The position numbers and the translations under genes are program-made. The notes beneath the pieces are model-generated. The model worked only from the letters and a program-made list of their open reading frames with translations, searched no databases and was not told the origin of the DNA. DNA of 64,000 nt from Hyphomicrobiales bacterium (GTDB lineage Bacteria; Pseudomonadota; Alphaproteobacteria; Rhizobiales; Rhizobiaceae), in assembly GCA_900470195.1 (NCBI GenBank), contig UEIJ01000004.1, positions 124,001 through 188,000 of the forward strand. The letters are read 5' to 3'. Shown piece after piece: positions 1-64,000 of this stretch. How positions within the stretch are numbered: the first letter of the stretch is position 1; the number at the start of each line of letters is the position of its first letter.

Positions 1-157
1 GTGCAATGGCACGTGCCTGTTCGAGAAGGCGATACTGTGCCTCATCGCTGATTTCGAACAGTTGCAAGGTGCGATCCTGATGCAATTCATTGCGAAAGCC
101 AGAAAAATCGAACCGGCGCATCAGGTTTTCAACATTGAAGGTGGCTATCGTAAACAT
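1..157 (-). CDS. Endonuclease/exonuclease/phosphatase family protein, N-terminal part (cut by window edge)
   Basis: Reading leftwards from the ATG at 157 gives 52 residues without a stop, beginning MFTIATFNVENLMRRFDF, and the frame runs off the window. The TFNVENL start is the first beta strand of the endonuclease/exonuclease/phosphatase fold, where the Asn and Glu help bind the catalytic metal. A GGAGAG ribosome binding site lies about 10 bases upstream of the ATG. The gene is divergent from the BA14K gene, so 158-277 must hold both promoters. Substrate cannot be judged from this fragment. Confidence 0.7.
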   Translation of the reverse strand, partial: MFTIATFNVENLMRRFDFSGFRNELHQDRTLQLFEISDEAQYRLLEQARAIA

Positions 158-277
158 GCCTGCGCAATCTCTCCGCTTGCCGGGCAATTGGCAAGAGGAT
201 GAATTCCGAAACCAATAAATTTCTGCCTAAACCGTGATTTGGACATAGAATATACCCATATACTGGGAGAACCGAAA

Positions 278-715
278 TTGAAGCGAGCCGAGACGATGGG
301 AAAAATACTGCGCCTGACGATACTGACCGGACTTTTTGTCGCCGGCATTGCAAGCGCGGGATCAGCCGTCGAACTGCGCAACAGTCAGTATCTTCCCTCA
401 CTAAAGCCGAGCGGCCCGTTGATTATCGGCGGTCAGGCTGGTGCCAACCGCACTGACCCGAGCGCCCGCAATTGCTACGGTTCAACGCTTTGCCGGGAAA
501 GCGGAACCTATATTACAGAACATGGCGTGTTGAACTATAAAAATGGCGACGCACTGCAATACAGGCAGACCGTGCAGCCGCCGGCAGCGGGTGCACGACC
601 CAGCAGCAATCATATCCAGTGGTGTTCAAACCGCTATCGCAGCTACAGGACGTCTGACAATACCTACCAGCCATTAGCCGGCCCGAGGACGGGCTGCAAT
701 TCACCCTTCCAGTAA
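278..715 (+). CDS. BA14K family secreted protein
   Basis: A small exported protein of about 145 residues. It starts with a basic stretch and a hydrophobic segment (LTILTGLFVAGIASAGSA) that reads as a signal peptide. The C-terminal motif HIQWCSNRYRSYRTSDNTY, followed by a Gly-Pro-Arg-rich stretch and a second Cys, is the signature of the BA14K family, named after a 14-kDa immunoreactive Brucella protein with lectin-like properties. I chose the TTG at 278 because GGGAG lies 8 bases upstream; the in-frame ATG at 296 has a poor ribosome binding site but would keep the signal peptide intact. A strong terminator follows. Confidence 0.72.
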   Translation: MKRAETMGKILRLTILTGLFVAGIASAGSAVELRNSQYLPSLKPSGPLIIGGQAGANRTDPSARNCYGSTLCRESGTYITEHGVLNYKNGDALQYRQTVQPPAAGARPSSNHIQWCSNRYRSYRTSDNTYQPLAGPRTGCNSPFQ

Positions 716-718
716 GAA

Positions 719-744
719 AAAAGCCGGGTCAGAACCCGGCTTTT
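719..744. terminator. Bidirectional terminator between BA14K gene and aminotransferase
   Basis: An 11-bp perfect stem (AAAAGCCGGGT / ACCCGGCTTTT) with a CAGA loop. It is flanked by A and T runs, so it can end both the plus-strand BA14K transcript and the minus-strand aminotransferase transcript. Confidence 0.85.
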
Positions 745-755
745 ACATCTGCGGC

Positions 756-1988
756 TTAGGCAGCGGCAGATTTTGTGTGAGTGCGTATCAGGCGACCAAG
801 CCGCTTGATGCCTTCATCGATCATCTCGTCATTTGCGCACGAATAGCTGAGGCGCAGCGTGTTGGCTCCAGTGCCATCGGCAAAGAACGCTCTGCCCGGA
901 ACGAATGCAACCTTCTCGCTATCGATGGAAGCCGCAAGAAGTGCGGCGCCGTCTATACCTTCCGGCAGCGTGACCCAGACGAACATGCCGCCCTCGGGCT
1001 TCGTCCAGCTTGTGTTCTCAGGCATATATTTCGCCAGCGCATCAAGCATCTTGTCGCGACGGTGCCTATAAACCTTATGCAGCTTCGCTACCTGAGCATC
1101 AAAGCCGCTGCTGGCAACGCGCTGAATGGCGATCTGGTTGATCGTGGAAGAATGAAGGTCCGCCGCCTGCTTCATCAGAACAAGCTTGCGAATAACCGGC
1201 TTCGACGCCACCACATAGCCGACACGCAGGCCCGGAGCCAGTGTCTTGGAGAAGGAACCGCAATAGATGGTGCGGGTCTTCTCAATATCGCCGCCGTTAC
1301 GGGCAATGTCGAGTGCCAGGATTGGCGAAATCGCATCGCCATTGTAGCGAAGATACTGATAAGCAGCATCCTCGATCACCGGAATGTCGAGTTCATCCGC
1401 CTGTGCGAGCAGCTTCTCGCGGCCAGCAAGATCGACGGTTTCGCCAGTCGGATTGCTGAAATCGGCAGACAGATAAGCGAATTTGACCTGACCGCCTGCC
1501 TTCTTTGCTGCCTGAGCATAGGATTCCGGCGTACGGTTGCCCTTGATCGCCAGTATATCGTAATTCGGCTCATATGCGTTGAAAGCCTGAAGCGCGCCTA
1601 GATAAGTCGGAGCGGTCACGAGCGCCGTATCGGCAGGCGACAGGAACAGCTTGCCGAGATAGTCGAGCGCCTGCTGCGAACCCGATGTGATGAACACATT
1701 GTCTTCCGTGCAAGGAATGCCGATCTTGGCGAGCTCACCGACAAGCCACGTACGCAGCGGCTCGTAGCCTTCCGAAATGGAATATTGCAGCGCTGCATTG
1801 GCTTCTGTGCCGGTAAGAATATCCTTATAGGCCGCCTGGAATTCTTCGTGCGGAAAAAGAGCCGGATCAGGAATTCCGCCCGCAAACGAAATAATATCGG
1901 GACGTTCCAGAAGCTTCAGCAGTTCGCGGATTTCCGATGCGCGCATACGTTTCGAGCGCGTTGCAAATACATTTTCCCAGTCCAACAC
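756..1988 (-). CDS. PLP-dependent aminotransferase, class I/II (2-aminoadipate aminotransferase type)
   Basis: A 410-residue fold-type I aminotransferase. The N-terminal part has the ISFAGGIPDPALFP motif typical of the 2-aminoadipate/aromatic aminotransferase branch. The central part has the SNPTG cofactor motif, EDAAYQYLRY, and the Schiff-base lysine in GSFSKTLAPGLRVGY at about residue 248. It transfers amino groups between an amino acid and a 2-oxo acid; the substrate cannot be fixed from sequence, and 2-aminoadipate, branched-chain or aromatic amino acids are all possible. No MocR-type DNA-binding domain precedes it. The GTG at 1988 is preferred over the longer frame from TTG at 2003 because GAGGAG lies 7 bases before it. 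Confidence 0.85.
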   Translation of the reverse strand: MLDWENVFATRSKRMRASEIRELLKLLERPDIISFAGGIPDPALFPHEEFQAAYKDILTGTEANAALQYSISEGYEPLRTWLVGELAKIGIPCTEDNVFITSGSQQALDYLGKLFLSPADTALVTAPTYLGALQAFNAYEPNYDILAIKGNRTPESYAQAAKKAGGQVKFAYLSADFSNPTGETVDLAGREKLLAQADELDIPVIEDAAYQYLRYNGDAISPILALDIARNGGDIEKTRTIYCGSFSKTLAPGLRVGYVVASKPVIRKLVLMKQAADLHSSTINQIAIQRVASSGFDAQVAKLHKVYRHRRDKMLDALAKYMPENTSWTKPEGGMFVWVTLPEGIDGAALLAASIDSEKVAFVPGRAFFADGTGANTLRLSYSCANDEMIDEGIKRLGRLIRTHTKSAAA

Positions 1989-2294
1989 GGGAAATCTCCT
2001 CAATTAGACTATCCGTACATTTTACGGAATTTGTAATAGCGAAGTCTCCTCAAAACTTGGCTATTCGATGTGAAGCTCTAGCGCACTTTTGGGCAGACGA
2101 GAACAGCTTTTCCCATGCTTCTATGGAATAAAGATATTCGGAATTGTTTTAGGCCCTAAAGTGCATGAAACGAAAAACTGGCGCAGAATTTAAGTTCTTT
2201 TCGTTCGCGACGAACGCGCAAACCTTCTCAGGCACCAACTATTAAGGGGGCGTATGAAACGCCCCCTCTATCGGCTAACGGCAGCTAAAGCCTC
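1989..2294. other. Intergenic region between ilvC and the aminotransferase
   Basis: About 306 bases without a convincing gene. It should contain the aminotransferase promoter. The only clear structures are the ilvC terminator (2245-2267) and a short palindrome CGTTCG-CGA-CGAACG at 2202-2216 that could be a regulator site; the latter is unassigned. Confidence 0.4.
2245..2267 (-). terminator. Probable terminator of ilvC
   Basis: A 9-bp perfect stem AGGGGGCGT / ACGCCCCCT with an ATGAA loop, lying 28 bases beyond the ilvC stop. The following minus-strand bases (TTAATAGTT) are only moderately T-rich, so termination may be incomplete. Confidence 0.6.
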
Positions 2295-4012
<1,718 letters not shown>

Positions 4013-4031
4013 GAAACCTTTCCTCCAACTT

Positions 4032-4045
4032 GTACCGTACGGTAC
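4032..4045. promoter_or_regulatory. Palindromic operator candidate upstream of tetR-family gene
   Basis: A perfect 14-bp palindrome, GTACCGTACGGTAC, with a further ACGGT half-repeat overlapping it at 4044-4048. It is centred about 26 bases upstream of the chosen GTG start of the TetR-family gene, a usual place for autorepression. Confidence 0.6.
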
Positions 4046-4140
4046 GGTTCGTGATTTCATAATTATTGTTCCGCCACAGGTCAAGCATGTTTTCACAAAT
4101 TGCGGAAACTCGCACTCCCAATTTCGGCCCGCTGAATGCA

Positions 4141-4183
4141 CTAAAAAACGCCCTCCAGATATTGGGTCTGGAAAGCGTTTTTA
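4141..4183 (-). terminator. Terminator of kup
   Basis: A long hairpin with outer arms CTAAAAAACGC / GCGTTTTTAG and an inner stem TCCAGA / TCTGGA. The A/T-rich arms give a T run on either strand. It lies 31 bases beyond the kup stop and insulates the TetR promoter region. Confidence 0.75.
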
Positions 4184-4214
4184 GATTTTCGAGGCCGACG
4201 CAGATTGTCCCAGG

Positions 4215-6170
4215 CTAAAGGTTTACCTGCGTTCCAATCTCGACGACACGACCAGTGGGAATCTGGAAATACTCGGTCGCGTCCGACGCCGTTCGGGCAA
4301 GCAGGATAAACAACTTGTCCTGCCAGAGCGGCAAGCCGGAATGAGCCGACGCCTTGAGCGACCGGCGCGACAGGAAGAATGACGTTGTCATAATGTCGAA
4401 TTTCCAGCCGAGCTTGCGACAGATGCCGAGCGCGCGCGGAATGTTTGGCTGCTGCATATAGCCGAAAGTGAGCGTCACCTGCATAAAGCGCTCGTTATAT
4501 TGGGACACCCGCGCCCTGTCGGCGCTCGAAACCCATGGCTTCGAAGCGGTCACAACCGTCAAGATGACATTGTTTTCGTGCAGCACCTTGTAGTGTTTCA
4601 GGCTGTGCATGAGCGCCGTCGGAGCGCTTTTGGGATCGCCCGTCAGAAAAACGGCCGTGCCCGGCACGATGGTCGGCGGACGCTTGGTCATCTGCTGGAC
4701 GATGAGATCAAGCGGAACTTCAGCCTTGCGGGTCTTATGAAAGAGATGCCGCGTTCCACGTACCCAGGTCCACATGATGAGGACGAGCACCACAGCGATG
4801 CCGATCGACGCCCAACCTCCTTCATGAACCTTGATGATGTTGGCGCTGAAAAACATGATGTCGATGACAAGGAAACCCAGAATAATCGGCAAGGCGCGGC
4901 TCACCCGCCAATGCCAGATACGAGTCATCACAATATAGAGCAGAACCGTCGTAACCAGCATATTGCCTGTGACGGCAATGCCATATGCTGCGGCGAGATT
5001 GCTGGACTTCTCGAAACCCAGTACCAGAATGACCACCGCCAGCCCCAAAAGCAGATTGACCCTTGGAATATAGATCTGGCCGTGCAGCTTTTCCGAGGTG
5101 TGCTGGATTTCCAGGCGCGGAAGAATATTGAGCTGAACCGCCTGACGCGCCACCGAATAAGCACCGGTAATAACCGCCTGGCTCGCTATCACGGTTGCAG
5201 CGGTGGCAAGCAAAACCATGGGCAGAAGCGCGAAGCTGGGCATCATTTGGAAGAACGGCAGAGCGGCCGCTTCACCGTGAGAAAGAATGAACGCAGCCTG
5301 CCCGAAATAGTTGAGCAGCAAACATGGAAATACGACCCAAAGCCAAGCACGAACAATTGGCTTGCGCCCAAAATGTCCCAGATCAGCGTAAAGGGCTTCA
5401 GCACCAGTCATCGCGAGGAACACGGCGCCAACCGTAATGAAGGCGATGCCCGGACTCACCGTCAGAAAGCGCACCGCATAATAGGGATTGAGCGCGACCA
5501 TAACGGTGGGGTCATCGAAAATGTGCCATAGGCCCGATGCACCCAGCGCCAGAAACCACAACGCCATGATTGGTCCGAAGACAATGGCAACTTTTCCGGT
5601 ACCGAGTTTCTGTACAGAAAACAGCGTCACAAGAATGACGACGGTTATGGGGACCACGAAAGGTGTCAGATCGGGAGCGACAATCTCGAGACCTTCCATT
5701 GCCGAAAGGACCGATATAGCGGGCGTGATCACCGCATCGCCGAAAAACAGCGCCGCGCCGCAGATGCCTACCCCCAGGATAAGGTCCGGCCTGCCTTTCA
5801 ACGCACTTCTGACAAGGGCCATCAGCGAGAGAATACCGCCTTCACCGTTGTTGTCAGCGCGCAGAACAAACAGCACATACTTGACGGTCACAACCAGCGT
5901 CAGCGCCCAGAAAATCAGCGAGACCACGCCCAGAATGTCGCTGCGCGCAAGAATGCCGTCACTCGCCGCCGCATGAAGCGCTTCACGAAAAGCGTAAATA
6001 GGGCTGGTGCCGATGTCACCATAGACGACGCCGAGCGCTCCCAACACCAGCGTCTTCATGCTCTCATTATGCTGCGCGGCATCTTCAGCAAAGGCGGCGC
6101 CCTCAGGAACACCGACTGCAGGCACACCAGCCTGTGACGGCGTGTCATTGCCATTTAGCTCGCCGCTCAT
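4215..6170 (-). CDS. kup: Low-affinity potassium transporter Kup
   Basis: A 651-residue inner-membrane K+/H+ symporter of the KUP/HAK/KT family. A polar N-terminus is followed by the family motif LGALGVVYGDIGTSPIYAFREAL, here at about residues 41-63 (GVVYGDIGTSPIYA is diagnostic). About twelve hydrophobic segments follow, including GICGAALFFGDAVITPAISV and NYFGQAAFIL. A C-terminal cytoplasmic domain of some 170 residues ends VEIGTQVNL. The start has GAGGTG eight bases upstream. Other rhizobial genomes often carry several Kup paralogues, so which one this is cannot be told. Confidence 0.96.
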   Translation of the reverse strand: MSGELNGNDTPSQAGVPAVGVPEGAAFAEDAAQHNESMKTLVLGALGVVYGDIGTSPIYAFREALHAAASDGILARSDILGVVSLIFWALTLVVTVKYVLFVLRADNNGEGGILSLMALVRSALKGRPDLILGVGICGAALFFGDAVITPAISVLSAMEGLEIVAPDLTPFVVPITVVILVTLFSVQKLGTGKVAIVFGPIMALWFLALGASGLWHIFDDPTVMVALNPYYAVRFLTVSPGIAFITVGAVFLAMTGAEALYADLGHFGRKPIVRAWLWVVFPCLLLNYFGQAAFILSHGEAAALPFFQMMPSFALLPMVLLATAATVIASQAVITGAYSVARQAVQLNILPRLEIQHTSEKLHGQIYIPRVNLLLGLAVVILVLGFEKSSNLAAAYGIAVTGNMLVTTVLLYIVMTRIWHWRVSRALPIILGFLVIDIMFFSANIIKVHEGGWASIGIAVVLVLIMWTWVRGTRHLFHKTRKAEVPLDLIVQQMTKRPPTIVPGTAVFLTGDPKSAPTALMHSLKHYKVLHENNVILTVVTASKPWVSSADRARVSQYNERFMQVTLTFGYMQQPNIPRALGICRKLGWKFDIMTTSFFLSRRSLKASAHSGLPLWQDKLFILLARTASDATEYFQIPTGRVVEIGTQVNL

Positions 6171-6536
6171 ATGCAGGCACCTCGCAACTTCCTGAAAACG
6201 TTCTGGCTGGAGTTACTGGGATCGAATTGAGATAATGAGTGTATTCGCAAAAGGTTGCGAATTCCGGCATCGCTGCCAAGCCTTGCCCAAACCAGTTTCA
6301 ATCATGGTCATGGCGTCGACTGAACGTAGCGATCTGCGTGACTGCAACAGTATTGCAATTGCCGCAGCGCGCAAAGCAGACGTTGGAGAACTGCTTCAAT
6401 GCTTCCCTCATACGATCCCGCGCGTCCCCAGCGCATCTGAACAGTGGCGGACGCCTATAGCTTGTCACACCCGAATGCAAATGCGCTTTTTGCAAAGCTC
6501 CAATCCCAGCCATGCATAAAGCGCATTAATCCATAT
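6171..6536. other. Intergenic region between pdxJ and kup; no gene seen
   Basis: About 366 bases. Short reading frames exist on both strands but none has a convincing ribosome binding site or recognisable protein. It should hold the kup promoter; I see no clear terminator for pdxJ. Confidence 0.4.
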
Positions 6537-7274
6537 CTAGCCCAAGGCCGCGATATAGCGGCTTACCGTCGTCGGCATCCCATACATCAGGGCGTCGGCT
6601 GTCAATCCATGCCCGATGGAAACTTCGCTTAACTGAGGGACACGTTTAACCAGCGCAGGCAGGTTGTCTACTGTCAGATCATGCCCCGCATTGATAGCCA
6701 GACCCAACGCTGTGGCAACATTTGCAGCCTTTTCCAGACGGTCCAGTTCACGCGCCGCCGCAGCCGGGTCATCATAGGTAGCGCCATAGGGGCCAGTATA
6801 GAGCTCCACCCGATCCGCCCCGATAGCCTTTGCGCGTTCATACCCCAGCGGATCAGGATCGGCGAACAACGACACCCTCATTCCACCTGCTTTCAGGCGG
6901 GCTACTATCGGCGCCAGGAAATCAGACTTGGACACGAAATCCCATCCGTGATCAGACGTCGCCTGTGTCGGATCATCAGGCACGAGTGTCACTTGTTCAG
7001 GCTCATGCTTTTCAACGAGATCGAGAAATGCCTCGCTTGGAAAGCCTTCGATGTTGAACTCAGCCTGCGGAAACTCGTCATCGATCAAAGCGCGTATTTC
7101 ACCCAGATCGGAAAACCGGATGTGACGCTGGTCTGGACGCGGATGTACTGTCAAACCGGCAGCCCCTGCAGCGAGCGCGGCACGGCCCAGACCCGTAACG
7201 CTTGGCCATGGCAGATCGCGCCGGTTTCGCAGCATCGCAACAGCGTTGAGATTGACCGATAATTTCGCAGGCAT
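6537..7274 (-). CDS. pdxJ: Pyridoxine 5'-phosphate synthase
   Basis: Condenses 1-deoxyxylulose 5-phosphate with 3-amino-2-oxopropyl phosphate in the DXP-dependent vitamin B6 pathway. At 245 residues it is a standard-length TIM barrel. Family motifs visible include [15 protein letters not shown] at the start, [14 protein letters not shown] (catalytic His region), [33 protein letters not shown], and the C-terminal [13 protein letters not shown] and [18 protein letters not shown] lies 7 bases before the ATG. PLP from this pathway serves the two PLP enzymes nearby (the aminotransferase and the dehydratase), but that is not evidence of co-regulation. Confidence 0.97.
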
Positions 7275-7482
7275 TGGAGACTCCCGGATGAATATTCCGC
7301 TTTATAACGCCTGCCATGAAAAAATGTGAGTGTTTTGCCGTCGCACCACACCGCAATCCCCAACAGCGCAAATTGGTTGTAACAAACTGGGTTTGCAGAG
7401 CTTTTCAGTTCGTATCAATTTGCAGGCGGACGCAACCTTTGCCCCCGCTTCGACGTTTGAATCCGATCAATGATGGAGATCT

Positions 7483-7884
7483 ATGATGCGAAATGAGGAC
7501 ATACCCGTCATTCGCCGTATTCCAACAAACCGGGATGACGTTTTCGCTTTTGCCATCGAAGGGCACCTTGACGATGCATCGTTGGAGAACCTCTACGGGC
7601 TTCTCGATGCAGCTTACGAAACGCACGAAGAAATCGATCTTCTGGTACGTCTCACCGGCTATGAAGGGTTCGACTGGACCGCTGCATTCTCGGAGAGCAT
7701 GTTGTCCATGCGTGCCAAATCACTGAAAAAGCTCCGCCGCTATGCTATCGTCGGTGGTCCCCTGTGGATACAGGCAAGCATAACTCTCATGCAGCCATTC
7801 CTCTCCATAGAGCTCCGTGCATTTGAAGCGGACGAAGAAAACGAGGCTTGGGAATGGCTCAGCGCGAGACCGACCGAAGAATGA
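7483..7884 (+). CDS. SpoIIAA-like (STAS/SEC14-type) domain protein
   Basis: A 133-residue soluble protein resembling the SpoIIAA-like family (STAS fold), small proteins of unknown role. Visible features are an N-terminal strand (VFAFAIEGHLDDASLENLYGLLD), a central LLVRLTGYEGFDW with the usual conserved acidic pair, and a C-terminal KKLRRYAIVGGPLWIQ. The start has adjacent ATG ATG codons with GGAG a few bases upstream. It converges on the helicase gene with no base between the two stop codons. Function is unknown. Confidence 0.8.
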   Translation: MMRNEDIPVIRRIPTNRDDVFAFAIEGHLDDASLENLYGLLDAAYETHEEIDLLVRLTGYEGFDWTAAFSESMLSMRAKSLKKLRRYAIVGGPLWIQASITLMQPFLSIELRAFEADEENEAWEWLSARPTEE

Positions 7885-9006
7885 TTATTTTACGATAGTC
7901 AGGCGTTCGGCAGCGCGCGTAATGGCTGTATAAAGCCAGCGCTCACGCGTATCGCGGAACGCAAAACTTTCATCGAAAAGTACCACTTCGTCCCATTGGG
8001 AACCCTGCGCTTTATGAACGGTCAAGGCATATCCGTAATCAAAATCATCGTAGCGCTTCTTGGTTTGCCACGGAATTTCGCTGTCGGGGTCTTCAAACTG
8101 CGCTTTCAACAGCTTGATCTTCGCAACGCCGCGATCGTCATCTTCCGGTGTCACCAGCAGATTTATCCCGGGCTTTACAGTTTCCTTCGATGACGTCATC
8201 ACCTTCCAAAGCGAGCCGTTGAGAAGCCCCTTGGCAGGATCGTTGCGCAGGCATACCAGCTTGTCTCCGGCTTGAGGGTAATCCGCGGTAAAACCCTTCA
8301 GCTCTCGCAGGCGCTGATTGTAGCGGCGCCGCGTTCGGTTTGTGCCGACCAGCACCTGATCGGCAGCCAGAACCATCTCCTGATTGACATCGCCTTTACC
8401 GATAACCTTCGCAGCGCCGTGGTCGCCATAGGGAAGTTCCCTTCCCTCTCGCACGTCGAGCGCCATACGGATGATCGGATTGTCCTGTGCCTGACGATGA
8501 ATTTCGGTCAGCAGGTAATCCGGCTCGTGCTCCGTGAAAAACCCGCCACCGGAAATCGGAGGCAACTGTCCCGGATCGCCAAGGACAAGGATAGGCGTGC
8601 CGAAACTCATCAAATCCCGACCCAGCGCTTCATCGACCATGGAACATTCGTCCACAACGATCATCGCTGCTTTGGCGACAGGGCTTTGACGGTTAAGCGA
8701 GAAGGTCGGCGCGATGGAAGTCTTGCCGGTCGTTTCGTCTTCAATCGCCTCCTCACCGCGCGGGCGGTAGATGAGCGAATGAAGCGTGCGGGCATTGCTG
8801 GCACCCTTCGAACGCAGCACCTGTGCTGCCTTCCCGGTAAAGGCAGCAAACTGCACGTCGCCATCCACATGCTCGGCGAAATAGCGGGCGAGCGTCGTCT
8901 TGCCCGTACCCGCATAGCCGAACAATCTGAAAATGGGGCTGCGTCCGTCCTTGAGCCAATGCCCGACGGCTTTCAGCGCCTGATCCTGTTCCGGTGAAAA
9001 CTGCAT
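7885..9006 (-). CDS. Short RecD-like ATP-dependent DNA helicase (SF1)
   Basis: A 373-residue superfamily 1B helicase. Walker A is GYAGTGKTTLARYF at about residue 29; Walker B is VVDECSMVDEALG; motif III is LVLGDPGQLPPISG; the C-terminal UvrD_C-type part has YGYALTVHKAQGSQWDEVVLFDE and ends with an LYTAITRAAERL motif. It lacks the N-terminal regulatory domains of full RecD and RecD2, and is close in size to phage Dda-type helicases. Its stop codon abuts that of the convergent STAS-like gene. It probably acts 5' to 3' on single-stranded DNA in repair or replication, inferred from family. Confidence 0.9.
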   Translation of the reverse strand: MQFSPEQDQALKAVGHWLKDGRSPIFRLFGYAGTGKTTLARYFAEHVDGDVQFAAFTGKAAQVLRSKGASNARTLHSLIYRPRGEEAIEDETTGKTSIAPTFSLNRQSPVAKAAMIVVDECSMVDEALGRDLMSFGTPILVLGDPGQLPPISGGGFFTEHEPDYLLTEIHRQAQDNPIIRMALDVREGRELPYGDHGAAKVIGKGDVNQEMVLAADQVLVGTNRTRRRYNQRLRELKGFTADYPQAGDKLVCLRNDPAKGLLNGSLWKVMTSSKETVKPGINLLVTPEDDDRGVAKIKLLKAQFEDPDSEIPWQTKKRYDDFDYGYALTVHKAQGSQWDEVVLFDESFAFRDTRERWLYTAITRAAERLTIVK

Positions 9007-9054
9007 CGTCCCTTCAGACAGGATTCGCCGCCCGAAAACAAGATCAAACCGTGA

Positions 9055-10023
9055 TCAAACGCCTTTGCTCACCAAAGTTGCAAACCGATCGAGATCGACA
9101 TTGCCACCGCTGACGATCACGCCTACCCGCTTGCCTTGCAGTTTCGACGCTATCTGCCGCGCACCGGCAAAAGCGAGGCAGCCCGTAGGCTCCACGATCA
9201 TTTTCATCCGGCTGGCGAAGAATTTCATGCCCTGCACGAGTTCATCGTCGCTGACGGCCAGAATATCGCGAACAGTGTCGCGAATGATGGCAAAGGTCAT
9301 GTCGCCGAGGGCCTGCGTCTGCGCACCATCCGCCAACGTTTTTGGCACATCTATGTGTACAATTTTGCCGGAGCGCAAGGATTGCTGACCGTCATTTCCA
9401 GCCTCCGGCTCCACACCGTAGACATCGCAACCCGGCGACAAGGCTTTCGCCGCCAGCGCCGAACCGGCAAGCAGGCCACCGCCGCCGAGGCAGACGAACA
9501 GAGCATCGAGAGGGCCGGCTTCCTCGATCAGTTCCTTGGCCGCGGTTCCCTGGCCGGCGATGATATCGGGATGATTGAACGGCGGAATGAGAGTCAGCCC
9601 GCCCTCCTCAGCCAGTCGGCTCGAAATCGCATCGCGATCATCTTCATAGCGATTATAGGTAACAACCTTCGCGCCATAGCCTCGGGTCGCTTCAAGCTTG
9701 GTGCGCGGCGCATCTTCGGGCATGATGATGGACGCGCCGATGCCAAGCAATTTTGCTGCAAGCGCTATCGCCTGGGCATGATTGCCGGACGAAAAAGCCA
9801 GCACACCCCGCGCCTTTTGCTCGTCCGTAAACCGCGACAGAGCATTGAACGCGCCGCGAAATTTGAAAGCACCAATGCGCTGAAAATTCTCGCATTTGAA
9901 GAAGAACTGTGCGCCGGTTTCGCGGTCGATCGTTGACGATGTGAATACCGGCGTATGGTGGACGTGGCCTTCGATCTGCTTTGCGGCCGAGACCACGTCA
10001 TCGTAAGTTGGAAGCTTGTTCAT
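9055..10023 (-). CDS. Threonine/serine dehydratase (threonine ammonia-lyase or serine racemase type)
   Basis: A 322-residue PLP enzyme of fold type II. The cofactor lysine lies in QRIGAFKFRGAFNAL; the SSGNHAQAIALAAKLLG loop and the glycine-rich phosphate site CLGGGGLLAGSAL follow. There is no C-terminal ACT domain, so it is the catabolic or serine-racemase-like type rather than feedback-regulated IlvA. The longer frame to 10101 overlaps the upstream LysE-family gene; the second of two tandem ATGs (10023) has AAGAGG six bases upstream and gives a 17-base gap. It is probably co-transcribed with the exporter. Threonine deamination would feed 2-oxobutyrate into isoleucine synthesis. Confidence 0.88.
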   Translation of the reverse strand: MNKLPTYDDVVSAAKQIEGHVHHTPVFTSSTIDRETGAQFFFKCENFQRIGAFKFRGAFNALSRFTDEQKARGVLAFSSGNHAQAIALAAKLLGIGASIIMPEDAPRTKLEATRGYGAKVVTYNRYEDDRDAISSRLAEEGGLTLIPPFNHPDIIAGQGTAAKELIEEAGPLDALFVCLGGGGLLAGSALAAKALSPGCDVYGVEPEAGNDGQQSLRSGKIVHIDVPKTLADGAQTQALGDMTFAIIRDTVRDILAVSDDELVQGMKFFASRMKMIVEPTGCLAFAGARQIASKLQGKRVGVIVSGGNVDLDRFATLVSKGV

Positions 10024-10040
10024 CATGCGCCTCTTCATCT

Positions 10041-10640
10041 TTATTTCAGCATTGGCCACAGGCTCAGCACGAGCAGCAAAGCCATGACAAGATTGAACCA
10101 TTTCAACCGAACAGGATCGGAAAGCCAGTTGCGCAGCAACGTTCCGAACCCCGCCCAGACCGACACGCTAGGCAAATTCACAATCGCGAAGGCAGCACTG
10201 ACCAGAAGCACGGCAACGTAATAGTTGTCATGATTGGCATAGGTGGCAATCCCTGTGACCGCCATCACCCACGCCTTCGGATTGACCCACTGGAACGCTG
10301 CCGCCTGAAGAAAAGTCATCGGCTCGCTCTTATCGCGGTGTTTTGCCTCTCCGATGGAACGCGACATGGCGATTTTCCAGGCGAGATAAAGCATATAGGC
10401 GCCGCCGGCGAACTTCAGCGCGGTATAGAAGGACGGCACCGTTTCAATTAAAGCGCCGAGACCGAATCCGACCGACAGCAGCAACACGAAAAACCCTACG
10501 CCAATTCCCAGCATATGCGGAATTGTGCGGCGGAAACCGAAATTCACGCCTGACGCCAGAAGCATCAGATTGTTTGGTCCCGGTGTAACGGATGAGACGA
10601 AGGCGAAGACGAGAAGCGCCAGAAAAATTTCAATCGACAT
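10041..10640 (-). CDS. LysE/RhtB family amino acid exporter
   Basis: A 199-residue inner-membrane protein with about six hydrophobic segments. The N-terminal VSSVTPGPNNLMLLASGVNFGFRRT is the family motif (TPGPN essential), and AFQWVNPKAWVMAVTG is the second conserved motif. Members export threonine, homoserine, lysine or other amino acids. It is the first gene of a likely two-gene unit with the dehydratase downstream, suggesting disposal of excess threonine or serine by export and deamination; this is inference. Confidence 0.9.
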   Translation of the reverse strand: MSIEIFLALLVFAFVSSVTPGPNNLMLLASGVNFGFRRTIPHMLGIGVGFFVLLLSVGFGLGALIETVPSFYTALKFAGGAYMLYLAWKIAMSRSIGEAKHRDKSEPMTFLQAAAFQWVNPKAWVMAVTGIATYANHDNYYVAVLLVSAAFAIVNLPSVSVWAGFGTLLRNWLSDPVRLKWFNLVMALLLVLSLWPMLK

Positions 10641-10679
10641 AACATGGCCCCGATTTATAGGGACAAATTAGCTCAATAT

Positions 10680-10713
10680 AAAACCGGCACAATCGAAACA
10701 TTGTGCCGGTTTT
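10680..10713 (-). terminator. Terminator of the ilvIH operon
   Basis: A perfect 14-bp stem (arms begin AAAACCGGCACAAT) with a 6-base CGAAAC loop, ending in TTTT on the minus strand. It lies 32 bases beyond the ilvH stop. The stem is symmetric, so it could also work on the plus strand. Confidence 0.88.
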
Positions 10714-10745
10714 CAATGATATTGTATCGATTTTGTTCGAGAAAT

Positions 10746-11318
10746 TTACATGCCTTCCGGTCCGCGGTTCATGGCTGCAACACCAGTACGGCAGGTCTCA
10801 ACCAGACCGAGCGGCTTCATGATCGAGATGAACTGGTCGATCTTGGCAGGCTTTCCGGTGATTTCCAGAATGAAATGATCTGTCGTCGCGTCAACCACCT
10901 TGGCCTTGAACGCGTCGGCAAGCCGTAGCGTCTCCGCCCTCGCCTCGCCTTTGCCGGCGACCTTCACTAAGGCCAGTTCACGCTCCACCGGACGGTCATG
11001 ACCAAGTTCCGAGGCGCGGTGACTGAGATCGACAACGCGGTGAACCGGCACAATGCGGGCCAACTGGTGACGTATCTGGTCGAGCACATGCGGCGTGCCG
11101 CGTGTCACGATTGTGATGCGCGACAGGTGCTTTTCATGCTCGGTTTCCGAAACCGTCAGGCTTTCGATATTGTAGCCACGGCCAGAGAAAAGACCGATCA
11201 CGCGGGCAAGAACACCCGGTTCGTTGTCAACGAGGACGGCAAGCGTGTGCGTTTCCGGCATTTGCGTTTCGGCAGCGATAAAATAGGCCGATCCGGAAGC
11301 TAGGTTTTGTGCATTCAT
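10746..11318 (-). CDS. ilvH: Acetolactate synthase small (regulatory) subunit
   Basis: A 190-residue regulatory subunit that binds valine and confers feedback inhibition on the catalytic subunit. The N-terminal ACT domain reads HTLAVLVDNEPGVLARVIGLF followed by GRGYNIESLTV (split here), and the C-terminal ACT-like half has TDHFILEITGKPAKIDQFI. The ATG at 11318 has GGAGG about 10 bases upstream and leaves a 16-base gap after ilvI; longer frames would overlap ilvI. Expressed together with ilvI under the leader attenuator. Confidence 0.97.
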   Translation of the reverse strand: MNAQNLASGSAYFIAAETQMPETHTLAVLVDNEPGVLARVIGLFSGRGYNIESLTVSETEHEKHLSRITIVTRGTPHVLDQIRHQLARIVPVHRVVDLSHRASELGHDRPVERELALVKVAGKGEARAETLRLADAFKAKVVDATTDHFILEITGKPAKIDQFISIMKPLGLVETCRTGVAAMNRGPEGM

Positions 11319-11334
11319 GATTTTTTCCTCCGGA

Positions 11335-13158
11335 TCAGACGAGCGCGCGGCCCTTGGCGTCGATGGCATTGGCAACGGCTTCGTCAGTGGCTTCGTCGGG
11401 CAACAGCATTTCATTATGCGCCTTGCCCGACGGGATCATCGGGAAACAATTGGCGAGATTTGCCACGCGGCAGTCGAAGATGACCGGCTTGTCGATATCG
11501 ATCATTTCCTGAATGGCGGCATCGAGATCAACCGGCTTTTCGCAACGGATACCGTGCGCTCCATAGGCTTCCGCCAGTTTCACGAAATCCGGCATCGCCT
11601 CCGTATAGGAGTGCGACAGACGGTTACCATGCAGAAGCTGCTGCCACTGACGCACCATCCCCATATACTGGTTGTTCAGGATGAAGATTTTGATCGGCGC
11701 ATTATGCTGGATCGCAGCCGACATTTCCTGAATGCACATCTGGATCGATGCATCGCCTGCAATATCGATTACCAGCGCATCAGGATGCGCGATTTGCACA
11801 CCGAGCGCCGCTGGCAGGCCATAACCCATGGTGCCGAGACCGCCCGAGGTCAGCCAGCGGTTCGGCTCCTCAAAACCATAGAACTGCGCAGCCCACATCT
11901 GATGCTGCCCAACCTCAGTGGTGATGTAGGTCTTGCGATCCTTCGTCAGTTCATAGAGCCGCTGAATTGCATATTGCGGCATGATGACATCCCGGTTCGG
12001 CGCATAGGCCAGCGAATTGCGGGAGCGCCAGCGGTCGATCTGCTCCCACCAAGAACCGATTGCCTGCTTTTCCGGCTTCCTTTCAGAAGCGCGGAACTGA
12101 CGAACGATATCTTCCAGAACGTGGGCAACATCGCCGATGATCGGCACGTCGACGCGAACGTTCTTGTTGATCGAAGACGGATCGATATCGATGTGGATTT
12201 TCTTCGAGTTCGGGGAAAATGCATTCAGGCGTCCGGTGATGCGGTCGTCGAAGCGGGCACCGACGCACAGCATCACATCGCAATCATGCATGGTCATGTT
12301 GGCTTCATAGGTGCCGTGCATACCGAGCATTCCGAGCCAGTTCTTGCCGGAAGCCGGATAAGCGCCCAGTCCCATAAGCGTGGATGTGATCGGGAAATTG
12401 CTGATCTCGACCAGCTCGCGCAGCAGACGGGAAGCTGCCGGGCCGGAATTGATCACGCCGCCGCCGGAATAAATAACGGGCTTCTTCGCATTGACGAGCA
12501 GACGAACGGCTTCCGAAATTGCCTGCGCATTGCCGTCGAGAACGGGACGGTAGCTGGTGCGCGGCGCGGTTTCCGGGGGCGTATAAATGCCCTTGGCGAA
12601 CTGGATATCCTTCGGAATGTCGACCACCACGGGACCGGGACGACCGGTGGAAGCGACATGAAAGGCTTCGTGCAGGATGCGCGCCAGATCGTTGACGTCC
12701 TTCACCAGCCAGTTGTGCTTTGTGCAGGGGCGCGTAATGCCGATCGTATCGCATTCCTGAAATGCATCGGAACCGATCAGGGTCGTCGGAACCTGACCCG
12801 AAATGCAAACCAGAGGAATGGAGTCCATCAGGGCATCCTGAAGCGGTGTGACTGCGTTGGTCGCACCCGGACCGGATGTGACAAGCATCACCCCAACCTT
12901 GCCGGTCGAACGCGCATAGCCTTCCGCCGCATGCCCGGCGCCCTGCTCGTGACGCACCAGAACGTGCTGAACCTTGTCCTGCTGGAAAAGCTCGTCATAG
13001 ATCGGCAGCACAGCGCCGCCGGGATAACCGAAGATGCTCTCGACGCCCTGGTCGATCAAAGCCTGAATGACCATTTCCGCGCCTGTCATTTCGCGCGGAT
13101 TGCTTGCTTCCTGCGTTTCTGCGGCGTTTGCGTCCGCCTCACGTTTACCTGCAGTCAT
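11335..13158 (-). CDS. ilvI: Acetolactate synthase large (catalytic) subunit
   Basis: A 607-residue thiamine-diphosphate enzyme that makes 2-acetolactate or 2-aceto-2-hydroxybutyrate, the first shared step of valine, leucine and isoleucine synthesis. It has the N-terminal TPP-binding domain with the catalytic Glu in VRHEQGAGHAAEGYARSTG, the central FAD-binding domain, and the C-terminal TPP domain with the metal motif around IDIAGDASIQMC. The first 30 residues are a charged, poorly conserved extension. GAAGAGA precedes the ATG. An Ile/Leu/Val leader peptide and attenuator lie immediately upstream. Confidence 0.97.
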   Translation of the reverse strand: MTAGKREADANAAETQEASNPREMTGAEMVIQALIDQGVESIFGYPGGAVLPIYDELFQQDKVQHVLVRHEQGAGHAAEGYARSTGKVGVMLVTSGPGATNAVTPLQDALMDSIPLVCISGQVPTTLIGSDAFQECDTIGITRPCTKHNWLVKDVNDLARILHEAFHVASTGRPGPVVVDIPKDIQFAKGIYTPPETAPRTSYRPVLDGNAQAISEAVRLLVNAKKPVIYSGGGVINSGPAASRLLRELVEISNFPITSTLMGLGAYPASGKNWLGMLGMHGTYEANMTMHDCDVMLCVGARFDDRITGRLNAFSPNSKKIHIDIDPSSINKNVRVDVPIIGDVAHVLEDIVRQFRASERKPEKQAIGSWWEQIDRWRSRNSLAYAPNRDVIMPQYAIQRLYELTKDRKTYITTEVGQHQMWAAQFYGFEEPNRWLTSGGLGTMGYGLPAALGVQIAHPDALVIDIAGDASIQMCIQEMSAAIQHNAPIKIFILNNQYMGMVRQWQQLLHGNRLSHSYTEAMPDFVKLAEAYGAHGIRCEKPVDLDAAIQEMIDIDKPVIFDCRVANLANCFPMIPSGKAHNEMLLPDEATDEAVANAIDAKGRALV

Positions 13159-13199
13159 TGTTCTCTTCCCGTCTGCATTTCATTTCTGATTTGGATAAT

Positions 13200-13222
13200 A
13201 AAAAAGGCCCCCGAGGGAGCCT
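13200..13222 (-). terminator. Attenuator terminator in the ilvI leader
   Basis: On the minus strand AGGCTCC / GGGGCCT-type arms (7-8 bp including one G-U pair) are followed by a six-T run, lying between the leader peptide stop and ilvI. This is the classic intrinsic terminator of an amino-acid attenuator. Upstream, GCGCATGGG pairs with CCCATGCGC around an inner GGATGG / CCATCC hairpin, which would be the pause or alternative structures. Confidence 0.82.
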
Positions 13223-13254
13223 GTCTTTCGCGCATGGGAGCTTTCGCCGGATGG

Positions 13255-13308
13255 TTACACCATCCTGCCCATGCGCGCCCGTACCACAAGAATAATAATC
13301 GTGTTCAT
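13255..13308 (-). CDS. ilvIH operon leader peptide
   Basis: A 17-codon frame encoding MNTIIILVVRARMGRMV and ending in TAA. It contains three consecutive Ile codons followed by Leu-Val-Val, i.e. the three end products of the pathway that ilvI begins. Ribosome stalling at these codons when charged tRNAs are scarce would alter folding of the following hairpins and prevent termination. There is no Shine-Dalgarno sequence in front of the ATG; a promoter-like pair placed 8 bases upstream suggests that the mRNA starts at or near the A of the AUG. A GTG in frame at 13320 is an alternative start. Confidence 0.88.
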   Translation of the reverse strand: MNTIIILVVRARMGRMV

Positions 13309-13316
13309 GGTGGCGG

Positions 13317-13345
13317 ACACTAATAGCCGGATTTGGCGTCGTCAA
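13317..13345 (-). promoter_or_regulatory. Putative promoter of the ilvIH leader transcript
   Basis: On the minus strand TTGACG (13345-13340) is separated by 17 bases from TAGTGT (13322-13317). The -35 box is close to consensus, the -10 box weak. Initiation about 8 bases downstream would fall on the leader ATG at 13308, giving a leaderless leader peptide. Confidence 0.5.
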
Positions 13346-13469
13346 CGCATAAATACATCGCTCGCGATATTTTCTTAGGCTCATTCGCCCTCAACAATAA
13401 CTTTATTTCAACCGAAGACTCTTACCTTGACGCAAAACCTCCTGTTGAAAGTTGGGGCGAGCGGGCAGC

Positions 13470-15347
13470 ATGAGCGAAATCGGGGGCAATTCCGGCACAC
13501 CAGAACAAGGCGGTTACGTGCAGCGCAATCGCACGGAAGGTTACGTCATCCAATGCGATGGCGCGGGCGCCATCGTCTCGGCACTTTCGGGTCCTTCCTC
13601 CGCCGCATCTGACGATTATTGGGCCGTAGGCCAGCTGATATCCATCCGGTCCGGCGACAATCGCGTTGTCGGCCTCATTCGCAATGTGCTTGTGCCCGGC
13701 GATGTCTGGATACGCGGTGGCGACAATACGCTCCATGTTCATATCGAGTTTCTCGGCGAGGTTCGCGTGCAGCCGAATGGGCAAACCACCTTCAACGGCG
13801 GTATCTCGCAATTTCCCCATCCTGGCGCTGTCGCCCACCGTATCCGCGCCACCGATCTCGCTGCCATTTATGCGCAAACCGGTCATAGCAGCGTTTCAAT
13901 CGGCACGCTGACACAGGACGCAACTGTTCCCGCTCATATTTCGGTCGACGACCTGATTTCCCGGCACTTCGCCATCGTTGGTACAACAGGCGTCGGCAAA
14001 TCGAGCGCGGTCATGCTGCTCCTGCGCCGCATCGTCGCTGAAAAGCCCAATCTGCGTGTGCTCATTCTCGATCCACACAATGAGTTCGCGAGCGCGTTTC
14101 CAGACCTGGCAGTTGCGGTCGATCAAACGAATATCGAGCTGCCGTTCTGGATGCTGCGGCTCGATGAATTTGCAGACGTGATCTTTCGTGGCCGCGCCCC
14201 GGACCCAATGGAGTTCGACATACTGCGCGATCTGGTCCAGCTCGCGCGGGAAAACATGCAGGGCGTCGAGACATTGTCCGCGAAAACATTGCGGCGGCAA
14301 CTGGCCGATCGTCAAAGTGTCAGCGCCGATACGCCCGTTGCCTACCGCCTGCTTGACCTAATCGCCCTTATCGATCAGCGCATGGGACTTCTCGACAGCA
14401 AGGCGGAACGTCCCTATTTGCGAAGCCTCAAGGCTCGTCTGGAATCGATCTCTGCCGATCCTCGCTTCCGCTTCATGTTTGCCGTGACCGGCGGACCTGA
14501 AACAATGCAGCAGGCAATTGGCCGCATTTTTCGCATCCCCCAAAACGGAAAGCCCATCTGCACATTCCAGCTTGCGGGGTTACCCTCGGAGGTTGTCAAT
14601 GCTGTTGCCTCGGTCCTGTGCCGACTGGCATTCGATATCGCCCTTTCGAGCGAGGGCAGTCTGCAAACACTTGTGATCTGCGAAGAAGCTCACCGCTACA
14701 TTCCAGCCGACCGCGACGTCGGCTTCTGGCCGACACGCCAAGCTATAGCCCGAATTGCCAAGGAAGGCCGGAAATACGGGTCCTATCTTGGTGTCATCAG
14801 CCAGCGGCCCGGTGAACTCGATGCGACAATCCTGTCCCAGTGCAATTCCATTTTCGCAATGCGGCTTGGCAATGAACGCGACCAGGAAATCATCAAAGGC
14901 GCCATTCGTGGCGGCGCGCAGAGCATGGCTGGCTTCCTCTCGTCAATAGCAAACCGCGAGGCCATCGCCTTCGGCGAAGCCTTTTCGACACCAATGCGGC
15001 TTACATTTGAGACCATCCCGTCTCATCAGCTTCCCGGACGCAGCAAAAGCGAAAGCGCTCTTTCCACCTGGCGCAGTGACGGCAAGATATCGCTTGACCG
15101 TATCGTCGAAAAATTGCGCGCGTTTGAAAGCAGCTCACAGACGGAACCTACGGACCAGCTTAGAAACGAAGACAATTTGTGGGGCAGCCCCGTTTCTACC
15201 ACTCACCGCGACCATGCATCGATCGAAGATGGATTCCATCGGCCACAGTCATTGAAGCCGCAAACTCCTCTCAGCCTCGACACGAAGCAGAGCATTGAGA
15301 AGATGGGCGAATTGGTGCGCAGTTTTCGCAAGGATCGCGACCGCTAA
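13470..15347 (+). CDS. HerA-like ATP-binding protein (DUF87 / VirB4-HerA superfamily)
   Basis: A 625-residue protein of the HerA/FtsK superfamily. The N-terminal HAS-barrel-like region (about 20-150) is followed by Walker A GTTGVGKSSAVMLLLRRI near residue 171, LILDPHNEF, Walker B TLVICEEAHRYIP near 410, and the sensor region KYGSYLGVISQRPGELDA with QCNSIFAMRLGNERDQ, all typical of HerA hexameric DNA translocases. HerA partners usually include the nuclease NurA; none is adjacent. The last 100 residues are polar and likely disordered. The ATG at 13470 is used rather than the upstream TTG at 13452. Role is unassigned, possibly DNA end processing. Confidence 0.85.
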   Translation: MSEIGGNSGTPEQGGYVQRNRTEGYVIQCDGAGAIVSALSGPSSAASDDYWAVGQLISIRSGDNRVVGLIRNVLVPGDVWIRGGDNTLHVHIEFLGEVRVQPNGQTTFNGGISQFPHPGAVAHRIRATDLAAIYAQTGHSSVSIGTLTQDATVPAHISVDDLISRHFAIVGTTGVGKSSAVMLLLRRIVAEKPNLRVLILDPHNEFASAFPDLAVAVDQTNIELPFWMLRLDEFADVIFRGRAPDPMEFDILRDLVQLARENMQGVETLSAKTLRRQLADRQSVSADTPVAYRLLDLIALIDQRMGLLDSKAERPYLRSLKARLESISADPRFRFMFAVTGGPETMQQAIGRIFRIPQNGKPICTFQLAGLPSEVVNAVASVLCRLAFDIALSSEGSLQTLVICEEAHRYIPADRDVGFWPTRQAIARIAKEGRKYGSYLGVISQRPGELDATILSQCNSIFAMRLGNERDQEIIKGAIRGGAQSMAGFLSSIANREAIAFGEAFSTPMRLTFETIPSHQLPGRSKSESALSTWRSDGKISLDRIVEKLRAFESSSQTEPTDQLRNEDNLWGSPVSTTHRDHASIEDGFHRPQSLKPQTPLSLDTKQSIEKMGELVRSFRKDRDR

Positions 15348-15397
15348 AGCATGTCGCGGAAAAGTGGGAACCGTTTCCCGCTCAAGACATGCGCGAA
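15346..15397. repeat. Dispersed palindromic intergenic repeat, copy 1
   Basis: An imperfect dyad with outer arms GCATGTC (15349-15355) and GACATGC (15386-15392) and an inner pairing of GCGG and GGGAA with TTTCCCGC. It begins at the stop codon of the HerA-like gene (TAAAGC). The sequence resembles the element at 53016-53063 (shared AAAGC start, GAAAAGT core, GTTTCC and ATGCGCGA end), so this is probably a dispersed repeat of this lineage. Confidence 0.6.
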
Positions 15398-15407
15398 AAC
15401 AAAACTT

Positions 15408-15447
15408 AAAGCGTGTTGCCTAAATACGATTGAACGCAACACACTTT
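15408..15447. terminator. Hairpin between convergent HerA-like and GGDEF genes
   Basis: A 12-bp stem with one mismatch (AAAGCGTGTTGC / GCAACACACTTT) around a 16-base loop. Lying between two convergent stops, it could end transcripts from either side, though it has no clean T run. It may itself be a copy of a second repeat family. Confidence 0.45.
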
Positions 15448-15457
15448 AGCCAGAGCT

Positions 15458-16249
15458 TCAGGCGCAGACGCGGTTGCGTCCCATATTCTTTGCGGCATAG
15501 AGCATTTTGTCTGCGCGGCGATAGAGATCCTTCGAGGTCTCGCGCCGGTCCCATATCGCAAGACCGATACTGACGGTAACGCCAAGCTTTTCGTCGCCAA
15601 GATCGATTTCAAGCGTCGATATGGCCTTACGAATTCGATTGGCGAGCTTGATCATCAATTCCGCATTCATGTTCGGTGCAAGGACTGCGAATTCCTCACC
15701 ACCCAGACGGGCGACAACATCATGATACCGCGTATAATCCTTGAGACACCGCGCCACCTCCTGCAACACGATGTCGCCAACGTCATGACCGTAAGTATCA
15801 TTCACGGACTTGAAGTGATCGAGATCGATAATCATTAGCCCGACGGGCCGATGAATGCGGTCGAACTGAACCAGATATTCCTTAAGCGCCTCGTCGAAGT
15901 AACGCCGGTTCTGCATCCCCGTCAGGCTGTCCGTCAGCGCGGCGTGTTCGAGGGTCTGCGACCGTTCGGAAAGATCCTGCGTGATGACCTGCAACTTGCC
16001 GCGGTCTAGCGCATCGATTCTAATTTGGGGGTAGATCAGGAACAGCCCGCAAGCGAGGGTCGCAACCAGCACCCAGATCGTGATGTAGCTCAACTGATCC
16101 AGCCTCGACACCAGGCTGGAGGCACTCACATCCAGCGGCAAAGTCTGCAATTGTCCGATATCGACACGGGCCTGATAGAGTAACAGCCCGATACCGAACA
16201 TCAAAACAATCAGAATAAAAAATGCCCGCTCCGATCTGTTAAACCGCAT
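15458..16249 (-). CDS. Membrane-anchored diguanylate cyclase (GGDEF domain)
   Basis: A protein of about 263 residues that makes cyclic di-GMP. Two hydrophobic segments (FFILIVLMFGIGLLLY and YITIWVLVATLACGLFLIY) flank a short periplasmic stretch of about 30 residues. A coiled-coil-like linker leads to a complete GGDEF domain: DSLTGMQNRRYFDE, the active-site GGEEF at about 183-187, and an RYHD inhibitory I-site five residues upstream. Both the active site and product-inhibition site look intact, so it should be an active, self-limiting cyclase. The ATG at 16249 follows GGAGAGG at 12 bases; a GTG at 16276 is an alternative start. Confidence 0.9.
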   Translation of the reverse strand: MRFNRSERAFFILIVLMFGIGLLLYQARVDIGQLQTLPLDVSASSLVSRLDQLSYITIWVLVATLACGLFLIYPQIRIDALDRGKLQVITQDLSERSQTLEHAALTDSLTGMQNRRYFDEALKEYLVQFDRIHRPVGLMIIDLDHFKSVNDTYGHDVGDIVLQEVARCLKDYTRYHDVVARLGGEEFAVLAPNMNAELMIKLANRIRKAISTLEIDLGDEKLGVTVSIGLAIWDRRETSKDLYRRADKMLYAAKNMGRNRVCA

Positions 16250-16308
16250 AATCCGCGCCCGCCTCTCCTGTTTCACAGAGTGCCAGCGAGTTATTTCGTT
16301 GTCGTTAA

Positions 16309-17217
16309 TTAAGCAAAAGCAACATCGGAATTTGCATACATGGACCAGCTATCATCAAGCTGATTTCGAAACCATGTCGACTGACGCTTGGCGTATTGCC
16401 GGGTCGCAATGACCGAACGTTCAACTGCTTCTTCTCGCGCCATCGAGCCTCCGAGGTATGCAGTGATTTCACGCACACCGATGGCTTTCATCGCAGGCAA
16501 TTGGGGGGCCAGATCGAGCGCCAGCAATGCCTTGACCTCGTCAATCGCGCCATTGTCCCACATCAGCGCGAACCGTCTCGCAATCCGCTCGGAAAGCCAT
16601 GCCCGATCTGGCGCCAATACGATTTTGCGCGCGCTATCATCATCCACCAGCGCCCTGCCTTTTTTCCGCTGCCAATCGAGAAGCGATTTTCCGGTACCCT
16701 CAAGCACTTCCAGTGCTCGAACGATCCGTTGACTGTCGGCAGGCTGAAGCGTTGCGGCCATATCCGGGTCACGCTCACTGAGGTCCCGATGAAGCAACTC
16801 CGGTCCATCCGTCTCCATCCGCCCTCGCCAATAGGCGCGAACGTCATCCGGCACCTCCGGCATTTGCGACAGTCCGCCTAGCAGCGCCCGGAAATAAAGC
16901 CCCGTACCGCCGACAAAGATCGGGGTCCGTTCCTTCATGGTGGGTTGCGATAGCAGGACGGCTACATCATCCAGCCATCGGCCGGTCGAATAGGATATCG
17001 AAGGCGCGACGTGTCCATAGAGGTGATGTTCCGTCGCAGCCAGATCAGCCTTGCCCGGTCGCGCGGTCAAAAGATCGAGAACATCGTAAACCTGCATGGA
17101 ATCGGTATTCACAATGAATCCGCCGGTCTCTTGAGCCATACGAATAGCAAGTGCCGACTTGCCGCTGGCCGTTGGGCCAGCTATCAGGATTGCATTCTTG
17201 ACCGCATCCTCACTCAT
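16309..17217 (-). CDS. miaA: tRNA dimethylallyltransferase
   Basis: Adds a dimethylallyl group to N6 of A37 in tRNAs that read UNN codons. 302 residues. P-loop [18 protein letters not shown] at the N-terminus, [18 protein letters not shown] (catalytic Asp region), [19 protein letters not shown], and the C-terminal REITAYLGG and [13 protein letters not shown] motifs. The ATG at 17217 is chosen; the longer frame would run into serB. Only 17 bases separate this start from the divergent serB start, so each gene's promoter must overlap the other's coding region or start. Confidence 0.96.
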
Positions 17218-17234
17218 CGCCGGAATTGCTCTCC

Positions 17235-18134
17235 ATGTCCCAACAGGTTTCTCTCGTCGCCACCTTGATTGCCAATCCGGCCAAGGCCTCGCTTGCATCA
17301 GCGCTTGGGATTAAAGCCTCATCGGCGGTGAATGCAACCGGGCTCTACTGGCTGGCCGACGACATTGCCTGCGACATTGCGCTTCCAACGGGGATCACCA
17401 GCAAAGAAGCAGAATCCCTGCTGCGCGATACGCTCGATGGCGCGCCAATCGATGTGGTGGTGCAGGAACATGAGCGTCGGCGCAAGAAAATTCTGATTGC
17501 CGACATGGATTCCACAATGATCCAGCAGGAATGCATTGACGAACTGGCGGAGGAAGCCGGTCTGCGCGAGCATGTGGCGGCGATCACCGCGCGCGCCATG
17601 AATGGCGAGATCGCCTTCGAACCAGCCTTGCGCGAGCGTGTGGCCTTATTGAAAGGCCTGCCGCTATCCGTCATCGACAAGGTTATTTCAACGCGCATCA
17701 CTCTGATGCCAGGCGGACCGGAACTCGTTCGCACAATGCGCAAACATGGCGCTTACACGGCTCTGGTTTCCGGCGGCTTCACCTCTTTCACTCATCGCAT
17801 TGCCGAGATGATCGGCTTTAACGAAGAGCGCGCAAACAGGCTGATCGATGATGGCAAGCATCTGACCGGCCTGGTTACGGAACCCATTCTCGGTCGGGAA
17901 GCCAAGGTCGAGAAGCTTGTGGAAATCGCCGATCGCCTTGGCCTTACACCGGATGATGCAATTGCGGTGGGTGACGGCGCGAACGATCTCGGCATGATTC
18001 AGCTTGCGGGAACCGGCGTTGCCCTTCACGCAAAACCAGCCGTGGCAGCGCAGGCCCGGATGCGGGTTGACCATGGAGACCTGACCGCCCTCCTCTATAT
18101 TCAGGGCTACCGAAAAACGGACTTCGTTCAATGA
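17235..18134 (+). CDS. serB: Phosphoserine phosphatase
   Basis: Hydrolyses O-phosphoserine in the last step of serine synthesis. 299 residues of the HAD superfamily. A variable N-terminal domain of about 80 residues precedes motif [20 protein letters not shown] (nucleophile Asp at about 90), motif [14 protein letters not shown], motif III around EAKVEKL, and motif [14 protein letters not shown]. The ATG at 17235 replaces an upstream TTG in the same frame. Its TGA overlaps the next gene's ATG by four bases, indicating translational coupling. Confidence 0.96.
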
Positions 18135-18673
18135 TCATTCTGGAAACGCCACGCCTGATCATCCGGAACTGGGAAGATCGTGACCGTGATCTGTTCCATG
18201 TGATCAATTCCGACGATGAGGTCATGCGTTTCTTTCCCTTTCGCAGAAACCGCTCGCAATCGGACGAACTGTTTGACCGGCTCCAGAAGATGATTTCTGA
18301 AACGGGTCTCGGTTTCTATGCGCTCGAAGAAAAAGAAAGCGGTCAGTGCATCGGCTTCGCCGGTCTCGCCCGCACCGATCTTGAACCTCATCTGCCTGAC
18401 GGCACTGTTGAAATCGGCTGGCGGCTGGCCACTCCCTTTTGGGGCAAGGGCTACGTAACCGAGGCGGGCAAAGCGCTGATCGAATATGCTTTCGGCACCC
18501 TCGGCCTCTCGGAAATCGTTTCCTTCGCCGTCCATAATAACGAGCGGTCTACAGCTGTCATGCAGCGCATCGGCATGATCCGTGATCCGGCGAGCGACTT
18601 CGATCATCCGCGCGTACCGGATGAAACTCCGCATTTGAAGCGTCACGTAGTCTATCGCATTCAGGCAGCCTGA
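18131..18673 (+). CDS. GNAT family N-acetyltransferase (RimJ/RimL type)
   Basis: A 180-residue acetyltransferase. It opens LETPRLIIRNWEDRD, the usual RimJ/RimL-like start. The central VEIGWRLATPFWGKGYVTEAGKAL carries the acetyl-CoA-binding loop, and EIVSFAVHNNERSTAVMQRIGM is the C-terminal family motif. It overlaps serB by ATGA and is probably co-transcribed with it. Its last 13 bases overlap the end of the convergent flavoprotein gene. Target unknown. Confidence 0.9.
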   Translation: MIILETPRLIIRNWEDRDRDLFHVINSDDEVMRFFPFRRNRSQSDELFDRLQKMISETGLGFYALEEKESGQCIGFAGLARTDLEPHLPDGTVEIGWRLATPFWGKGYVTEAGKALIEYAFGTLGLSEIVSFAVHNNERSTAVMQRIGMIRDPASDFDHPRVPDETPHLKRHVVYRIQAA

Positions 18674-19839
18674 CCAGAAACCCAGCCGGATGACCAAGCC
18701 CACTGAAAATTATAACCGCCGAGCCAGCCGGTAACATCGACAACCTCGCCGATGAAAAACAGGCCGGGAACGGATTTGGCTTCCATGGTCTTGGAATCGA
18801 GCTCGCGCGTATCAACCCCTCCAAGCGTAACTTCTGCGGTACGATAACCTTCCGATCCCGCTGGCTTGATGCGCCAGTCATTTATCGCTGCCTCGACACG
18901 GCGGAACATCTTGTCGGACATATCCGCCAGATGGCCAGTTGCGCCGACATCCTCGGCTATGGTCTGTGCCAGCTTTCTTGGAAGATAAAGCGCCAGCGCA
19001 GTCTGCAATGCCTGCTTGCCGTTCTGCTTGCGTTGCTCGCGCAGTGCATCGAAAATGTCCGTTTCCGGCAGCATGGCTATGCGGATTTCGTCGCCTTCAC
19101 GCCAATAGGAAGAAATCTGCAGGATAGAAGGGCCACTAATGCCCCGATGCGTAAACAGCATCGCCTCGGCAAATTTGGTTTTGCCGCAGGCAACAACAGC
19201 GTCGACGGCAACACCGGCGAGCGGCTTCAACCGTTCCAGCGTATTGGGTTCAAACGTCAGCGGAACGAGTGCCGGTCTTGTTTCGACGATCCGCAAGCCG
19301 AACTGCGTTGCGATGTCGTAACCGAGCCCTGTGGCACCCATTTTGGGGATCGATTTGCCTCCGCATGCCACGACCAACGAGCGGCAGCGGACAGGGCCAT
19401 CTGACAACTGGAGGGAAAAGCCCTCCGCGGATTTTTCAACCGAGCTAACGCTACAGCCAAGCATCAGTCGCGCACCATGGCGTTTCATCTCGGCCAGCAG
19501 CATTTCGATGATCTGCAACGCCGAACCATCGCAGAAGAGTTGTCCCCGCGTCTTCTCGTGATAGGCGATGCCAAAGCGCTCTACCAGCGCAATGAAATCG
19601 CGCTGCGTGTAGCGGCTCAGGGCCGAGATACAGAAGTGCGGATTCTGCGAGAGATAATTCTTCGGGCTTGCATGAAGATTGGTGAAATTACAGCGTCCAC
19701 CGCCCGATATTCGGATTTTCTCACCGGCGGCCTTGGCGTGATCCACCACTAGCACGGAACGCCCGCGTTTAGCCGCTTCAATGGCACACATCATACCTGC
19801 CGCGCCAGCGCCTATGACCACAATATCAACTGTTTCCAA
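18661..19839 (-). CDS. BaiN/HI0933-type FAD-dependent oxidoreductase
   Basis: A 392-residue flavoprotein of the HI0933/YhiN family. FAD-binding GAGAAGMMCAIEAAKRG lies at the N-terminus, followed by the family motif AGEKIRISGGGRCNFTN and a second dinucleotide motif RSLVVACGGKSIPKMG. The C-terminal TAEVTLGGVDTRELD and PGLFFIGEVVDVTGWLGGYNFQ are diagnostic. Some members have been linked to bile-acid reduction or to an unidentified housekeeping redox step; the substrate here is unknown. Its end overlaps the convergent acetyltransferase by 13 bases. Confidence 0.92.
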   Translation of the reverse strand: METVDIVVIGAGAAGMMCAIEAAKRGRSVLVVDHAKAAGEKIRISGGGRCNFTNLHASPKNYLSQNPHFCISALSRYTQRDFIALVERFGIAYHEKTRGQLFCDGSALQIIEMLLAEMKRHGARLMLGCSVSSVEKSAEGFSLQLSDGPVRCRSLVVACGGKSIPKMGATGLGYDIATQFGLRIVETRPALVPLTFEPNTLERLKPLAGVAVDAVVACGKTKFAEAMLFTHRGISGPSILQISSYWREGDEIRIAMLPETDIFDALREQRKQNGKQALQTALALYLPRKLAQTIAEDVGATGHLADMSDKMFRRVEAAINDWRIKPAGSEGYRTAEVTLGGVDTRELDSKTMEAKSVPGLFFIGEVVDVTGWLGGYNFQWAWSSGWVSGQAA

Positions 19840-19927
19840 CTCACCTTACTCCGAATGGCGCCGGTCCATAGCACAGCCGAAGCTTATGAAACAGAAAGCT
19901 TTGCCATTGCGGATAACCATGGAAGGA

Positions 19928-21490
19928 TCAGTTGATCCTGACAGTTACAAAACGCAGTTCACCCGAGCGGGATGCCAGCATCAGAAGCGCATTCTTGCGT
20001 CCCTCGCGGCGTAGCGCATCGATGCGCTTCTTCACATCGTCGGGCGTCTTTACCGTCACCTGACCAATATCGACGATGACATCGCCGGTTTCGATGCGCT
20101 TTTCGCCGGCTGCCGAGCCGGGAGAGACATAAAGAACCGCGACACCTTCTACGTCTTCGGCAATGCCAAACTCACCGCGAACCTCATCGCTCAATTCGCT
20201 GAGCTTCATCCCCAGCACGCTTGGAGCAGCGTCGCTCTTCTGGTCCTTTTTCGGCGTATCCGGTGTTTCCGTCCCTGGATCACTACCCTCACCTTCAGGA
20301 AGGGGAGCCTGATCTTCCGTCGCAGCTTCGGTGCTCTTGTCATCCTCGACCAGACGCCCGAGCTTGATCTTCAGCGTCTTTTCCTCGCCTTGACGGACGA
20401 CGACGAGTTCGACTTCCTTGCCGACCGGCGTTTCCGCAACCAGTCGCGGCAGATCGCGCGCCGTGTTGACCGGCTTGCCTTCATAGCGGATCACGACATC
20501 GCCCGCTTCGATAGCCTTGTTGTCAACGCCGGAATTTTCGATCAATCCGGCGATCAGCGCGCCCTTGGCTTCTTTGAGTCCGAGGCTCTGGGCGATATCG
20601 TCCGTGACCGGCTGGATGCGCACACCGAGCCAGCCGCGGCGAACCTCGCCGAACTCCTTGAGCTGGTCGATGACACCGACAGCCATTTCCGCTGGGATGG
20701 CGAAGCCGATACCGATGGAGCCTCCCGATGGTGAGATGATCGCAGTGTTGATGCCGATCACTTTGCCGTCCATATCGAACAGCGGACCACCGGAATTGCC
20801 CCGGTTGATTGCGGCATCGGTCTGGATGAAATCATCATAGGGACCGGAATTGATGTCGCGCTTGCGGGCCGAGATAATGCCGGCGGTTACCGTTCCGCCA
20901 AGACCGAACGGGTTGCCAATCGCAAGGACCCAGTCGCCAATACGCGCCTTTTCCGAATTGCCGAATTCGACAGCTTTCAGCTTGTGCTTGGACGTGTCCA
21001 CTTTGAGGATTGCCAGATCGGTCTTGATGTCCTTTCCGACGAGTTCCGCTTTCAGCTTGGAACCATCGTTGAAATTGACTTCGATTTCATCTGCATCGGC
21101 AATGACATGATTGTTCGTTACGATGAAACCCTTTTCAGCATCGATGACGAAGCCTGATCCCAGCGACTGGACCTTGCGCGATTCGTCGCCCTGCGCGCCA
21201 CCTTTATCGCCAAAGAAGTCCTTGAAATATTCCTGGAACGGAGAGCCTTCCGGCACCTGCGGCATTGGAACCGCGCCGTCACCTTCGCCGTCTCCCTTGA
21301 CGGTCTGGGAGGTTGAGATGTTCACGACCGCATCGAGCAGACCCTCGGCCAGATCAGCGACGGAAGCCGGCCCCTGAGCTGCGATTGCCGGAGGCGTCCC
21401 CATCGAAAGAGTGCCACCGACCGTCATCGCTCCCAATGCCACGGTTGCGAAAAGGGTGCGAGCAAATCCCGCCTTTGGTGCAATTGCCAT
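19928..21490 (-). CDS. degP: Periplasmic serine protease of the DegP/DegQ (Do) family
   Basis: A 520-residue HtrA protease and chaperone. An N-terminal signal sequence (about 1-38, ending near PAIAAQG) is followed by the trypsin-like domain with His in TNNHVIADADEI, Asp in KTDLAILKVD and Ser in NRGNSGGPLFD. Two PDZ domains follow, separated by an acidic, low-complexity linker rich in Glu, Asp and Pro (about residues 375-420) that is longer than in E. coli DegP. It lies downstream of hflK-hflC-DUF2065 on the same strand with a 135-base gap, a common alphaproteobacterial order. It degrades or refolds damaged envelope proteins. Confidence 0.95.
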   Translation of the reverse strand: MAIAPKAGFARTLFATVALGAMTVGGTLSMGTPPAIAAQGPASVADLAEGLLDAVVNISTSQTVKGDGEGDGAVPMPQVPEGSPFQEYFKDFFGDKGGAQGDESRKVQSLGSGFVIDAEKGFIVTNNHVIADADEIEVNFNDGSKLKAELVGKDIKTDLAILKVDTSKHKLKAVEFGNSEKARIGDWVLAIGNPFGLGGTVTAGIISARKRDINSGPYDDFIQTDAAINRGNSGGPLFDMDGKVIGINTAIISPSGGSIGIGFAIPAEMAVGVIDQLKEFGEVRRGWLGVRIQPVTDDIAQSLGLKEAKGALIAGLIENSGVDNKAIEAGDVVIRYEGKPVNTARDLPRLVAETPVGKEVELVVVRQGEEKTLKIKLGRLVEDDKSTEAATEDQAPLPEGEGSDPGTETPDTPKKDQKSDAAPSVLGMKLSELSDEVRGEFGIAEDVEGVAVLYVSPGSAAGEKRIETGDVIVDIGQVTVKTPDDVKKRIDALRREGRKNALLMLASRSGELRFVTVRIN

Positions 21491-21625
21491 GAAGCCCTGC
21501 TCCGTTCCTGTCTGCTTGCAGTCGTTTGATTAGCGATAGATGTACTAAGGCTTGATCGCTGCAAAATACGGCCTGTTTACGGCCTCGCATAGACTACAAA
21601 CAATAAATAGCGGAGGGAAAGCGGC

Positions 21626-21811
21626 TTATCCCCTGACAAGCCAGACAATGCCGACGCCGATAGCAAGCGCTGCTATCCCGGCGATACGCAACATGTTCTC
21701 CGGCGTCTCGCTTGCCTCGCGGGCAAGCTTTTTCGCCAAAGAAGGAAAGCCGCCGTAGAGCAGCCCTTCGAGAACGAAGAGAAGACCTACGGCGGCTAGA
21801 AAATCGCTCAT
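21626..21811 (-). CDS. DUF2065 family small membrane protein
   Basis: A 61-residue protein with two hydrophobic segments (FLAAVGLLFVLEGLLYGGF and IAGIAALAIGVGIVWLV) around a basic loop, matching the DUF2065 family. It begins 18 bases after hflC and is almost certainly in the hflKC transcript; this placement downstream of hflC is typical of the family. Function unknown, perhaps linked to the HflKC complex. Confidence 0.88.
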   Translation of the reverse strand: MSDFLAAVGLLFVLEGLLYGGFPSLAKKLAREASETPENMLRIAGIAALAIGVGIVWLVRG

Positions 21812-21829
21812 AAGCGTTTGACCCGGCTG

Positions 21830-22732
21830 TTACTGGGCCGGCGTTGCCAGCTTGCCGCCAGCATCACGGAAGAACTTGAAGAACTCCGAGTCCGGCGAGA
21901 GAACCAGCGTTGTATCCGGTGTTTCAAGCGCCTCACGATAGGCGGACATCGAACGGTAGAAGGCGAAGAAGCCAGGATCCTTGCCTGCAGAGCGGGCGAA
22001 GATTTCACTGCGTTGGGCATCGCCCTCACCGCGAAGGATTTCCGATTCCTTGCGCGCTTCAGCGATCGTTTCAACGACCTGACGGTCGGCAACGGCGCGG
22101 ATACGCTGGGCAGCTTCACGGCCTCGCGCACGCAGGCGCTCCGCTTCAGCAAGGCGTTCGGCTTTCATGCGATCATAGGTCTGCTGCGAAACTTCAGCCG
22201 TCAGGTCGGTACGGCGGATACGCACATCGGCGATGGTGAGGCCGAGCGACGTTGCATCGGGACGAAGCTGGTCACGCACTTCACGCATCATGTCGCCACG
22301 CTCTTCCGAAAGTGCAGCTTCGAAGCCCCGCTGACCGTAAACGCTGCGCAATGCAGCATCAAGACGGGTACGAAGACGCTGCTCGGCAAGAAGCGTGCTG
22401 CCCGAAACGGTTTCACGGAACTTGCGCGCATCGGTGATGCGATAAACGAGGAAGGCATCGACGTCATAGAACTTGCCGCCCGAAACCTGAACGCGGATAT
22501 CGTCGAGATCGAAACGCAGCAAACGATCATCGATCAGTTGCACGGTATCAGCATCAAGAAAGCCGAAAGGCAGTTTGAAATAGATGCCGGGGTCCGTCTT
22601 CACATCGACGATCTGGCCGAAACGAAGCACGATAGCCTGCTGGCGCTCGGATACGATGAACGTGGCGGAGTAGATCAGGAAAGCGATGACGGCGATGATA
22701 CCGCCAATGATTGGAAGCCTGTTCTGGGCCAT
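21830..22732 (-). CDS. hflC: HflC, subunit of the FtsH-associated HflKC complex
   Basis: A 300-residue SPFH-domain protein. One N-terminal transmembrane segment (PIIGGIIAVIAFLIYSATFIV) precedes the SPFH domain starting SERQQAIVLRFGQIV, and a long Ala/Glu/Arg-rich coiled coil (about 180-250) follows. With HflK it forms a cage around the membrane protease FtsH. Its ATG overlaps the hflK stop by one base (TAATG), implying coupled translation. Confidence 0.95.
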   Translation of the reverse strand: MAQNRLPIIGGIIAVIAFLIYSATFIVSERQQAIVLRFGQIVDVKTDPGIYFKLPFGFLDADTVQLIDDRLLRFDLDDIRVQVSGGKFYDVDAFLVYRITDARKFRETVSGSTLLAEQRLRTRLDAALRSVYGQRGFEAALSEERGDMMREVRDQLRPDATSLGLTIADVRIRRTDLTAEVSQQTYDRMKAERLAEAERLRARGREAAQRIRAVADRQVVETIAEARKESEILRGEGDAQRSEIFARSAGKDPGFFAFYRSMSAYREALETPDTTLVLSPDSEFFKFFRDAGGKLATPAQ

Positions 22733-23880
22733 TACTGGTTACCTCCGCTCGGGGTCGTCGTCGTCGCATTCACGCCGGGGCGTGGCTGGCGCATGAGCTC
22801 GTTCAGCGGCAGATAAGGCACGACATCCTTTCCAGGTTCGACAATAACTTTCTTGGTGCTCTTCAGCACCTGTTCCATGGTTTCGAGGAACAGGCGGTTG
22901 CGTGTTACCTCAGGCGCCTTCTGGTATTCACCGAGCACGGAGCTGAAACGCTGCGCCTCACCTTCCGCGTCCTGGACAACACGATTCTTGTAGGCAGCTG
23001 CTTCTTCACGAAGCTGGGCTGCCTCACCGCGCGCCTGGCCGAGCTTCTGGTTCGAATACTGGTTCGATTCTTCCACGAAACGGTCTTCGTCCTGTTCGGC
23101 ACGCTGCACTTCATCGAAAGCGTCAGCCACTTCACGCGGCGGCGCTGCATCTTCGATGGAAACGGCATTGATCTGGATACCGGCCTTGTAAGTATCGAGA
23201 GTCTGCTGAACGATGTCGCGAACGCTCGATGCAATAGCCGAACGATTGTCACGGAAAACGTCCTGAGCAGGGCGACGTCCTACGATTTCGCGGATCGCGC
23301 TTTCGGAAACCTGCTGCACCATCGCATCGGGATTATCGACATTGAACAGATAAGCCTGCGGATCCGATACGCGGTAAAGAACCGAGAACTGAACATTGAC
23401 GATGTTCTGGTCACCCGTCAGCATCAGCCCCTGGGTTGCACCCCGGTTGCCTTGTCCGCCAATGTTGATCTGCTTTTCGACGATCTGCGCCTTCTCATAG
23501 GTTTCGATCGGCCACCAGTGGAAATGCAGGCCCGGTTCGGATACTTCTTCCTTCGGCTTGCCGAAGCGCAGTTCGACGGCGAGTTCGTCTGGCTGCACGG
23601 TATAGATCGACTGGAAAAGCCAGAAGCCGAGAACGGCTGCACCGATCAGGAACAGAACGCCCCGATTGCTGCCGCCCTTGCCGCCGCCACCGGGAAAGAC
23701 CTGCTTCAGACGATCTTGCCCCTTGCGCAGAATATCTTCGAGATCAGGTGGTGTGTTCTGGCCGCCGCCACGAGGGCCTTTCGGTCCTTGTCCCCATGGG
23801 CCACCATTATTGTTGTTATTGTTATTATCGCCGCCACCGCCCCATGGGCCGCCGCCACCGTTCTGGTTACTCCAGGGCAT
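22732..23880 (-). CDS. hflK: HflK, subunit of the FtsH-associated HflKC complex
   Basis: A 382-residue SPFH-domain protein partnering HflC. The N-terminal 70 residues are low-complexity Gly/Pro/Asn-rich, including a run of seven Asn. A transmembrane segment (GVLFLIGAAVLGFWLFQSIY) and the SPFH domain with VQPDELAVELRFGK follow, then a coiled-coil with DAFDEVQRAEQDEDRF. The ATG at 23880 follows AGAGGTGAGG. It lies 125 bases downstream of folA on the same strand. Confidence 0.95.
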   Translation of the reverse strand: MPWSNQNGGGGPWGGGGDNNNNNNNGGPWGQGPKGPRGGGQNTPPDLEDILRKGQDRLKQVFPGGGGKGGSNRGVLFLIGAAVLGFWLFQSIYTVQPDELAVELRFGKPKEEVSEPGLHFHWWPIETYEKAQIVEKQINIGGQGNRGATQGLMLTGDQNIVNVQFSVLYRVSDPQAYLFNVDNPDAMVQQVSESAIREIVGRRPAQDVFRDNRSAIASSVRDIVQQTLDTYKAGIQINAVSIEDAAPPREVADAFDEVQRAEQDEDRFVEESNQYSNQKLGQARGEAAQLREEAAAYKNRVVQDAEGEAQRFSSVLGEYQKAPEVTRNRLFLETMEQVLKSTKKVIVEPGKDVVPYLPLNELMRQPRPGVNATTTTPSGGNQ

Positions 23881-24005
23881 CCTCACCTCTCGTCCAGGCG
23901 ACGGGAAAGCGAGCTACCACTCCCGTCATCAACTAATGTTTCCGTTTTATAGGCATCGGGAGGTCCGCTTTCAACGCGAAGACGACAAAATTCGTGAACT
24001 ATGCT

Positions 24006-24530
24006 TTACACAGCACGTTTTTCGTACACGAAATAGCGCGTTGGGTGACTATCCTTGTCACCGGCAGGCACATCTTCCTGCGAAACGGCGTCCCATAGTT
24101 GCGGATCGATTTCAGGAAAATGCGTATCTCCCTCGATCTCCGCCAGAACGCGCGTCAGGTGGATGCGGTCTGCAAGAGGCAGAGCCTGAGCATAGATTTT
24201 TCCCCCGCCTATGACACAGACTTCTTCCACCGCGGCTTCGGCAGCGAGTTTTTGTCCCAGCGCAATCGCCTCCTCAAGAGACCCGACCGCGCTCGCTCCT
24301 TCAGCCTGAAATCCCTTGTCTCTTGTCACCACGATGTTGGGCCGTCCCGGCAAGGGCCGTCCGATGGATTCCCAGGTTCGCCGTCCCATGATGACAGGTT
24401 TGCCGAGTGTCAGCGCCTTGAAGCGCTTGAGATCGGTCGAAAGCCGCCACGGCATGTCATTATCGCGCCCGATGACACCATTTTCGGCGGCAGCAACAAT
24501 GATCGAAACAATCGGCTTGTGTGCGGACAT
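24006..24530 (-). CDS. folA: Dihydrofolate reductase
   Basis: Reduces dihydrofolate with NADPH, restoring the folate consumed by ThyA. 174 residues. Visible are VSIIVAAAENGVIGRDNDMPWRLSTDLKRF (in parts: IVAAAENGVIGRDNDMPWRL), GKPVIMGRRTWESIGRPLPG, and EEVCVIGGGKIYAQALPLAD. The acidic active-site residue, usually at position 27 in E. coli, lies in STDLKRF. The ATG has GAGGG six bases upstream. Only 9 bases separate it from thyA, so the two are co-transcribed. Confidence 0.96.
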   Translation of the reverse strand: MSAHKPIVSIIVAAAENGVIGRDNDMPWRLSTDLKRFKALTLGKPVIMGRRTWESIGRPLPGRPNIVVTRDKGFQAEGASAVGSLEEAIALGQKLAAEAAVEEVCVIGGGKIYAQALPLADRIHLTRVLAEIEGDTHFPEIDPQLWDAVSQEDVPAGDKDSHPTRYFVYEKRAV

Positions 24531-24539
24531 GACGTACCC

Positions 24540-25334
24540 TCAAACCGCAATCGGCGCTTTGATCGTCGGGTCAGCCTCGTAGCTATCGAGCCGGAAATCC
24601 TCGAACCGGAAGGCAAAAAGATCCTTCACGTCCGGATTGATCCACATTGTCGGCAGCTTCTTTGGCGTGCGGGTGAGTTGCAGGCGCGCCTGATCGAAAT
24701 GATTGGCGTAAATATGCGCATCCCCTAGCGTATGAATAAACTCTCCCGGCTTCAATCCTGCGACTTGCGCGATCATCATCGTCAACAACGCGTAGGAAGC
24801 GATGTTAAACGGCACGCCCAAAAAAATATCGGCCGAGCGCTGATAGAGCTGACAGGAGAGTTTTCCGTCGGCAACATAAAACTGGAAAAGACAATGGCAT
24901 GGCGGCAGCGCCATTTCATCGACAAGCGCCGGATTCCAGGCTGATACGATGAGGCGGCGCGAATTGGGATTTCCGTGCAGCATCTTCAGAAGATTCGCGA
25001 TCTGATCGATGTGACGGCCATCCGGCGCAGGCCAGGAGCGCCATTGATAACCGTAAACCGGCCCCAGATCGCCGTTTTCGTCTGCCCATTCATCCCAGAT
25101 CGAAACGCCATTTTCCTTCAGATAGGCGATATTCGTATCACCGTTCAGGAACCAGAGAAGCTCATGAATGATCGAACGGAGATGCAGCTTTTTGGTAGTG
25201 AGAACCGGAAACCCCTCTTCCAGATCGAAGCGCATCTGATATCCGAAAACCGACCGCGTACCCGTTCCTGTGCGGTCGCCACGGTCGACACCGTTGTCGA
25301 GCACATGTTGAAGAAGATCGAGATAGGTGCGCAT
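24540..25334 (-). CDS. thyA: Thymidylate synthase
   Basis: Methylates dUMP to dTMP using methylene-tetrahydrofolate. 264 residues from the ATG at 25334, exactly the E. coli length, with the catalytic cysteine at position 146 in [10 protein letters not shown]. Other conserved blocks are [36 protein letters not shown] and [17 protein letters not shown]. The frame extends upstream to 25463, but that part runs through the terminator of the preceding gene and is not coding. Followed directly by folA. Confidence 0.97.
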
Positions 25335-25376
25335 GAGGGATATCCAGAATCCGATTCGGTTGAGCCCACTATAAAG

Positions 25377-25402
25377 AAAAACCCCGGTGACGGGCACCGG
25401 GG
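25377..25402 (-). terminator. Terminator of the DUF2853 gene
   Basis: A perfect 8-bp GC-rich stem (CCCCGGTG / CACCGGGG) with a five-base loop, followed on the minus strand by five Ts. It lies 26 bases beyond the DUF2853 stop and 42 bases before the thyA start. Confidence 0.88.
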
Positions 25403-25428
25403 CTTTGAATTCATCAGATCGCTGTGGA

Positions 25429-25740
25429 TCAGAGGCTGCCGAGTTTTCCGAGCTGCTTGGCAACCAGATAATAGAAGGTGACGCGGTGTTTGTTGCGATC
25501 CCCCTTCATGACTTCAGCAACATGCGCGACGACCTCATCGCCCTTGGCTTCGTCAGCGACGCCAAGTTTCTTGGCAACCCAATTGGTGCGGACACGCTTC
25601 ATTTCTTCAGGGTCCGTTGCCGAAACGAGCGAGGAATCGCGATTGCGCAGTGCAATACCCAGATGCTTGACGATTTTGTCGACAACAGCTTCATCGGCAG
25701 CGGCATCATAACGACGGACATCCGCGAGATATTCACTCAT
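25429..25740 (-). CDS. DUF2853 family protein
   Basis: A 103-residue soluble, helical protein with the DUF2853 pattern: start [20 protein letters not shown], middle [18 protein letters not shown], end [17 protein letters not shown]. No signal peptide or membrane segment. Flanked by its own terminator and about 200 bases from ssrA, so probably monocistronic. Function unknown. Confidence 0.88.
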
Positions 25741-25931
25741 ATATCCACTCTCCTTCGATTGGGGAATAAATACCCCGTTTCAGCTCACGGAATCCGGCTT
25801 CATCGAAATTTCGCTCGCCGCCCCCGATATATTGGTAGGATTGACCAGCGAAAGCAGACTGTCAATGAAAAATGAACGGGAACCGCAGGCCCGGGAATAT
25901 CAGCAAAACCCGTTAAAAACTGCGTCCCCTC

Positions 25932-25960
25932 TTCCAATCAGGTTCAACCGCGCCTATATA
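25932..25960 (+). promoter_or_regulatory. Putative ssrA promoter
   Basis: TTCCAA (25932-25937) and TATATA (25955-25960) are separated by 17 bases and would start transcription near 25967, just at the first hairpin of the tmRNA precursor. The -35 match is only partial. Confidence 0.4.
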
Positions 25961-25965
25961 CGGCG

Positions 25966-26292
25966 TGTCAGCGCAAGCTGACTATGGTGATAAACGGACG
26001 GTGTAATAAACCCATTGGACCCGGGGGCGGTACCCGGCGCCTCCACCAGAATACAGATCGGCTAGTGGTTTGTATTGTGGCGGGGGCGAAACAGGATCGA
26101 CAAGGGTGTAAAGATCGCTCTTTTACTCGGCATGATACCACCGTTATCGGGTCAATTGAGTAGTTGCAAATGACAACAAAGCTCAGGGTTACGCTCTCGC
26201 TGCCTAATGGCGGTGCGGGAAACCCACTCTAAAGCCCTTAGGGTTAGCCCCTTAAGGCGGGGTTCGGAGGCACCTGGCAACAGAAGCCTCCA
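25966..26292 (+). ncRNA. ssrA: Transfer-messenger RNA, circularly permuted two-piece form
   Basis: The 3' acceptor half comes first: a GTCAGC-GCAA-GCTGAC hairpin (25967-25982), a T-arm CCGGG/CCCGG, the acceptor strand CGCCTCC and ACCA (CCA at 26046-26048). After an intervening loop to be removed (26049-26081) comes the 5' acceptor strand GGGGGCG (26082-26088), which pairs fully with CGCCTCC including a third-position G-U pair, the alanine identity element. The tag frame at 26166-26207 encodes ANDNKAQGYALAA then TAA. A final GGAGGC / GCCTCC helix closes the coding piece. It rescues stalled ribosomes and tags proteins for ClpXP. The 5' end is inferred; the exact 3' end is uncertain by several bases. 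Confidence 0.95.
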
Positions 26293-26310
26293 CTTTCCCT
26301 TTCCAACAGA

Positions 26311-27522
26311 TTACGCAGCCGCAGCTTCCGTATCGAGTTCGTTTGCCTTGCGCGACAGAACAACTTGCGTCAGCACGAAAGCGATCAGCGCACAACCGGC
26401 AATCCCGCCGACCATCGGCAGCGCCGTTCCATCAAAGAACGAACCGGTCACGCCAATTGCCACGCCGCCGATCACGAAATGCAGCGTCCCCATCAGTGCG
26501 GAAGCAGTTCCTGCAATTTCACCGTGATCCTCGAGAGCCAGAACCGCTGTCGTCGGGATGACGAGGCCGAGGAAGCCATATCCGACGAATAGAAAACCGG
26601 CGATCAGCCAAAGCGACTGGTGTCCCATCAGAGCGGCGGCGAACATGGCGAGCATTGCCGCGGCAAATCCGGAAACCGCGAATCGCATGACCCGACGCAG
26701 CCCAAAGCGCGATCCCAGCCAGCCGTTCAACTGCGAAACACCGAAGAACGATACGGCATTGGCCGAAAAGGCGATGGCGTATTGTGTCGGCGTCAGGCCG
26801 TAATGGTCGATAAGCACGAAGGAAGAATTGGCAAGGTACACGAAGAAGGACGCAATCCCGAAGCCACCGACAAAAACCAGCCCGAGGAAGTATCGATCTT
26901 TCAGCAGCCGGCCATAACCGCGCAGAGCGCTACCCAGATTGCTTTCAAGCCGGGCTTCTGCGGTTCGCGTCTCCTTCTGCGCAGTCGCCACTAGGACGAT
27001 ACCGATAGCAGCCGCAACCAGAACGGCCCAGAAGACGCCGCGCCAGCCGAAGAAACTGATAATGACGGAGCCCGTCAAGGGAGCCAGAATCGGCGAAATG
27101 GAGAAAACGAGCATCAGGAGCGACATGAGGCGCGCAGCCTCGATACCCGTGTGAAGATCACGCACGACAGCACGTGGAATAACCATGCCAGCCGCCGCCC
27201 CTAGACCCTGGACAAAGCGGAAAAGCACGAGCACATCTATATCGGTCGCAACGGCGGAACCGACGCTGCCGATACCGAACAGCACCAGACCGCCATAGAG
27301 CGGAAGTTTACGCCCGACCATGTCGGACAGCGGCCCGCAGAAAAGCTGCGCGACCGCGAGAGCAATGAAAAAGGCCAGAAGGCTCATCTGCACAGCGCCT
27401 GTTTCCGCACGCAGATCGGCGGCAATGGTGGGCAAAGCGGGCAGATACATATCGATCGCAAATGGGCCAATGGCGGAAAGAAGGCCAAGAACAATGGCAT
27501 TGCGCACAAGACTGGAAGCCAT
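26311..27522 (-). CDS. MFS drug efflux transporter, Bcr/CflA family
   Basis: A 403-residue inner-membrane proton antiporter with about twelve hydrophobic segments. The N-terminal AIGPFAIDMYLPALPTIAADL is the hallmark of the Bcr/CflA group, followed by the MFS motif CGPLSDMVGRKLPLYGGL and FRFVQGLGAAAGMVIPRAVVRD. The ATG at 27522 is chosen because the longer frame adds an unconserved polar tail; the ribosome binding site is weak. A TetR-family regulator is divergent from it, the usual arrangement for an inducible pump. It ends about 20 bases from ssrA, convergent with it. Confidence 0.92.
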   Translation of the reverse strand: MASSLVRNAIVLGLLSAIGPFAIDMYLPALPTIAADLRAETGAVQMSLLAFFIALAVAQLFCGPLSDMVGRKLPLYGGLVLFGIGSVGSAVATDIDVLVLFRFVQGLGAAAGMVIPRAVVRDLHTGIEAARLMSLLMLVFSISPILAPLTGSVIISFFGWRGVFWAVLVAAAIGIVLVATAQKETRTAEARLESNLGSALRGYGRLLKDRYFLGLVFVGGFGIASFFVYLANSSFVLIDHYGLTPTQYAIAFSANAVSFFGVSQLNGWLGSRFGLRRVMRFAVSGFAAAMLAMFAAALMGHQSLWLIAGFLFVGYGFLGLVIPTTAVLALEDHGEIAGTASALMGTLHFVIGGVAIGVTGSFFDGTALPMVGGIAGCALIAFVLTQVVLSRKANELDTEAAAA

Positions 27523-27753
27523 GGGGGACGCGCTTTCATCAATGTTTCGTGAGATTCCCGTACCGATTTCGGATCTCCGGTTTTGCTTGGGAGGATGGCG
27601 CCATCGGGCTCGCAAAACCGGCACAGGACAGATAAATAGTTGTATTCGCTTTGAGTTTTCGTGTTCTCTTGATGAAGACGACCTGTTTTCGGTTGTGGCC
27701 GACGCTCGAAAACTCTATGGCGAAAGGCATTCTATACGGATGGTCAAAACAGA

Positions 27754-27771
27754 TTTGACACTGATGTCAAA
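27754..27771. promoter_or_regulatory. Operator candidate between the MFS pump and its divergent regulator
   Basis: TTTGACA-CTGA-TGTCAAA is an 18-bp inverted repeat 46 bases before the TetR-family start. A related weaker repeat, GACA-CCAT-TGTC, follows at 27775-27786. Together they look like regulator sites within the shared promoter region; the arms also contain TTGACA, so they may overlap -35 boxes. Confidence 0.5.
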
Positions 27772-27816
27772 TTAGACACCATTGTCCAAAACGTCAAGCT
27801 ATCTTATGTTAGAGTT

Positions 27817-28512
27817 ATGAAACCTACTGACATAATCGACATGGCCGTCCTGCCCGAGAAGCGCGCCGTATCCGAAAAGGGCCTGAATTCCGCGGCGGTA
27901 AAGCCCGGACAATGCATGAAGCGTGATTTCATCTTGTGTTCCGCAGCGCGCGTTTTCAATCGCGACGGGTTTCAGGGTGCGAGCATCGACCTCATTGCCA
28001 GCGAAGCGGGCGTGTCACGCCAGACCATCTATAATCATTACCGCGACAAGGAAGCACTGCTTGCCGCCGTGGTCGAGGACGCGCTTGCACGCATGAATGC
28101 GAGCCTGTTCGCGGTTCTGGCTACCTTTCCCCAGACCGGCGACAATCTGGAAAATGATCTGGTGGCATTCTCCATTCGCATGAGCAGGAACTGCATCTAC
28201 GATTCTTCAGGCGCGTTTTTGCGCAAGATAATGCAGGCCAATGAGACCAACCTGCCGCTTGCCGCCAGTATTTGCAATACGAAAGGCCCGGCACAGGCTA
28301 TCCCTGCCATAGCCGCGCGTCTGGCCCGCCTTGCTATGGATGGTCATCTTCACGTTGACGACCCCGATTTGGCCGCGCGCCATTTCATGGCACTGATCAA
28401 CGCCGACACCCACTATCATATGCTGACCGGCCATTGCATAGATGATGCAATAATCGAGAAAAGTGCCGTGAATGGGGTGCGCACCTTCCTGCTGGCCTTT
28501 GGACGTCGATAG
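27817..28512 (+). CDS. TetR/AcrR family transcriptional regulator (probable repressor of the adjacent MFS pump)
   Basis: A 231-residue regulator. After a variable 35-residue leader comes the helix-turn-helix: FILCSAARVFNRDGFQGASI then LIASEAGVSRQTIYNHYRDKE. The C-terminal domain (about 100-225) resembles the AefR-type TetR C-terminal domain and should bind an inducer. It is divergent from the Bcr/CflA pump with about 290 bases between, containing inverted repeats. The start is uncertain: ATGs at 27841 and 27916 are also in frame. Confidence 0.85.
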   Translation: MKPTDIIDMAVLPEKRAVSEKGLNSAAVKPGQCMKRDFILCSAARVFNRDGFQGASIDLIASEAGVSRQTIYNHYRDKEALLAAVVEDALARMNASLFAVLATFPQTGDNLENDLVAFSIRMSRNCIYDSSGAFLRKIMQANETNLPLAASICNTKGPAQAIPAIAARLARLAMDGHLHVDDPDLAARHFMALINADTHYHMLTGHCIDDAIIEKSAVNGVRTFLLAFGRR

Positions 28513-28653
28513 AGTCGCAGCGCTCTGTGGCGTTCAAAAATTGCACAGCTTGAGCCCAGACCCATAGCCCTGTTACATTTTCAGGTCATATATCATCGTA
28601 TCCTGCGAGAACGAACTTGACATCGGCCTCCGAATCCGTGGGATAAGCAAACC

Positions 28654-29235
28654 ATGGTACAGGACCTAATCCGTTACGATATTCTAGCTCAGGAAGCCCT
28701 ACGCGGCGTCATTCGCAAGGTTCTTGCGGAAGTGGCCAAGGCCGGCTTGCCAGGTAACCACCATTTCTTCATCACGTTCCTGACCGGAGCGCCCGGTGTG
28801 CGAATTTCCTCGCGCCTGAAAGAGAAATATCCCGAGCAGATGACGATCGTTTTACAACATCAGTTCTGGGACATGCATGTAACTGACCAGCTTTTCGAAG
28901 TTGGCCTGTCCTTCGGCGATATCCCGGAAAAGCTGACTGTTCCGTTTTCAGCGGTTCGTGGTTTCTATGACCCTTCGGTCAATTTCGAACTCGAATTCGA
29001 TGTCGCTGTCAGCCAGCCCGAAAGCGACAATGACGAAGGTGGCAATGTCGCCCCTATCGAGATCGCCTCGACGGAAGCGCCTGTCGAGAAGGCGGAGAAG
29101 CCCAAGTCCAAATCACGCAAATCTGCAGCAGAAAAAGAAAACACTGCACCCAAAGATGGCAATGCAGATGACGCCGATAAGGACGCCAAACCTTCGGCCG
29201 ATGTTGTTTCGCTGGATGCATTCCGGAAGAAGTAG
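28654..29235 (+). CDS. sspB: SspB, ClpXP adaptor for ssrA-tagged proteins (alpha type)
   Basis: A 193-residue homologue of the alphaproteobacterial SspB adaptor, which binds the ssrA tag and delivers tagged proteins to ClpXP. The folded domain (about 1-125) begins with IRYDILAQEALRGVIRKVL and contains HHFFITFLTGAPGVRIS and QHQFWDMHVTDQLFEVGLSF, a peptide-binding groove region. An acidic, Lys-rich disordered linker (about 128-180) leads to a short C-terminal segment, VVSLDAFRKK, which in this family is the ClpX-binding tail. ssrA itself lies 2.4 kb upstream. Confidence 0.95.
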   Translation: MVQDLIRYDILAQEALRGVIRKVLAEVAKAGLPGNHHFFITFLTGAPGVRISSRLKEKYPEQMTIVLQHQFWDMHVTDQLFEVGLSFGDIPEKLTVPFSAVRGFYDPSVNFELEFDVAVSQPESDNDEGGNVAPIEIASTEAPVEKAEKPKSKSRKSAAEKENTAPKDGNADDADKDAKPSADVVSLDAFRKK

Positions 29236-29377
29236 TTCTGCACAAATCATCCAGTCAGCAGCTTATGACGTTTGCTGATTGGACATTTCGTTTTTGCTGT
29301 TGATTGCAATCAATGGTGAAAAACCGAACGACACTTTATACTTCGTCCTGACGGCAACCAATTCAGGATTGAATTCG

Positions 29378-29554
29378 ATGATTCGTGCAATCGCTCAGGC
29401 GGTGTTGTGGGTAAGCGGTCTCGTCGCAGCCTTCTTTGTGGCGAAGGACGAACCTAATTTCCCTCTTCTGCAAATGACGGTCGGGCTGATACTCCTGATT
29501 CTGGTTTCTTTGGCCATCTGGTGGTTCACCAATCCGAAAAACACGCAGAAATAG
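29378..29554 (+). CDS. Small two-segment membrane protein
   Basis: A 58-residue protein with two hydrophobic stretches, AVLWVSGLVAAFFVA and LLQMTVGLILLILVSLAIWW, and a short polar tail (FTNPKNTQK). I start it at the ATG at 29378, which has AGGA about 10 bases upstream; a longer frame to 29279 has no ribosome binding site. I do not recognise the family. It lies between sspB and DUF4169 on the same strand. Confidence 0.6.
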   Translation: MIRAIAQAVLWVSGLVAAFFVAKDEPNFPLLQMTVGLILLILVSLAIWWFTNPKNTQK

Positions 29555-29634
29555 CACCGTCCTGTTACGCACTTGCAGGACCTGACCGAAACGCGGTAAT
29601 TTTCGGGAAACCTTCAACGTTTCCGTATGGTTCC

Positions 29635-29835
29635 ATGAGCGATATTGTCAACCTTCGGCAGTTCAAAAAACAGAAAGCCCGCGCTGAGAAAGAACAGCAG
29701 GCTGACCGTAACCGCGTTCTTTTCGGTCGAACGAAATCTGAAAAGAGCTTCGCGCAGGCAGAGACGACAAAAGCGCAGCGTTTTCTGGACCAGAACCGCC
29801 TCGAGAAAAACGACAAGCCGGACGGAAAAAAGTGA
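29635..29835 (+). CDS. DUF4169 family protein
   Basis: A 66-residue, highly charged protein beginning MSDIVNLRQFKKQKARAEKE, the DUF4169 signature, with many Lys, Arg and Gln and a likely continuous helix. Starting at the internal ATG 29635 leaves out an unconserved N-terminal extension. Its stop overlaps the start of the next gene by four bases (GTGA), so the two are translationally coupled. Function unknown. Confidence 0.85.
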   Translation: MSDIVNLRQFKKQKARAEKEQQADRNRVLFGRTKSEKSFAQAETTKAQRFLDQNRLEKNDKPDGKK

Positions 29836-30077
29836 CCGTATCGGGCCGGCTACGCAAACATTCCGTCAGTATCCGCGGGCACGCGACCAGCTATACGCTT
29901 GAAGATGCATTCTTTGAATTGATTGAGGAAATCGCCGCCGCACGGGAGCTTTCCGTTGCAGCCTTGATTGCTGAAATCGACAGCAGACGGGACAGGTCGA
30001 TTAATCTGTCTTCCGCACTCAGGCTGCATGTCCTGAACTGGCTTAAATCCAGAACAGGCATGAAAACAGAAGCTTGA
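29832..30077 (+). CDS. Ribbon-helix-helix domain protein
   Basis: An 81-residue protein starting at a GTG that overlaps the DUF4169 stop. KHSVSIRGHATSYTLEDAFFELI is a ribbon-helix-helix fold: a beta strand (HSVSIRGH) for DNA contact followed by two helices. It resembles small RHH proteins conserved beside DUF4169 in rhizobia. It may be a DNA-binding regulator, but it has no toxin partner of the usual kind next to it, so an antitoxin role is not supported. Confidence 0.8.
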   Translation: MTVSGRLRKHSVSIRGHATSYTLEDAFFELIEEIAAARELSVAALIAEIDSRRDRSINLSSALRLHVLNWLKSRTGMKTEA

Positions 30078-30100
30078 AGCGGGTCGGGTGAAAACGCGCT

Positions 30101-33100
30101 TTAAGGCTGGGTTGCCGGTACAGCAGGCACCTCTTCCAGACTTTTCAGGAATTCGTTGAGGGATTGTCCGCCGTCTGGCGATGCAAGGGGAGCATTCGTC
30201 CCTCCCGCCGGAGCGGCTTGCGGCTTCTGCGCCTCAAGCTGTTGCGCCTCCTCGGCAGCTTTCCGGGCGACCTCACGTGCCTTGGCGTCAGCACGGCGCC
30301 TCGCCTCTTCCTCACGCTGCGAACGGTCGCGTTCTGCTCCCTCCGCCTCAAAAAGCCCAAGCTCGCGGCGAAGACGCTGCTTCTCCATGAGGCTCGCCTG
30401 CATGGATTCTACACGCTCCTGTTCGCGCTCGAGAGCACGCTGGGTAAGGAACTGGATCAAGGGCTGCTTATCGAATGTCACCTCTGGGGCGCCGTAGGTG
30501 CCGCCCACAGAAAACGCCACCTGCGGGGAGATGCCAGTATCGGCACTATCGTCACTCTGGAACGTCAGGGTGCCGTTTCCGCCGATCCCGAGCGTAGACA
30601 GATCGAATTGCAGATCACCGAGAAGGGTTGCATTCCCATCATTCAGATTGGCCGCGGCCATACGCGCCACACCGCCGCTGATCGTAAAGTCAAACCGCGC
30701 GTTACCCGGTGCGAATGTGCCCTGCCCGGTGGCTTTATCGGCAATACCAACAAACTGCCTGGAAGCGAGCTTATCCGGCCCCGAGGACTGATCGCCGGTC
30801 GCATCGGCGGCCGCGATCATAGCGGGCAGTGCCGTCCCATCCAGACCATTGAGGGTGAAATTCTCTATGTCGAAACTTGCCGTTCCGGCCAGCGAACTGA
30901 TCAGGGCCGCGACACTCTCGCCACTGCCGTTCAGATCGACAGCAGCTTTCACCCCGCCGCCCATCGGAACAACACCGTTCTCCAGCCGGTAAAAATCCTT
31001 TAGATCTGCGCCGCTCCACTTGAGTTCCGTGGAGAGGAGAGCATTCTTGCCGCTGTTGCTCAGGGAAACGTTACCGACCAGATAACCACCTGCCCAATTG
31101 CCGGTCAATTCGTTCATCTGGAGGCCATCGACGGTCTTCAGCAGCCGCGTGGAAAACTCTGTAGCGGTCCCGAACCCGTCCATGTGGGCCTGCGCGACAT
31201 TGAGTTTTACATCCAGCAATAGCGGCAGCGACGGTCGAACAGCGAATGCGCCACGCGGCCAGATCGTCTTTGCAGTGGGCTTTGCCGGCTCGAACGCATC
31301 TTGCCCAAGCATGATCGCTGCGAGACTGTCGACCTCAAGCGCAGCGAGCTTTGCTTCACCCTTGAGCTGCGGCAGTCCGCTATCTGCAAAATTGGCTTCC
31401 AGTCGCGCCGAAACCTCTTCTCCGTCCAGCTTCCCTGCCAGATTGGGAAACCGTAAGATACCTTTTGCAAATTGGAAGTCGCTGGCGAGGTCTGCTGAAA
31501 GCCCCTCGCCAAATCCGGGCAATGCGAAACCCGCAGTAGCGATGAACGGCTGCAGATCGGCAGACTTCAACTGAGCCTTGCCACTGGCAGCGATATCTCC
31601 GCCAACCAGCGAAATCACTCCGTCAGCCGTCGCTGACCCATCAGGTGCCGAGAGCTTGAGAAGTGTCCGCATACCTGCGCTCGGCGCGCCCTGCATACTC
31701 AGATCGGCAGTTAACTCGCCAGCAAGTCCCAGCGGCAGAGTGGGCAGACCAATCAGCGCAAGCACCGCTTCGCCTTGTTCCGATGTGGCGGTACCGTTCA
31801 ATTGCATTTGCAACGGCTCGCTCTCACCTTCGCCACCGCTCGCCGTTCCAGACAAATCCAGCTTCATTCCGCCCGCTTTGCCAGTAACGCTGAATGAAAA
31901 TTCGCCAACACCGGGAGGATTTTTGGTTTTAACCTCGGCTGGGCGGTCGCTCTTGCCCTTGGATGCAGGACTTTTTGTCGGCGCTTTGCCAGCTGCCGAC
32001 ACGGCAGGGGAAACTGCGTTGGCGATGAGATTGATCTCGCTTTCTTCAAACAGCCCTGGGAAATTGGCTGCGCGCATCGAAAGCGCATGGAACAGCGGCA
32101 ACTGTGGATAGCGATTGGCCATCAGCGAAAGGAACCGTGAAAGGTCAGCCGACAGAATAGTCGCGTCGAGCGAACCGGACGGCGTATTGGCAAAAGGCTC
32201 GTAAGTGCCGGTTGCGGTCAGCGTCGTCCCCGCCACGTCGCCTATCAGCAGTCGATCGAAATCGAAGCGTCCGTCATGCAGCCTGAGCGCCATATCGACA
32301 TTGCCGGCCTCCATGTCCTGATAACGGACGGGCCCCGCCTTGAACGCCAGGTTCAGCGACTGACCGTCAAGCAGACCGAGGCCGTCGCCGCTGGAGAAAA
32401 ATCCGGTAAAGGCTTGCAGGGCTTCGCTTTCCACCACCCCGCCATTGAGGGCGAGCGTTATTGCGGGCTGCGCCAGCCCCTTCACTTCGCGAACGAAAGA
32501 GCCTTTGAGCGCCGTTTTCCCCAACGCGATTTCGAGATTATCGATCCGCTGCATCCCGTCGCGAAGCTCGACCTGACCCGAGAATCCTGCACCGTCGAGC
32601 TTACGTACGGAATCATCCACGGTCTCGTTGAGCCAGCTTGCCAGACCCGATGGCTGGCGCGAGGCAACCAGCATATCGCCCCTGAAACCGAAATCCTTTC
32701 CAACCGAAAGCGTACCCTTGGCTTCGACCTTGGTTCGCCCGGGAAGATCGGCAGCGAACTGACGAATATTCCAGTTGTTTCCATCGGGCTCCGCACTCAC
32801 CGTGACCGAGCGTATCGTCGTGCCGCCAGCAATAACTGCAGGCAGGCGCAGATCCACATTGCCGGGTATGGACGGGATAGGCAACTGTTCTAGAACACGG
32901 CGCGCTATCGCCATACGATCCGCAACCGGCATGGCGGAACCGGATTGTTCTTCGCTGGAGGCTTCATTCGGCCCCCAGAAAAGCTGCTGTCCGTCGGCAC
33001 TGACCTCGAAGCGCGGCTTGTCGCCATAATCGATGAACGCCTTGCCGTTCACCACATAGGGATTGTCGGCAGGCCCCTGCTCCATCCGGAATTCACTGGC

Positions 33101-33937
33101 ATCAAAGCGACTGCGATCCGCCTTGAACTTTCCGGTTACACGCACGCCACTGAAAAAGGGCGTTTCCGTCGGTGCCTTCTGGTCTTTGCCTGCTTTCGCA
33201 ATTACATCAGAAGAGCGGAGCGAAAAGTCACCGGCATAATCGAGCCGGCCTTCAGTCACGGTCACATCGCCATCCGTCTCGAAAGTAGCCGGGATTGCCT
33301 CCGGTGAGATTCGAGCCCGAACGCGCAGCGATCCATCCGGCTTCGCTTCACCACTTGTCAGGTCGACTGCAAGCCTTTCTCCCCGCAAGACGAGGCTTCC
33401 GTTTGCCTGCCACGGCCCCGCCAAACTGTTTGCAGAAATCACGGCATTGAGTTCGGTTGCCGTATGACTGCGACCGCTTGCCTCTTCGCGAAGGATGATC
33501 GTTCCATCTTTGACGGAAAGCCGTTCCAGTTTGATTTTCGCCGGATCAAGCGGCGTTGACGGACGGATCGCCCAATCCACCTTGCCATCCCTGTCGAGCG
33601 AAATCGTCGCGCGCGGACGGTCCACACGCATGTCGAAAATCAGAAGCTGCCCGCGCAGGAACGGCATCAGTTCGGCATCCATCGAAAACGTATCGACAGT
33701 CATTACGGGATGAGCCGCATCGGCCCCCACACGCACATCGGAAAACGCGACAGAAGGAAACGGTAAAAGCCGCGCACTGACATCACCGGCGACCTTGACG
33801 GGACGTCCCAGAACACGGCTGGCCTCGCGCTCGAAATCGGCGCGATAGCCGCTCCAGTCAACAAAAGGCGGCACGACGAGTGCTGCCGTCAACAGCAGCA
33901 CGAGAAGCCCGCCGACGATGACGAATATGCGGCCCAA
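30101..33937 (-). CDS. AsmA family protein
   Basis: A 1278-residue envelope protein with a single N-terminal transmembrane helix (IFVIVGGLLVLLLTAALVVPPF) and a large periplasmic beta-rich body. The start DWSGYRADFEREASRVLGRPVKVAGDVSARLLPFPS is the AsmA N-terminal domain, and the C-terminal part (about 950-1150) is the AsmA_2 type. The last 100 residues are charged and helical (EREQERVESMQ, then Arg/Glu/Ala/Gln-rich), with a Pro-rich end. AsmA-like proteins form long grooves that move lipids between the membranes; this is family knowledge. It converges on the RHH gene with a 23-base gap and appears monocistronic. Confidence 0.92.
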   Translation of the reverse strand: MGRIFVIVGGLLVLLLTAALVVPPFVDWSGYRADFEREASRVLGRPVKVAGDVSARLLPFPSVAFSDVRVGADAAHPVMTVDTFSMDAELMPFLRGQLLIFDMRVDRPRATISLDRDGKVDWAIRPSTPLDPAKIKLERLSVKDGTIILREEASGRSHTATELNAVISANSLAGPWQANGSLVLRGERLAVDLTSGEAKPDGSLRVRARISPEAIPATFETDGDVTVTEGRLDYAGDFSLRSSDVIAKAGKDQKAPTETPFFSGVRVTGKFKADRSRFDASEFRMEQGPADNPYVVNGKAFIDYGDKPRFEVSADGQQLFWGPNEASSEEQSGSAMPVADRMAIARRVLEQLPIPSIPGNVDLRLPAVIAGGTTIRSVTVSAEPDGNNWNIRQFAADLPGRTKVEAKGTLSVGKDFGFRGDMLVASRQPSGLASWLNETVDDSVRKLDGAGFSGQVELRDGMQRIDNLEIALGKTALKGSFVREVKGLAQPAITLALNGGVVESEALQAFTGFFSSGDGLGLLDGQSLNLAFKAGPVRYQDMEAGNVDMALRLHDGRFDFDRLLIGDVAGTTLTATGTYEPFANTPSGSLDATILSADLSRFLSLMANRYPQLPLFHALSMRAANFPGLFEESEINLIANAVSPAVSAAGKAPTKSPASKGKSDRPAEVKTKNPPGVGEFSFSVTGKAGGMKLDLSGTASGGEGESEPLQMQLNGTATSEQGEAVLALIGLPTLPLGLAGELTADLSMQGAPSAGMRTLLKLSAPDGSATADGVISLVGGDIAASGKAQLKSADLQPFIATAGFALPGFGEGLSADLASDFQFAKGILRFPNLAGKLDGEEVSARLEANFADSGLPQLKGEAKLAALEVDSLAAIMLGQDAFEPAKPTAKTIWPRGAFAVRPSLPLLLDVKLNVAQAHMDGFGTATEFSTRLLKTVDGLQMNELTGNWAGGYLVGNVSLSNSGKNALLSTELKWSGADLKDFYRLENGVVPMGGGVKAAVDLNGSGESVAALISSLAGTASFDIENFTLNGLDGTALPAMIAAADATGDQSSGPDKLASRQFVGIADKATGQGTFAPGNARFDFTISGGVARMAAANLNDGNATLLGDLQFDLSTLGIGGNGTLTFQSDDSADTGISPQVAFSVGGTYGAPEVTFDKQPLIQFLTQRALEREQERVESMQASLMEKQRLRRELGLFEAEGAERDRSQREEEARRRADAKAREVARKAAEEAQQLEAQKPQAAPAGGTNAPLASPDGGQSLNEFLKSLEEVPAVPATQP

Positions 33938-34122
33938 AAACCAGCTCCGGTCAAACAGATTGCAAGTTAGCGCGAAACAAAGAGTGAATCACGCTGTCTT
34001 TATCTGCGCAACATAACGGCATCGATCCGGCGACAACAAGGCAAATTGCATCGCAGGCACGCCGATATGCACGCCTGCCTGAATCAAACTTTCCGAAAAC
34101 CAGTCCAAACGGCTGATTTGAA

Positions 34123-35532
34123 TCACGAAATCAGGATTTTACCCGGATTCATGATGTTGTCGGGATCGAGCGCCTTCTTGATAGCGCGCATGTAATCCGT
34201 CGCTTCACCCAGCTCCATGGCAAGATACTTCATCTTGCCCTGCCCGATGCCGTGTTCGCCAGTGCAGGTTCCCTCCATGGCAATGGCGCGCTTGGCCAGC
34301 CGGTCCATGAAAGCTTCGGCACGCTCCATTTCGCTCTCATCGTCCGCATCCAGAAGCAGAAGAAGATGGAAGTTTCCATCACCCACATGCCCGACAATCG
34401 GAGCAATCAGGCCTGTTTCGGCAAGGTCCTTTTCCGTCTCGCCTATGCAATCGGCCAGCCGCGAAATCGGCACGCAGACGTCGGTCGAAACGCCTTTGCA
34501 GCCCGGCCTCAGAAGGAAGGACGCAAGATAGGCGTCATGCCGTGCGCGCCACAGCCGGTCACGCTCCTCGGCATTGTGGGTCCATCGGAAATCTCCGCCA
34601 CCATTGCCCGCAGCAATCTCTCCAAACAATTCCGCCTGTTCGGCAACGCCGCTTTCTGTGCCGTGGAACTCGACGAACAGATAGGGCTGCGCCTCGTAAG
34701 GCAGCTTGGAATGCAGGATCAGCGCCTGCATCTGAAGCGTATTCACAAGCTCGATACGCGCAACGGGAATGCCCATCTGGATGGTTTCGATCACTGTGCG
34801 ACACGCCGAGTCCACATCTGGAAAAGGACAAATGCCGCCGGAGATCGCCTGCGGAATCCCCTGCAGTTTCAATGTCAGTTCGGTAATGATGCCAAGTGTT
34901 CCCTCGGCTCCGACAAGCAGCCTGGTCAGATCGTAACCCGCAGCCGTTTTCTTCACCCGTTTGGAAGTCTCGATCAAGCGGCCATCCGGCATTACCGCCT
35001 TCAATGCCAGAACGTTCTCGCGCATGGTCCCATAGCGCACCGCATTCGTGCCGGAGGCGCGGGTGGAAGCCATGCCGCCCAGTGTTGCATTGGCACCGGG
35101 ATCAATCGGAAAGAACAGCCCCGTGTCGCGCAGATATTCATTCAGTTCCCGGCGCGTAACGCCCGGCTCCACCACGCAATCGAGATCTTCCGCGTGCACG
35201 GCAATCACCCTGTTCATGCGCGTGAGATCCAGCGACACACCGCCCGCAGGAGCGTTAACCTGTCCTTCAAGCGATGAACCGGCACCGAAGGCGATAATCG
35301 GCACACGATGTTCGGCGCAGATGCGGACAACATCCTGCACTTCGTGCGCATTCTCCGCAAAGATGACGATGTCTGGCGCCTGCGTCGGCACATAGGTCGT
35401 CGTGTGGCCGTGCTGTTCGCGGATAGCCTGGCCGGTTTGAGCACGCTCGCCGAAACGCTGCTTGAGGATACCCACTGCTGCTGCAATACCGTTCTCATTG
35501 CGTGCCAGCGCGACAACATTTTCAAGCGACAT
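34123..35532 (-). CDS. FAD-binding oxidase, D-lactate dehydrogenase / glycolate oxidase GlcD type
   Basis: A 469-residue flavoenzyme of the PCMH/VAO superfamily. The N-terminal FAD domain shows VPIIAFGAGSSLEGQVNAPAGGVSLDLTRMN (in parts: FGAGSSLEGQ; GGVSLDLTRM) and PGANATLGGMASTRASGTNAVRYGTMRENVL. The C-terminal cap domain has VGHVGDGNFH and TGEHGIGQGKMKYL, which carry substrate and metal-binding His and Glu. It oxidises a 2-hydroxy acid such as D-lactate or glycolate. The preceding UPF0303 gene lies 23 bases upstream on the same strand. Confidence 0.92.
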   Translation of the reverse strand: MSLENVVALARNENGIAAAVGILKQRFGERAQTGQAIREQHGHTTTYVPTQAPDIVIFAENAHEVQDVVRICAEHRVPIIAFGAGSSLEGQVNAPAGGVSLDLTRMNRVIAVHAEDLDCVVEPGVTRRELNEYLRDTGLFFPIDPGANATLGGMASTRASGTNAVRYGTMRENVLALKAVMPDGRLIETSKRVKKTAAGYDLTRLLVGAEGTLGIITELTLKLQGIPQAISGGICPFPDVDSACRTVIETIQMGIPVARIELVNTLQMQALILHSKLPYEAQPYLFVEFHGTESGVAEQAELFGEIAAGNGGGDFRWTHNAEERDRLWRARHDAYLASFLLRPGCKGVSTDVCVPISRLADCIGETEKDLAETGLIAPIVGHVGDGNFHLLLLLDADDESEMERAEAFMDRLAKRAIAMEGTCTGEHGIGQGKMKYLAMELGEATDYMRAIKKALDPDNIMNPGKILIS

Positions 35533-35555
35533 CGTTCATTCTCCGAAACTGATAC

Positions 35556-36065
35556 TCAAACGGCAGGGAGAGCCAGTGCAAGCGGGTCTTGTCCAAGGTG
35601 TCCGGCAACGGCCCGGATCACGAGATTATGGTCATCACGCTGCGGCAACCCTGATACAATAACGGCGCCGATCACGCCTGCCCCGGCAACGCGGATCGGA
35701 AATCCACCACCTGCGAGCGCGTAATCTTCCACATTCAATGCTTTATGGGGCGCAAACATGCGGTCGTCGCGATTCTGCTCCAGAACAAGACGATAGGTCG
35801 AAGCGTGAAAGCGGCGTACGACATTGAACTTGCGGCGCAACCATTCCTGATTGTCCACAGTGCTTCCTGCAGTCGTCGCATAAAATAATTGCCGGTCCCA
35901 CAGGGAAATTTCCGTGGCAATACCGAGCTTTTCCTTCACGGCGATATCGCGAATGCGCGAGCCCAGTGCAAATGCACCGTTCTCGTCAAATGACGGAAAA
36001 ATAAGCGCCTGTTCCTGTCGGATGATCTGTGCAATCGTTTGCCTGGTGTCTTCGCCCTGTGCCAT
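35556..36065 (-). CDS. UPF0303 family protein (heme-degrading-like / GlcG-HbpS-like fold)
   Basis: A 169-residue protein of the UPF0303 family. Conserved parts are IFPSFDENGAFALGSRIRDIA, SLWDRQLFYATTAGSTVDNQEW with RRKFNVVRRFHAST, and GGGFPIRVAGAGVIGAVIVSGLPQRDDH. The family shares the fold of HbpS and GlcG. The ATG at 36065 follows GGGGAA at 11 bases; ATGs at 36074 and 36092 are alternatives. It is likely co-transcribed with the following FAD oxidase, which recalls the glc operon where GlcG accompanies GlcD; a shared role in 2-hydroxy acid oxidation is inference. Confidence 0.85.
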   Translation of the reverse strand: MAQGEDTRQTIAQIIRQEQALIFPSFDENGAFALGSRIRDIAVKEKLGIATEISLWDRQLFYATTAGSTVDNQEWLRRKFNVVRRFHASTYRLVLEQNRDDRMFAPHKALNVEDYALAGGGFPIRVAGAGVIGAVIVSGLPQRDDHNLVIRAVAGHLGQDPLALALPAV

Positions 36066-36193
36066 TTTCTGCATTTCCCCAATGAACTGCACGAAATCTG
36101 TGCGTCCCTTGTGCGCCTTCGATCACGTGATTGCAATAAGGCTTCTCAGCCATCAAACTTGATTGATCGGATGCAATCCACTAGTGGAGCCTT

Positions 36194-37270
36194 ATGGTTC
36201 AGAACCCCAATATAGATGTGCCTTTGAAAGGCGATCAGATACCGGAATTTGTGGAAACCGCCGTGTTCAAGCGCGACGTGTTCTCGGAAACCCACGCCGG
36301 CTATTTCGTGAACGATCCAGACACCCGCATCATCCGTCGCGTGGTGAGCGCCGCTCCCTGGTGGTCGAAACCGCTGGCCTGGATATTGGCCCGCCGCGAA
36401 ATCCGCGGTCTCAAGACAGTGCGCGGTATCGAAGGGGTCCCGCAACTCCTCGCCACTGACAAGGACGGGCTTTATCGATCCTGGACAGAGGGAACGCCGC
36501 TGCACCTTGCGCGCCCTTCCGATCCGAAATGGTATCGCACTGCGCACCGCATCCTGCGTGACATGCGCCGTCTTGGCGTCACCCACAACGATCTCGCCAA
36601 GCCGCAAAACTGGCTGATGACGCCCGAAGGTGAGGCAGCGGTCATTGATTTCCAGCTTGCAAGCGTCCATCGCCGTCGCGGTGCCCTCTATCGCCTGATG
36701 GCTTATGAAGACTTCCGCCATCTTCTCAAGCAGAAGCGCGCCTTCGCAAAGGACCGGATGACGCCGACGGAAAAACGCATTCTGGCGCGCCGGTCGCTGC
36801 CGTCGCGTATCTGGCTGGCGACAGGCAAGAAAGTCTACAATTTCATCACCCGTGGCATTTTCAGCTGGTCGGACGGTGAAGGCACTGGTGACCGGATCGA
36901 CAATGAGGGTCCTGCAATTCAGGCGGCGCTCAAATCCGATCCGCGTGTGACCGATGTGGCGCTTGCGCTTTATTCGCTCCCAGCCAAGGGCGTCGGCATC
37001 TATGCTTTCGTGGAAACGTTAAGCGCCGATGAAAAAAGCCTGCGCGCAAGGCTCAAAGGGCAGAAGGTCGAACTGATTCAGCCGGTTGCCCACCTGCCGA
37101 GGCGAGCCGACGGGACCATCCGCGACGACATTTTGCGGCTGATCGCCATGAACCAGATGACGGAACTCGATGATCTCCTGCAACGCGAACCCCAACTGCG
37201 CGGGCTTGTCGAAGCGCTGGCCTCGCATCGCCTGAATTTCACGGATCGTCGTGTTACTCATTTAGAGTAA
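36194..37270 (+). CDS. Protein-kinase-like protein with an ANL C-terminal-like domain
   Basis: A 358-residue protein. The middle has a kinase-fold catalytic loop, THNDLAKPQNWLM (Asp at about 133), and a metal motif VIDFQLA (Asp 152) in place of HRD and DFG, as in RIO or lipopolysaccharide kinases. REIRGLKTV supplies a candidate alpha-C Glu, but the usual beta-3 Lys is not obvious. After a hinge (about 215-235) the C-terminal 120 residues resemble the small C-terminal domain of acyl-CoA synthetases: AIQAALKSDPRVTDVALALY, then HLPRRADGTIRDDILRLIA. In that family the Gly is followed by a catalytic Lys; here it is Thr. Function unknown. It is divergent from UPF0303 and 58 bases upstream of uvrD. 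Confidence 0.75.
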   Translation: MVQNPNIDVPLKGDQIPEFVETAVFKRDVFSETHAGYFVNDPDTRIIRRVVSAAPWWSKPLAWILARREIRGLKTVRGIEGVPQLLATDKDGLYRSWTEGTPLHLARPSDPKWYRTAHRILRDMRRLGVTHNDLAKPQNWLMTPEGEAAVIDFQLASVHRRRGALYRLMAYEDFRHLLKQKRAFAKDRMTPTEKRILARRSLPSRIWLATGKKVYNFITRGIFSWSDGEGTGDRIDNEGPAIQAALKSDPRVTDVALALYSLPAKGVGIYAFVETLSADEKSLRARLKGQKVELIQPVAHLPRRADGTIRDDILRLIAMNQMTELDDLLQREPQLRGLVEALASHRLNFTDRRVTHLE

Positions 37271-37328
37271 ACGAATATTTTAACCCTTTCGCTGGTCTTT
37301 CAGCCACGAATCATTACATTCGGGTCAA

Positions 37329-39923
37329 ATGTCCGATTTTCCCGACGATATGCCGTTTTTCGGCGATGACGACGCTCCGGCAGGCCGCACGCCTGCTCCC
37401 GGTGGCATTGCCGCACGTGCCATGGCAGCACGCAACCAGCAGCGCGGCGAGCCCGATTATCTGAAGGGGCTCAATCCGGAACAGCGCCAAGCTGTTCTGA
37501 CGACCGAGGGGCCTGTTCTTGTGCTTGCCGGCGCAGGGACCGGCAAGACGCGCGTACTCACAACGCGTATCGCACATATTCTGACCACCGGTCTTGCCTA
37601 TCCAAGCCAGATTCTCGCCGTGACCTTCACCAACAAGGCCGCACGCGAAATGAAGGAGCGCATCGGCCATCTGGTCGGTGGTGCAGTCGAAGGAATGCCC
37701 TGGCTTGGCACGTTCCACTCGATCGGCGTCAAGCTGTTGCGGCGGCATGCAGAACTTGCAAATCTGACATCGGATTTCACGATTCTCGATACTGATGACG
37801 TGATCCGCCTCATCAAGCAGCTCATCCAGGCTGAAGGCCTTGATGACAAGCGCTGGCCTGCCCGAACCTTCGCCAACATGATCGACGGCTGGAAGAACAA
37901 GGGATTCGGGCCATCCGATATTCCCGAAGGCGATGCGCGCTCATTCGGCAACGGTCGCGGACGCGAGCTTTATCAGGCCTATCAGGAGCGCCTGCGCACA
38001 TTGAACGCCTGCGATTTCGGCGATCTTCTGCTGCATCCGATCCGCATTTTCCGCAATCATCCCGATATCCTGCGCGAGTATCACGCGAAATTCCGCTATA
38101 TTCTGGTGGACGAATATCAGGATACGAACACGGCGCAATATCTCTGGCTGCGTCTGCTGGCACAAAGACCGCGGCCCAGAAACACCGCACCTGATACCAC
38201 CCAGGGCGGAAATGCGCCCATACAGCCCGCTAGGGCGTCCGAGCGAGGCCCCCGCGGAGCCGGTGAGTACAGCGAACTCGGCGTGAGCGAGAAAAATGCA
38301 GCACAAGTTAACTTGTGCTGCGTCGGCGACGACGACCAGTCGATTTACGGCTGGCGCGGCGCGGAAGTGGATAATATCCTTCGCTTCGAGAAGGATTTTC
38401 CCGGTGCAGTCGTCATCAAGCTTGAACGCAATTACCGGTCCACGGCGCATATTCTCGGTGCGGCAGCTCATCTGATTGCGCACAATGAGGGTCGCCTTGG
38501 CAAAACGCTGTTTACCGAAGCGCCCAATCCGGACGATCCTCGCGTAAAAGTTCATGCGGCATGGGATTCGGAAGAAGAAGCACGCGCAGTCGGTGAAGCC
38601 ATCGAACAGGCGCAGCGTCAGGGGCACCTTCTCAACAACATGGCGATCCTCGTTCGCGCCTCTTTCCAGATGCGTGAGTTCGAAGACCGTTTTGTCACGC
38701 TTGGCCTCAATTACCGCGTCATTGGTGGACCGCGCTTCTATGAGCGCCTCGAAATCCGCGACGCGATGGCCTATTTGCGCGTGGTCGCGCAACCGGCCGA
38801 CGATCTGGCGCTGGAGCGCATCATCAACACGCCGAAGCGTGGTCTGGGCGAAGCCGCTATCCGGCAGGTGCATGACTATGCCCGCGCGCGCGATATTTCC
38901 ATGTTCGCGGCGGCCTGCGATCTCATTGAAACCGAGGAATTGAAGCCGAAGCCGCGCTCTGCTCTCCGCGAAGTGGTCGAAAATTTCCTGCGCTGGCAGT
39001 CCCTGATCGACAACACGCCGCATACGGAATTGGCCGAAACCATTCTCGATGAATCCGGCTACACAGCCATGTGGCAGAACGACAAGTCTGCCGAAGCCCC
39101 CGGACGGCTTGAAAACCTCAAGGAACTGATCCGTTCCATGGAGGAATATGAAAGCCTGCGCGGTTTCCTGGAACATGTCGCCCTTGTCATGGATGCCGAG
39201 CAGAACGAGGATCTGGATGCCGTCAACATCATGACCTTGCATTCGGCCAAAGGCCTTGAATTCGAGACAGTATTCCTTCCCGGCTGGGAAGAAGGCTTGT
39301 TTCCGCACCAGCGCGCGCTTGATGAAGGCGGACGTTCCGGCCTTGAGGAAGAACGCCGCCTCGCCTATGTCGGGGTGACGCGCGCCAAGAAGAACCTGCA
39401 TATCTGGTTCGTGTCCAACCGGCGCATCCACGGCATGTGGCAATCGACCATTCCCTCCCGTTTTCTGGAGGAACTGCCGGAGGCGCATGTGGAAGTAGCC
39501 GAACTGGAAGGCAATTACGGCGGTTATGGCGGTGGCTATGGACAGTCCCGCTTCGACAAGGCCGATCCGTTTCAGAACTCCTATTCGACGCCCGGCTGGC
39601 AGCGTGCGCAGCAAAACCGCTCGGAAGCCACACGGAACAACTGGGGCTCACGCTCCGGTAGCCGCGTCGAGCGCATCGGCTATGGCGAAACCGATTCCGG
39701 GTTCGGTGCCGGGCGGGGTTCCGTGAAGGGACGCACAATAGACGGTGAACTGGTAGCCAAATCAGTGGCCGACCAGCCATCGGCCTTCAAACCTGGCGAC
39801 CGCGTGTTTCATATCAAATTCGGCAACGGCACGGTTTCGGTTATCGATGGCAACAAGCTGACCATCGATTTCGACAAGGCCGGACAAAAACGTGTTCTCG
39901 ATAGTTTCGTCCAGCCGATCTGA
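37329..39923 (+). CDS. uvrD: UvrD/PcrA-type DNA helicase II with an insertion
   Basis: An 864-residue SF1A 3'-5' helicase for nucleotide excision and mismatch repair. After a Pro/Ala-rich N-terminus come the Q-motif LNPEQRQAVL, Walker A LAGAGTGKTRVLTTR (about 67-80), motif II VDEYQDTNTAQ (about 260), motif III VGDDDQSIYGWRGAEV, motif V MTLHSAKGLEFETVFLPGWEE and motif VI RRLAYVGVTRAKKNL. The C-terminus has a Gly/Tyr/Ser-rich linker and a Tudor-like end. Between motifs II and III there are 48 residues (280-327) of Pro/Arg/Gly-rich sequence not expected in the family. The catalytic motifs are intact, so it is probably active. Confidence 0.93.
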   Translation: MSDFPDDMPFFGDDDAPAGRTPAPGGIAARAMAARNQQRGEPDYLKGLNPEQRQAVLTTEGPVLVLAGAGTGKTRVLTTRIAHILTTGLAYPSQILAVTFTNKAAREMKERIGHLVGGAVEGMPWLGTFHSIGVKLLRRHAELANLTSDFTILDTDDVIRLIKQLIQAEGLDDKRWPARTFANMIDGWKNKGFGPSDIPEGDARSFGNGRGRELYQAYQERLRTLNACDFGDLLLHPIRIFRNHPDILREYHAKFRYILVDEYQDTNTAQYLWLRLLAQRPRPRNTAPDTTQGGNAPIQPARASERGPRGAGEYSELGVSEKNAAQVNLCCVGDDDQSIYGWRGAEVDNILRFEKDFPGAVVIKLERNYRSTAHILGAAAHLIAHNEGRLGKTLFTEAPNPDDPRVKVHAAWDSEEEARAVGEAIEQAQRQGHLLNNMAILVRASFQMREFEDRFVTLGLNYRVIGGPRFYERLEIRDAMAYLRVVAQPADDLALERIINTPKRGLGEAAIRQVHDYARARDISMFAAACDLIETEELKPKPRSALREVVENFLRWQSLIDNTPHTELAETILDESGYTAMWQNDKSAEAPGRLENLKELIRSMEEYESLRGFLEHVALVMDAEQNEDLDAVNIMTLHSAKGLEFETVFLPGWEEGLFPHQRALDEGGRSGLEEERRLAYVGVTRAKKNLHIWFVSNRRIHGMWQSTIPSRFLEELPEAHVEVAELEGNYGGYGGGYGQSRFDKADPFQNSYSTPGWQRAQQNRSEATRNNWGSRSGSRVERIGYGETDSGFGAGRGSVKGRTIDGELVAKSVADQPSAFKPGDRVFHIKFGNGTVSVIDGNKLTIDFDKAGQKRVLDSFVQPI
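38166..38321. repeat. In-frame insertion in uvrD ending in a perfect palindrome
   Basis: 144 extra bases (38166-38309), an exact multiple of three, lie between helicase motifs II and III. The right boundary is a perfect 24-bp palindrome (38298-38321) with arms GCAGCACAAG and CTTGTGCTGC around TTAA. Its right half encodes the conserved Asn-Leu-Cys-Cys of motif III, so its left half is an inverted copy of host coding sequence. The rest is GC-rich and encodes Arg/Pro/Gly/Ala-rich protein. Confidence 0.6.
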
Positions 39924-39969
39924 ATTATAGCCAATGAAGAAGCAGGAAAGCCGGATTGGCAAAAGTTTG

Positions 39970-40467
39970 CTATTCCGGCTTGCCCTTCGTCCACGTAACA
40001 TCGCCCTTGTAAAGCGGCACGGTTGAAAGCGAGGTCTTCGCAGAACCGTCCTGAACCTGCGTCGCGTGGGCAAGATAAAGCAGCGTATTGTTCGTCTTGT
40101 CGTAAATGCGCGTGATCACAAGTTTCTTCCAGATCAGACTGGTGCGTTCGGAGAAAACCCGCTCTCCGCCCTTGCCCAGATCGATGTCACCGATCGTGAT
40201 CGGCCCCGTCTGCTCGCATGAGATGGAAGCATTGGACGGGTCCTCAAACCAATTGCCCTTTTGCAACCGATCGATCATGCCACGTGAAAACGATGCCAGA
40301 TGACATGTCACACCCTGCACTTTCGGGTCCTGCACCGCGTCGATGACGATATCGTTTCCGAGCCAGTCAACACCGACCTTGCCGACTTCCTCCGCAGGAG
40401 CCGCCGACGCAGCAACGACCATCAGTGGAGCAAGCAACAAACCGGCAAAACGCTTCAGTCCAACCAT
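39970..40467 (-). CDS. creA: CreA family exported protein
   Basis: A 165-residue CreA-like protein. A signal peptide (LKRFAGLLLAPLMVVAASAAPA) precedes the conserved body: VGVDWLGNDIVIDAVQDPKVQGVTCH, then GMIDRLQKGNWFEDPSNASISC and VFSERTSLIWKKLVITRIYD. The two Cys may pair in the periplasm. The ATG at 40467 gives the usual short signal peptide; the longer frame is unlikely. It lies 69 bases after the acyltransferase gene on the same strand and converges on uvrD. Role unknown. Confidence 0.92.
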   Translation of the reverse strand: MVGLKRFAGLLLAPLMVVAASAAPAEEVGKVGVDWLGNDIVIDAVQDPKVQGVTCHLASFSRGMIDRLQKGNWFEDPSNASISCEQTGPITIGDIDLGKGGERVFSERTSLIWKKLVITRIYDKTNNTLLYLAHATQVQDGSAKTSLSTVPLYKGDVTWTKGKPE

Positions 40468-40536
40468 ATCTTCCAGCCTCCAGAACTGTTGTGATGCGAA
40501 GGTGGGTGAACAATTGCGGCTTTGCAAGAGCCGGAT

Positions 40537-41169
40537 TTAGCCGCTCCACTTTTCAAGAAATGCCTCGATTTCGAGCGTCTGAATGTCCGGCACCGCTTCA
40601 TAAAGTTTTTCCACCGGCCAGTCCCACCATTCGAGTTCCAGTAGTCGGTCTATGACAGAATTATCGAAACGTTTGCGGATGAAACGGGCAGGAACACCAC
40701 CGACCACGTGATAAGGCGGCACATTCTTCGTCACCACCGCATTCGCGCCAATTACAGCACCATGGCCGACCTGCACGCCCGGCGTGATGACCGCGCCGTG
40801 GCCGATCCATACATCATTGCCGATGATCACGCGCCGCTCTTGACGCCTTGCCCGGAATTCTCCATCGACGCCCAGATAACGAAAATACTCATTTGGCCGG
40901 TAGCTGACCTTATGCGTCGTCAGACGCTCCATCGGATGTTCGAGCGCATTGATGCGCACATTCGCGGCAATGGAACAGAACTTGCCGATCTCGGCATAGA
41001 TCCCCTCGCCGTTCCGCTCGAAATAGGTGAAATCGCCTACCGTGACTTCACGCAGAATCACGCGTTCTCCAATATCGGCGTACCGCCCCAGCTTGACGGA
41101 TTTCAGCTGGGCTGTGGAATGAATGCGGGGTTCGCTGTTCTGGAAACGAAGATCATCTGGCGACGTCAT
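40537..41169 (-). CDS. Hexapeptide-repeat acyltransferase (DapH/GlmU-related, phosphonate-locus type)
   Basis: A 210-residue left-handed beta-helix transferase. Hexapeptide repeats run from [20 protein letters not shown] to [35 protein letters not shown], with the catalytic-type His in [22 protein letters not shown]. The C-terminal [21 protein letters not shown] closely resembles the transferase subfamily often found in phosphonate-use loci, but no phn genes are present. It may acetylate an envelope sugar, given the Stealth-family gene 52 bases upstream. Substrate unknown. Confidence 0.85.
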
Positions 41170-41221
41170 GAAAATTCAACCTCAAGCATTCCCGCAACAC
41201 CGCCAGACTCGCAAACCCGGC

Positions 41222-42247
41222 CTATGCCGCGTCCCGCGCGCTGTCTTCGCTGCTGGAAAGATAAGCCTTGATAACATTCGGCAGAACATCGTCAAACTTT
41301 GCAATCAGCATCTGGTGAATTTGGGCGCGAAACGCAGGATCGAAACGCTCAAATCCCTGCACGCAGCCGAACGGCGCCGAGCCGGACCTGATCGCCTCCA
41401 ATTCTTCCGCCCAGCGCTTCGGCTGAACAAAATCCAGATAGGCCAATTCTCTCGCGGGGCGAACAGGGGCTTTGTGCCGCGAAATCTCCAGGTGATTGGC
41501 GAGAGCAACCGTATTGAACTGTTCGATATCACGATAACGGAAACTGACCTGCCTGTTCAAAACATCCGGGCGTTCCGCGAAAAAAGTTGCCAGAGTGCTA
41601 CGCCGCAACGGATGCGGATGATGATGGATTGACATGAAACGATCCTTCATGCCAGCGGCAACGGCACCTTTCCATTGCGCCATACGGAATTTCGGAAACG
41701 TATATTCGTACCGCGTTATCTTGCCCAGCAAACGGCGCAACTTGTACTTCCAGCGAGTGTTTTCGGGCCGCACCCAATCACCATGCAGAACAGGACGGTC
41801 GTTCTCATAAAGATCGGAAATTGTCAGCGGAGCATTCACGAAGAAATCATCGTTGGAATAGATAAAGTGTTCCGAGAGGCCAGGTATCCGCCACATAGCA
41901 CCTTCGATAGCGCGGGCGTTGAACGAAGGACGGGCCGCAGGCAGGCCGTCGAAAATCTCGTCATGCGACACAATCTGGATAAAAGACGCGTCGCATTTGC
42001 CTTCACGCGCGAACGCATCAAGAAAACGCGGCTTCTGATGATCGGTGATGATGAAAATACGCTTGATGAACGGCGCGAATTTAATGACGGAAGCGATGTT
42101 GTAATAAATCTCGCCATTATCGAGATAACGTTCACTGGTGACGGCCTCAAAATGCGTACGCCCGGATTCCGGTGCGAATTTTTTTCTGGCGGCTGCATGG
42201 GCCGGGTCCTGCCCGTCGACCCAGGCGATTATGTAATCGACTTCCAA
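41222..42247 (-). CDS. Stealth family sugar-phosphate transferase
   Basis: A 341-residue protein with the Stealth conserved regions: CR1 DYIIAWVDGQDPAH at the very start, CR2 LDNGEIYYNIASVIKF and IKRIFIITDHQKPRFLD, FIYSNDDFFVNAPL, and CR3/CR4-type IHHHPHPLRRSTL near residue 225. Family members transfer hexose-1-phosphate to build phosphate-linked capsular or cell-wall polysaccharides. I start at TTG 42247, with GTGAGAA upstream and CR1 beginning at once; the frame runs to 42409, but that part is AT-rich and reads like promoter sequence. Likely first gene of a unit with the acyltransferase and CreA. Confidence 0.8.
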   Translation of the reverse strand: MEVDYIIAWVDGQDPAHAAARKKFAPESGRTHFEAVTSERYLDNGEIYYNIASVIKFAPFIKRIFIITDHQKPRFLDAFAREGKCDASFIQIVSHDEIFDGLPAARPSFNARAIEGAMWRIPGLSEHFIYSNDDFFVNAPLTISDLYENDRPVLHGDWVRPENTRWKYKLRRLLGKITRYEYTFPKFRMAQWKGAVAAGMKDRFMSIHHHPHPLRRSTLATFFAERPDVLNRQVSFRYRDIEQFNTVALANHLEISRHKAPVRPARELAYLDFVQPKRWAEELEAIRSGSAPFGCVQGFERFDPAFRAQIHQMLIAKFDDVLPNVIKAYLSSSEDSARDAA

Positions 42248-42573
42248 TAGTGTTCTCACAAGGTTTGCAGTTTTATGACAGAAATATATCAGCTCAGCTG
42301 CCCAGTGCAAAAAGAAAGAACGAATAAGTCGTTCAACTTTGCTCACGGAGACGGCACCGGTTCTGTAAAGCTGCGACCGATCAATTCCGCCCACGCGACA
42401 AATAGTCAAAAATTTCAGAAATTATTGAAAATTGAATGAATGACCGTACACTGCCGCCAGTTCTTCAGGGCAGCAGGATGCGGCTATATCGACGGTTCTG
42501 CAATGCACAGAGAAAAGATAGGTTGTTGAGCAGCGCAACAAGGCGCGTTTCGGAAATTCAAGGCTGACTGGAC
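42248..42573. other. Divergent promoter region between Stealth and SCO genes
   Basis: About 325 bases, noticeably AT-richer than the flanking genes. It must hold promoters for both divergent genes. No RNA gene or clear repeat was seen. Confidence 0.4.
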
Positions 42574-43164
42574 ATGAAAAAATTCCTGCCGATCTTCATC
42601 ATCGCCTTCATCGTCGTCATTGTCGGCGCTGCGGGACTCAATCTTTTCCGCGACAAGCAGGCGGCGAAAGAACCGTTCGGCGGTCCGCTTAACCTCGTAA
42701 CCATGGACGGACAGCCGTTCACCGAGAACGACCTGCGCGCCGCGCCATCGGCCATCTTCTTCGGCTTCACCCACTGCCCGGACGTCTGCCCCACCACACT
42801 TTATGAACTGGACGGCTGGCTGAAGCAGCTTGGACCTGAAAGCAGTGACATCAAGGCCTATTTCATCACCGTCGACCCGGAACGTGACACACAGGAAGTC
42901 ATGAAAACCTATGTCGGCAATGTTTCTGATCGCATCATCGGCGTGACCGGCACGCCGCAGAATATCGCTGATGTGGTCAAGTCATATCACGTCTACGCCA
43001 AGAAGGTGCCGGGCGAAGACGGCGAATATACGATGGATCATACCGCATCCGTATTCCTGCTCGACAAGGGCGGTCGCTTCCGCAGCACCATCGCCTATCA
43101 GGAAAACCCGGATACGGCTCTGGAAAAGTTGAAGAATCTGGCCAAAGGCGCGACAAACGGCTAA
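42574..43164 (+). CDS. SCO1/SenC family copper-binding protein
   Basis: A 196-residue membrane-anchored thioredoxin-fold protein. The N-terminal anchor is FLPIFIIAFIVVIVGAAGL. The copper-binding motif is THCPDVCPTT with Cys at 68 and 72, and the third ligand His lies in MDHTAS near 156. FITVDPERDT is also characteristic. It delivers copper to the CuA centre of cytochrome c oxidase, or acts in copper homeostasis. All three ligands are present. No oxidase genes are nearby. Confidence 0.95.
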   Translation: MKKFLPIFIIAFIVVIVGAAGLNLFRDKQAAKEPFGGPLNLVTMDGQPFTENDLRAAPSAIFFGFTHCPDVCPTTLYELDGWLKQLGPESSDIKAYFITVDPERDTQEVMKTYVGNVSDRIIGVTGTPQNIADVVKSYHVYAKKVPGEDGEYTMDHTASVFLLDKGGRFRSTIAYQENPDTALEKLKNLAKGATNG

Positions 43165-43178
43165 GTAAGGGCTCCCGA

Positions 43179-43197
43179 GCATTTCCATGGGAAATGC
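43179..43197. repeat. Short hairpin after the SCO gene
   Basis: GCATTTCC / GGAAATGC, an 8-bp perfect stem with a three-base loop, 15 bases beyond the SCO stop. It has no T run, so terminator function is doubtful. Confidence 0.4.
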
Positions 43198-43223
43198 ATC
43201 AAAGATAGAGAGCTTTTTACTTC

Positions 43224-44081
43224 ATGGCCCAGTCACGACTTTTCTTTTCGGCGGATAAGGCGGAAGCCGAGCGCGTCTACAATGTTCTCGAACAGGCTTT
43301 CGAGGAAGACGGCTTCCCGATCGCTATCACCGAGATCGATGAAGACCGGCAGATTTTTGAGGTATCGGTCTATGTCGAGGACGATGCCGAAGTGGTCGCT
43401 GGGCGGATCGATGAACTGGTGGGGCCGAGCCTTTTCGCCGTCGAAGAACTGCCGGACATCGATTGGGTCACGCATTCCCTCGAGGGCCTGAAACCGGTCA
43501 GAGCCGGGCGTTTCTTCGTCCATGGTTCGCACGACCGCGACAAGATCGAAGCCGGCGACATCCCCATCGAAATCGACGCGGGCCTTGCCTTCGGCACCGG
43601 CCACCACGGAACGACTGCAGGATGCCTCGAACTGATCGAGGAAACCGTCACCAGCGAACATCCGACGAATGCGCTCGATCTTGGCACCGGCAGTGCCGTT
43701 CTCGCCATCGCCATCGCGAAGCTCGCTCCCATTCCGGTATTGGCTACCGATATCGATCCTGTTGCCGTTACGGTGGCCGCTGAAAATGCTGCCAAGAATG
43801 GCGTGGCAGAGCATATCATCACGGCAACGGCGGAAGGCTTTGGCCACGCGATATTCCGTTCGTATTCGCCGTTCGACCTGATCGTGGCCAACATTCTGGC
43901 CAATCCGCTTATCGAGCTTGCGCCTTCCCTGAAAGAACATCTGGCTCCAGGAGGCTCCATCATTCTTTCCGGAATACTCGACAGCCAGCACGATGCGGTG
44001 CTCGCTGCCTATCAGGCACAGGGCTTAACCCATCAGAAGACGCTGCATCGCGAAGGTTGGGTGGCGATTCACCTGAAATAA
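43224..44081 (+). CDS. prmA: Ribosomal protein L11 methyltransferase
   Basis: A 285-residue SAM-dependent methyltransferase that modifies ribosomal protein L11. The N-terminal L11-binding domain (about 1-110) is followed by the PrmA signature [22 protein letters not shown] motif [37 protein letters not shown], and motif [19 protein letters not shown] (NPP-like). The same-strand order SCO, prmA, aminopeptidase has gaps of about 50 bases and may be one transcript. Confidence 0.95.
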
Positions 44082-44128
44082 CAGGTTCCTACAACTACGA
44101 CGTATCCCTGTTTTGAGCGAGTTAACTC

Positions 44129-45955
44129 ATGGCTTTTCAGAATTTCGACGTCACCACAAATCCGGCCAACGGTGCCCCACGCGTTGCAAAGCTGCGCGCG
44201 AAGATGGCCGAACTCGGCCTTGACGGCTTTCTGGTTCCTCGCGCCGATGAGCATCAGGGCGAATATGTGCCGCCCCATGCGCAACGTCTCGCATGGCTGA
44301 CCGGCTTCACCGGATCAGCCGGTGCCGCGCTTATCCTCAAGAACAGCGCTTATGTTTTCGTTGATGGTCGCTACGAGTTGCAGGTCCGTGCACAGACCGA
44401 CCCAAAGGTCTTTTCCTATGACAGTCTCGTCACCAACCCGCCTGCGTCCTGGCTGACGGAAAACGGCAAGGGTCGGAATATCGGCTTCGATCCCTGGCTG
44501 CACACCATTTCGGAAGCCCGCGCTTTGCGCGAAGCGCTCGAAAGTCAGGGCGGTCAGCTCGTTCCGGTCGAAATCAATCTTGTCGACGCCATTTGGGAAG
44601 ATCAGCCCGAAGTGCCGGCGGCGGAAGTGACGATCCAGCCAGCCCGTTTCGCAGGCCATGAAGCGGCGGACAAAATCAGGGATATGCAGGCAGCCGTTGC
44701 CGCAAGCGGGGCCAGCGCGACTGTCCTCACCGATCCGTCCTCGGTGGCGTGGGTCTTCAACATCCGCGGCAAGGACGTTTCCAACACGCCGCTTCCACTA
44801 AGCTTTGCCATCATTCCTGCGCAGGGTGAGCCAGAGCTTTTTATTGATGAACGCAAGCTTGCCATCGAACCGCGCGCTTACCTGACCCAGCTTGCCAAGC
44901 TCGCAGCGCCTGCCGATCTGGAAGGGCATCTCAGTGCTCGCGCAGCCAAAGGCGAAGCGATCCTTCTCGATCCCCTTCTCGCGGCGGAAAAACTTCGCCT
45001 CATTGTCGCCAGTTCAGGCGGAGGCGTGATCGAAGGCAAGGACCCGGCCCGCATTCCACGCGCCATCAAGAACAAGGCAGAACTCGACGGCTCACGCGCT
45101 GCTCATGAGCGCGACGGCGTGGCGATGGTCAATTTCCTCTCATGGATCGATGCCCAGAAGCCCGGCACTATCGATGAAATCAGTGCGGCAAGGAAACTTG
45201 AGGAATCGCGTGCCGAAGCCGGGCGAGACTTCCAGATGCCGCTTGAGGATATTTCTTTCGATACGATTTCCGGCGCAGGCCCGAACGGCGCGATCATCCA
45301 TTATCGCGTCAACACCGATACCAACAGGACGCTTGAAGACGGCGAACTCTATCTGGTCGACTCCGGCGCACAATATCGCGACGGCACCACCGACATCACC
45401 CGCACCGTACCCATCGGCAAGGTAACGCCTGAGACGATCAAGGCATTCACGCTCGTACTGAAAGGCGTGATCGCCATTACGACCGCCCGCTTCCCGAAAG
45501 GCACGCGCGGACAGGATATTGACGTGCTGGCCCGCATCGCACTGTGGAAGCATGGTTTCGACTATGCACACGGAACCGGCCATGGCGTCGGTTCCTACCT
45601 GTCGGTCCATGAAGGCCCACAGAGCATTTCCAAGAAGGGCGCGCAGGAATTGCTGCCGGGCATGATTCTTTCCAATGAGCCTGGCTATTACAAGCCTGGC
45701 TCATTCGGCATCCGCATCGAAAACCTAATCATCGTCACCGAACCGGAAGTGCCGGAAGGCGGTGATATTCCGATGATGGGCTTCGAGACGCTGACCTTCT
45801 GCCCGATCGACCGACGCTTGATCGACAAGTCGCTTTTCACACAGGAAGAGATCGACTGGCTGAACAACTACCATGCCCGCGTGCGTGAGAAACTGTCAGG
45901 TCACCTCAAGGACGCTCAACGCAAATGGCTCGAAGCGGCGACCGCTCCGCTTTGA
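44129..45955 (+). CDS. pepP: Aminopeptidase P family protein (M24B, Xaa-Pro aminopeptidase type)
   Basis: A 608-residue three-domain M24B peptidase, longer than E. coli PepP and similar to the eukaryotic cytosolic APP1 type. Two creatinase-like N-terminal domains begin RVAKLRAKMAELGLDGFLVPRADEHQGEYV. The C-terminal pita-bread domain carries metal ligands: YLVDSGAQYRDGTTDITRT (two Asp), YAHGTGHGVGSYLSVHEGP (His), LSNEPGYYKPGSFGIRIENL (two Glu). It removes N-terminal residues preceding proline. All five ligands are visible. Confidence 0.94.
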   Translation: MAFQNFDVTTNPANGAPRVAKLRAKMAELGLDGFLVPRADEHQGEYVPPHAQRLAWLTGFTGSAGAALILKNSAYVFVDGRYELQVRAQTDPKVFSYDSLVTNPPASWLTENGKGRNIGFDPWLHTISEARALREALESQGGQLVPVEINLVDAIWEDQPEVPAAEVTIQPARFAGHEAADKIRDMQAAVAASGASATVLTDPSSVAWVFNIRGKDVSNTPLPLSFAIIPAQGEPELFIDERKLAIEPRAYLTQLAKLAAPADLEGHLSARAAKGEAILLDPLLAAEKLRLIVASSGGGVIEGKDPARIPRAIKNKAELDGSRAAHERDGVAMVNFLSWIDAQKPGTIDEISAARKLEESRAEAGRDFQMPLEDISFDTISGAGPNGAIIHYRVNTDTNRTLEDGELYLVDSGAQYRDGTTDITRTVPIGKVTPETIKAFTLVLKGVIAITTARFPKGTRGQDIDVLARIALWKHGFDYAHGTGHGVGSYLSVHEGPQSISKKGAQELLPGMILSNEPGYYKPGSFGIRIENLIIVTEPEVPEGGDIPMMGFETLTFCPIDRRLIDKSLFTQEEIDWLNNYHARVREKLSGHLKDAQRKWLEAATAPL

Positions 45956-45963
45956 TAATGCCT

Positions 45964-46260
45964 TCAGACAGTGAAATGGCGTAGCGCGATCAAAAGCGCT
46001 ACGCCCGCAAAGAACATTGTCATCAGGTTGAGCCGCAGCGAAAGCAGGATACAGACCGCGAGCACGAGCAGCTCCCGCCAGCCATGATCCGAAGCGGGCG
46101 CGGCAACAATGGCGGTCAGAACAGCCGCCGGTACGGCATTGAGTGCCGCTTCCACCCGATAATGCACCCGGCTGAAGCGTGACAGCACCAGATGTCCGCC
46201 AATGCGGGTCAGATAAGTGCAGAGCGCACCTGCCAGAATGATCCAGATCGTTGCGGACAT
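45964..46260 (-). CDS. azlD: AzlD family branched-chain amino acid exporter subunit
   Basis: A 98-residue membrane protein with about four hydrophobic segments and the AzlD pattern TYLTRIGGHLVLSRF, EAALNAVPAAVLTAIVA, LLSLRLNLMTMFFAGVALL. It pairs with AzlC to export branched-chain amino acids or toxic analogues. Its ATG directly follows the azlC stop with no gap. Confidence 0.93.
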   Translation of the reverse strand: MSATIWIILAGALCTYLTRIGGHLVLSRFSRVHYRVEAALNAVPAAVLTAIVAAPASDHGWRELLVLAVCILLSLRLNLMTMFFAGVALLIALRHFTV

Positions 46261-46983
46261 TTACGCCTCCCCTTCGCGTGGCTTGGCGATAATGGCCGCA
46301 AGCGCAATGCCGCCCAGCGCACCCAGAGAAACATGCCACGGAGAGCCCACGAACTTATAGGCCGCGACTGCCGAAATCGCGCTGACGATGACTACCGGCA
46401 GCCAGTTCTCCCGATGGCGGAAGCTCATCACCATGCCAAGAAAATAGATAGGCAGTAGAAAATCGATGCCAAAAGCATAGGGATCGGTAATCAGATTGCC
46501 GAAAAGCCCGCCGATCAGCGCTTCCAGAACCCAGGTCAGGTAGAATGTGAGCCCGATCGCCATATACCAGACGAAGGTGACGGGTTTACCAGCTTCCGCC
46601 CGCTGTTCCACTTCCGCATACTGGATGTCCACCAGAACGAAAAAGGCGAGTGCCTTCTGCCATAGCCTGAAATGACGGATGCGCCGACCCGTGGTCGCCG
46701 AATAGAGCACGTGCCGGAAATTGACTGCGAAGATCGACATGACGATCATCCATGGCGCAATGTTCTGGCCGAAAAGGTCGAGCCCGACCATCTGGCTCGC
46801 ACCAGCATAGATGACGGAACTCATGAACACCGCTTCGGCGAGCGACAATCCGTTATCGACAGCAAGCGCACCGAACAGCAGACCGAAAGGCGCTCCGGCA
46901 ACCACAAGCGGAAGTCCGCGCCGGACACCGTCAATAATATCGGCGCGCGCTGAAGCCCTTCCGGGCCGAAAAGTCTGATTCAC
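46261..46983 (-). CDS. azlC: AzlC family branched-chain amino acid exporter
   Basis: A 240-residue inner-membrane protein. GLPLVVAGAPFGLLFGALAV, VIYAGASQMVGLDLF and INFRHVLYS-like AVNFRHVLYSAT are AzlC motifs. It starts with GTG at 46983, 9 bases after GGAGGAG. With AzlD it forms the LIV-E type exporter. An upstream AT-rich stretch (about 46990-47090) should hold the promoter; no regulator gene of the Lrp type is adjacent. Confidence 0.94.
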   Translation of the reverse strand: MNQTFRPGRASARADIIDGVRRGLPLVVAGAPFGLLFGALAVDNGLSLAEAVFMSSVIYAGASQMVGLDLFGQNIAPWMIVMSIFAVNFRHVLYSATTGRRIRHFRLWQKALAFFVLVDIQYAEVEQRAEAGKPVTFVWYMAIGLTFYLTWVLEALIGGLFGNLITDPYAFGIDFLLPIYFLGMVMSFRHRENWLPVVIVSAISAVAAYKFVGSPWHVSLGALGGIALAAIIAKPREGEA

Positions 46984-47124
46984 GAATACTCACTCCTCCG
47001 AATGAAGAGTAGTTATGAAATTCTGCTGCCGGTTGGAATACGATTTCCCAAAAAATCATACTAATAAATAGGGATGCCGCATTTACGCATCACTCATAAG
47101 CCCGGCTGATGCATTCATGAACGA

Positions 47125-47828
47125 TCATGATTGTTGCGAAACGGTCTTTTCGATTTTGCGCATCCAGTCCACAAGCGGACGAGCCCGTTCGGTGAAATCG
47201 ACGAGACGATCCGCCAGATCGGCACGGGTGATCGTTTCAGGATCGATTTCCATCCGCACGGAGAAATGCCGATTACGAATTGCTTCCAGCAGATCGTCGT
47301 CGGTGACGGCCTCGAAACCACGGGGTGTGCGTTTCAGCCGGTCGTAATCGCTGATTTTCAAACCGTTTTTCTTAAGTTTCGCAACCATGGCGCGGAATTC
47401 TTCCGGCTTCTCGACAATAGAAGTGCGTATGGCCTGAAGCAGCTCTTTCTTCGGCCCCCACCACGCGACACAGGCATAACTGTCGCGGACACCCGGCAAG
47501 CCAATGCAGACATAGAAGCACCCGCTCTCGTCCCATTTCGTGCCTGATTGCGACAGCAGTGCAGACAGGTGACGATTATAGGGGGCCTTGTCCTTGGAAA
47601 ACCGCGTGTCACGCTTGATACGGAACTGCGATTTAACCCGGTCACCCTTGAACGGCAGGCCAGCTTTTTCAAAACGGCTCGTCAACTCCTCGACCAGATC
47701 GCCAAGCGGCTCCTTCAACTGCTGCTCGAAAAGATCCTTGTTCTCGACAAACCATTCGCGGTTCTGATGAAAATCCAGAGCTTTCAGAAACGGGATCGCT
47801 TTCTCGCCAAAACCGTTGAACGGGGCCA

Positions 47829-47829
<1 letters not shown>
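47125..47829 (-). CDS. DUF2461 family protein (TIGR02453 type)
   Basis: A 234-residue soluble protein matching the DUF2461 family: AIPFLKALDFHQNREWFVENK at the N-terminus, KSQFRIKRDTRFSKDKAPYNRHL in the middle, and GCFYVCIGLPG. The Arg-Asp-Arg-Phe-Ser and Pro-Tyr-Asn-Arg residues are the conserved core. Its ATG overlaps the ligA stop by one base (TAATG), so it is coupled to ligA translation. Function unknown. Confidence 0.9.
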
Positions 47830-50045
<2,216 letters not shown>

Positions 50046-50092
50046 CTACGCCTACGAAAACAGCGAACTGCACATTGACTGCTGACAGGCTT

Positions 50093-51772
50093 TTAAATGG
50101 CCAGCGCGCTATTTTCTGCCAGCAGTCGTTCCGCTGCGGCGCGCGCTTCATCGGTGATGCTCGCACCGGCCAGCATGCGGGCGATCTCCTCCTGCCGCTC
50201 ATCCACGCCGATAGACCGGATCGATGTCGACATGCGGTCTTCATGAGTCGCGGACTTGGCAATCAGGAAATGAGTGGAAGCACGGGCTGCCACCTGCGGT
50301 GCATGTGTAACCGACAGCACCTGCACGCGCCCGGAAAGCCGTGCAAGGCGCTGGCCGATGGCGTCCGCCACAGCGCCGCCCACGCCGGTGTCGATTTCAT
50401 CGAATACGAGCGTCGGAGCGGAACCGCGATCGGCGAGCGCCACCTTCAGCGCCAACAGGAAACGCGAAAGCTCGCCACCAGAAGCGACCTTCATCATCGG
50501 CCCGGCCCGCGTGCCCGGATTGGTGCGCACCCAATACTCCACCGTATCGATGCCTTCCGCCGCGCGGGTTTCGGGATCGGTTGTCATCTCCACGATGAAT
50601 TCGGCGCGCTCAAGCTTGAGCGCCGGCAGTTCGGCCATCACCGCAGCCTTCAGATGTTCCGCGGTTTCCCTGCGCGAACCGGAAAGCTGAGCCGCCGCCG
50701 CATCATAGGCCGCGCGCATTTCGCTCGCCTGGCCCTCAAGCTGGATAAGCTTTTCCGCCCCCGCATCGAGATCGGCAAGGTCCGCATCCATCTTATCGCG
50801 CAGCGCAGGCAAGCCTTCCACCGCAACGGAATATTTGCGTGCCGCAGCGCGCAGAGCAAAAAGCCGTTCCTCGACCTGTTCCAGTACGCGGGGATCAAAA
50901 TCGATTTCACGCATGGCATGATCGATGCCATCCTGCGCAAGAGCCAAGCTGTTGAGCGCTTCGTCGATGGCCTTGCACACCGGCTCCAGCAGATGCGGCG
51001 CTTCCGGAATCTTGCGCTCCAGACGACGCACAAGGCTTGCCAGCGACGGCACGGGCGAACCCTGCCCCGAAAGCAACTCGCCAGCTTCGTTCACGTCACC
51101 GGCAATCTTTTCCGATTTCATCATGATCGCGCGGCGTTCAGCGAGTTCTTCTTCCTCGCCGGGTTGCGGATCGAGCTTGGTCAGTTCTTCAACCGAAGAG
51201 CGCAGATAATCGCCTTCGCGCTCGGCCTGCTCGATATGGGCGCGATGCTTGGCAAGCGCCGCTTCCGCGTCACGCCAGGCCTTGTGACGCTCGCGCACCA
51301 CGGCAGCCTCTTGCTCAAGACCGCCGAAAGCATCCAGCAATGTGCGGTGAAGATCGGTATCAATCAGGGCGCGGTCATCATGCTGGCCGTGAATTTCCAC
51401 CAGCTTGCGCCCAAGGTCGCGAAGAAGCGCGACGCTTGCCGCCTGATCGTTGATGAATACGCGCGTGCGGCCATCGCCCATCTGCAGGCGACGCAGGATG
51501 ATGTCGCCATCATCGTCAAAACCATTATCGCGTAGAAAATTCCGGGCGGGATGCCCGCCCGGCACGTCGAACACCGCCGTCACCTGCCCCTGTTCGGCGC
51601 CATGGCGCACCAGCGAGGCATCGCCGCGCGCGCCAAGCGCCAGCGACAGCGAATCGAGCAGGATGGACTTGCCCGCCCCGGTTTCACCGGTAAGCACGGA
51701 CAAGCCGGTCCTGAACTCGATGTCGAGCCTTTCAATCAGAACAATATCACGGATCGAGAGGTGCGACAGCAT
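50093..51772 (-). CDS. recN: DNA repair protein RecN
   Basis: A 559-residue SMC-like ATPase in double-strand break repair. N-terminal MLSHLSIRDIVLIERLDIEF and Walker A LTGETGAGKSILLDSL are followed by a long coiled coil (about 160-370), then the ABC signature VASGGELSRFLLALK and Walker B TLVFDEIDTGVGG, and the terminal VLSVTHAPQVAARA. It begins 12 bases after bamD and ends about 100 bases before ligA. Confidence 0.97.
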   Translation of the reverse strand: MLSHLSIRDIVLIERLDIEFRTGLSVLTGETGAGKSILLDSLSLALGARGDASLVRHGAEQGQVTAVFDVPGGHPARNFLRDNGFDDDGDIILRRLQMGDGRTRVFINDQAASVALLRDLGRKLVEIHGQHDDRALIDTDLHRTLLDAFGGLEQEAAVVRERHKAWRDAEAALAKHRAHIEQAEREGDYLRSSVEELTKLDPQPGEEEELAERRAIMMKSEKIAGDVNEAGELLSGQGSPVPSLASLVRRLERKIPEAPHLLEPVCKAIDEALNSLALAQDGIDHAMREIDFDPRVLEQVEERLFALRAAARKYSVAVEGLPALRDKMDADLADLDAGAEKLIQLEGQASEMRAAYDAAAAQLSGSRRETAEHLKAAVMAELPALKLERAEFIVEMTTDPETRAAEGIDTVEYWVRTNPGTRAGPMMKVASGGELSRFLLALKVALADRGSAPTLVFDEIDTGVGGAVADAIGQRLARLSGRVQVLSVTHAPQVAARASTHFLIAKSATHEDRMSTSIRSIGVDERQEEIARMLAGASITDEARAAAERLLAENSALAI

Positions 51773-51784
51773 GTGAGAATCAGC

Positions 51785-52648
51785 TTATGAGCCGCCGCCG
51801 GTGATGAGGGCCGAAGCCTTGGCCAGCCACGAATTGCCATTCTCACGCGGCTGAAGACCACCGCTCTGGAGAAGCTTGTAGCTGTCCTTGTACCACTGGC
51901 TATCCGGGAAGTTCTTGCCGAGAACCGAAGCGGCCATCTGGGCTTCCGACGTGAGACCCAGCGCGTAATAGGCCTCAACGAGACGGGCAAGGGCTTCTTC
52001 CACCTGACGGGTATTGGAATATTCTTCCACCACGCCGCGGAAGCGCTTGATAGCGGCCAGATATTCCTTGCGTTCCAGATAGTAACGGCCAACCTGCATT
52101 TCCTTGCCTGCAAGCTGGTCGCGGGCGAAGCGGATCTTGGCCTTGGCGTCATCCGTATATTCGGAATCCGGAAAGCGATCGACCACTTCCTGCATCGCCG
52201 CGATTGCGCGACGGCTTGCGGCCTGATCGCGGGTCACGTCCGGGATCTGGCGGAAGTAGGAAAGACCGATGATGTAATAGGCATAAGCCGATTCAGGCGA
52301 GGTCGGGTAAAGCGTGTTGTAACGCTTCGCCATCGAGATCGCTTCTTCGTAGTTGCCCTTGCGGTAGTTGGTGAAGGCGGCCATCACAAGCGACTTGCGC
52401 GCCCATTCCGTGTAAGGATGCTGGCGGTCGACAGCGGCAAATTTCTTCGCGGCCTCATCAAGGCGACCTGCGTCCAGATTGGCGAGACCTTCATTGTAGA
52501 GCTTGTCGGCAGGATCGATCGTCTCGACATATTTGGTGAGATCGATATCGTCGTTTTTGCTGGCACAACCGGCGAGCGGGATAAGAACGGCGATGGCGCC
52601 AGTCAGCAGCGCGGTTTTCGTCACACCCTTGAATTTGAAACTCGTCAT
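51785..52648 (-). CDS. bamD: Outer membrane assembly lipoprotein BamD
   Basis: A 287-residue TPR lipoprotein of the BAM complex. The lipobox is LIPLAGCAS with the lipidated Cys near residue 28. Tetratricopeptide-like repeats follow, including [22 protein letters not shown] and [21 protein letters not shown] with [17 protein letters not shown]. With BamA it inserts beta-barrel proteins in the outer membrane. Placed next to lpxC and recN, as in related genomes. Confidence 0.95.
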
Positions 52649-53077
52649 GCGGTCTCCGGCCTTCTGGCAACGTCATCCCTGTTTGGAGTTGCGTGCTTCT
52701 ATCACTGCACGGCTGCTCCATCCATACAAATCATTTCAGCTTCAGCGAATGCAAGAACATAGCTGACGCCGTTTTGGCCGTCCATAAACCACATGCAGGC
52801 GAAATCGGCAATCGTCTAGTGGTCCGAATCCGCCGGACGGCATATCGAAACGCGTAACCGTTGTGAATTGTCCCCGGTATTGACCACCCGCTTGGGTAGA
52901 TATTCCCCGATCAATCCACCGCAGGACGGCGCACCGACTCAATTGCGAGGTGAACTGGCGAACACGGCTCAATTAAGGCCATGCGTCCACACCCACCCAT
53001 TTCTCATCCGATTTTAAAGCGCATCCTGAAAAGTTTGAAACGGTTTCCAACCAAGATGCGCGATTCACGATAAGCTT
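52649..53077. other. Intergenic region between bamD and lpxC
   Basis: About 430 bases with no supported gene. It contains the bamD promoter region and, close to the lpxC stop, a palindromic repeat (53016-53063). No intrinsic terminator with a T run for lpxC was seen. Confidence 0.4.
53016..53063. repeat. Dispersed palindromic intergenic repeat, copy 2
   Basis: Outer arms GCGCATC (53019-53025) and GATGCGC (53055-53061) enclose a core GAAAAGT...GAAACGGTTTCC with a second internal dyad. Similar in length, arms and core to the element at 15346-15397. It lies 15 bases beyond the lpxC stop. Confidence 0.6.
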
Positions 53078-54016
53078 TTAGAGCGCCCACGGGGCCGCGA
53101 TGTTCGGCTTCACGGCAACGAAATCCGATGACCTGGAATTCTTGCGGACACCGGACGCCTCGACAATATCGAATGCCGACTTGTCCGACAGCAACGCCTT
53201 CACCGTTTCCGCGTTCAGCCTGTGGCCACTGCGATAGGAGCGGAAACAACCGATGAACGGCAGACCTGCCAACGCCAGATCGCCAACGGCATCGAGCGTC
53301 TTGTGACGGACGAACTCGTCCTTGAAACGCAGACCGCCCGGATTGATGACAGAATTGTCGTCACCGATGACAAGCGAATTGTCGAGAGAGGAACCAAGCG
53401 CATGGCCAGACGCCCATAGACGCTCCACGTCCTTCATGAAACCGAAAGTGCGCGCGGTGGAAAGCTCCTTGCGGAAGGTCGCTTCGTCCACATCGTCCGC
53501 AAACTTCTGCCGACCGATCAGTGGGCACTCGAAGTCGATCTCGACCTCAAATCGCGTGCCGGCAAAGGGACGGAATTCACCCCAGGAGCCACCAGCTTCG
53601 ACGCGCACCGTTTTCAGAATACGGATAAAGCGGCGCTTTGCCTCCTGCGTGATGATACCGGCCTCATCGAAAGCCTCGATAAAAAGCGCCGACGTACCAT
53701 CGAGAATGGGAACTTCCGGGCCGTCGACTTCCACGACAAGGTTGTCAATGCCGAGAGCGGCGATTGCCGCCATCAGATGCTCCACCGTGTCGATCTTCGC
53801 ATCTTTCGGCCCGAGCGACGTGCAGAGGTCCGTCGCACCGATCTGCGAAACATGAGCGCGTACTTCCGGCGCCTTGCCCTTCAGGTCGGAACGCTGGAAT
53901 ACGATGCCGGTATCGGCATCAGCCGGGAAAAATGTTGCCGAAGCAGGAGCTCCGCCATGAACGCCGACGCCTGAAAGCGTGACCGCACGACCAATTGTCT
54001 TTTGATAAGCGCTCAA
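53078..54016 (-). CDS. lpxC: UDP-3-O-acyl-N-acetylglucosamine deacetylase
   Basis: Zinc amidase for the committed step of lipid A synthesis, 312 residues. Conserved blocks are QKTIGRAVTLSGVGVHGG, TVEHLMAAIAALGIDN with zinc ligand His 80, PILDGTSALFIEA, and RFKDEFVRHKTLDAVGDLALAG with the other His and Asp ligands. SGHRLNAETVKALL is near the C-terminus. About 290 bases and a terminator separate it from ftsZ, so it has its own promoter. Confidence 0.97.
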   Translation of the reverse strand: MSAYQKTIGRAVTLSGVGVHGGAPASATFFPADADTGIVFQRSDLKGKAPEVRAHVSQIGATDLCTSLGPKDAKIDTVEHLMAAIAALGIDNLVVEVDGPEVPILDGTSALFIEAFDEAGIITQEAKRRFIRILKTVRVEAGGSWGEFRPFAGTRFEVEIDFECPLIGRQKFADDVDEATFRKELSTARTFGFMKDVERLWASGHALGSSLDNSLVIGDDNSVINPGGLRFKDEFVRHKTLDAVGDLALAGLPFIGCFRSYRSGHRLNAETVKALLSDKSAFDIVEASGVRKNSRSSDFVAVKPNIAAPWAL

Positions 54017-54258
54017 GACAGTTCCAATCTGCTGAATAAAATGGGTGCAGGCCGTCCAAAAGGAGTTTCAACACGGCCCGATTTCGCAATTCTTGCGTCT
54101 ATATGGATAGATATAGCTAAAATTGCGACAGGAAATACGCCTGGGTTCACAAAAGTTTGCTACCCCAACCGTACCCCGTTTGATCAAGATAATAATTCGC
54201 GCGACCCGAACAAAATCACGCTTTCTTACGAACATGCTGTTTCTGTTTACAGAAATGA

Positions 54259-54284
54259 AAAGCCGCGGAATTACCCGCGGCTTT
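54259..54284 (-). terminator. Terminator of ftsZ
   Basis: A 10-bp perfect stem (AAAGCCGCGG / CCGCGGCTTT) with an AATTAC loop, ending in T-rich sequence on the minus strand. It lies about 22 bases beyond the ftsZ stop. Confidence 0.85.
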
Positions 54285-54306
54285 CAAATTCATTGTCCGA
54301 AATGGC

Positions 54307-56013
54307 TCAGTTCGACTGGCGGCGCAGGAAGGCCGGGATTTCGAGCTGATCTTCTTCCGAAGCTGCACGCGGCTGCGGGCGGCCCTGATCGTCAAGCTGG
54401 CCGCGACGCGGTGCGTAGATAGACGAGTCCTGCTGCGGAGCGCGGCGCTCAGCCGGACGCATGCCCGGCTCACGGTGCTGTGCCGGTTCCAGGCGGGCTG
54501 CAGGCTGATCGTCCTCACGGCGCGACAGACCGCTCATGAGGCGGTTGAGCAGACCCTTGGTGCCGCGCGGCTCTTCCTGTACCGGCTGTTGGGAAGCACG
54601 GCGGGCATTGATTTCAGCCTGTGCGACCGGCGGGAAATCCGAAACGGCCGGCATGCGCGGAGCAGGACGCGGTTCACGAACCGGCTGTTCATGCATCTGC
54701 GGCTGCTGGTAGGCCTGCGGCTGCACGGCCTGCGCTGCCTGATGGGCTGCCGGAGCCTGCGGCATCGGTGCACGAGCGACCGGAGCGCGTTCGAAGGATT
54801 CCGGTGCCGGAGCCTGGAAGATGCGGCTCTGCGGACGGAATTCCGGTTCGGCAGAAGCGGCAGGGGCTGCCGGTGCGGCTGGAATTTCAGCTTCGGCGGA
54901 CTGGATCGCCTGCGCAATCGGATCGACCTGACGCGGCTGTTCAACGACCGGAGGACGAAGTGCGCCATGCGGAGCCATCGGCTTGGTCTGTGCGGTCTGC
55001 TTTACCGGCTGGCGAAATTCCAGCGGCGCAGGCGCCGCGTCTCCTAACTGCTTATCGATACCGGTAGCGACGACAGAAACGCGGATGACGCCTTCAAGGC
55101 CTTCGTCGAAGGTTGCGCCAAGAATGATGTTCGCATCCGGATCGACTTCTTCGCGAATACGCGTCGCGGCTTCGTCGACTTCGAACAGGGTCATGTCGCG
55201 GCCGCCGGTGATCGAGATCAGGAGGCCCTTCGCGCCGCGCATCGAGGTTTCGTCGAGCAGCGGGTTGGCGATTGCAGCTTCGGCAGCAGCCATTGCACGG
55301 CCCTCGCCGGAAGCTTCACCCGTGCCCATCATGGCCTTGCCCATTTCGCGCATTACCGAGCGAACGTCAGCAAAGTCGAGATTGATCAGGCCTTCCTTGA
55401 CCATCAGGTCGGTGATGCAGGCAACGCCCGAATAGAGCACCTGGTCAGCCATTGCGAAAGCATCGGCGAAGGTGGTCTTGTCATTGGCGATGCGGAAGAG
55501 GTTCTGGTTCGGAATGACGATGAGCGTATCGACATTCTTCTGCAGTTCTTCGATGCCGAGATCGGCGGTCTTCATGCGGCGGGCGCCTTCGAAATGGAAA
55601 GGCTTGGTCACGACGCCAACGGTGAGGATACCGCGTTCGCGGGCAGCACGCGCCACGACCGGAGCAGCACCGGTGCCGGTGCCGCCGCCCATGCCTGCGG
55701 TCACAAAGCACATATGCGTGCCGTTCAGGTGATCGACGATCTCGTCGATGCATTCTTCAGCAGCCGCACGGCCAACCTCTGGCTGGGAACCAGCACCAAG
55801 ACCCTCTGTAACGGCAGCGCCGAGCTGGATCATGCGTTCGGACTTCGACATCGTCAAAGCCTGAGCGTCGGTGTTGGCCACGACAAAATCCACGCCGCGC
55901 AAGCCGGCATTGATCATGTTGTTGACCGCATTGCCGCCGCCGCCGCCGACACCGAATACGGTGATGCGGGGCTTCAGCTCGGTGATATCCGGCTTTTGCA
56001 GATTGATAGTCAT
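54307..56013 (-). CDS. ftsZ: Cell division protein FtsZ
   Basis: The tubulin-like division GTPase, 568 residues. GTPase features: [18 protein letters not shown], nucleotide-binding GGGTGTG at about 109-115, and the T7 loop region [11 protein letters not shown]. After the core (about 1-320) comes a long Pro/Gln/Ala-rich disordered linker of some 230 residues, then the conserved C-terminal peptide [10 protein letters not shown] that binds FtsA and other partners. The long linker is typical of rhizobia and Caulobacter and explains the length against 383 residues in E. coli. About 137 bases separate it from ftsA. Confidence 0.98.
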
Positions 56014-56150
56014 AGGTCCTTGTTCCTCTTAAGCCTTACCACCGCTTCGCCGCCGCGGTGTGGATTGGTTGTTACCCAGATGGTCACGCCCCAATAAGTC
56101 GACACGCTAATTCAACACGCTATTTCAACAGCTTACACAATACTTGCTAC

Positions 56151-57473
56151 TCAGAAACTCTCTTTCAGCCATTGGCTGACACGTTGAATGCGCCCACCCG
56201 TACCGGTCATCAGACCGGAGGAAGCCGCTTTCACCGACCGTTCTTCTATCCCGGCCACCTGCGGGTAAATCAGAAGTCCAACGGTCGCGGCGAAAGCCGC
56301 CCCCTTAGCCGCCTCAGGCAATCCCGCTATTCCTAGAGGACGCCCGATTCGTACATTTCTTGCAAGGATTCGTCTGGCAGCCTCCGGCATTCCCGGCAGC
56401 TGGCTTGCGCCCCCTGTCAGAACCACGCGCTTGCCGACGATATGTCCGAGGCCCGACTGGTTGAGCCTGTCGCGCACCAGTTCCAGTGTCTCTTCCACTC
56501 TCGCACGGATAATCCGCGTCAGTACCGAGCGCGGATATTGATTGGGTACATCACGCTCATCGTCGCCGATCGGCGGAACCGAGATGAGGTCACGGTCATC
56601 GGCTGCACTTGGCAGTGCGGAGCCGTACATGACCTTGAGGCGTTCGGCGTCTTCCATACGGGTGGAAAAGCCCCGCGCCACATCCATCGTGACGTGCGTG
56701 CCGCCGATGGCAACCGCATCGGCGTGAATGAATTTGCCTTCGGAGAAGACGGAAATCGTCGTCGTGCCGCCGCCCATATCGATGCAGGCCGCGCCCATTT
56801 CAGCTTCATCGCCGACCAGAGCCGCAAGACCGCTGGCATAAGGCGTTGCAACGATGGCTTCCACCGACAGATGGCAGCGATTGATGCAAAGCTCCAGATT
56901 GCGCAGCGGCGCGGCATCAGCCGTCAGCACATGCATGTCGACGCCAAGGCTGTCGCCGAGCATTCCGAGCGGATCGCGAATGCCACGCTCGCCATCGAGG
57001 GTGTAGCCGACAGGCAGCGAATGAACGAGGTGACGTTCAGCGGCAAGCGCCTGCTTTGCGCCAGCCGCCAGAACGCGGCGAATATCGGTCTGCTCGACTT
57101 CATGGCCGCCCAGATTGACGCTAGCCGTAAAGGTTTCGCTCTTGAGGCGGCCAGCGGAAATATTGACGATCAGGCTATCGACCGTCAGCCCGGCCATGCG
57201 CTCTGCAGCGTCAACCGCAAGACGGATCGACTGTTCAGCCGCGTCCAGATCGATGATGACACCCGACTTGACGCCCCGCGAACGCTGATGGCCAATGCCC
57301 AGCACTTCCATACGGTGCGTGCGGCCCGGCAGCAGGGCGCCGCCCTCATGCGGACGCAACCGTGCGATGACGCAGGAAACCTTGCTCGATCCGACATCCA
57401 GAACCGTTAACAGGCGCACCTTGCGCCCTGCAGTTCCGCCTTGTGATGTCCCCTTGCCGCCCAGAATACTCAT
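56151..57473 (-). CDS. ftsA: Cell division protein FtsA
   Basis: A 440-residue actin-like ATPase that tethers FtsZ to the membrane. LTVLDVGSSKVSCVIARL is the phosphate-1 motif, AACIDMGGGTTTISVF phosphate-2, and VVLTGGASQLPGMPEAARRIL the adenosine motif. The C-terminal RIQRVSQWLKESF is the amphipathic membrane-targeting helix. An N-terminal Gly/Lys-rich stretch precedes the core. Its ATG overlaps the ftsQ stop (ATGA). Confidence 0.97.
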   Translation of the reverse strand: MSILGGKGTSQGGTAGRKVRLLTVLDVGSSKVSCVIARLRPHEGGALLPGRTHRMEVLGIGHQRSRGVKSGVIIDLDAAEQSIRLAVDAAERMAGLTVDSLIVNISAGRLKSETFTASVNLGGHEVEQTDIRRVLAAGAKQALAAERHLVHSLPVGYTLDGERGIRDPLGMLGDSLGVDMHVLTADAAPLRNLELCINRCHLSVEAIVATPYASGLAALVGDEAEMGAACIDMGGGTTTISVFSEGKFIHADAVAIGGTHVTMDVARGFSTRMEDAERLKVMYGSALPSAADDRDLISVPPIGDDERDVPNQYPRSVLTRIIRARVEETLELVRDRLNQSGLGHIVGKRVVLTGGASQLPGMPEAARRILARNVRIGRPLGIAGLPEAAKGAAFAATVGLLIYPQVAGIEERSVKAASSGLMTGTGGRIQRVSQWLKESF

Positions 57474-58405
57474 ACGCGTTTCCCCGTGCGGGATAGTTCT
57501 TTCTTACGCTCAGCCAGAAATTTCTGGCGCTGCTCCATGCCGCTTGCCGTCAGTTGCACCGTCACGCGGTCTTCAAGACGAAGATCGACCGCAGCAATAT
57601 CGCGCGACAGAAGGTGCTGCTCCTGATCGAGCTTCTCGACATGTGCCAGCGCCTTCAGCGGATCGGTTTCCGGCAGCATGATGCGCACGCCATTATCCAG
57701 AAGCAGATCCCAGCGACGGTCGCCGACGCGGACGTAAGCACGAACCTTTCCGGCCAGCGCCGGATAGGCGGCGATTTCATCGACGAAACCCTTGACCTTC
57801 TTTTCCGCACCCTCGCCCACCACGAGCGGAAGCGAATTGTAACGGCCCGGACGGAATGGAACGATGGTATCGCCCGCAGCGTCGATCAACGCCAGGTCCT
57901 TGTCGTTCTGCCAGATGGCGAACGCCTTGCGCTCGCGCAGCGAGACAAGAACGGTGCCGGGATAAACCTTGCGGACTTCCGCGCTTTCAACCCACGGCAG
58001 CTTGTCGATGGACTGGCGCGCCTCTTCGGCGCTCAGACCGACCAGGGACGTTTCGCCGTCGAGATCGAGCTGACCCAGAATATCGATGTCGGAGGTCTCG
58101 TTGTTGCCGACAACCTTCACATCCTCGATTGCGAAACCAAGCGTGGATGCAGTTGCCTTGATGACCTCGGGCGTATGACCGCCAACAGCCATGCCATAAA
58201 GACCGGTTGCACCAAGGAAGCCCAGCATGCCGACAGTACCGGCATGGCGTGGAATGTTGACATTGCCCTGAAACAGACGGACAGCAAAGCGGAACGGCTT
58301 GCGCAGGAAGCGCGGCAGGACAAAAGCGGCACCCATCGCACCCGATGCATCCCGCATCGAGCCCGAGCGCCCGTATCTGTCCGATTTTCCGTTCAACGCA
58401 AACAA
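57470..58405 (-). CDS. ftsQ: Cell division protein FtsQ
   Basis: A 311-residue bitopic division protein. A cytoplasmic N-terminus of about 60 residues and a transmembrane segment around [20 protein letters not shown] precede a POTRA domain ([20 protein letters not shown] to about 150) and the FtsQ beta domain with [14 protein letters not shown] start at TTG 58405, with GGAGG eight bases before it; the frame runs up to a TTG at 58426. The start overlaps the end of ddl by 13 bases, implying coupling. Confidence 0.93.
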
Positions 58406-59319
58406 GACGCGTCCTCCACCATCCAACTCAACAATTCACCGAAAGAGATACCAGCCGCTCTGGCGATATCAGGCACGAGCGAGGTAGGAGTCATCCCCGG
58501 CTGGGTATTGATTTCCAGCCAGATAACTTCGCCATCTTCGGAGAAACGATCATCGAAACGGAAGTCTGACCGGCTTACGCCCCGACACCCGATTGCCCGA
58601 TGCGCCGTAAGGGCCATTGTTTGTATTTTTTGGTAAATATTTGGTAAAATTTTTGCCGGGCACACGTGAGTTGATGCACCTGCAACATATTTTGAATCAT
58701 AATCATAGAACTGATGCCCGACAGGAATGATCTCGCACACGTCCATGACGCGATCGCCCATCACCGCGCAGGTCAACTCCCGACCGGGAATGTATTTTTC
58801 GACCAGCACCTCGGCGCCATAGTTCCACTCGGCAGAGCTGATGATTTGCGGCGGATGAGCCTGATCTTCCTTGACGATCACAACCCCAAAGCTCGACCCC
58901 TCGCGCACCGGCTTGACCACGTAAGGCGGCTTCATCGGATGCTCGGCGCCGATCTCGAAACGATTGAGCAGAAGCGAGGGAGCGACAGCAACACCGGCAG
59001 CGGCAGCAACCTTCTTGGCGCGATCCTTGTCCATGGCGAGCGCCGAAGCAAGCACGCCCGAATGCGTGTAGGGAATCTGAAGATATTCCAGAACACCCTG
59101 AATAGCGCCATCCTCACCGAAAGGGCCATGCAGAGCATTGAAAACAACATCGGGCTTCAGCTCGGTAAGAACGCTGGCAACATTGCGATCCACGTCAACG
59201 CGCGTCACGCGATAGCCGCATTCTTCAAGGGTCTTTGCGCAAGCCTCCCCGGAAGAAAGACTGACAGGACGCTCCGAAGAGAAACCGCCCATCAAAACGG
59301 CAACGTGCTTTCCCGTCAT
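58393..59319 (-). CDS. ddl: D-alanine--D-alanine ligase
   Basis: Makes the D-Ala-D-Ala dipeptide for peptidoglycan, 308 residues with an ATP-grasp fold. [19 protein letters not shown] at the start, the [25 protein letters not shown] block, [18 protein letters not shown], and [17 protein letters not shown] at the end. The ATG at 59319 follows GAGGGGA by 8 bases. It is separated from murB by a strong terminator and about 245 bases, so ddl begins a new transcript with ftsQAZ downstream. Confidence 0.97.
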
Positions 59320-59518
59320 GTTAGCATCCCCTCTGCGCAATCCCCTGCGCATCAATTAAACAGAATCCGAGCAACCCAGCAGCACAGGCCGCAGGCACCC
59401 GCGGCAGGAAAATCCTGCCGAATCAAATCACTGTGTGGTTAACCCTAAAGAATCAGAGGATTGATTCCGTGACAAGACCCTATAGAAAGGGACGAACCTT
59501 ACGCATCGCTTGCGAAGG

Positions 59519-59554
59519 CAAAAAAGCCCGGAATATCAGGTAGAAAATCCGGGC
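59519..59554 (-). terminator. Terminator between murB and ddl
   Basis: A 7-bp GC-rich stem (GCCCGGA / TCCGGGC) with a 15-base loop, followed on the minus strand by six Ts, 10 bases beyond the murB stop. It divides the division/cell-wall cluster into two transcription units. Confidence 0.82.
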
Positions 59555-59564
59555 AACTTTTTTA

Positions 59565-60527
59565 TCAAAATTTTCCAAGAAACTCTTCAACCCGCTCGCC
59601 CTCGCGGAACAAACCGAGACGTTTGATTTCCCAATGAAGGCGAATGCCCGAATTTTCAAAAACTCTGGCGCGAACCGTTTCGCCCAAAGTCTCCAGATCG
59701 TGCCCCGTTGCGGTGCCGGTATTGATCATGAAATTGCAGTGCATCTCCGACATCTGGGCACCGCCGACGCGCAGGCCGCGGCAGCCCGCCTTGTCGATTT
59801 CCTTCCAGGCCGACGTGCCTTCCGGATTCTTGAAGGTCGAACCGCCTGTCTTTTCGCGCACCGGCTGCACCGTCTCGCGGTGATGCTGCACCTCGTCCAT
59901 GGCTTGCCGGATCGCTTCGCGCTCGCCCGCAATCCCCTCAAACAGGACAAAGGTAAAAATCAGGTCCGGCGAAGCCGAGGAATGCCGATAGGCGTAACCC
60001 ATATCCGCATTGGAAAGCACGTGCACCTCGCCCTTGCGATCAAGCGCGCGCACTTCCACCACACGCTCGCGCGTTTCCACGCCGTTGGCGCCCGCATTCA
60101 TGCGCAAAGCGCCGCCAATGCCGCCGGGTATGCCATGGTAGAAATGAAAGCCGGCCAGCCCCGCCTCCAGTGCCGCCGCAGCCACACGCTTGTCAGGCGT
60201 TGCCGCCCCTGCCCGCAATTGCGTATCGGAAACCTGTTCGACTTCGCCAAAGCCCTTGGCCGAAAGCCGCACGACGAAACCGGGAACGCCGCCATCACGC
60301 ACCAAAAGGTTGGAGCCGATGCCCACAACGAGGATCGGTATCTCTTCGGGCACCGCCTTCAGAAATGCGGAAAGGTCTTCCTCGTCAGCGGGCTGGAAAA
60401 GGACCTGCGCCGGTCCGCCCGCGCGGAACCAAGTTATCTTGTCCATGCCGGCATCGGCTGTCAGCCGGCCACGCAGGCCCGACAGCTTGCCATCGAGCTT
60501 CTTCAGAAGCGTCTCGCCGCTTTCCAT
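59565..60527 (-). CDS. murB: UDP-N-acetylmuramate dehydrogenase
   Basis: A 320-residue flavoenzyme that reduces UDP-GlcNAc-enolpyruvate to UDP-MurNAc. FAD-binding blocks are [19 protein letters not shown] and [14 protein letters not shown], with [26 protein letters not shown], then GYAYRHSSA and [11 protein letters not shown] (catalytic Ser and Lys region). The ATG at 60527 lies one base after the murC stop; the open frame to 60884 lies over murC and is not coding. Confidence 0.97.
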
Positions 60528-60528
60528 C

Positions 60529-61935
60529 TTACTTCTTGCCCTGTTCAGCCAGTTCTTTCGGCAGTGCGTAGGCCCATTGGGTGATATTGCCTGCACCGAG
60601 GCACACCACAAAGTCGCCCGGTTCCGCAATCGAGGCGACCAATGGCGCCAGCGCTTCCGCGCCGCTCGCATATCGCGCATCGCGATGACCTGCGGTCTTG
60701 ATGCGCGATACAAGCGCCTCAGAATTGACGCCTTCAATCGGGTCTTCGCCTGCCGTATAGACCGGCGCCACGATGACCGTATCGGCATCGTTGAAACATG
60801 CCGCGAATTCGTCAAACAGGCTTGCCAGACGCGTAAAACGGTGCGGCTGCACGATGGCGATAACACGGCCTTTGGCGGCTTCACGCGCAGCTTTCAGGAC
60901 AGCGCGGATTTCAACCGGGTGATGGCCGTAATCGTCGAATATCTCGACGCCGTTCCATGTGCCCGTATGGGTAAAGCGACGCTTCACACCGCCGAAAGAA
61001 CCGAGACCGCGACGAATATCTTCGGCGGAAATACCGAGTTCGTGCGCAACGGCGATTGCCGCCGTCGCATTGGATACGTTGTGCTGGCCCGGCATCGGCA
61101 GGCGCAGATCCTTGATCTCGGTCGCCTCGCCCTTGCGGGAGCGGATCACGACATCGAACAGGCTCGCAGCACCTTCCATGCGGTGATTGACGAAGCGCAC
61201 TTCCGCCTGCGGGTTCTGACCGTAAGTGATGATGCGGCGATCCTCGATGCGGCTCACCAGAGCCTGCACTTCCGGATGATCAAGGCACATCACGCCGAAA
61301 CCATAGAATGGGACATTCTCGACGAACTGGCGGAATGCAGCGCGAACGGCATCGAAATTGCCGTAGTGGTCGAGATGTTCCGGGTCGATATTGGTGACAA
61401 CCGCAATATCGGCTGGCAGCTTGAGGAACGTGCCGTCGCTTTCATCGGCTTCCACGACCATCCAGTCGCCATCGCCCATGCGGGCGTTGGTGCCATAGGC
61501 GTTGATGATGCCGCCATTGATGACGGTCGGATCGAGATGCCCGGCGTCGAGCAATGCCGCGACCATCGAGGTCGTGGTGGTCTTGCCATGCGTTCCGCCA
61601 ATCGCGACCGCATGACGGAAGCGCATCAGCTCGGCCAGCATTTCCGCGCGGCGCACAATAGGCAGCAGCTTTTCACGTGCGGCAACCAGTTCGGGATTGT
61701 TCTTCTTGATCGCCGTAGAAACAACGACGACTTCGGCATCACCGATATTTTCAGCCTTGTGGCCGACAAAAACCTCAATGCCCTTTTCGCGCAGGCGCTG
61801 CACATTGGCGCTGTCGGACTGGTCCGAACCCTGAACCTTGTAGCCGAGATTATGCAGCACTTCGGCAATACCACTCATGCCGATGCCGCCAATTCCGATG
61901 AAATGGACAAGCCCGATATTCAGCGGCATTTTCAT
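60529..61935 (-). CDS. murC: UDP-N-acetylmuramate--L-alanine ligase
   Basis: Adds L-Ala to UDP-MurNAc, 468 residues. The N-terminal [24 protein letters not shown]-binding motif, ATP loop [37 protein letters not shown] and the C-terminal [18 protein letters not shown] are all standard. Overlaps murG by four bases (ATGA) and is followed by murB after one base. Confidence 0.98.
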
Positions 61936-63059
61936 GGCCGGTTTCCTTCTTTGAATTCCTGAACAGATTTACCCGCTGCAATAGCCTCTGCCAGATCGGC
62001 AAGCAACCGCGCAGCGTCCGGCTTGCCAACGCTTTTTGCAGCTCTTGCCATAGTTTCGAGGCGCTGTGGCTCATTCATCGCGGCCTGGAGTATCTCTGCC
62101 AGCCGTTCCGGCGACAATTCCGACTGGCGAACGACCTCGCCGCCGCCAACGGCCGCAAGCGCTGCCGCATTCGCCGCCTGATCGTGATCCAGCGCATGCG
62201 GAAACGGCACCAGCATGACCGGGCGACCAATGACAGTGATCTCGGAAACGGTCGAAGCCCCGGAACGTGAAATCACGAACTGGGCATCGGCCATGCGTGC
62301 CGGCATGTCGTTGAAGAACGGCGCGACGTCCGCCGGGATGCCAAGCTTCTTGTAGGCGTCCCGCACGGCGGCTTCGTCTTCCTTGCGGGACTGCTGGGTG
62401 ATCAGCAACCGCGCCCGGTCTTTCTCCGGCAGCAAGGCTACGGCCGCAGGAATGGCGGTCGAAAAGAACTGTGCGCCCTGGCTGCCGCCAAAGACAAGCA
62501 GACGGAACCGTTCATCCGCCTTGACCGGCCTGTACGGCGTCCCGGCGGCGATCAGCACAGGCGGACGCACCGGGTTGCCCGTCGCGACAGTCTTTTCGGC
62601 ATGCACGCCGCCCGTTTCAGGCAAAAAACCGCCCGCAATAGCTTTCACGCGACCTGCAAGGCCCTTGTTGGCACGGCCCATGACGGCGTTCTGCTCATGG
62701 ACCATGGTCGGAATGTTCATGTTGCTCGCCGCGTAAAGCGGCGGCAGCGTCGGATAGCCGCCAAAGCCTGCAACGAGTTTTGGCTTCAGCCGGCGGAACA
62801 GTTTGCGGGAATCGAGATTGCCCTGCCACAGCGACCAGAACGTCTTCAGGAGCGCTACCGGATTGCGGCCCGCAATCGTCGCCGAGCGAATGACATGAAC
62901 ATGGTCTTCCGCGAAGGCGCCCGCGAAACGCTGCGCGCGCGCATCCGTTGCAAGATGAACGTCCCAGCCGCGCGCCTTCAATTCATGCGCCAGCGCTTCT
63001 GCCGGAAAAAGATGGCCGCCCGTTCCCCCGGCGGCCAATACGATAACACCTTTACCCAT
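61932..63059 (-). CDS. murG: UDP-GlcNAc--undecaprenyl-PP-MurNAc-pentapeptide GlcNAc transferase
   Basis: Converts lipid I to lipid II at the inner face of the membrane, 375 residues. The first glycine-rich loop is [38 protein letters not shown] and [13 protein letters not shown] follow; the sugar-nucleotide region is [20 protein letters not shown] with [14 protein letters not shown]. The ATG at 63059 has GAGGGG a few bases before it; the frame to 63113 would overlap ftsW. Confidence 0.97.
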
Positions 63060-63066
63060 CGACCCC

Positions 63067-64000
63067 TCACAGCGCAGGAATGCGTTCGCCCCGATTTGAA
63101 CCAATATGCCCAACCGTATGCGTCATACGCGCTTCCGGGCGGCGACGGGTGAGCGCCAGCAGGATGCCCATTGTGATGGCAATTGCCACCAGCGACGAGC
63201 CACCATAGGAGATGAACGGCAGGGTCATACCCTTTGCAGGCATGAGATGCAGGTTCACTGCCATGTTGATGATCGACTGGAAGCCGAACAGGATAACAAT
63301 CCCCGAGACGGCAAGACGCGTAAACGCATCGCGCTCGCGCAGTGCGATGGAAAGACCGCGCACGACGATGAACGCAAACAGCAGCAGGATGATCATGCAC
63401 AGGATGATGCCGTATTCTTCGGCAGCGACCGAGAAAATGAAATCGGTGTGACTGTCCGGGATGATGCGCTTCACGGTGCCTTCGCCTGGCCCCTGCCCGA
63501 ACCAGCCGCCGCGCAGGATCGCTTCGCGACCCGCATCGACCTGAAACGTGTCGCCCTCGCCCGTCATGAACCGGTTGATACGCCCTGCGACGTGATCGAA
63601 CATGAAGTAGGCGGAAACACCGCCGCAAACCGCAAGACCGCCAAGAACCATAATCCAGAACATGGGCAGGCCGGCGAGGAAGAACATGGCACCCCATGTG
63701 CCTGTGGTCAGCATTGTCTGGCCAAGGTCAGGCTGGAGAACGAGCAGGGCCGCAACGGTGCCGAAGAGCAGCATGGCAAGAAAATTGCCGGGCATTTCCC
63801 CGCCGCGTTCTCGTTCCGAAAACAGCCAGGCGCAAACCACCACAAAAGCCGGTTTCATGAATTCCGAGGGCTGGATGGAGATACCCGCCAGATTGACCCA
63901 GCGCCGCGCACCCTTCACTTCGATGCCGAAAAACAAAGCGGCAACCATCAGTACCAGCGCAATGCCGAGCAGGATCAGCGCAAAGCGCCTGATCTGACGC
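63067..64000 (-). CDS. ftsW: FtsW, SEDS-family peptidoglycan glycosyltransferase (C-terminal part, cut by window edge)
   Basis: The frame is open from the right edge of the window, giving 310 residues of the C-terminal part. SEDS motifs: [70 protein letters not shown], and the C-terminal [21 protein letters not shown]. Several transmembrane segments are evident. It polymerises lipid II at the septum with FtsI. Seven bases separate its stop from murG. The ATG at 63948 is internal; the true start lies outside. Confidence 0.95.

What the first reader, a model, noticed from the sequence alone, without database searches (positions are those of the whole stretch)
13200..13345. Ile-Leu-Val leader peptide and attenuator before ilvIH, apparently leaderless
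Seen: a 17-codon frame MNTIIILVVRARMGRMV just upstream of ilvI, followed by competing hairpins and a terminator with six Ts. No Shine-Dalgarno sequence precedes its ATG, while a TTGACG-N17-TAGTGT promoter-like pair would start the RNA at about the A of AUG. Established: stalling at codons for the pathway end products controls ilv operons in other bacteria, and a transcript starting at the AUG has been described for the rhizobial trp leader. Inference: this operon uses attenuation, initiated on a leaderless message.
Basis: partly seen in the sequence, partly recalled or inferred. Interest (0 to 1): 0.72.

Follow-up and report, generated by a model that had tools for sequence, protein, structure and literature searches.

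The report
Leaderless Ile-Leu-Val leader before ilvI
A 109-base leader in front of a gene for making isoleucine, leucine and valine looks like an amino-acid-sensing transcription brake whose RNA starts right at the start codon of a tiny Ile/Leu/Val peptide; the kind of switch is known, but the usual competing RNA structure is not found here, so how the brake would be released is open.

Summary
The 17-codon frame, promoter-like pair, missing Shine-Dalgarno and six-T terminator are present. The stretch is a known Rfam family, RF02502 (Atu_C8, "Rhizobiales sRNA", 116.5 bits). Of 197 RF02502 loci read, 195 precede ilvI and 189 carry an Ile/Leu/Val run, in codons ilvI avoids (Val GTA 59% against 2%). 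Leaderless start: supported by comparison, not measured; the promoter sits at one fixed place before the ATG in 102 of 119 loci of the window's family and in 79 of 79 leaders found at 80 ilvI loci chosen by protein. Elsewhere in the order 46 of 78 loci look Shine-Dalgarno-led, so initiation seems to have switched. Not supported: "competing hairpins". Hairpin 1 and terminator coexist; a stalled ribosome gains the terminator arm no partner (5 kcal/mol or more in 0 of 197). Controls: 7.3-13.5 in five E. coli leaders; best value over all positions 6.9-17.8 in 26 rhizobial trpL; 5.1 or more in 18 RMG-type ilvI leaders of another family, where hairpin 1 overlaps the terminator. Best reading: ribosome-sensing attenuation, hairpin 1 the likely antiterminator by unknown means. 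The kind is published (S. meliloti prediction, Caulobacter, Corynebacterium).

The parts
13340..13345 (-). -35 element TTGACG of the leader promoter (predicted)
   Evidence: Sequence; conserved at -37..-32 from the leader ATG in 91 loci of the family with a single candidate ATG.
13317..13322 (-). -10 element TAGTGT, 8 bases before the ATG (predicted)
   Evidence: Sequence; in a scan of -25..-6, 115 of 119 family loci score 7 or more and 109 of these have the -10 at -16..-12.
13255..13308 (-). Leader peptide ORF MNTIIILVVRARMGRMV*, predicted to begin at the first base of the RNA
   Evidence: counterpart with an ILV run in 189 of 197 loci and 79 of 80 protein-chosen loci.
13282..13299 (-). Control codons ATT ATT ATT CTT GTG GTA (Ile-Ile-Ile-Leu-Val-Val)
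   Evidence: Sequence; codon bias of such runs against ilvI of the same loci.
13229..13277 (-). Hairpin 1, enclosing the leader stop codon; its foot lies 7 bases past the first base of the last control codon
   Evidence: covariation; stop codon enclosed in 197 of 197.
13200..13222 (-). Intrinsic terminator: 7-bp stem, 4-base loop, six Ts
   Evidence: T run of 6 or more in 195 of 197 loci, which were chosen by the RNA model.
13189..13309 (-). Rfam RF02502 (Atu_C8) match: the terminated leader RNA
   Evidence: 116.5 bits, gathering score 50.
11335..13158 (-). ilvI, acetolactate synthase large subunit
   Evidence: NCBIfam PRK09107 1236.7 bits, TIGR00118 802 bits.
10746..11321 (-). ilvH, acetolactate synthase small subunit (start taken at 11321; a longer frame begins at 11414)
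   Evidence: NCBIfam PRK11895 226.1 bits, TIGR00119 172.1 bits.

Best explanation
A leaderless transcription attenuator of ilvIH that senses branched-chain amino acids. RNA polymerase starts at the A of the leader AUG (inferred). A ribosome loads on the 5' AUG and reads Ile-Ile-Ile-Leu-Val-Val. With these amino acids plentiful it runs into hairpin 1 and reaches the stop codon inside it, hairpin 1 is held open, and the terminator ends transcription, leaving the about 109-nt RNA that Rfam lists as Atu_C8. When they are scarce it stalls on the control codons with hairpin 1 just outside its entry channel, so hairpin 1 stays folded and lets polymerase pass. Shown by comparison: peptide, codon bias, hairpin 1, terminator, promoter position. 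Inferred: starvation response. Inferred and weakest: hairpin 1 as antiterminator, because here it shares no bases with the terminator; exclusion would have to be steric or kinetic.
For: 195 of 197 loci precede ilvI; ILV run in 189 of 197, other frames at most 3 in 5; control codons Val GTA 59% against 2%, Leu CTT 44% against 8%, Ile ATT 69% against 17% in ilvI, and permuted runs ILVV/LILVV/LIVV/IILVV; covarying hairpin 1 and terminator; hairpin foot 7-8 bases past the first base of the last control codon in 113 of 197; the five window-family genomes without the RNA have no IlvI over the cut-off; promoter at the leaderless position in 102 of 119 and 79 of 79; 11 of 17 trpL promoters scoring 7 or more lie at -14..-12; RMG-type ilvI leaders of family f74 have a like layout with hairpin 1 overlapping the terminator; Corynebacterium ilvBNC and M. 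tuberculosis ilvB1 are reported to let an antiterminator form when the ribosome pauses on the control codons.
Against: No thermodynamic competition in this lineage: 0 of 197 loci pass the stall test, terminator probability 0.92-0.97 on average at every ribosome position. Hairpin 1 ends 0-9 bases before the terminator in 197 of 197, but 25 trpL leaders show gaps of 0-11, so short spacing is no evidence for steric exclusion. In f74 the hairpin's GCGC foot lies 11, not 7-8, bases past the last control codon in 16 of 18. 84 of 197 loci have the foot at another distance than 7-8. No expression, 5'-end or starvation data were seen for any member.
Confidence: 0.55

Rival explanations
1. Dual-function small RNA and peptide without termination control: the terminator is unconditional or constant, the released RNA (Atu_C8) or peptide acts in trans as reported for rnTrpL/peTrpL, and a ribosome stalled at the 5' end only stabilises the RNA or the read-through mRNA.
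For: No switch in terminator formation, nor in ilvI start-site accessibility (130 loci), with ribosome position; Rfam files the family as an sRNA; trans roles reported for the trp counterpart (abstract; passage).
Against: Rare and permuted Ile/Leu/Val codons in front of an Ile/Leu/Val gene point to sensing; the f74 counterpart has a termination switch by the same computation.
Confidence: 0.22
2. Classical three-structure attenuator: a stalled ribosome frees a segment that pairs with the terminator's 5' arm.
For: The other parts of an attenuator are present; an ilvIH element was predicted for S. meliloti.
Against: Stall test medians 0.1 and 0.0 kcal/mol in 119 and 78 loci, none at 5 or more; with the stall definition used for the controls, means 0.66 and 1.21, against 7.3-13.5 for five E. 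coli leaders and a mean of 10.8 for 26 rhizobial trpL. Best 5-bp helix near the arm occurs in 27% of 119 and 19% of 70 sequences (f11 left out of the 70). Best values over all ribosome positions reach 12.7 in single loci, but the mean profile has no peak at the stall.
Confidence: 0.12
3. The leader is translated from a longer RNA that starts upstream, so it is not leaderless.
For: 46 of 78 loci of other families are classed SD-led, with the promoter, where one scores 9 or more, further up in 21 of 23 SD-class loci; 6 of 119 loci of the window's own family are also classed SD-led; no 5' end was measured here.
Against: In the window's family the promoter is at the leaderless position in 102 of 119 and SD-like sites (dG -5 or better) are no commoner than in shuffles, 16 of 119 against 18%.
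Confidence: 0.07

Closest known systems
Rfam RF02502 Atu_C8 (Rhizobiales sRNA)
   Same: The very same RNA: 116.5 bits over the full model. In many loci of the family (offset -2) the model begins on the third base of the leader ATG.
   Different: Rfam's name and type, as shown by the tool, do not say that it is the ilvI leader, codes a peptide, or is leaderless.
ilvIH element of Sinorhizobium meliloti (Vitreschak et al. 2004, seen only as cited in PMC2573895, passages)
   Same: Predicted cis-regulatory element before ilvIH in the same family.
   Different: The 2004 paper is not held, so its structure model could not be compared; the citing passages seen say nothing of leaderless initiation.
ilvBNC attenuator of Corynebacterium glutamicum (PMC11857589, passages)
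   Same: RNA start one nucleotide from the leader start codon; control codons CUU and GUA; antiterminator and terminator hairpins side by side.
   Different: There the antiterminator and terminator overlap at a GCC triplet and a third hairpin is proposed; here hairpin 1 and terminator share no base.
trpL/rnTrpL of S. meliloti (PMC10117765, PMC7298713, passages)
   Same: Leaderless leader peptide, terminated sRNA; similar promoter-to-ATG distance in relatives (11 of 17 scoring loci).
   Different: trpL leaders have a strong antiterminator (best values 6.9-17.8 kcal/mol, 26 loci).
Caulobacter ilvBN/ilvIH leader (PMC4117421, passages)
   Same: Alphaproteobacterial Ile/Val leader CDS described as attenuating this operon.
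   Different: The passages state that stalling blocks the terminator; its structure was not compared here.

Membership tests
Rfam RF02502 (Atu_C8) | Covariance-model score above the gathering score of 50 bits | tested here: met
   116.5 bits, full model.
Ribosome-mediated attenuator of amino-acid operons | Short ORF rich in codons for the operon's end products, upstream of the operon | tested here: met
Ribosome-mediated attenuator of amino-acid operons | Intrinsic terminator between leader ORF and first gene | tested here: met
   conserved. Termination itself was not measured.
Ribosome-mediated attenuator of amino-acid operons | Antiterminator mutually exclusive with the terminator, favoured when the ribosome stalls | tested here: not met
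   Window best value 1.7 kcal/mol over all positions; 0 of 197 relatives at 5 or more at the stall, controls positive.
Ribosome-mediated attenuator of amino-acid operons | Read-through rises on starvation for the amino acid | not testable with these tools
   Needs an experiment.
Leaderless mRNA | Transcript 5' end at the start codon | not testable with these tools
   No 5' end measured; indirect support from promoter position.
Leaderless mRNA | AUG start, no Shine-Dalgarno | tested here: met
   in the protein-chosen set 1 of 79 leaders has an SD-like site of -5 or better.
Corynebacterium-type ilv attenuator (antiterminator overlapping terminator) | Antiterminator hairpin and terminator share bases at their junction | tested here: not met
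   No shared base in the window; a stall-linked switch, with overlap read from the sequences, in 18 of 18 RMG-type f74 leaders.

The most novel reading that the evidence does not exclude
Across much of an order of Alphaproteobacteria the ilvI leader controls termination without mutually exclusive RNA structures: hairpin 1, kept folded by a ribosome stalled just short of it, disables a terminator with which it shares no base, by acting on RNA polymerase or its exit channel. Along the way translation of the same leader peptide switched repeatedly between Shine-Dalgarno-led and leaderless initiation.
Probability: 0.3. Interest if true: 0.75.

Novelty: new variant of a known kind. Interest (0 to 1): 0.45.

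Why it matters
It gives an Rfam sRNA family whose entry, as shown here, names no role an address and a likely function (ilvI leader), suggests that one leader peptide has moved between SD-led and leaderless translation within one order, and exposes a family of attenuator-like leaders without the antiterminator on which the textbook model rests. A tractable relative (S. meliloti) makes the missing step directly testable.

Tried and rejected
Competing hairpins: tested by folding with ribosome masks, by the free-energy cost of keeping the terminator arm free, and by column-pair scans; rejected for the window. The scans used 119 f1 and 70 of the 78 other loci (f11 left out).

Translational control of the ilvI start site: accessibility did not change with ribosome position (74 + 56 loci where the start could be placed near enough).

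A motif after the T run pairing with bases behind the control codons: little excess over shuffles; dropped.

Steric exclusion from short spacing: gaps of 0-9 bases looked telling until 25 trpL controls showed 0-11; kept only as a hypothesis.

Counting and selection. The 197 loci were chosen by RF02502, mostly one per genus but up to seven, so conservation of hairpins and terminator in them is partly by construction; the 80 loci (the best 80 of 576) were chosen by IlvI protein and show the same (79 of 80 by the filter; L397, the miss, visibly carries a shorter ILV run). The leader ATG was chosen as the one with the best ILV run or best run, then best promoter, which favours the result somewhat. 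In one search the leaderless class is defined by the promoter position, so its 84 of 87 is partly circular; I use instead. Initiation classes: f1 102 leaderless, 6 SD, 11 unclassified; the 24 other families 17, 46 and 15. The tree is a FastTree of partial IlvI (192 rows, 76 weak forks); 9 changes is its parsimony count over classified rows. Of 52 SD-class loci only 23 have a promoter scoring 9 or more. In f35, which I read later, only 6 of 27 scored leaders have an SD of -5 or better: these are neither clearly SD-led nor leaderless.

Other samples. f74: 24 of 26 loci examined, 22 passed the leader filter, 17 of them are RMG-type and were tested with L235; the other five gave stall values of 0.0-3.6. 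f35: element at E 0.01 in 33 of 41 genomes; 27 of 30 fetched loci could be scored, 3 show an overlap-type switch. Of 20 order genomes without an RF02502 match, 19 have IlvI over the cut-off and 4 show the element with model R1; in 19 ilvI loci of these genomes the leader filter found 3 leaders, one of them (L311, same genome as L272) overlap-type. So the element is common but not universal in the order. Of 30 ilvI loci from a class-wide sample the filter passed the window's own, L268 and L262 (the last looks like chance), 27 had none. Model R1 found the element in 5 of 385 genomes of the class, four of the order and G518. trpL: 26 of 30 loci gave a terminator; 17 of 30 promoters scored 7 or more, 11 of these at -14..-12.

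Literature: all 10 searches used. ilvI + leader peptide + attenuat + Rhizobi: 0 papers; 'Atu_C8': one paper, on rice, irrelevant; SMc01431: one paper. Word searches of the main text gave no 'ilv' in PMC10117765, PMC3616915, PMC3738593, PMC10469942, PMC9751625, PMC7143759, PMC2873474, PMC7298713. 'Not in print' is claimed only for those words in that library. The source paper of Atu_C8 (recalled as Wilms et al. 2012) was not held under the DOI tried, nor was Vitreschak 2004.

Full report
What is there. On the minus strand, 13308-13255 codes MNTIIILVVRARMGRMV*. Upstream lie TTGACG, a 17-base spacer, TAGTGT and an 8-base CCGCCACC that ends at the A of ATG; downstream lie a 49-base hairpin (13277-13229) that encloses the stop codon and a 7-bp terminator with six Ts (13222-13200), then ilvI at 13158 and ilvH. 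The whole leader matches Rfam RF02502, Atu_C8, 'Rhizobiales sRNA', with 116.5 bits. One copy was found in the genome.

Conservation. RF02502 is found in 116 of 121 genomes of the window's family (the tool's GTDB grouping), 112 over the gathering score. The five without it are genomes of at most 2.0 Mb, and none of them has IlvI over the NCBIfam cut-off. In the order it is found in 161 of 297 genomes, 49 over the gathering score; in a class-wide sample in 6 of 385, of which G000 and G200 belong to the order (the sample holds few genomes of the order). I read 197 loci (119 of the family, called f1, 78 of 24 other families of the order). ilvI lies downstream in sense in 195 of 197. A frame with at least four Ile/Leu/Val in five residues begins near the 5' end in 189 of 197; other frames reach at most three. 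A set chosen by IlvI protein instead (80 named loci, identities 73-92%) gives the leader in 79 of 80 by the filter. In the two same-genus genomes compared the 109 leader bases are identical; some further named relatives differ slightly in the peptide.

Sensing. The run is permuted (ILVV, LILVV, LIVV, IILVV and others), which fits selection for codons rather than for one peptide. Its codons are those that ilvI of the same loci avoids: Val GTA 59% against 2%, Leu CTT 44% against 8% and CTG 3% against 55%, Ile ATT 69% against 17%. This is what a charged-tRNA sensor might use; selection on the RNA's bases cannot be excluded.

Leaderless or not. Anchored on the leader ATG, 91 f1 loci with a single candidate ATG show TTGACG at -37..-32 and TA at -14,-13, and no SD. 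A match of 8 of 12 or better at that place occurs in 102 of 119 f1 loci (shuffles 2.2%) and in 17 of 78 others (1.2%); SD-like sites of -5 kcal/mol or better in 16 of 119 f1 (shuffles 18%) and 43 of 78 others (22%). In a freer scan (-25..-6), 115 of 119 f1 loci score 7 or more and 109 of these have the -10 at -16..-12. Of 23 SD-class loci with a promoter scoring 9 or more (of 52), 21 have the -10 at -44..-31, a 5' UTR of roughly 20-30 bases. So the leader looks leaderless in f1, in 7 of 8 loci of f23 and 5 of 7 of f28, and SD-led in 46 of the 78 loci outside f1; 6 f1 loci are classed SD, 26 of 197 are unclassified, and the parsimony count on an IlvI tree is 9 changes. In f35, read later, only 6 of 27 leaders have a good SD. 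The leader trpL, whose RNA starts with AUG in S. meliloti (PMC10117765 and PMC7298713, passages), shows a similar though weaker promoter placement in the window's genome and relatives (11 of 17 scoring loci at -14..-12). In many f1 loci the Rfam model starts at the third base of the ATG (offset -2), which suggests that the RNA on which the family was built begins about there (inference). S. meliloti has 171 mapped leaderless starts (PMC3616915, passages), so leaderless initiation is ordinary in this group.

Structure. Covariation supports hairpin 1 and the terminator. They do not compete. With the RNA transcribed up to the terminator loop and the ribosome masking up to any position, letting the terminator's 5' arm pair upstream gains at most 1.7 kcal/mol in the window. 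With the ribosome at the last control codon the median gain is 0.1 (119 f1 loci) and 0.0 (78 others), none at 5 or more. Best values over all positions have medians of 3.5 and 5.9 and reach 12.7 in single loci, but the mean profile has no peak at the stall. With one stall definition for all (middle control codon): five E. coli leaders (thrL, leuL, ilvL, hisL, trpL) 7.3-13.5, 26 rhizobial trpL mean 10.8, ilvI leaders means 0.66 and 1.21. Rhizobial trpL best values are 6.9-17.8. In the protein-chosen set none of 79 reaches 5 at the stall, and one exceeds its stop value by 3 or more. In family f35 of the order 3 of 27 show a switch.

A telling relative. In family f74, outside the order, 17 of 24 ilvI loci examined have a leader ending in RMG(R/L/W/P) with the same GCGCATGGG hairpin; there, as I read the sequences, the hairpin's 3' strand runs into the terminator's 5' arm. 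All 17, and one more (L235), gain 5.1 kcal/mol or more at the stall and lose more than half of it with the ribosome at the stop codon (medians 6.85 and 1.45). This resembles the arrangement described for Corynebacterium ilvBNC, where the RNA starts one nucleotide from the leader's start codon, the control codons are CUU and GUA, and antiterminator and terminator overlap at a GCC (PMC11857589, passages), and, in outline, the one for M. tuberculosis ilvB1 (PMC13236596, passages). In such leaders a paused ribosome lets the antiterminator hairpin form, and a ribosome at the stop codon prevents it. In the order studied here the foot of hairpin 1 lies 7-8 bases past the first base of the last control codon in 113 of 197 loci, about where a ribosome's leading edge is expected (recalled), so a stalled ribosome should likewise leave hairpin 1 folded; in f74 the GCGC foot lies 11 bases past it in 16 of 18. 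What is missing in the window is the shared bases.

Reading. I take the element for a leaderless, Ile/Leu/Val-sensing attenuator in which hairpin 1 plays the antiterminator, with exclusion of the terminator by a means that RNA folding does not show. Short spacing (0-9 bases) would fit a steric effect, but trpL leaders have gaps just as short (0-11 in 25). The rival that the terminator is constant and the RNA or peptide acts in trans remains open.

What is known. An ilvIH element in S. meliloti is listed as a known cis element by PMC2573895 (passages), citing a 2004 prediction that I could not read. Caulobacter's ilv leader is described as an attenuator (PMC4117421, passages). In the listings and passages I saw, no paper ties Atu_C8 to ilvI or treats the rhizobial ilvI leader as leaderless, in a library that lacks most subscription journals. 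Hence: new variant of a known kind.

Noticed in passing
L040, L041, L233 (leader at about 1500-1620 of each): Three copies of the leader (peptides MMIAIDMVVVGRRMGTAA, MMENGMIVVGARMGMAE, MRMMQVSVVVGRRMGKAA) stand before a Bcr/CflA-family efflux MFS transporter (TIGR00710 over cut-off) instead of ilvI, in two f6 genomes and in one genome outside the order: the module seems to have moved.
   Followed up: partly
L187/L188 and L195/L196 (family f11): Two leader copies about 2.7 kb apart on the same contig, each before an ilvI-like gene.
   Followed up: no
G029, G063, G304, G398 (e.g. L012 and L137): Genomes with two RF02502 copies on different contigs; of the copies that were read, each has ilvI downstream.
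   Followed up: no
window 13192-13199 and the loci: After the T run an ATTGCC-like motif recurs: ATTGCC in 61 of 197 loci, RTTRCC in 90 of 197; the window has ATTATCC. In other families it could pair with the terminator's 3' arm (44% against 29% in shuffles). Meaning unknown.
   Followed up: partly
window 25928-26294: Alphaproteobacterial tmRNA gene, 312.6 bits, also hit by the permuted tmRNA model.
   Followed up: no
L272, L346, L351 (family f35): Overlap-type ilvI attenuators inside the order, unlike the other 24 scored loci of that family; both designs occur in one family.
   Followed up: partly
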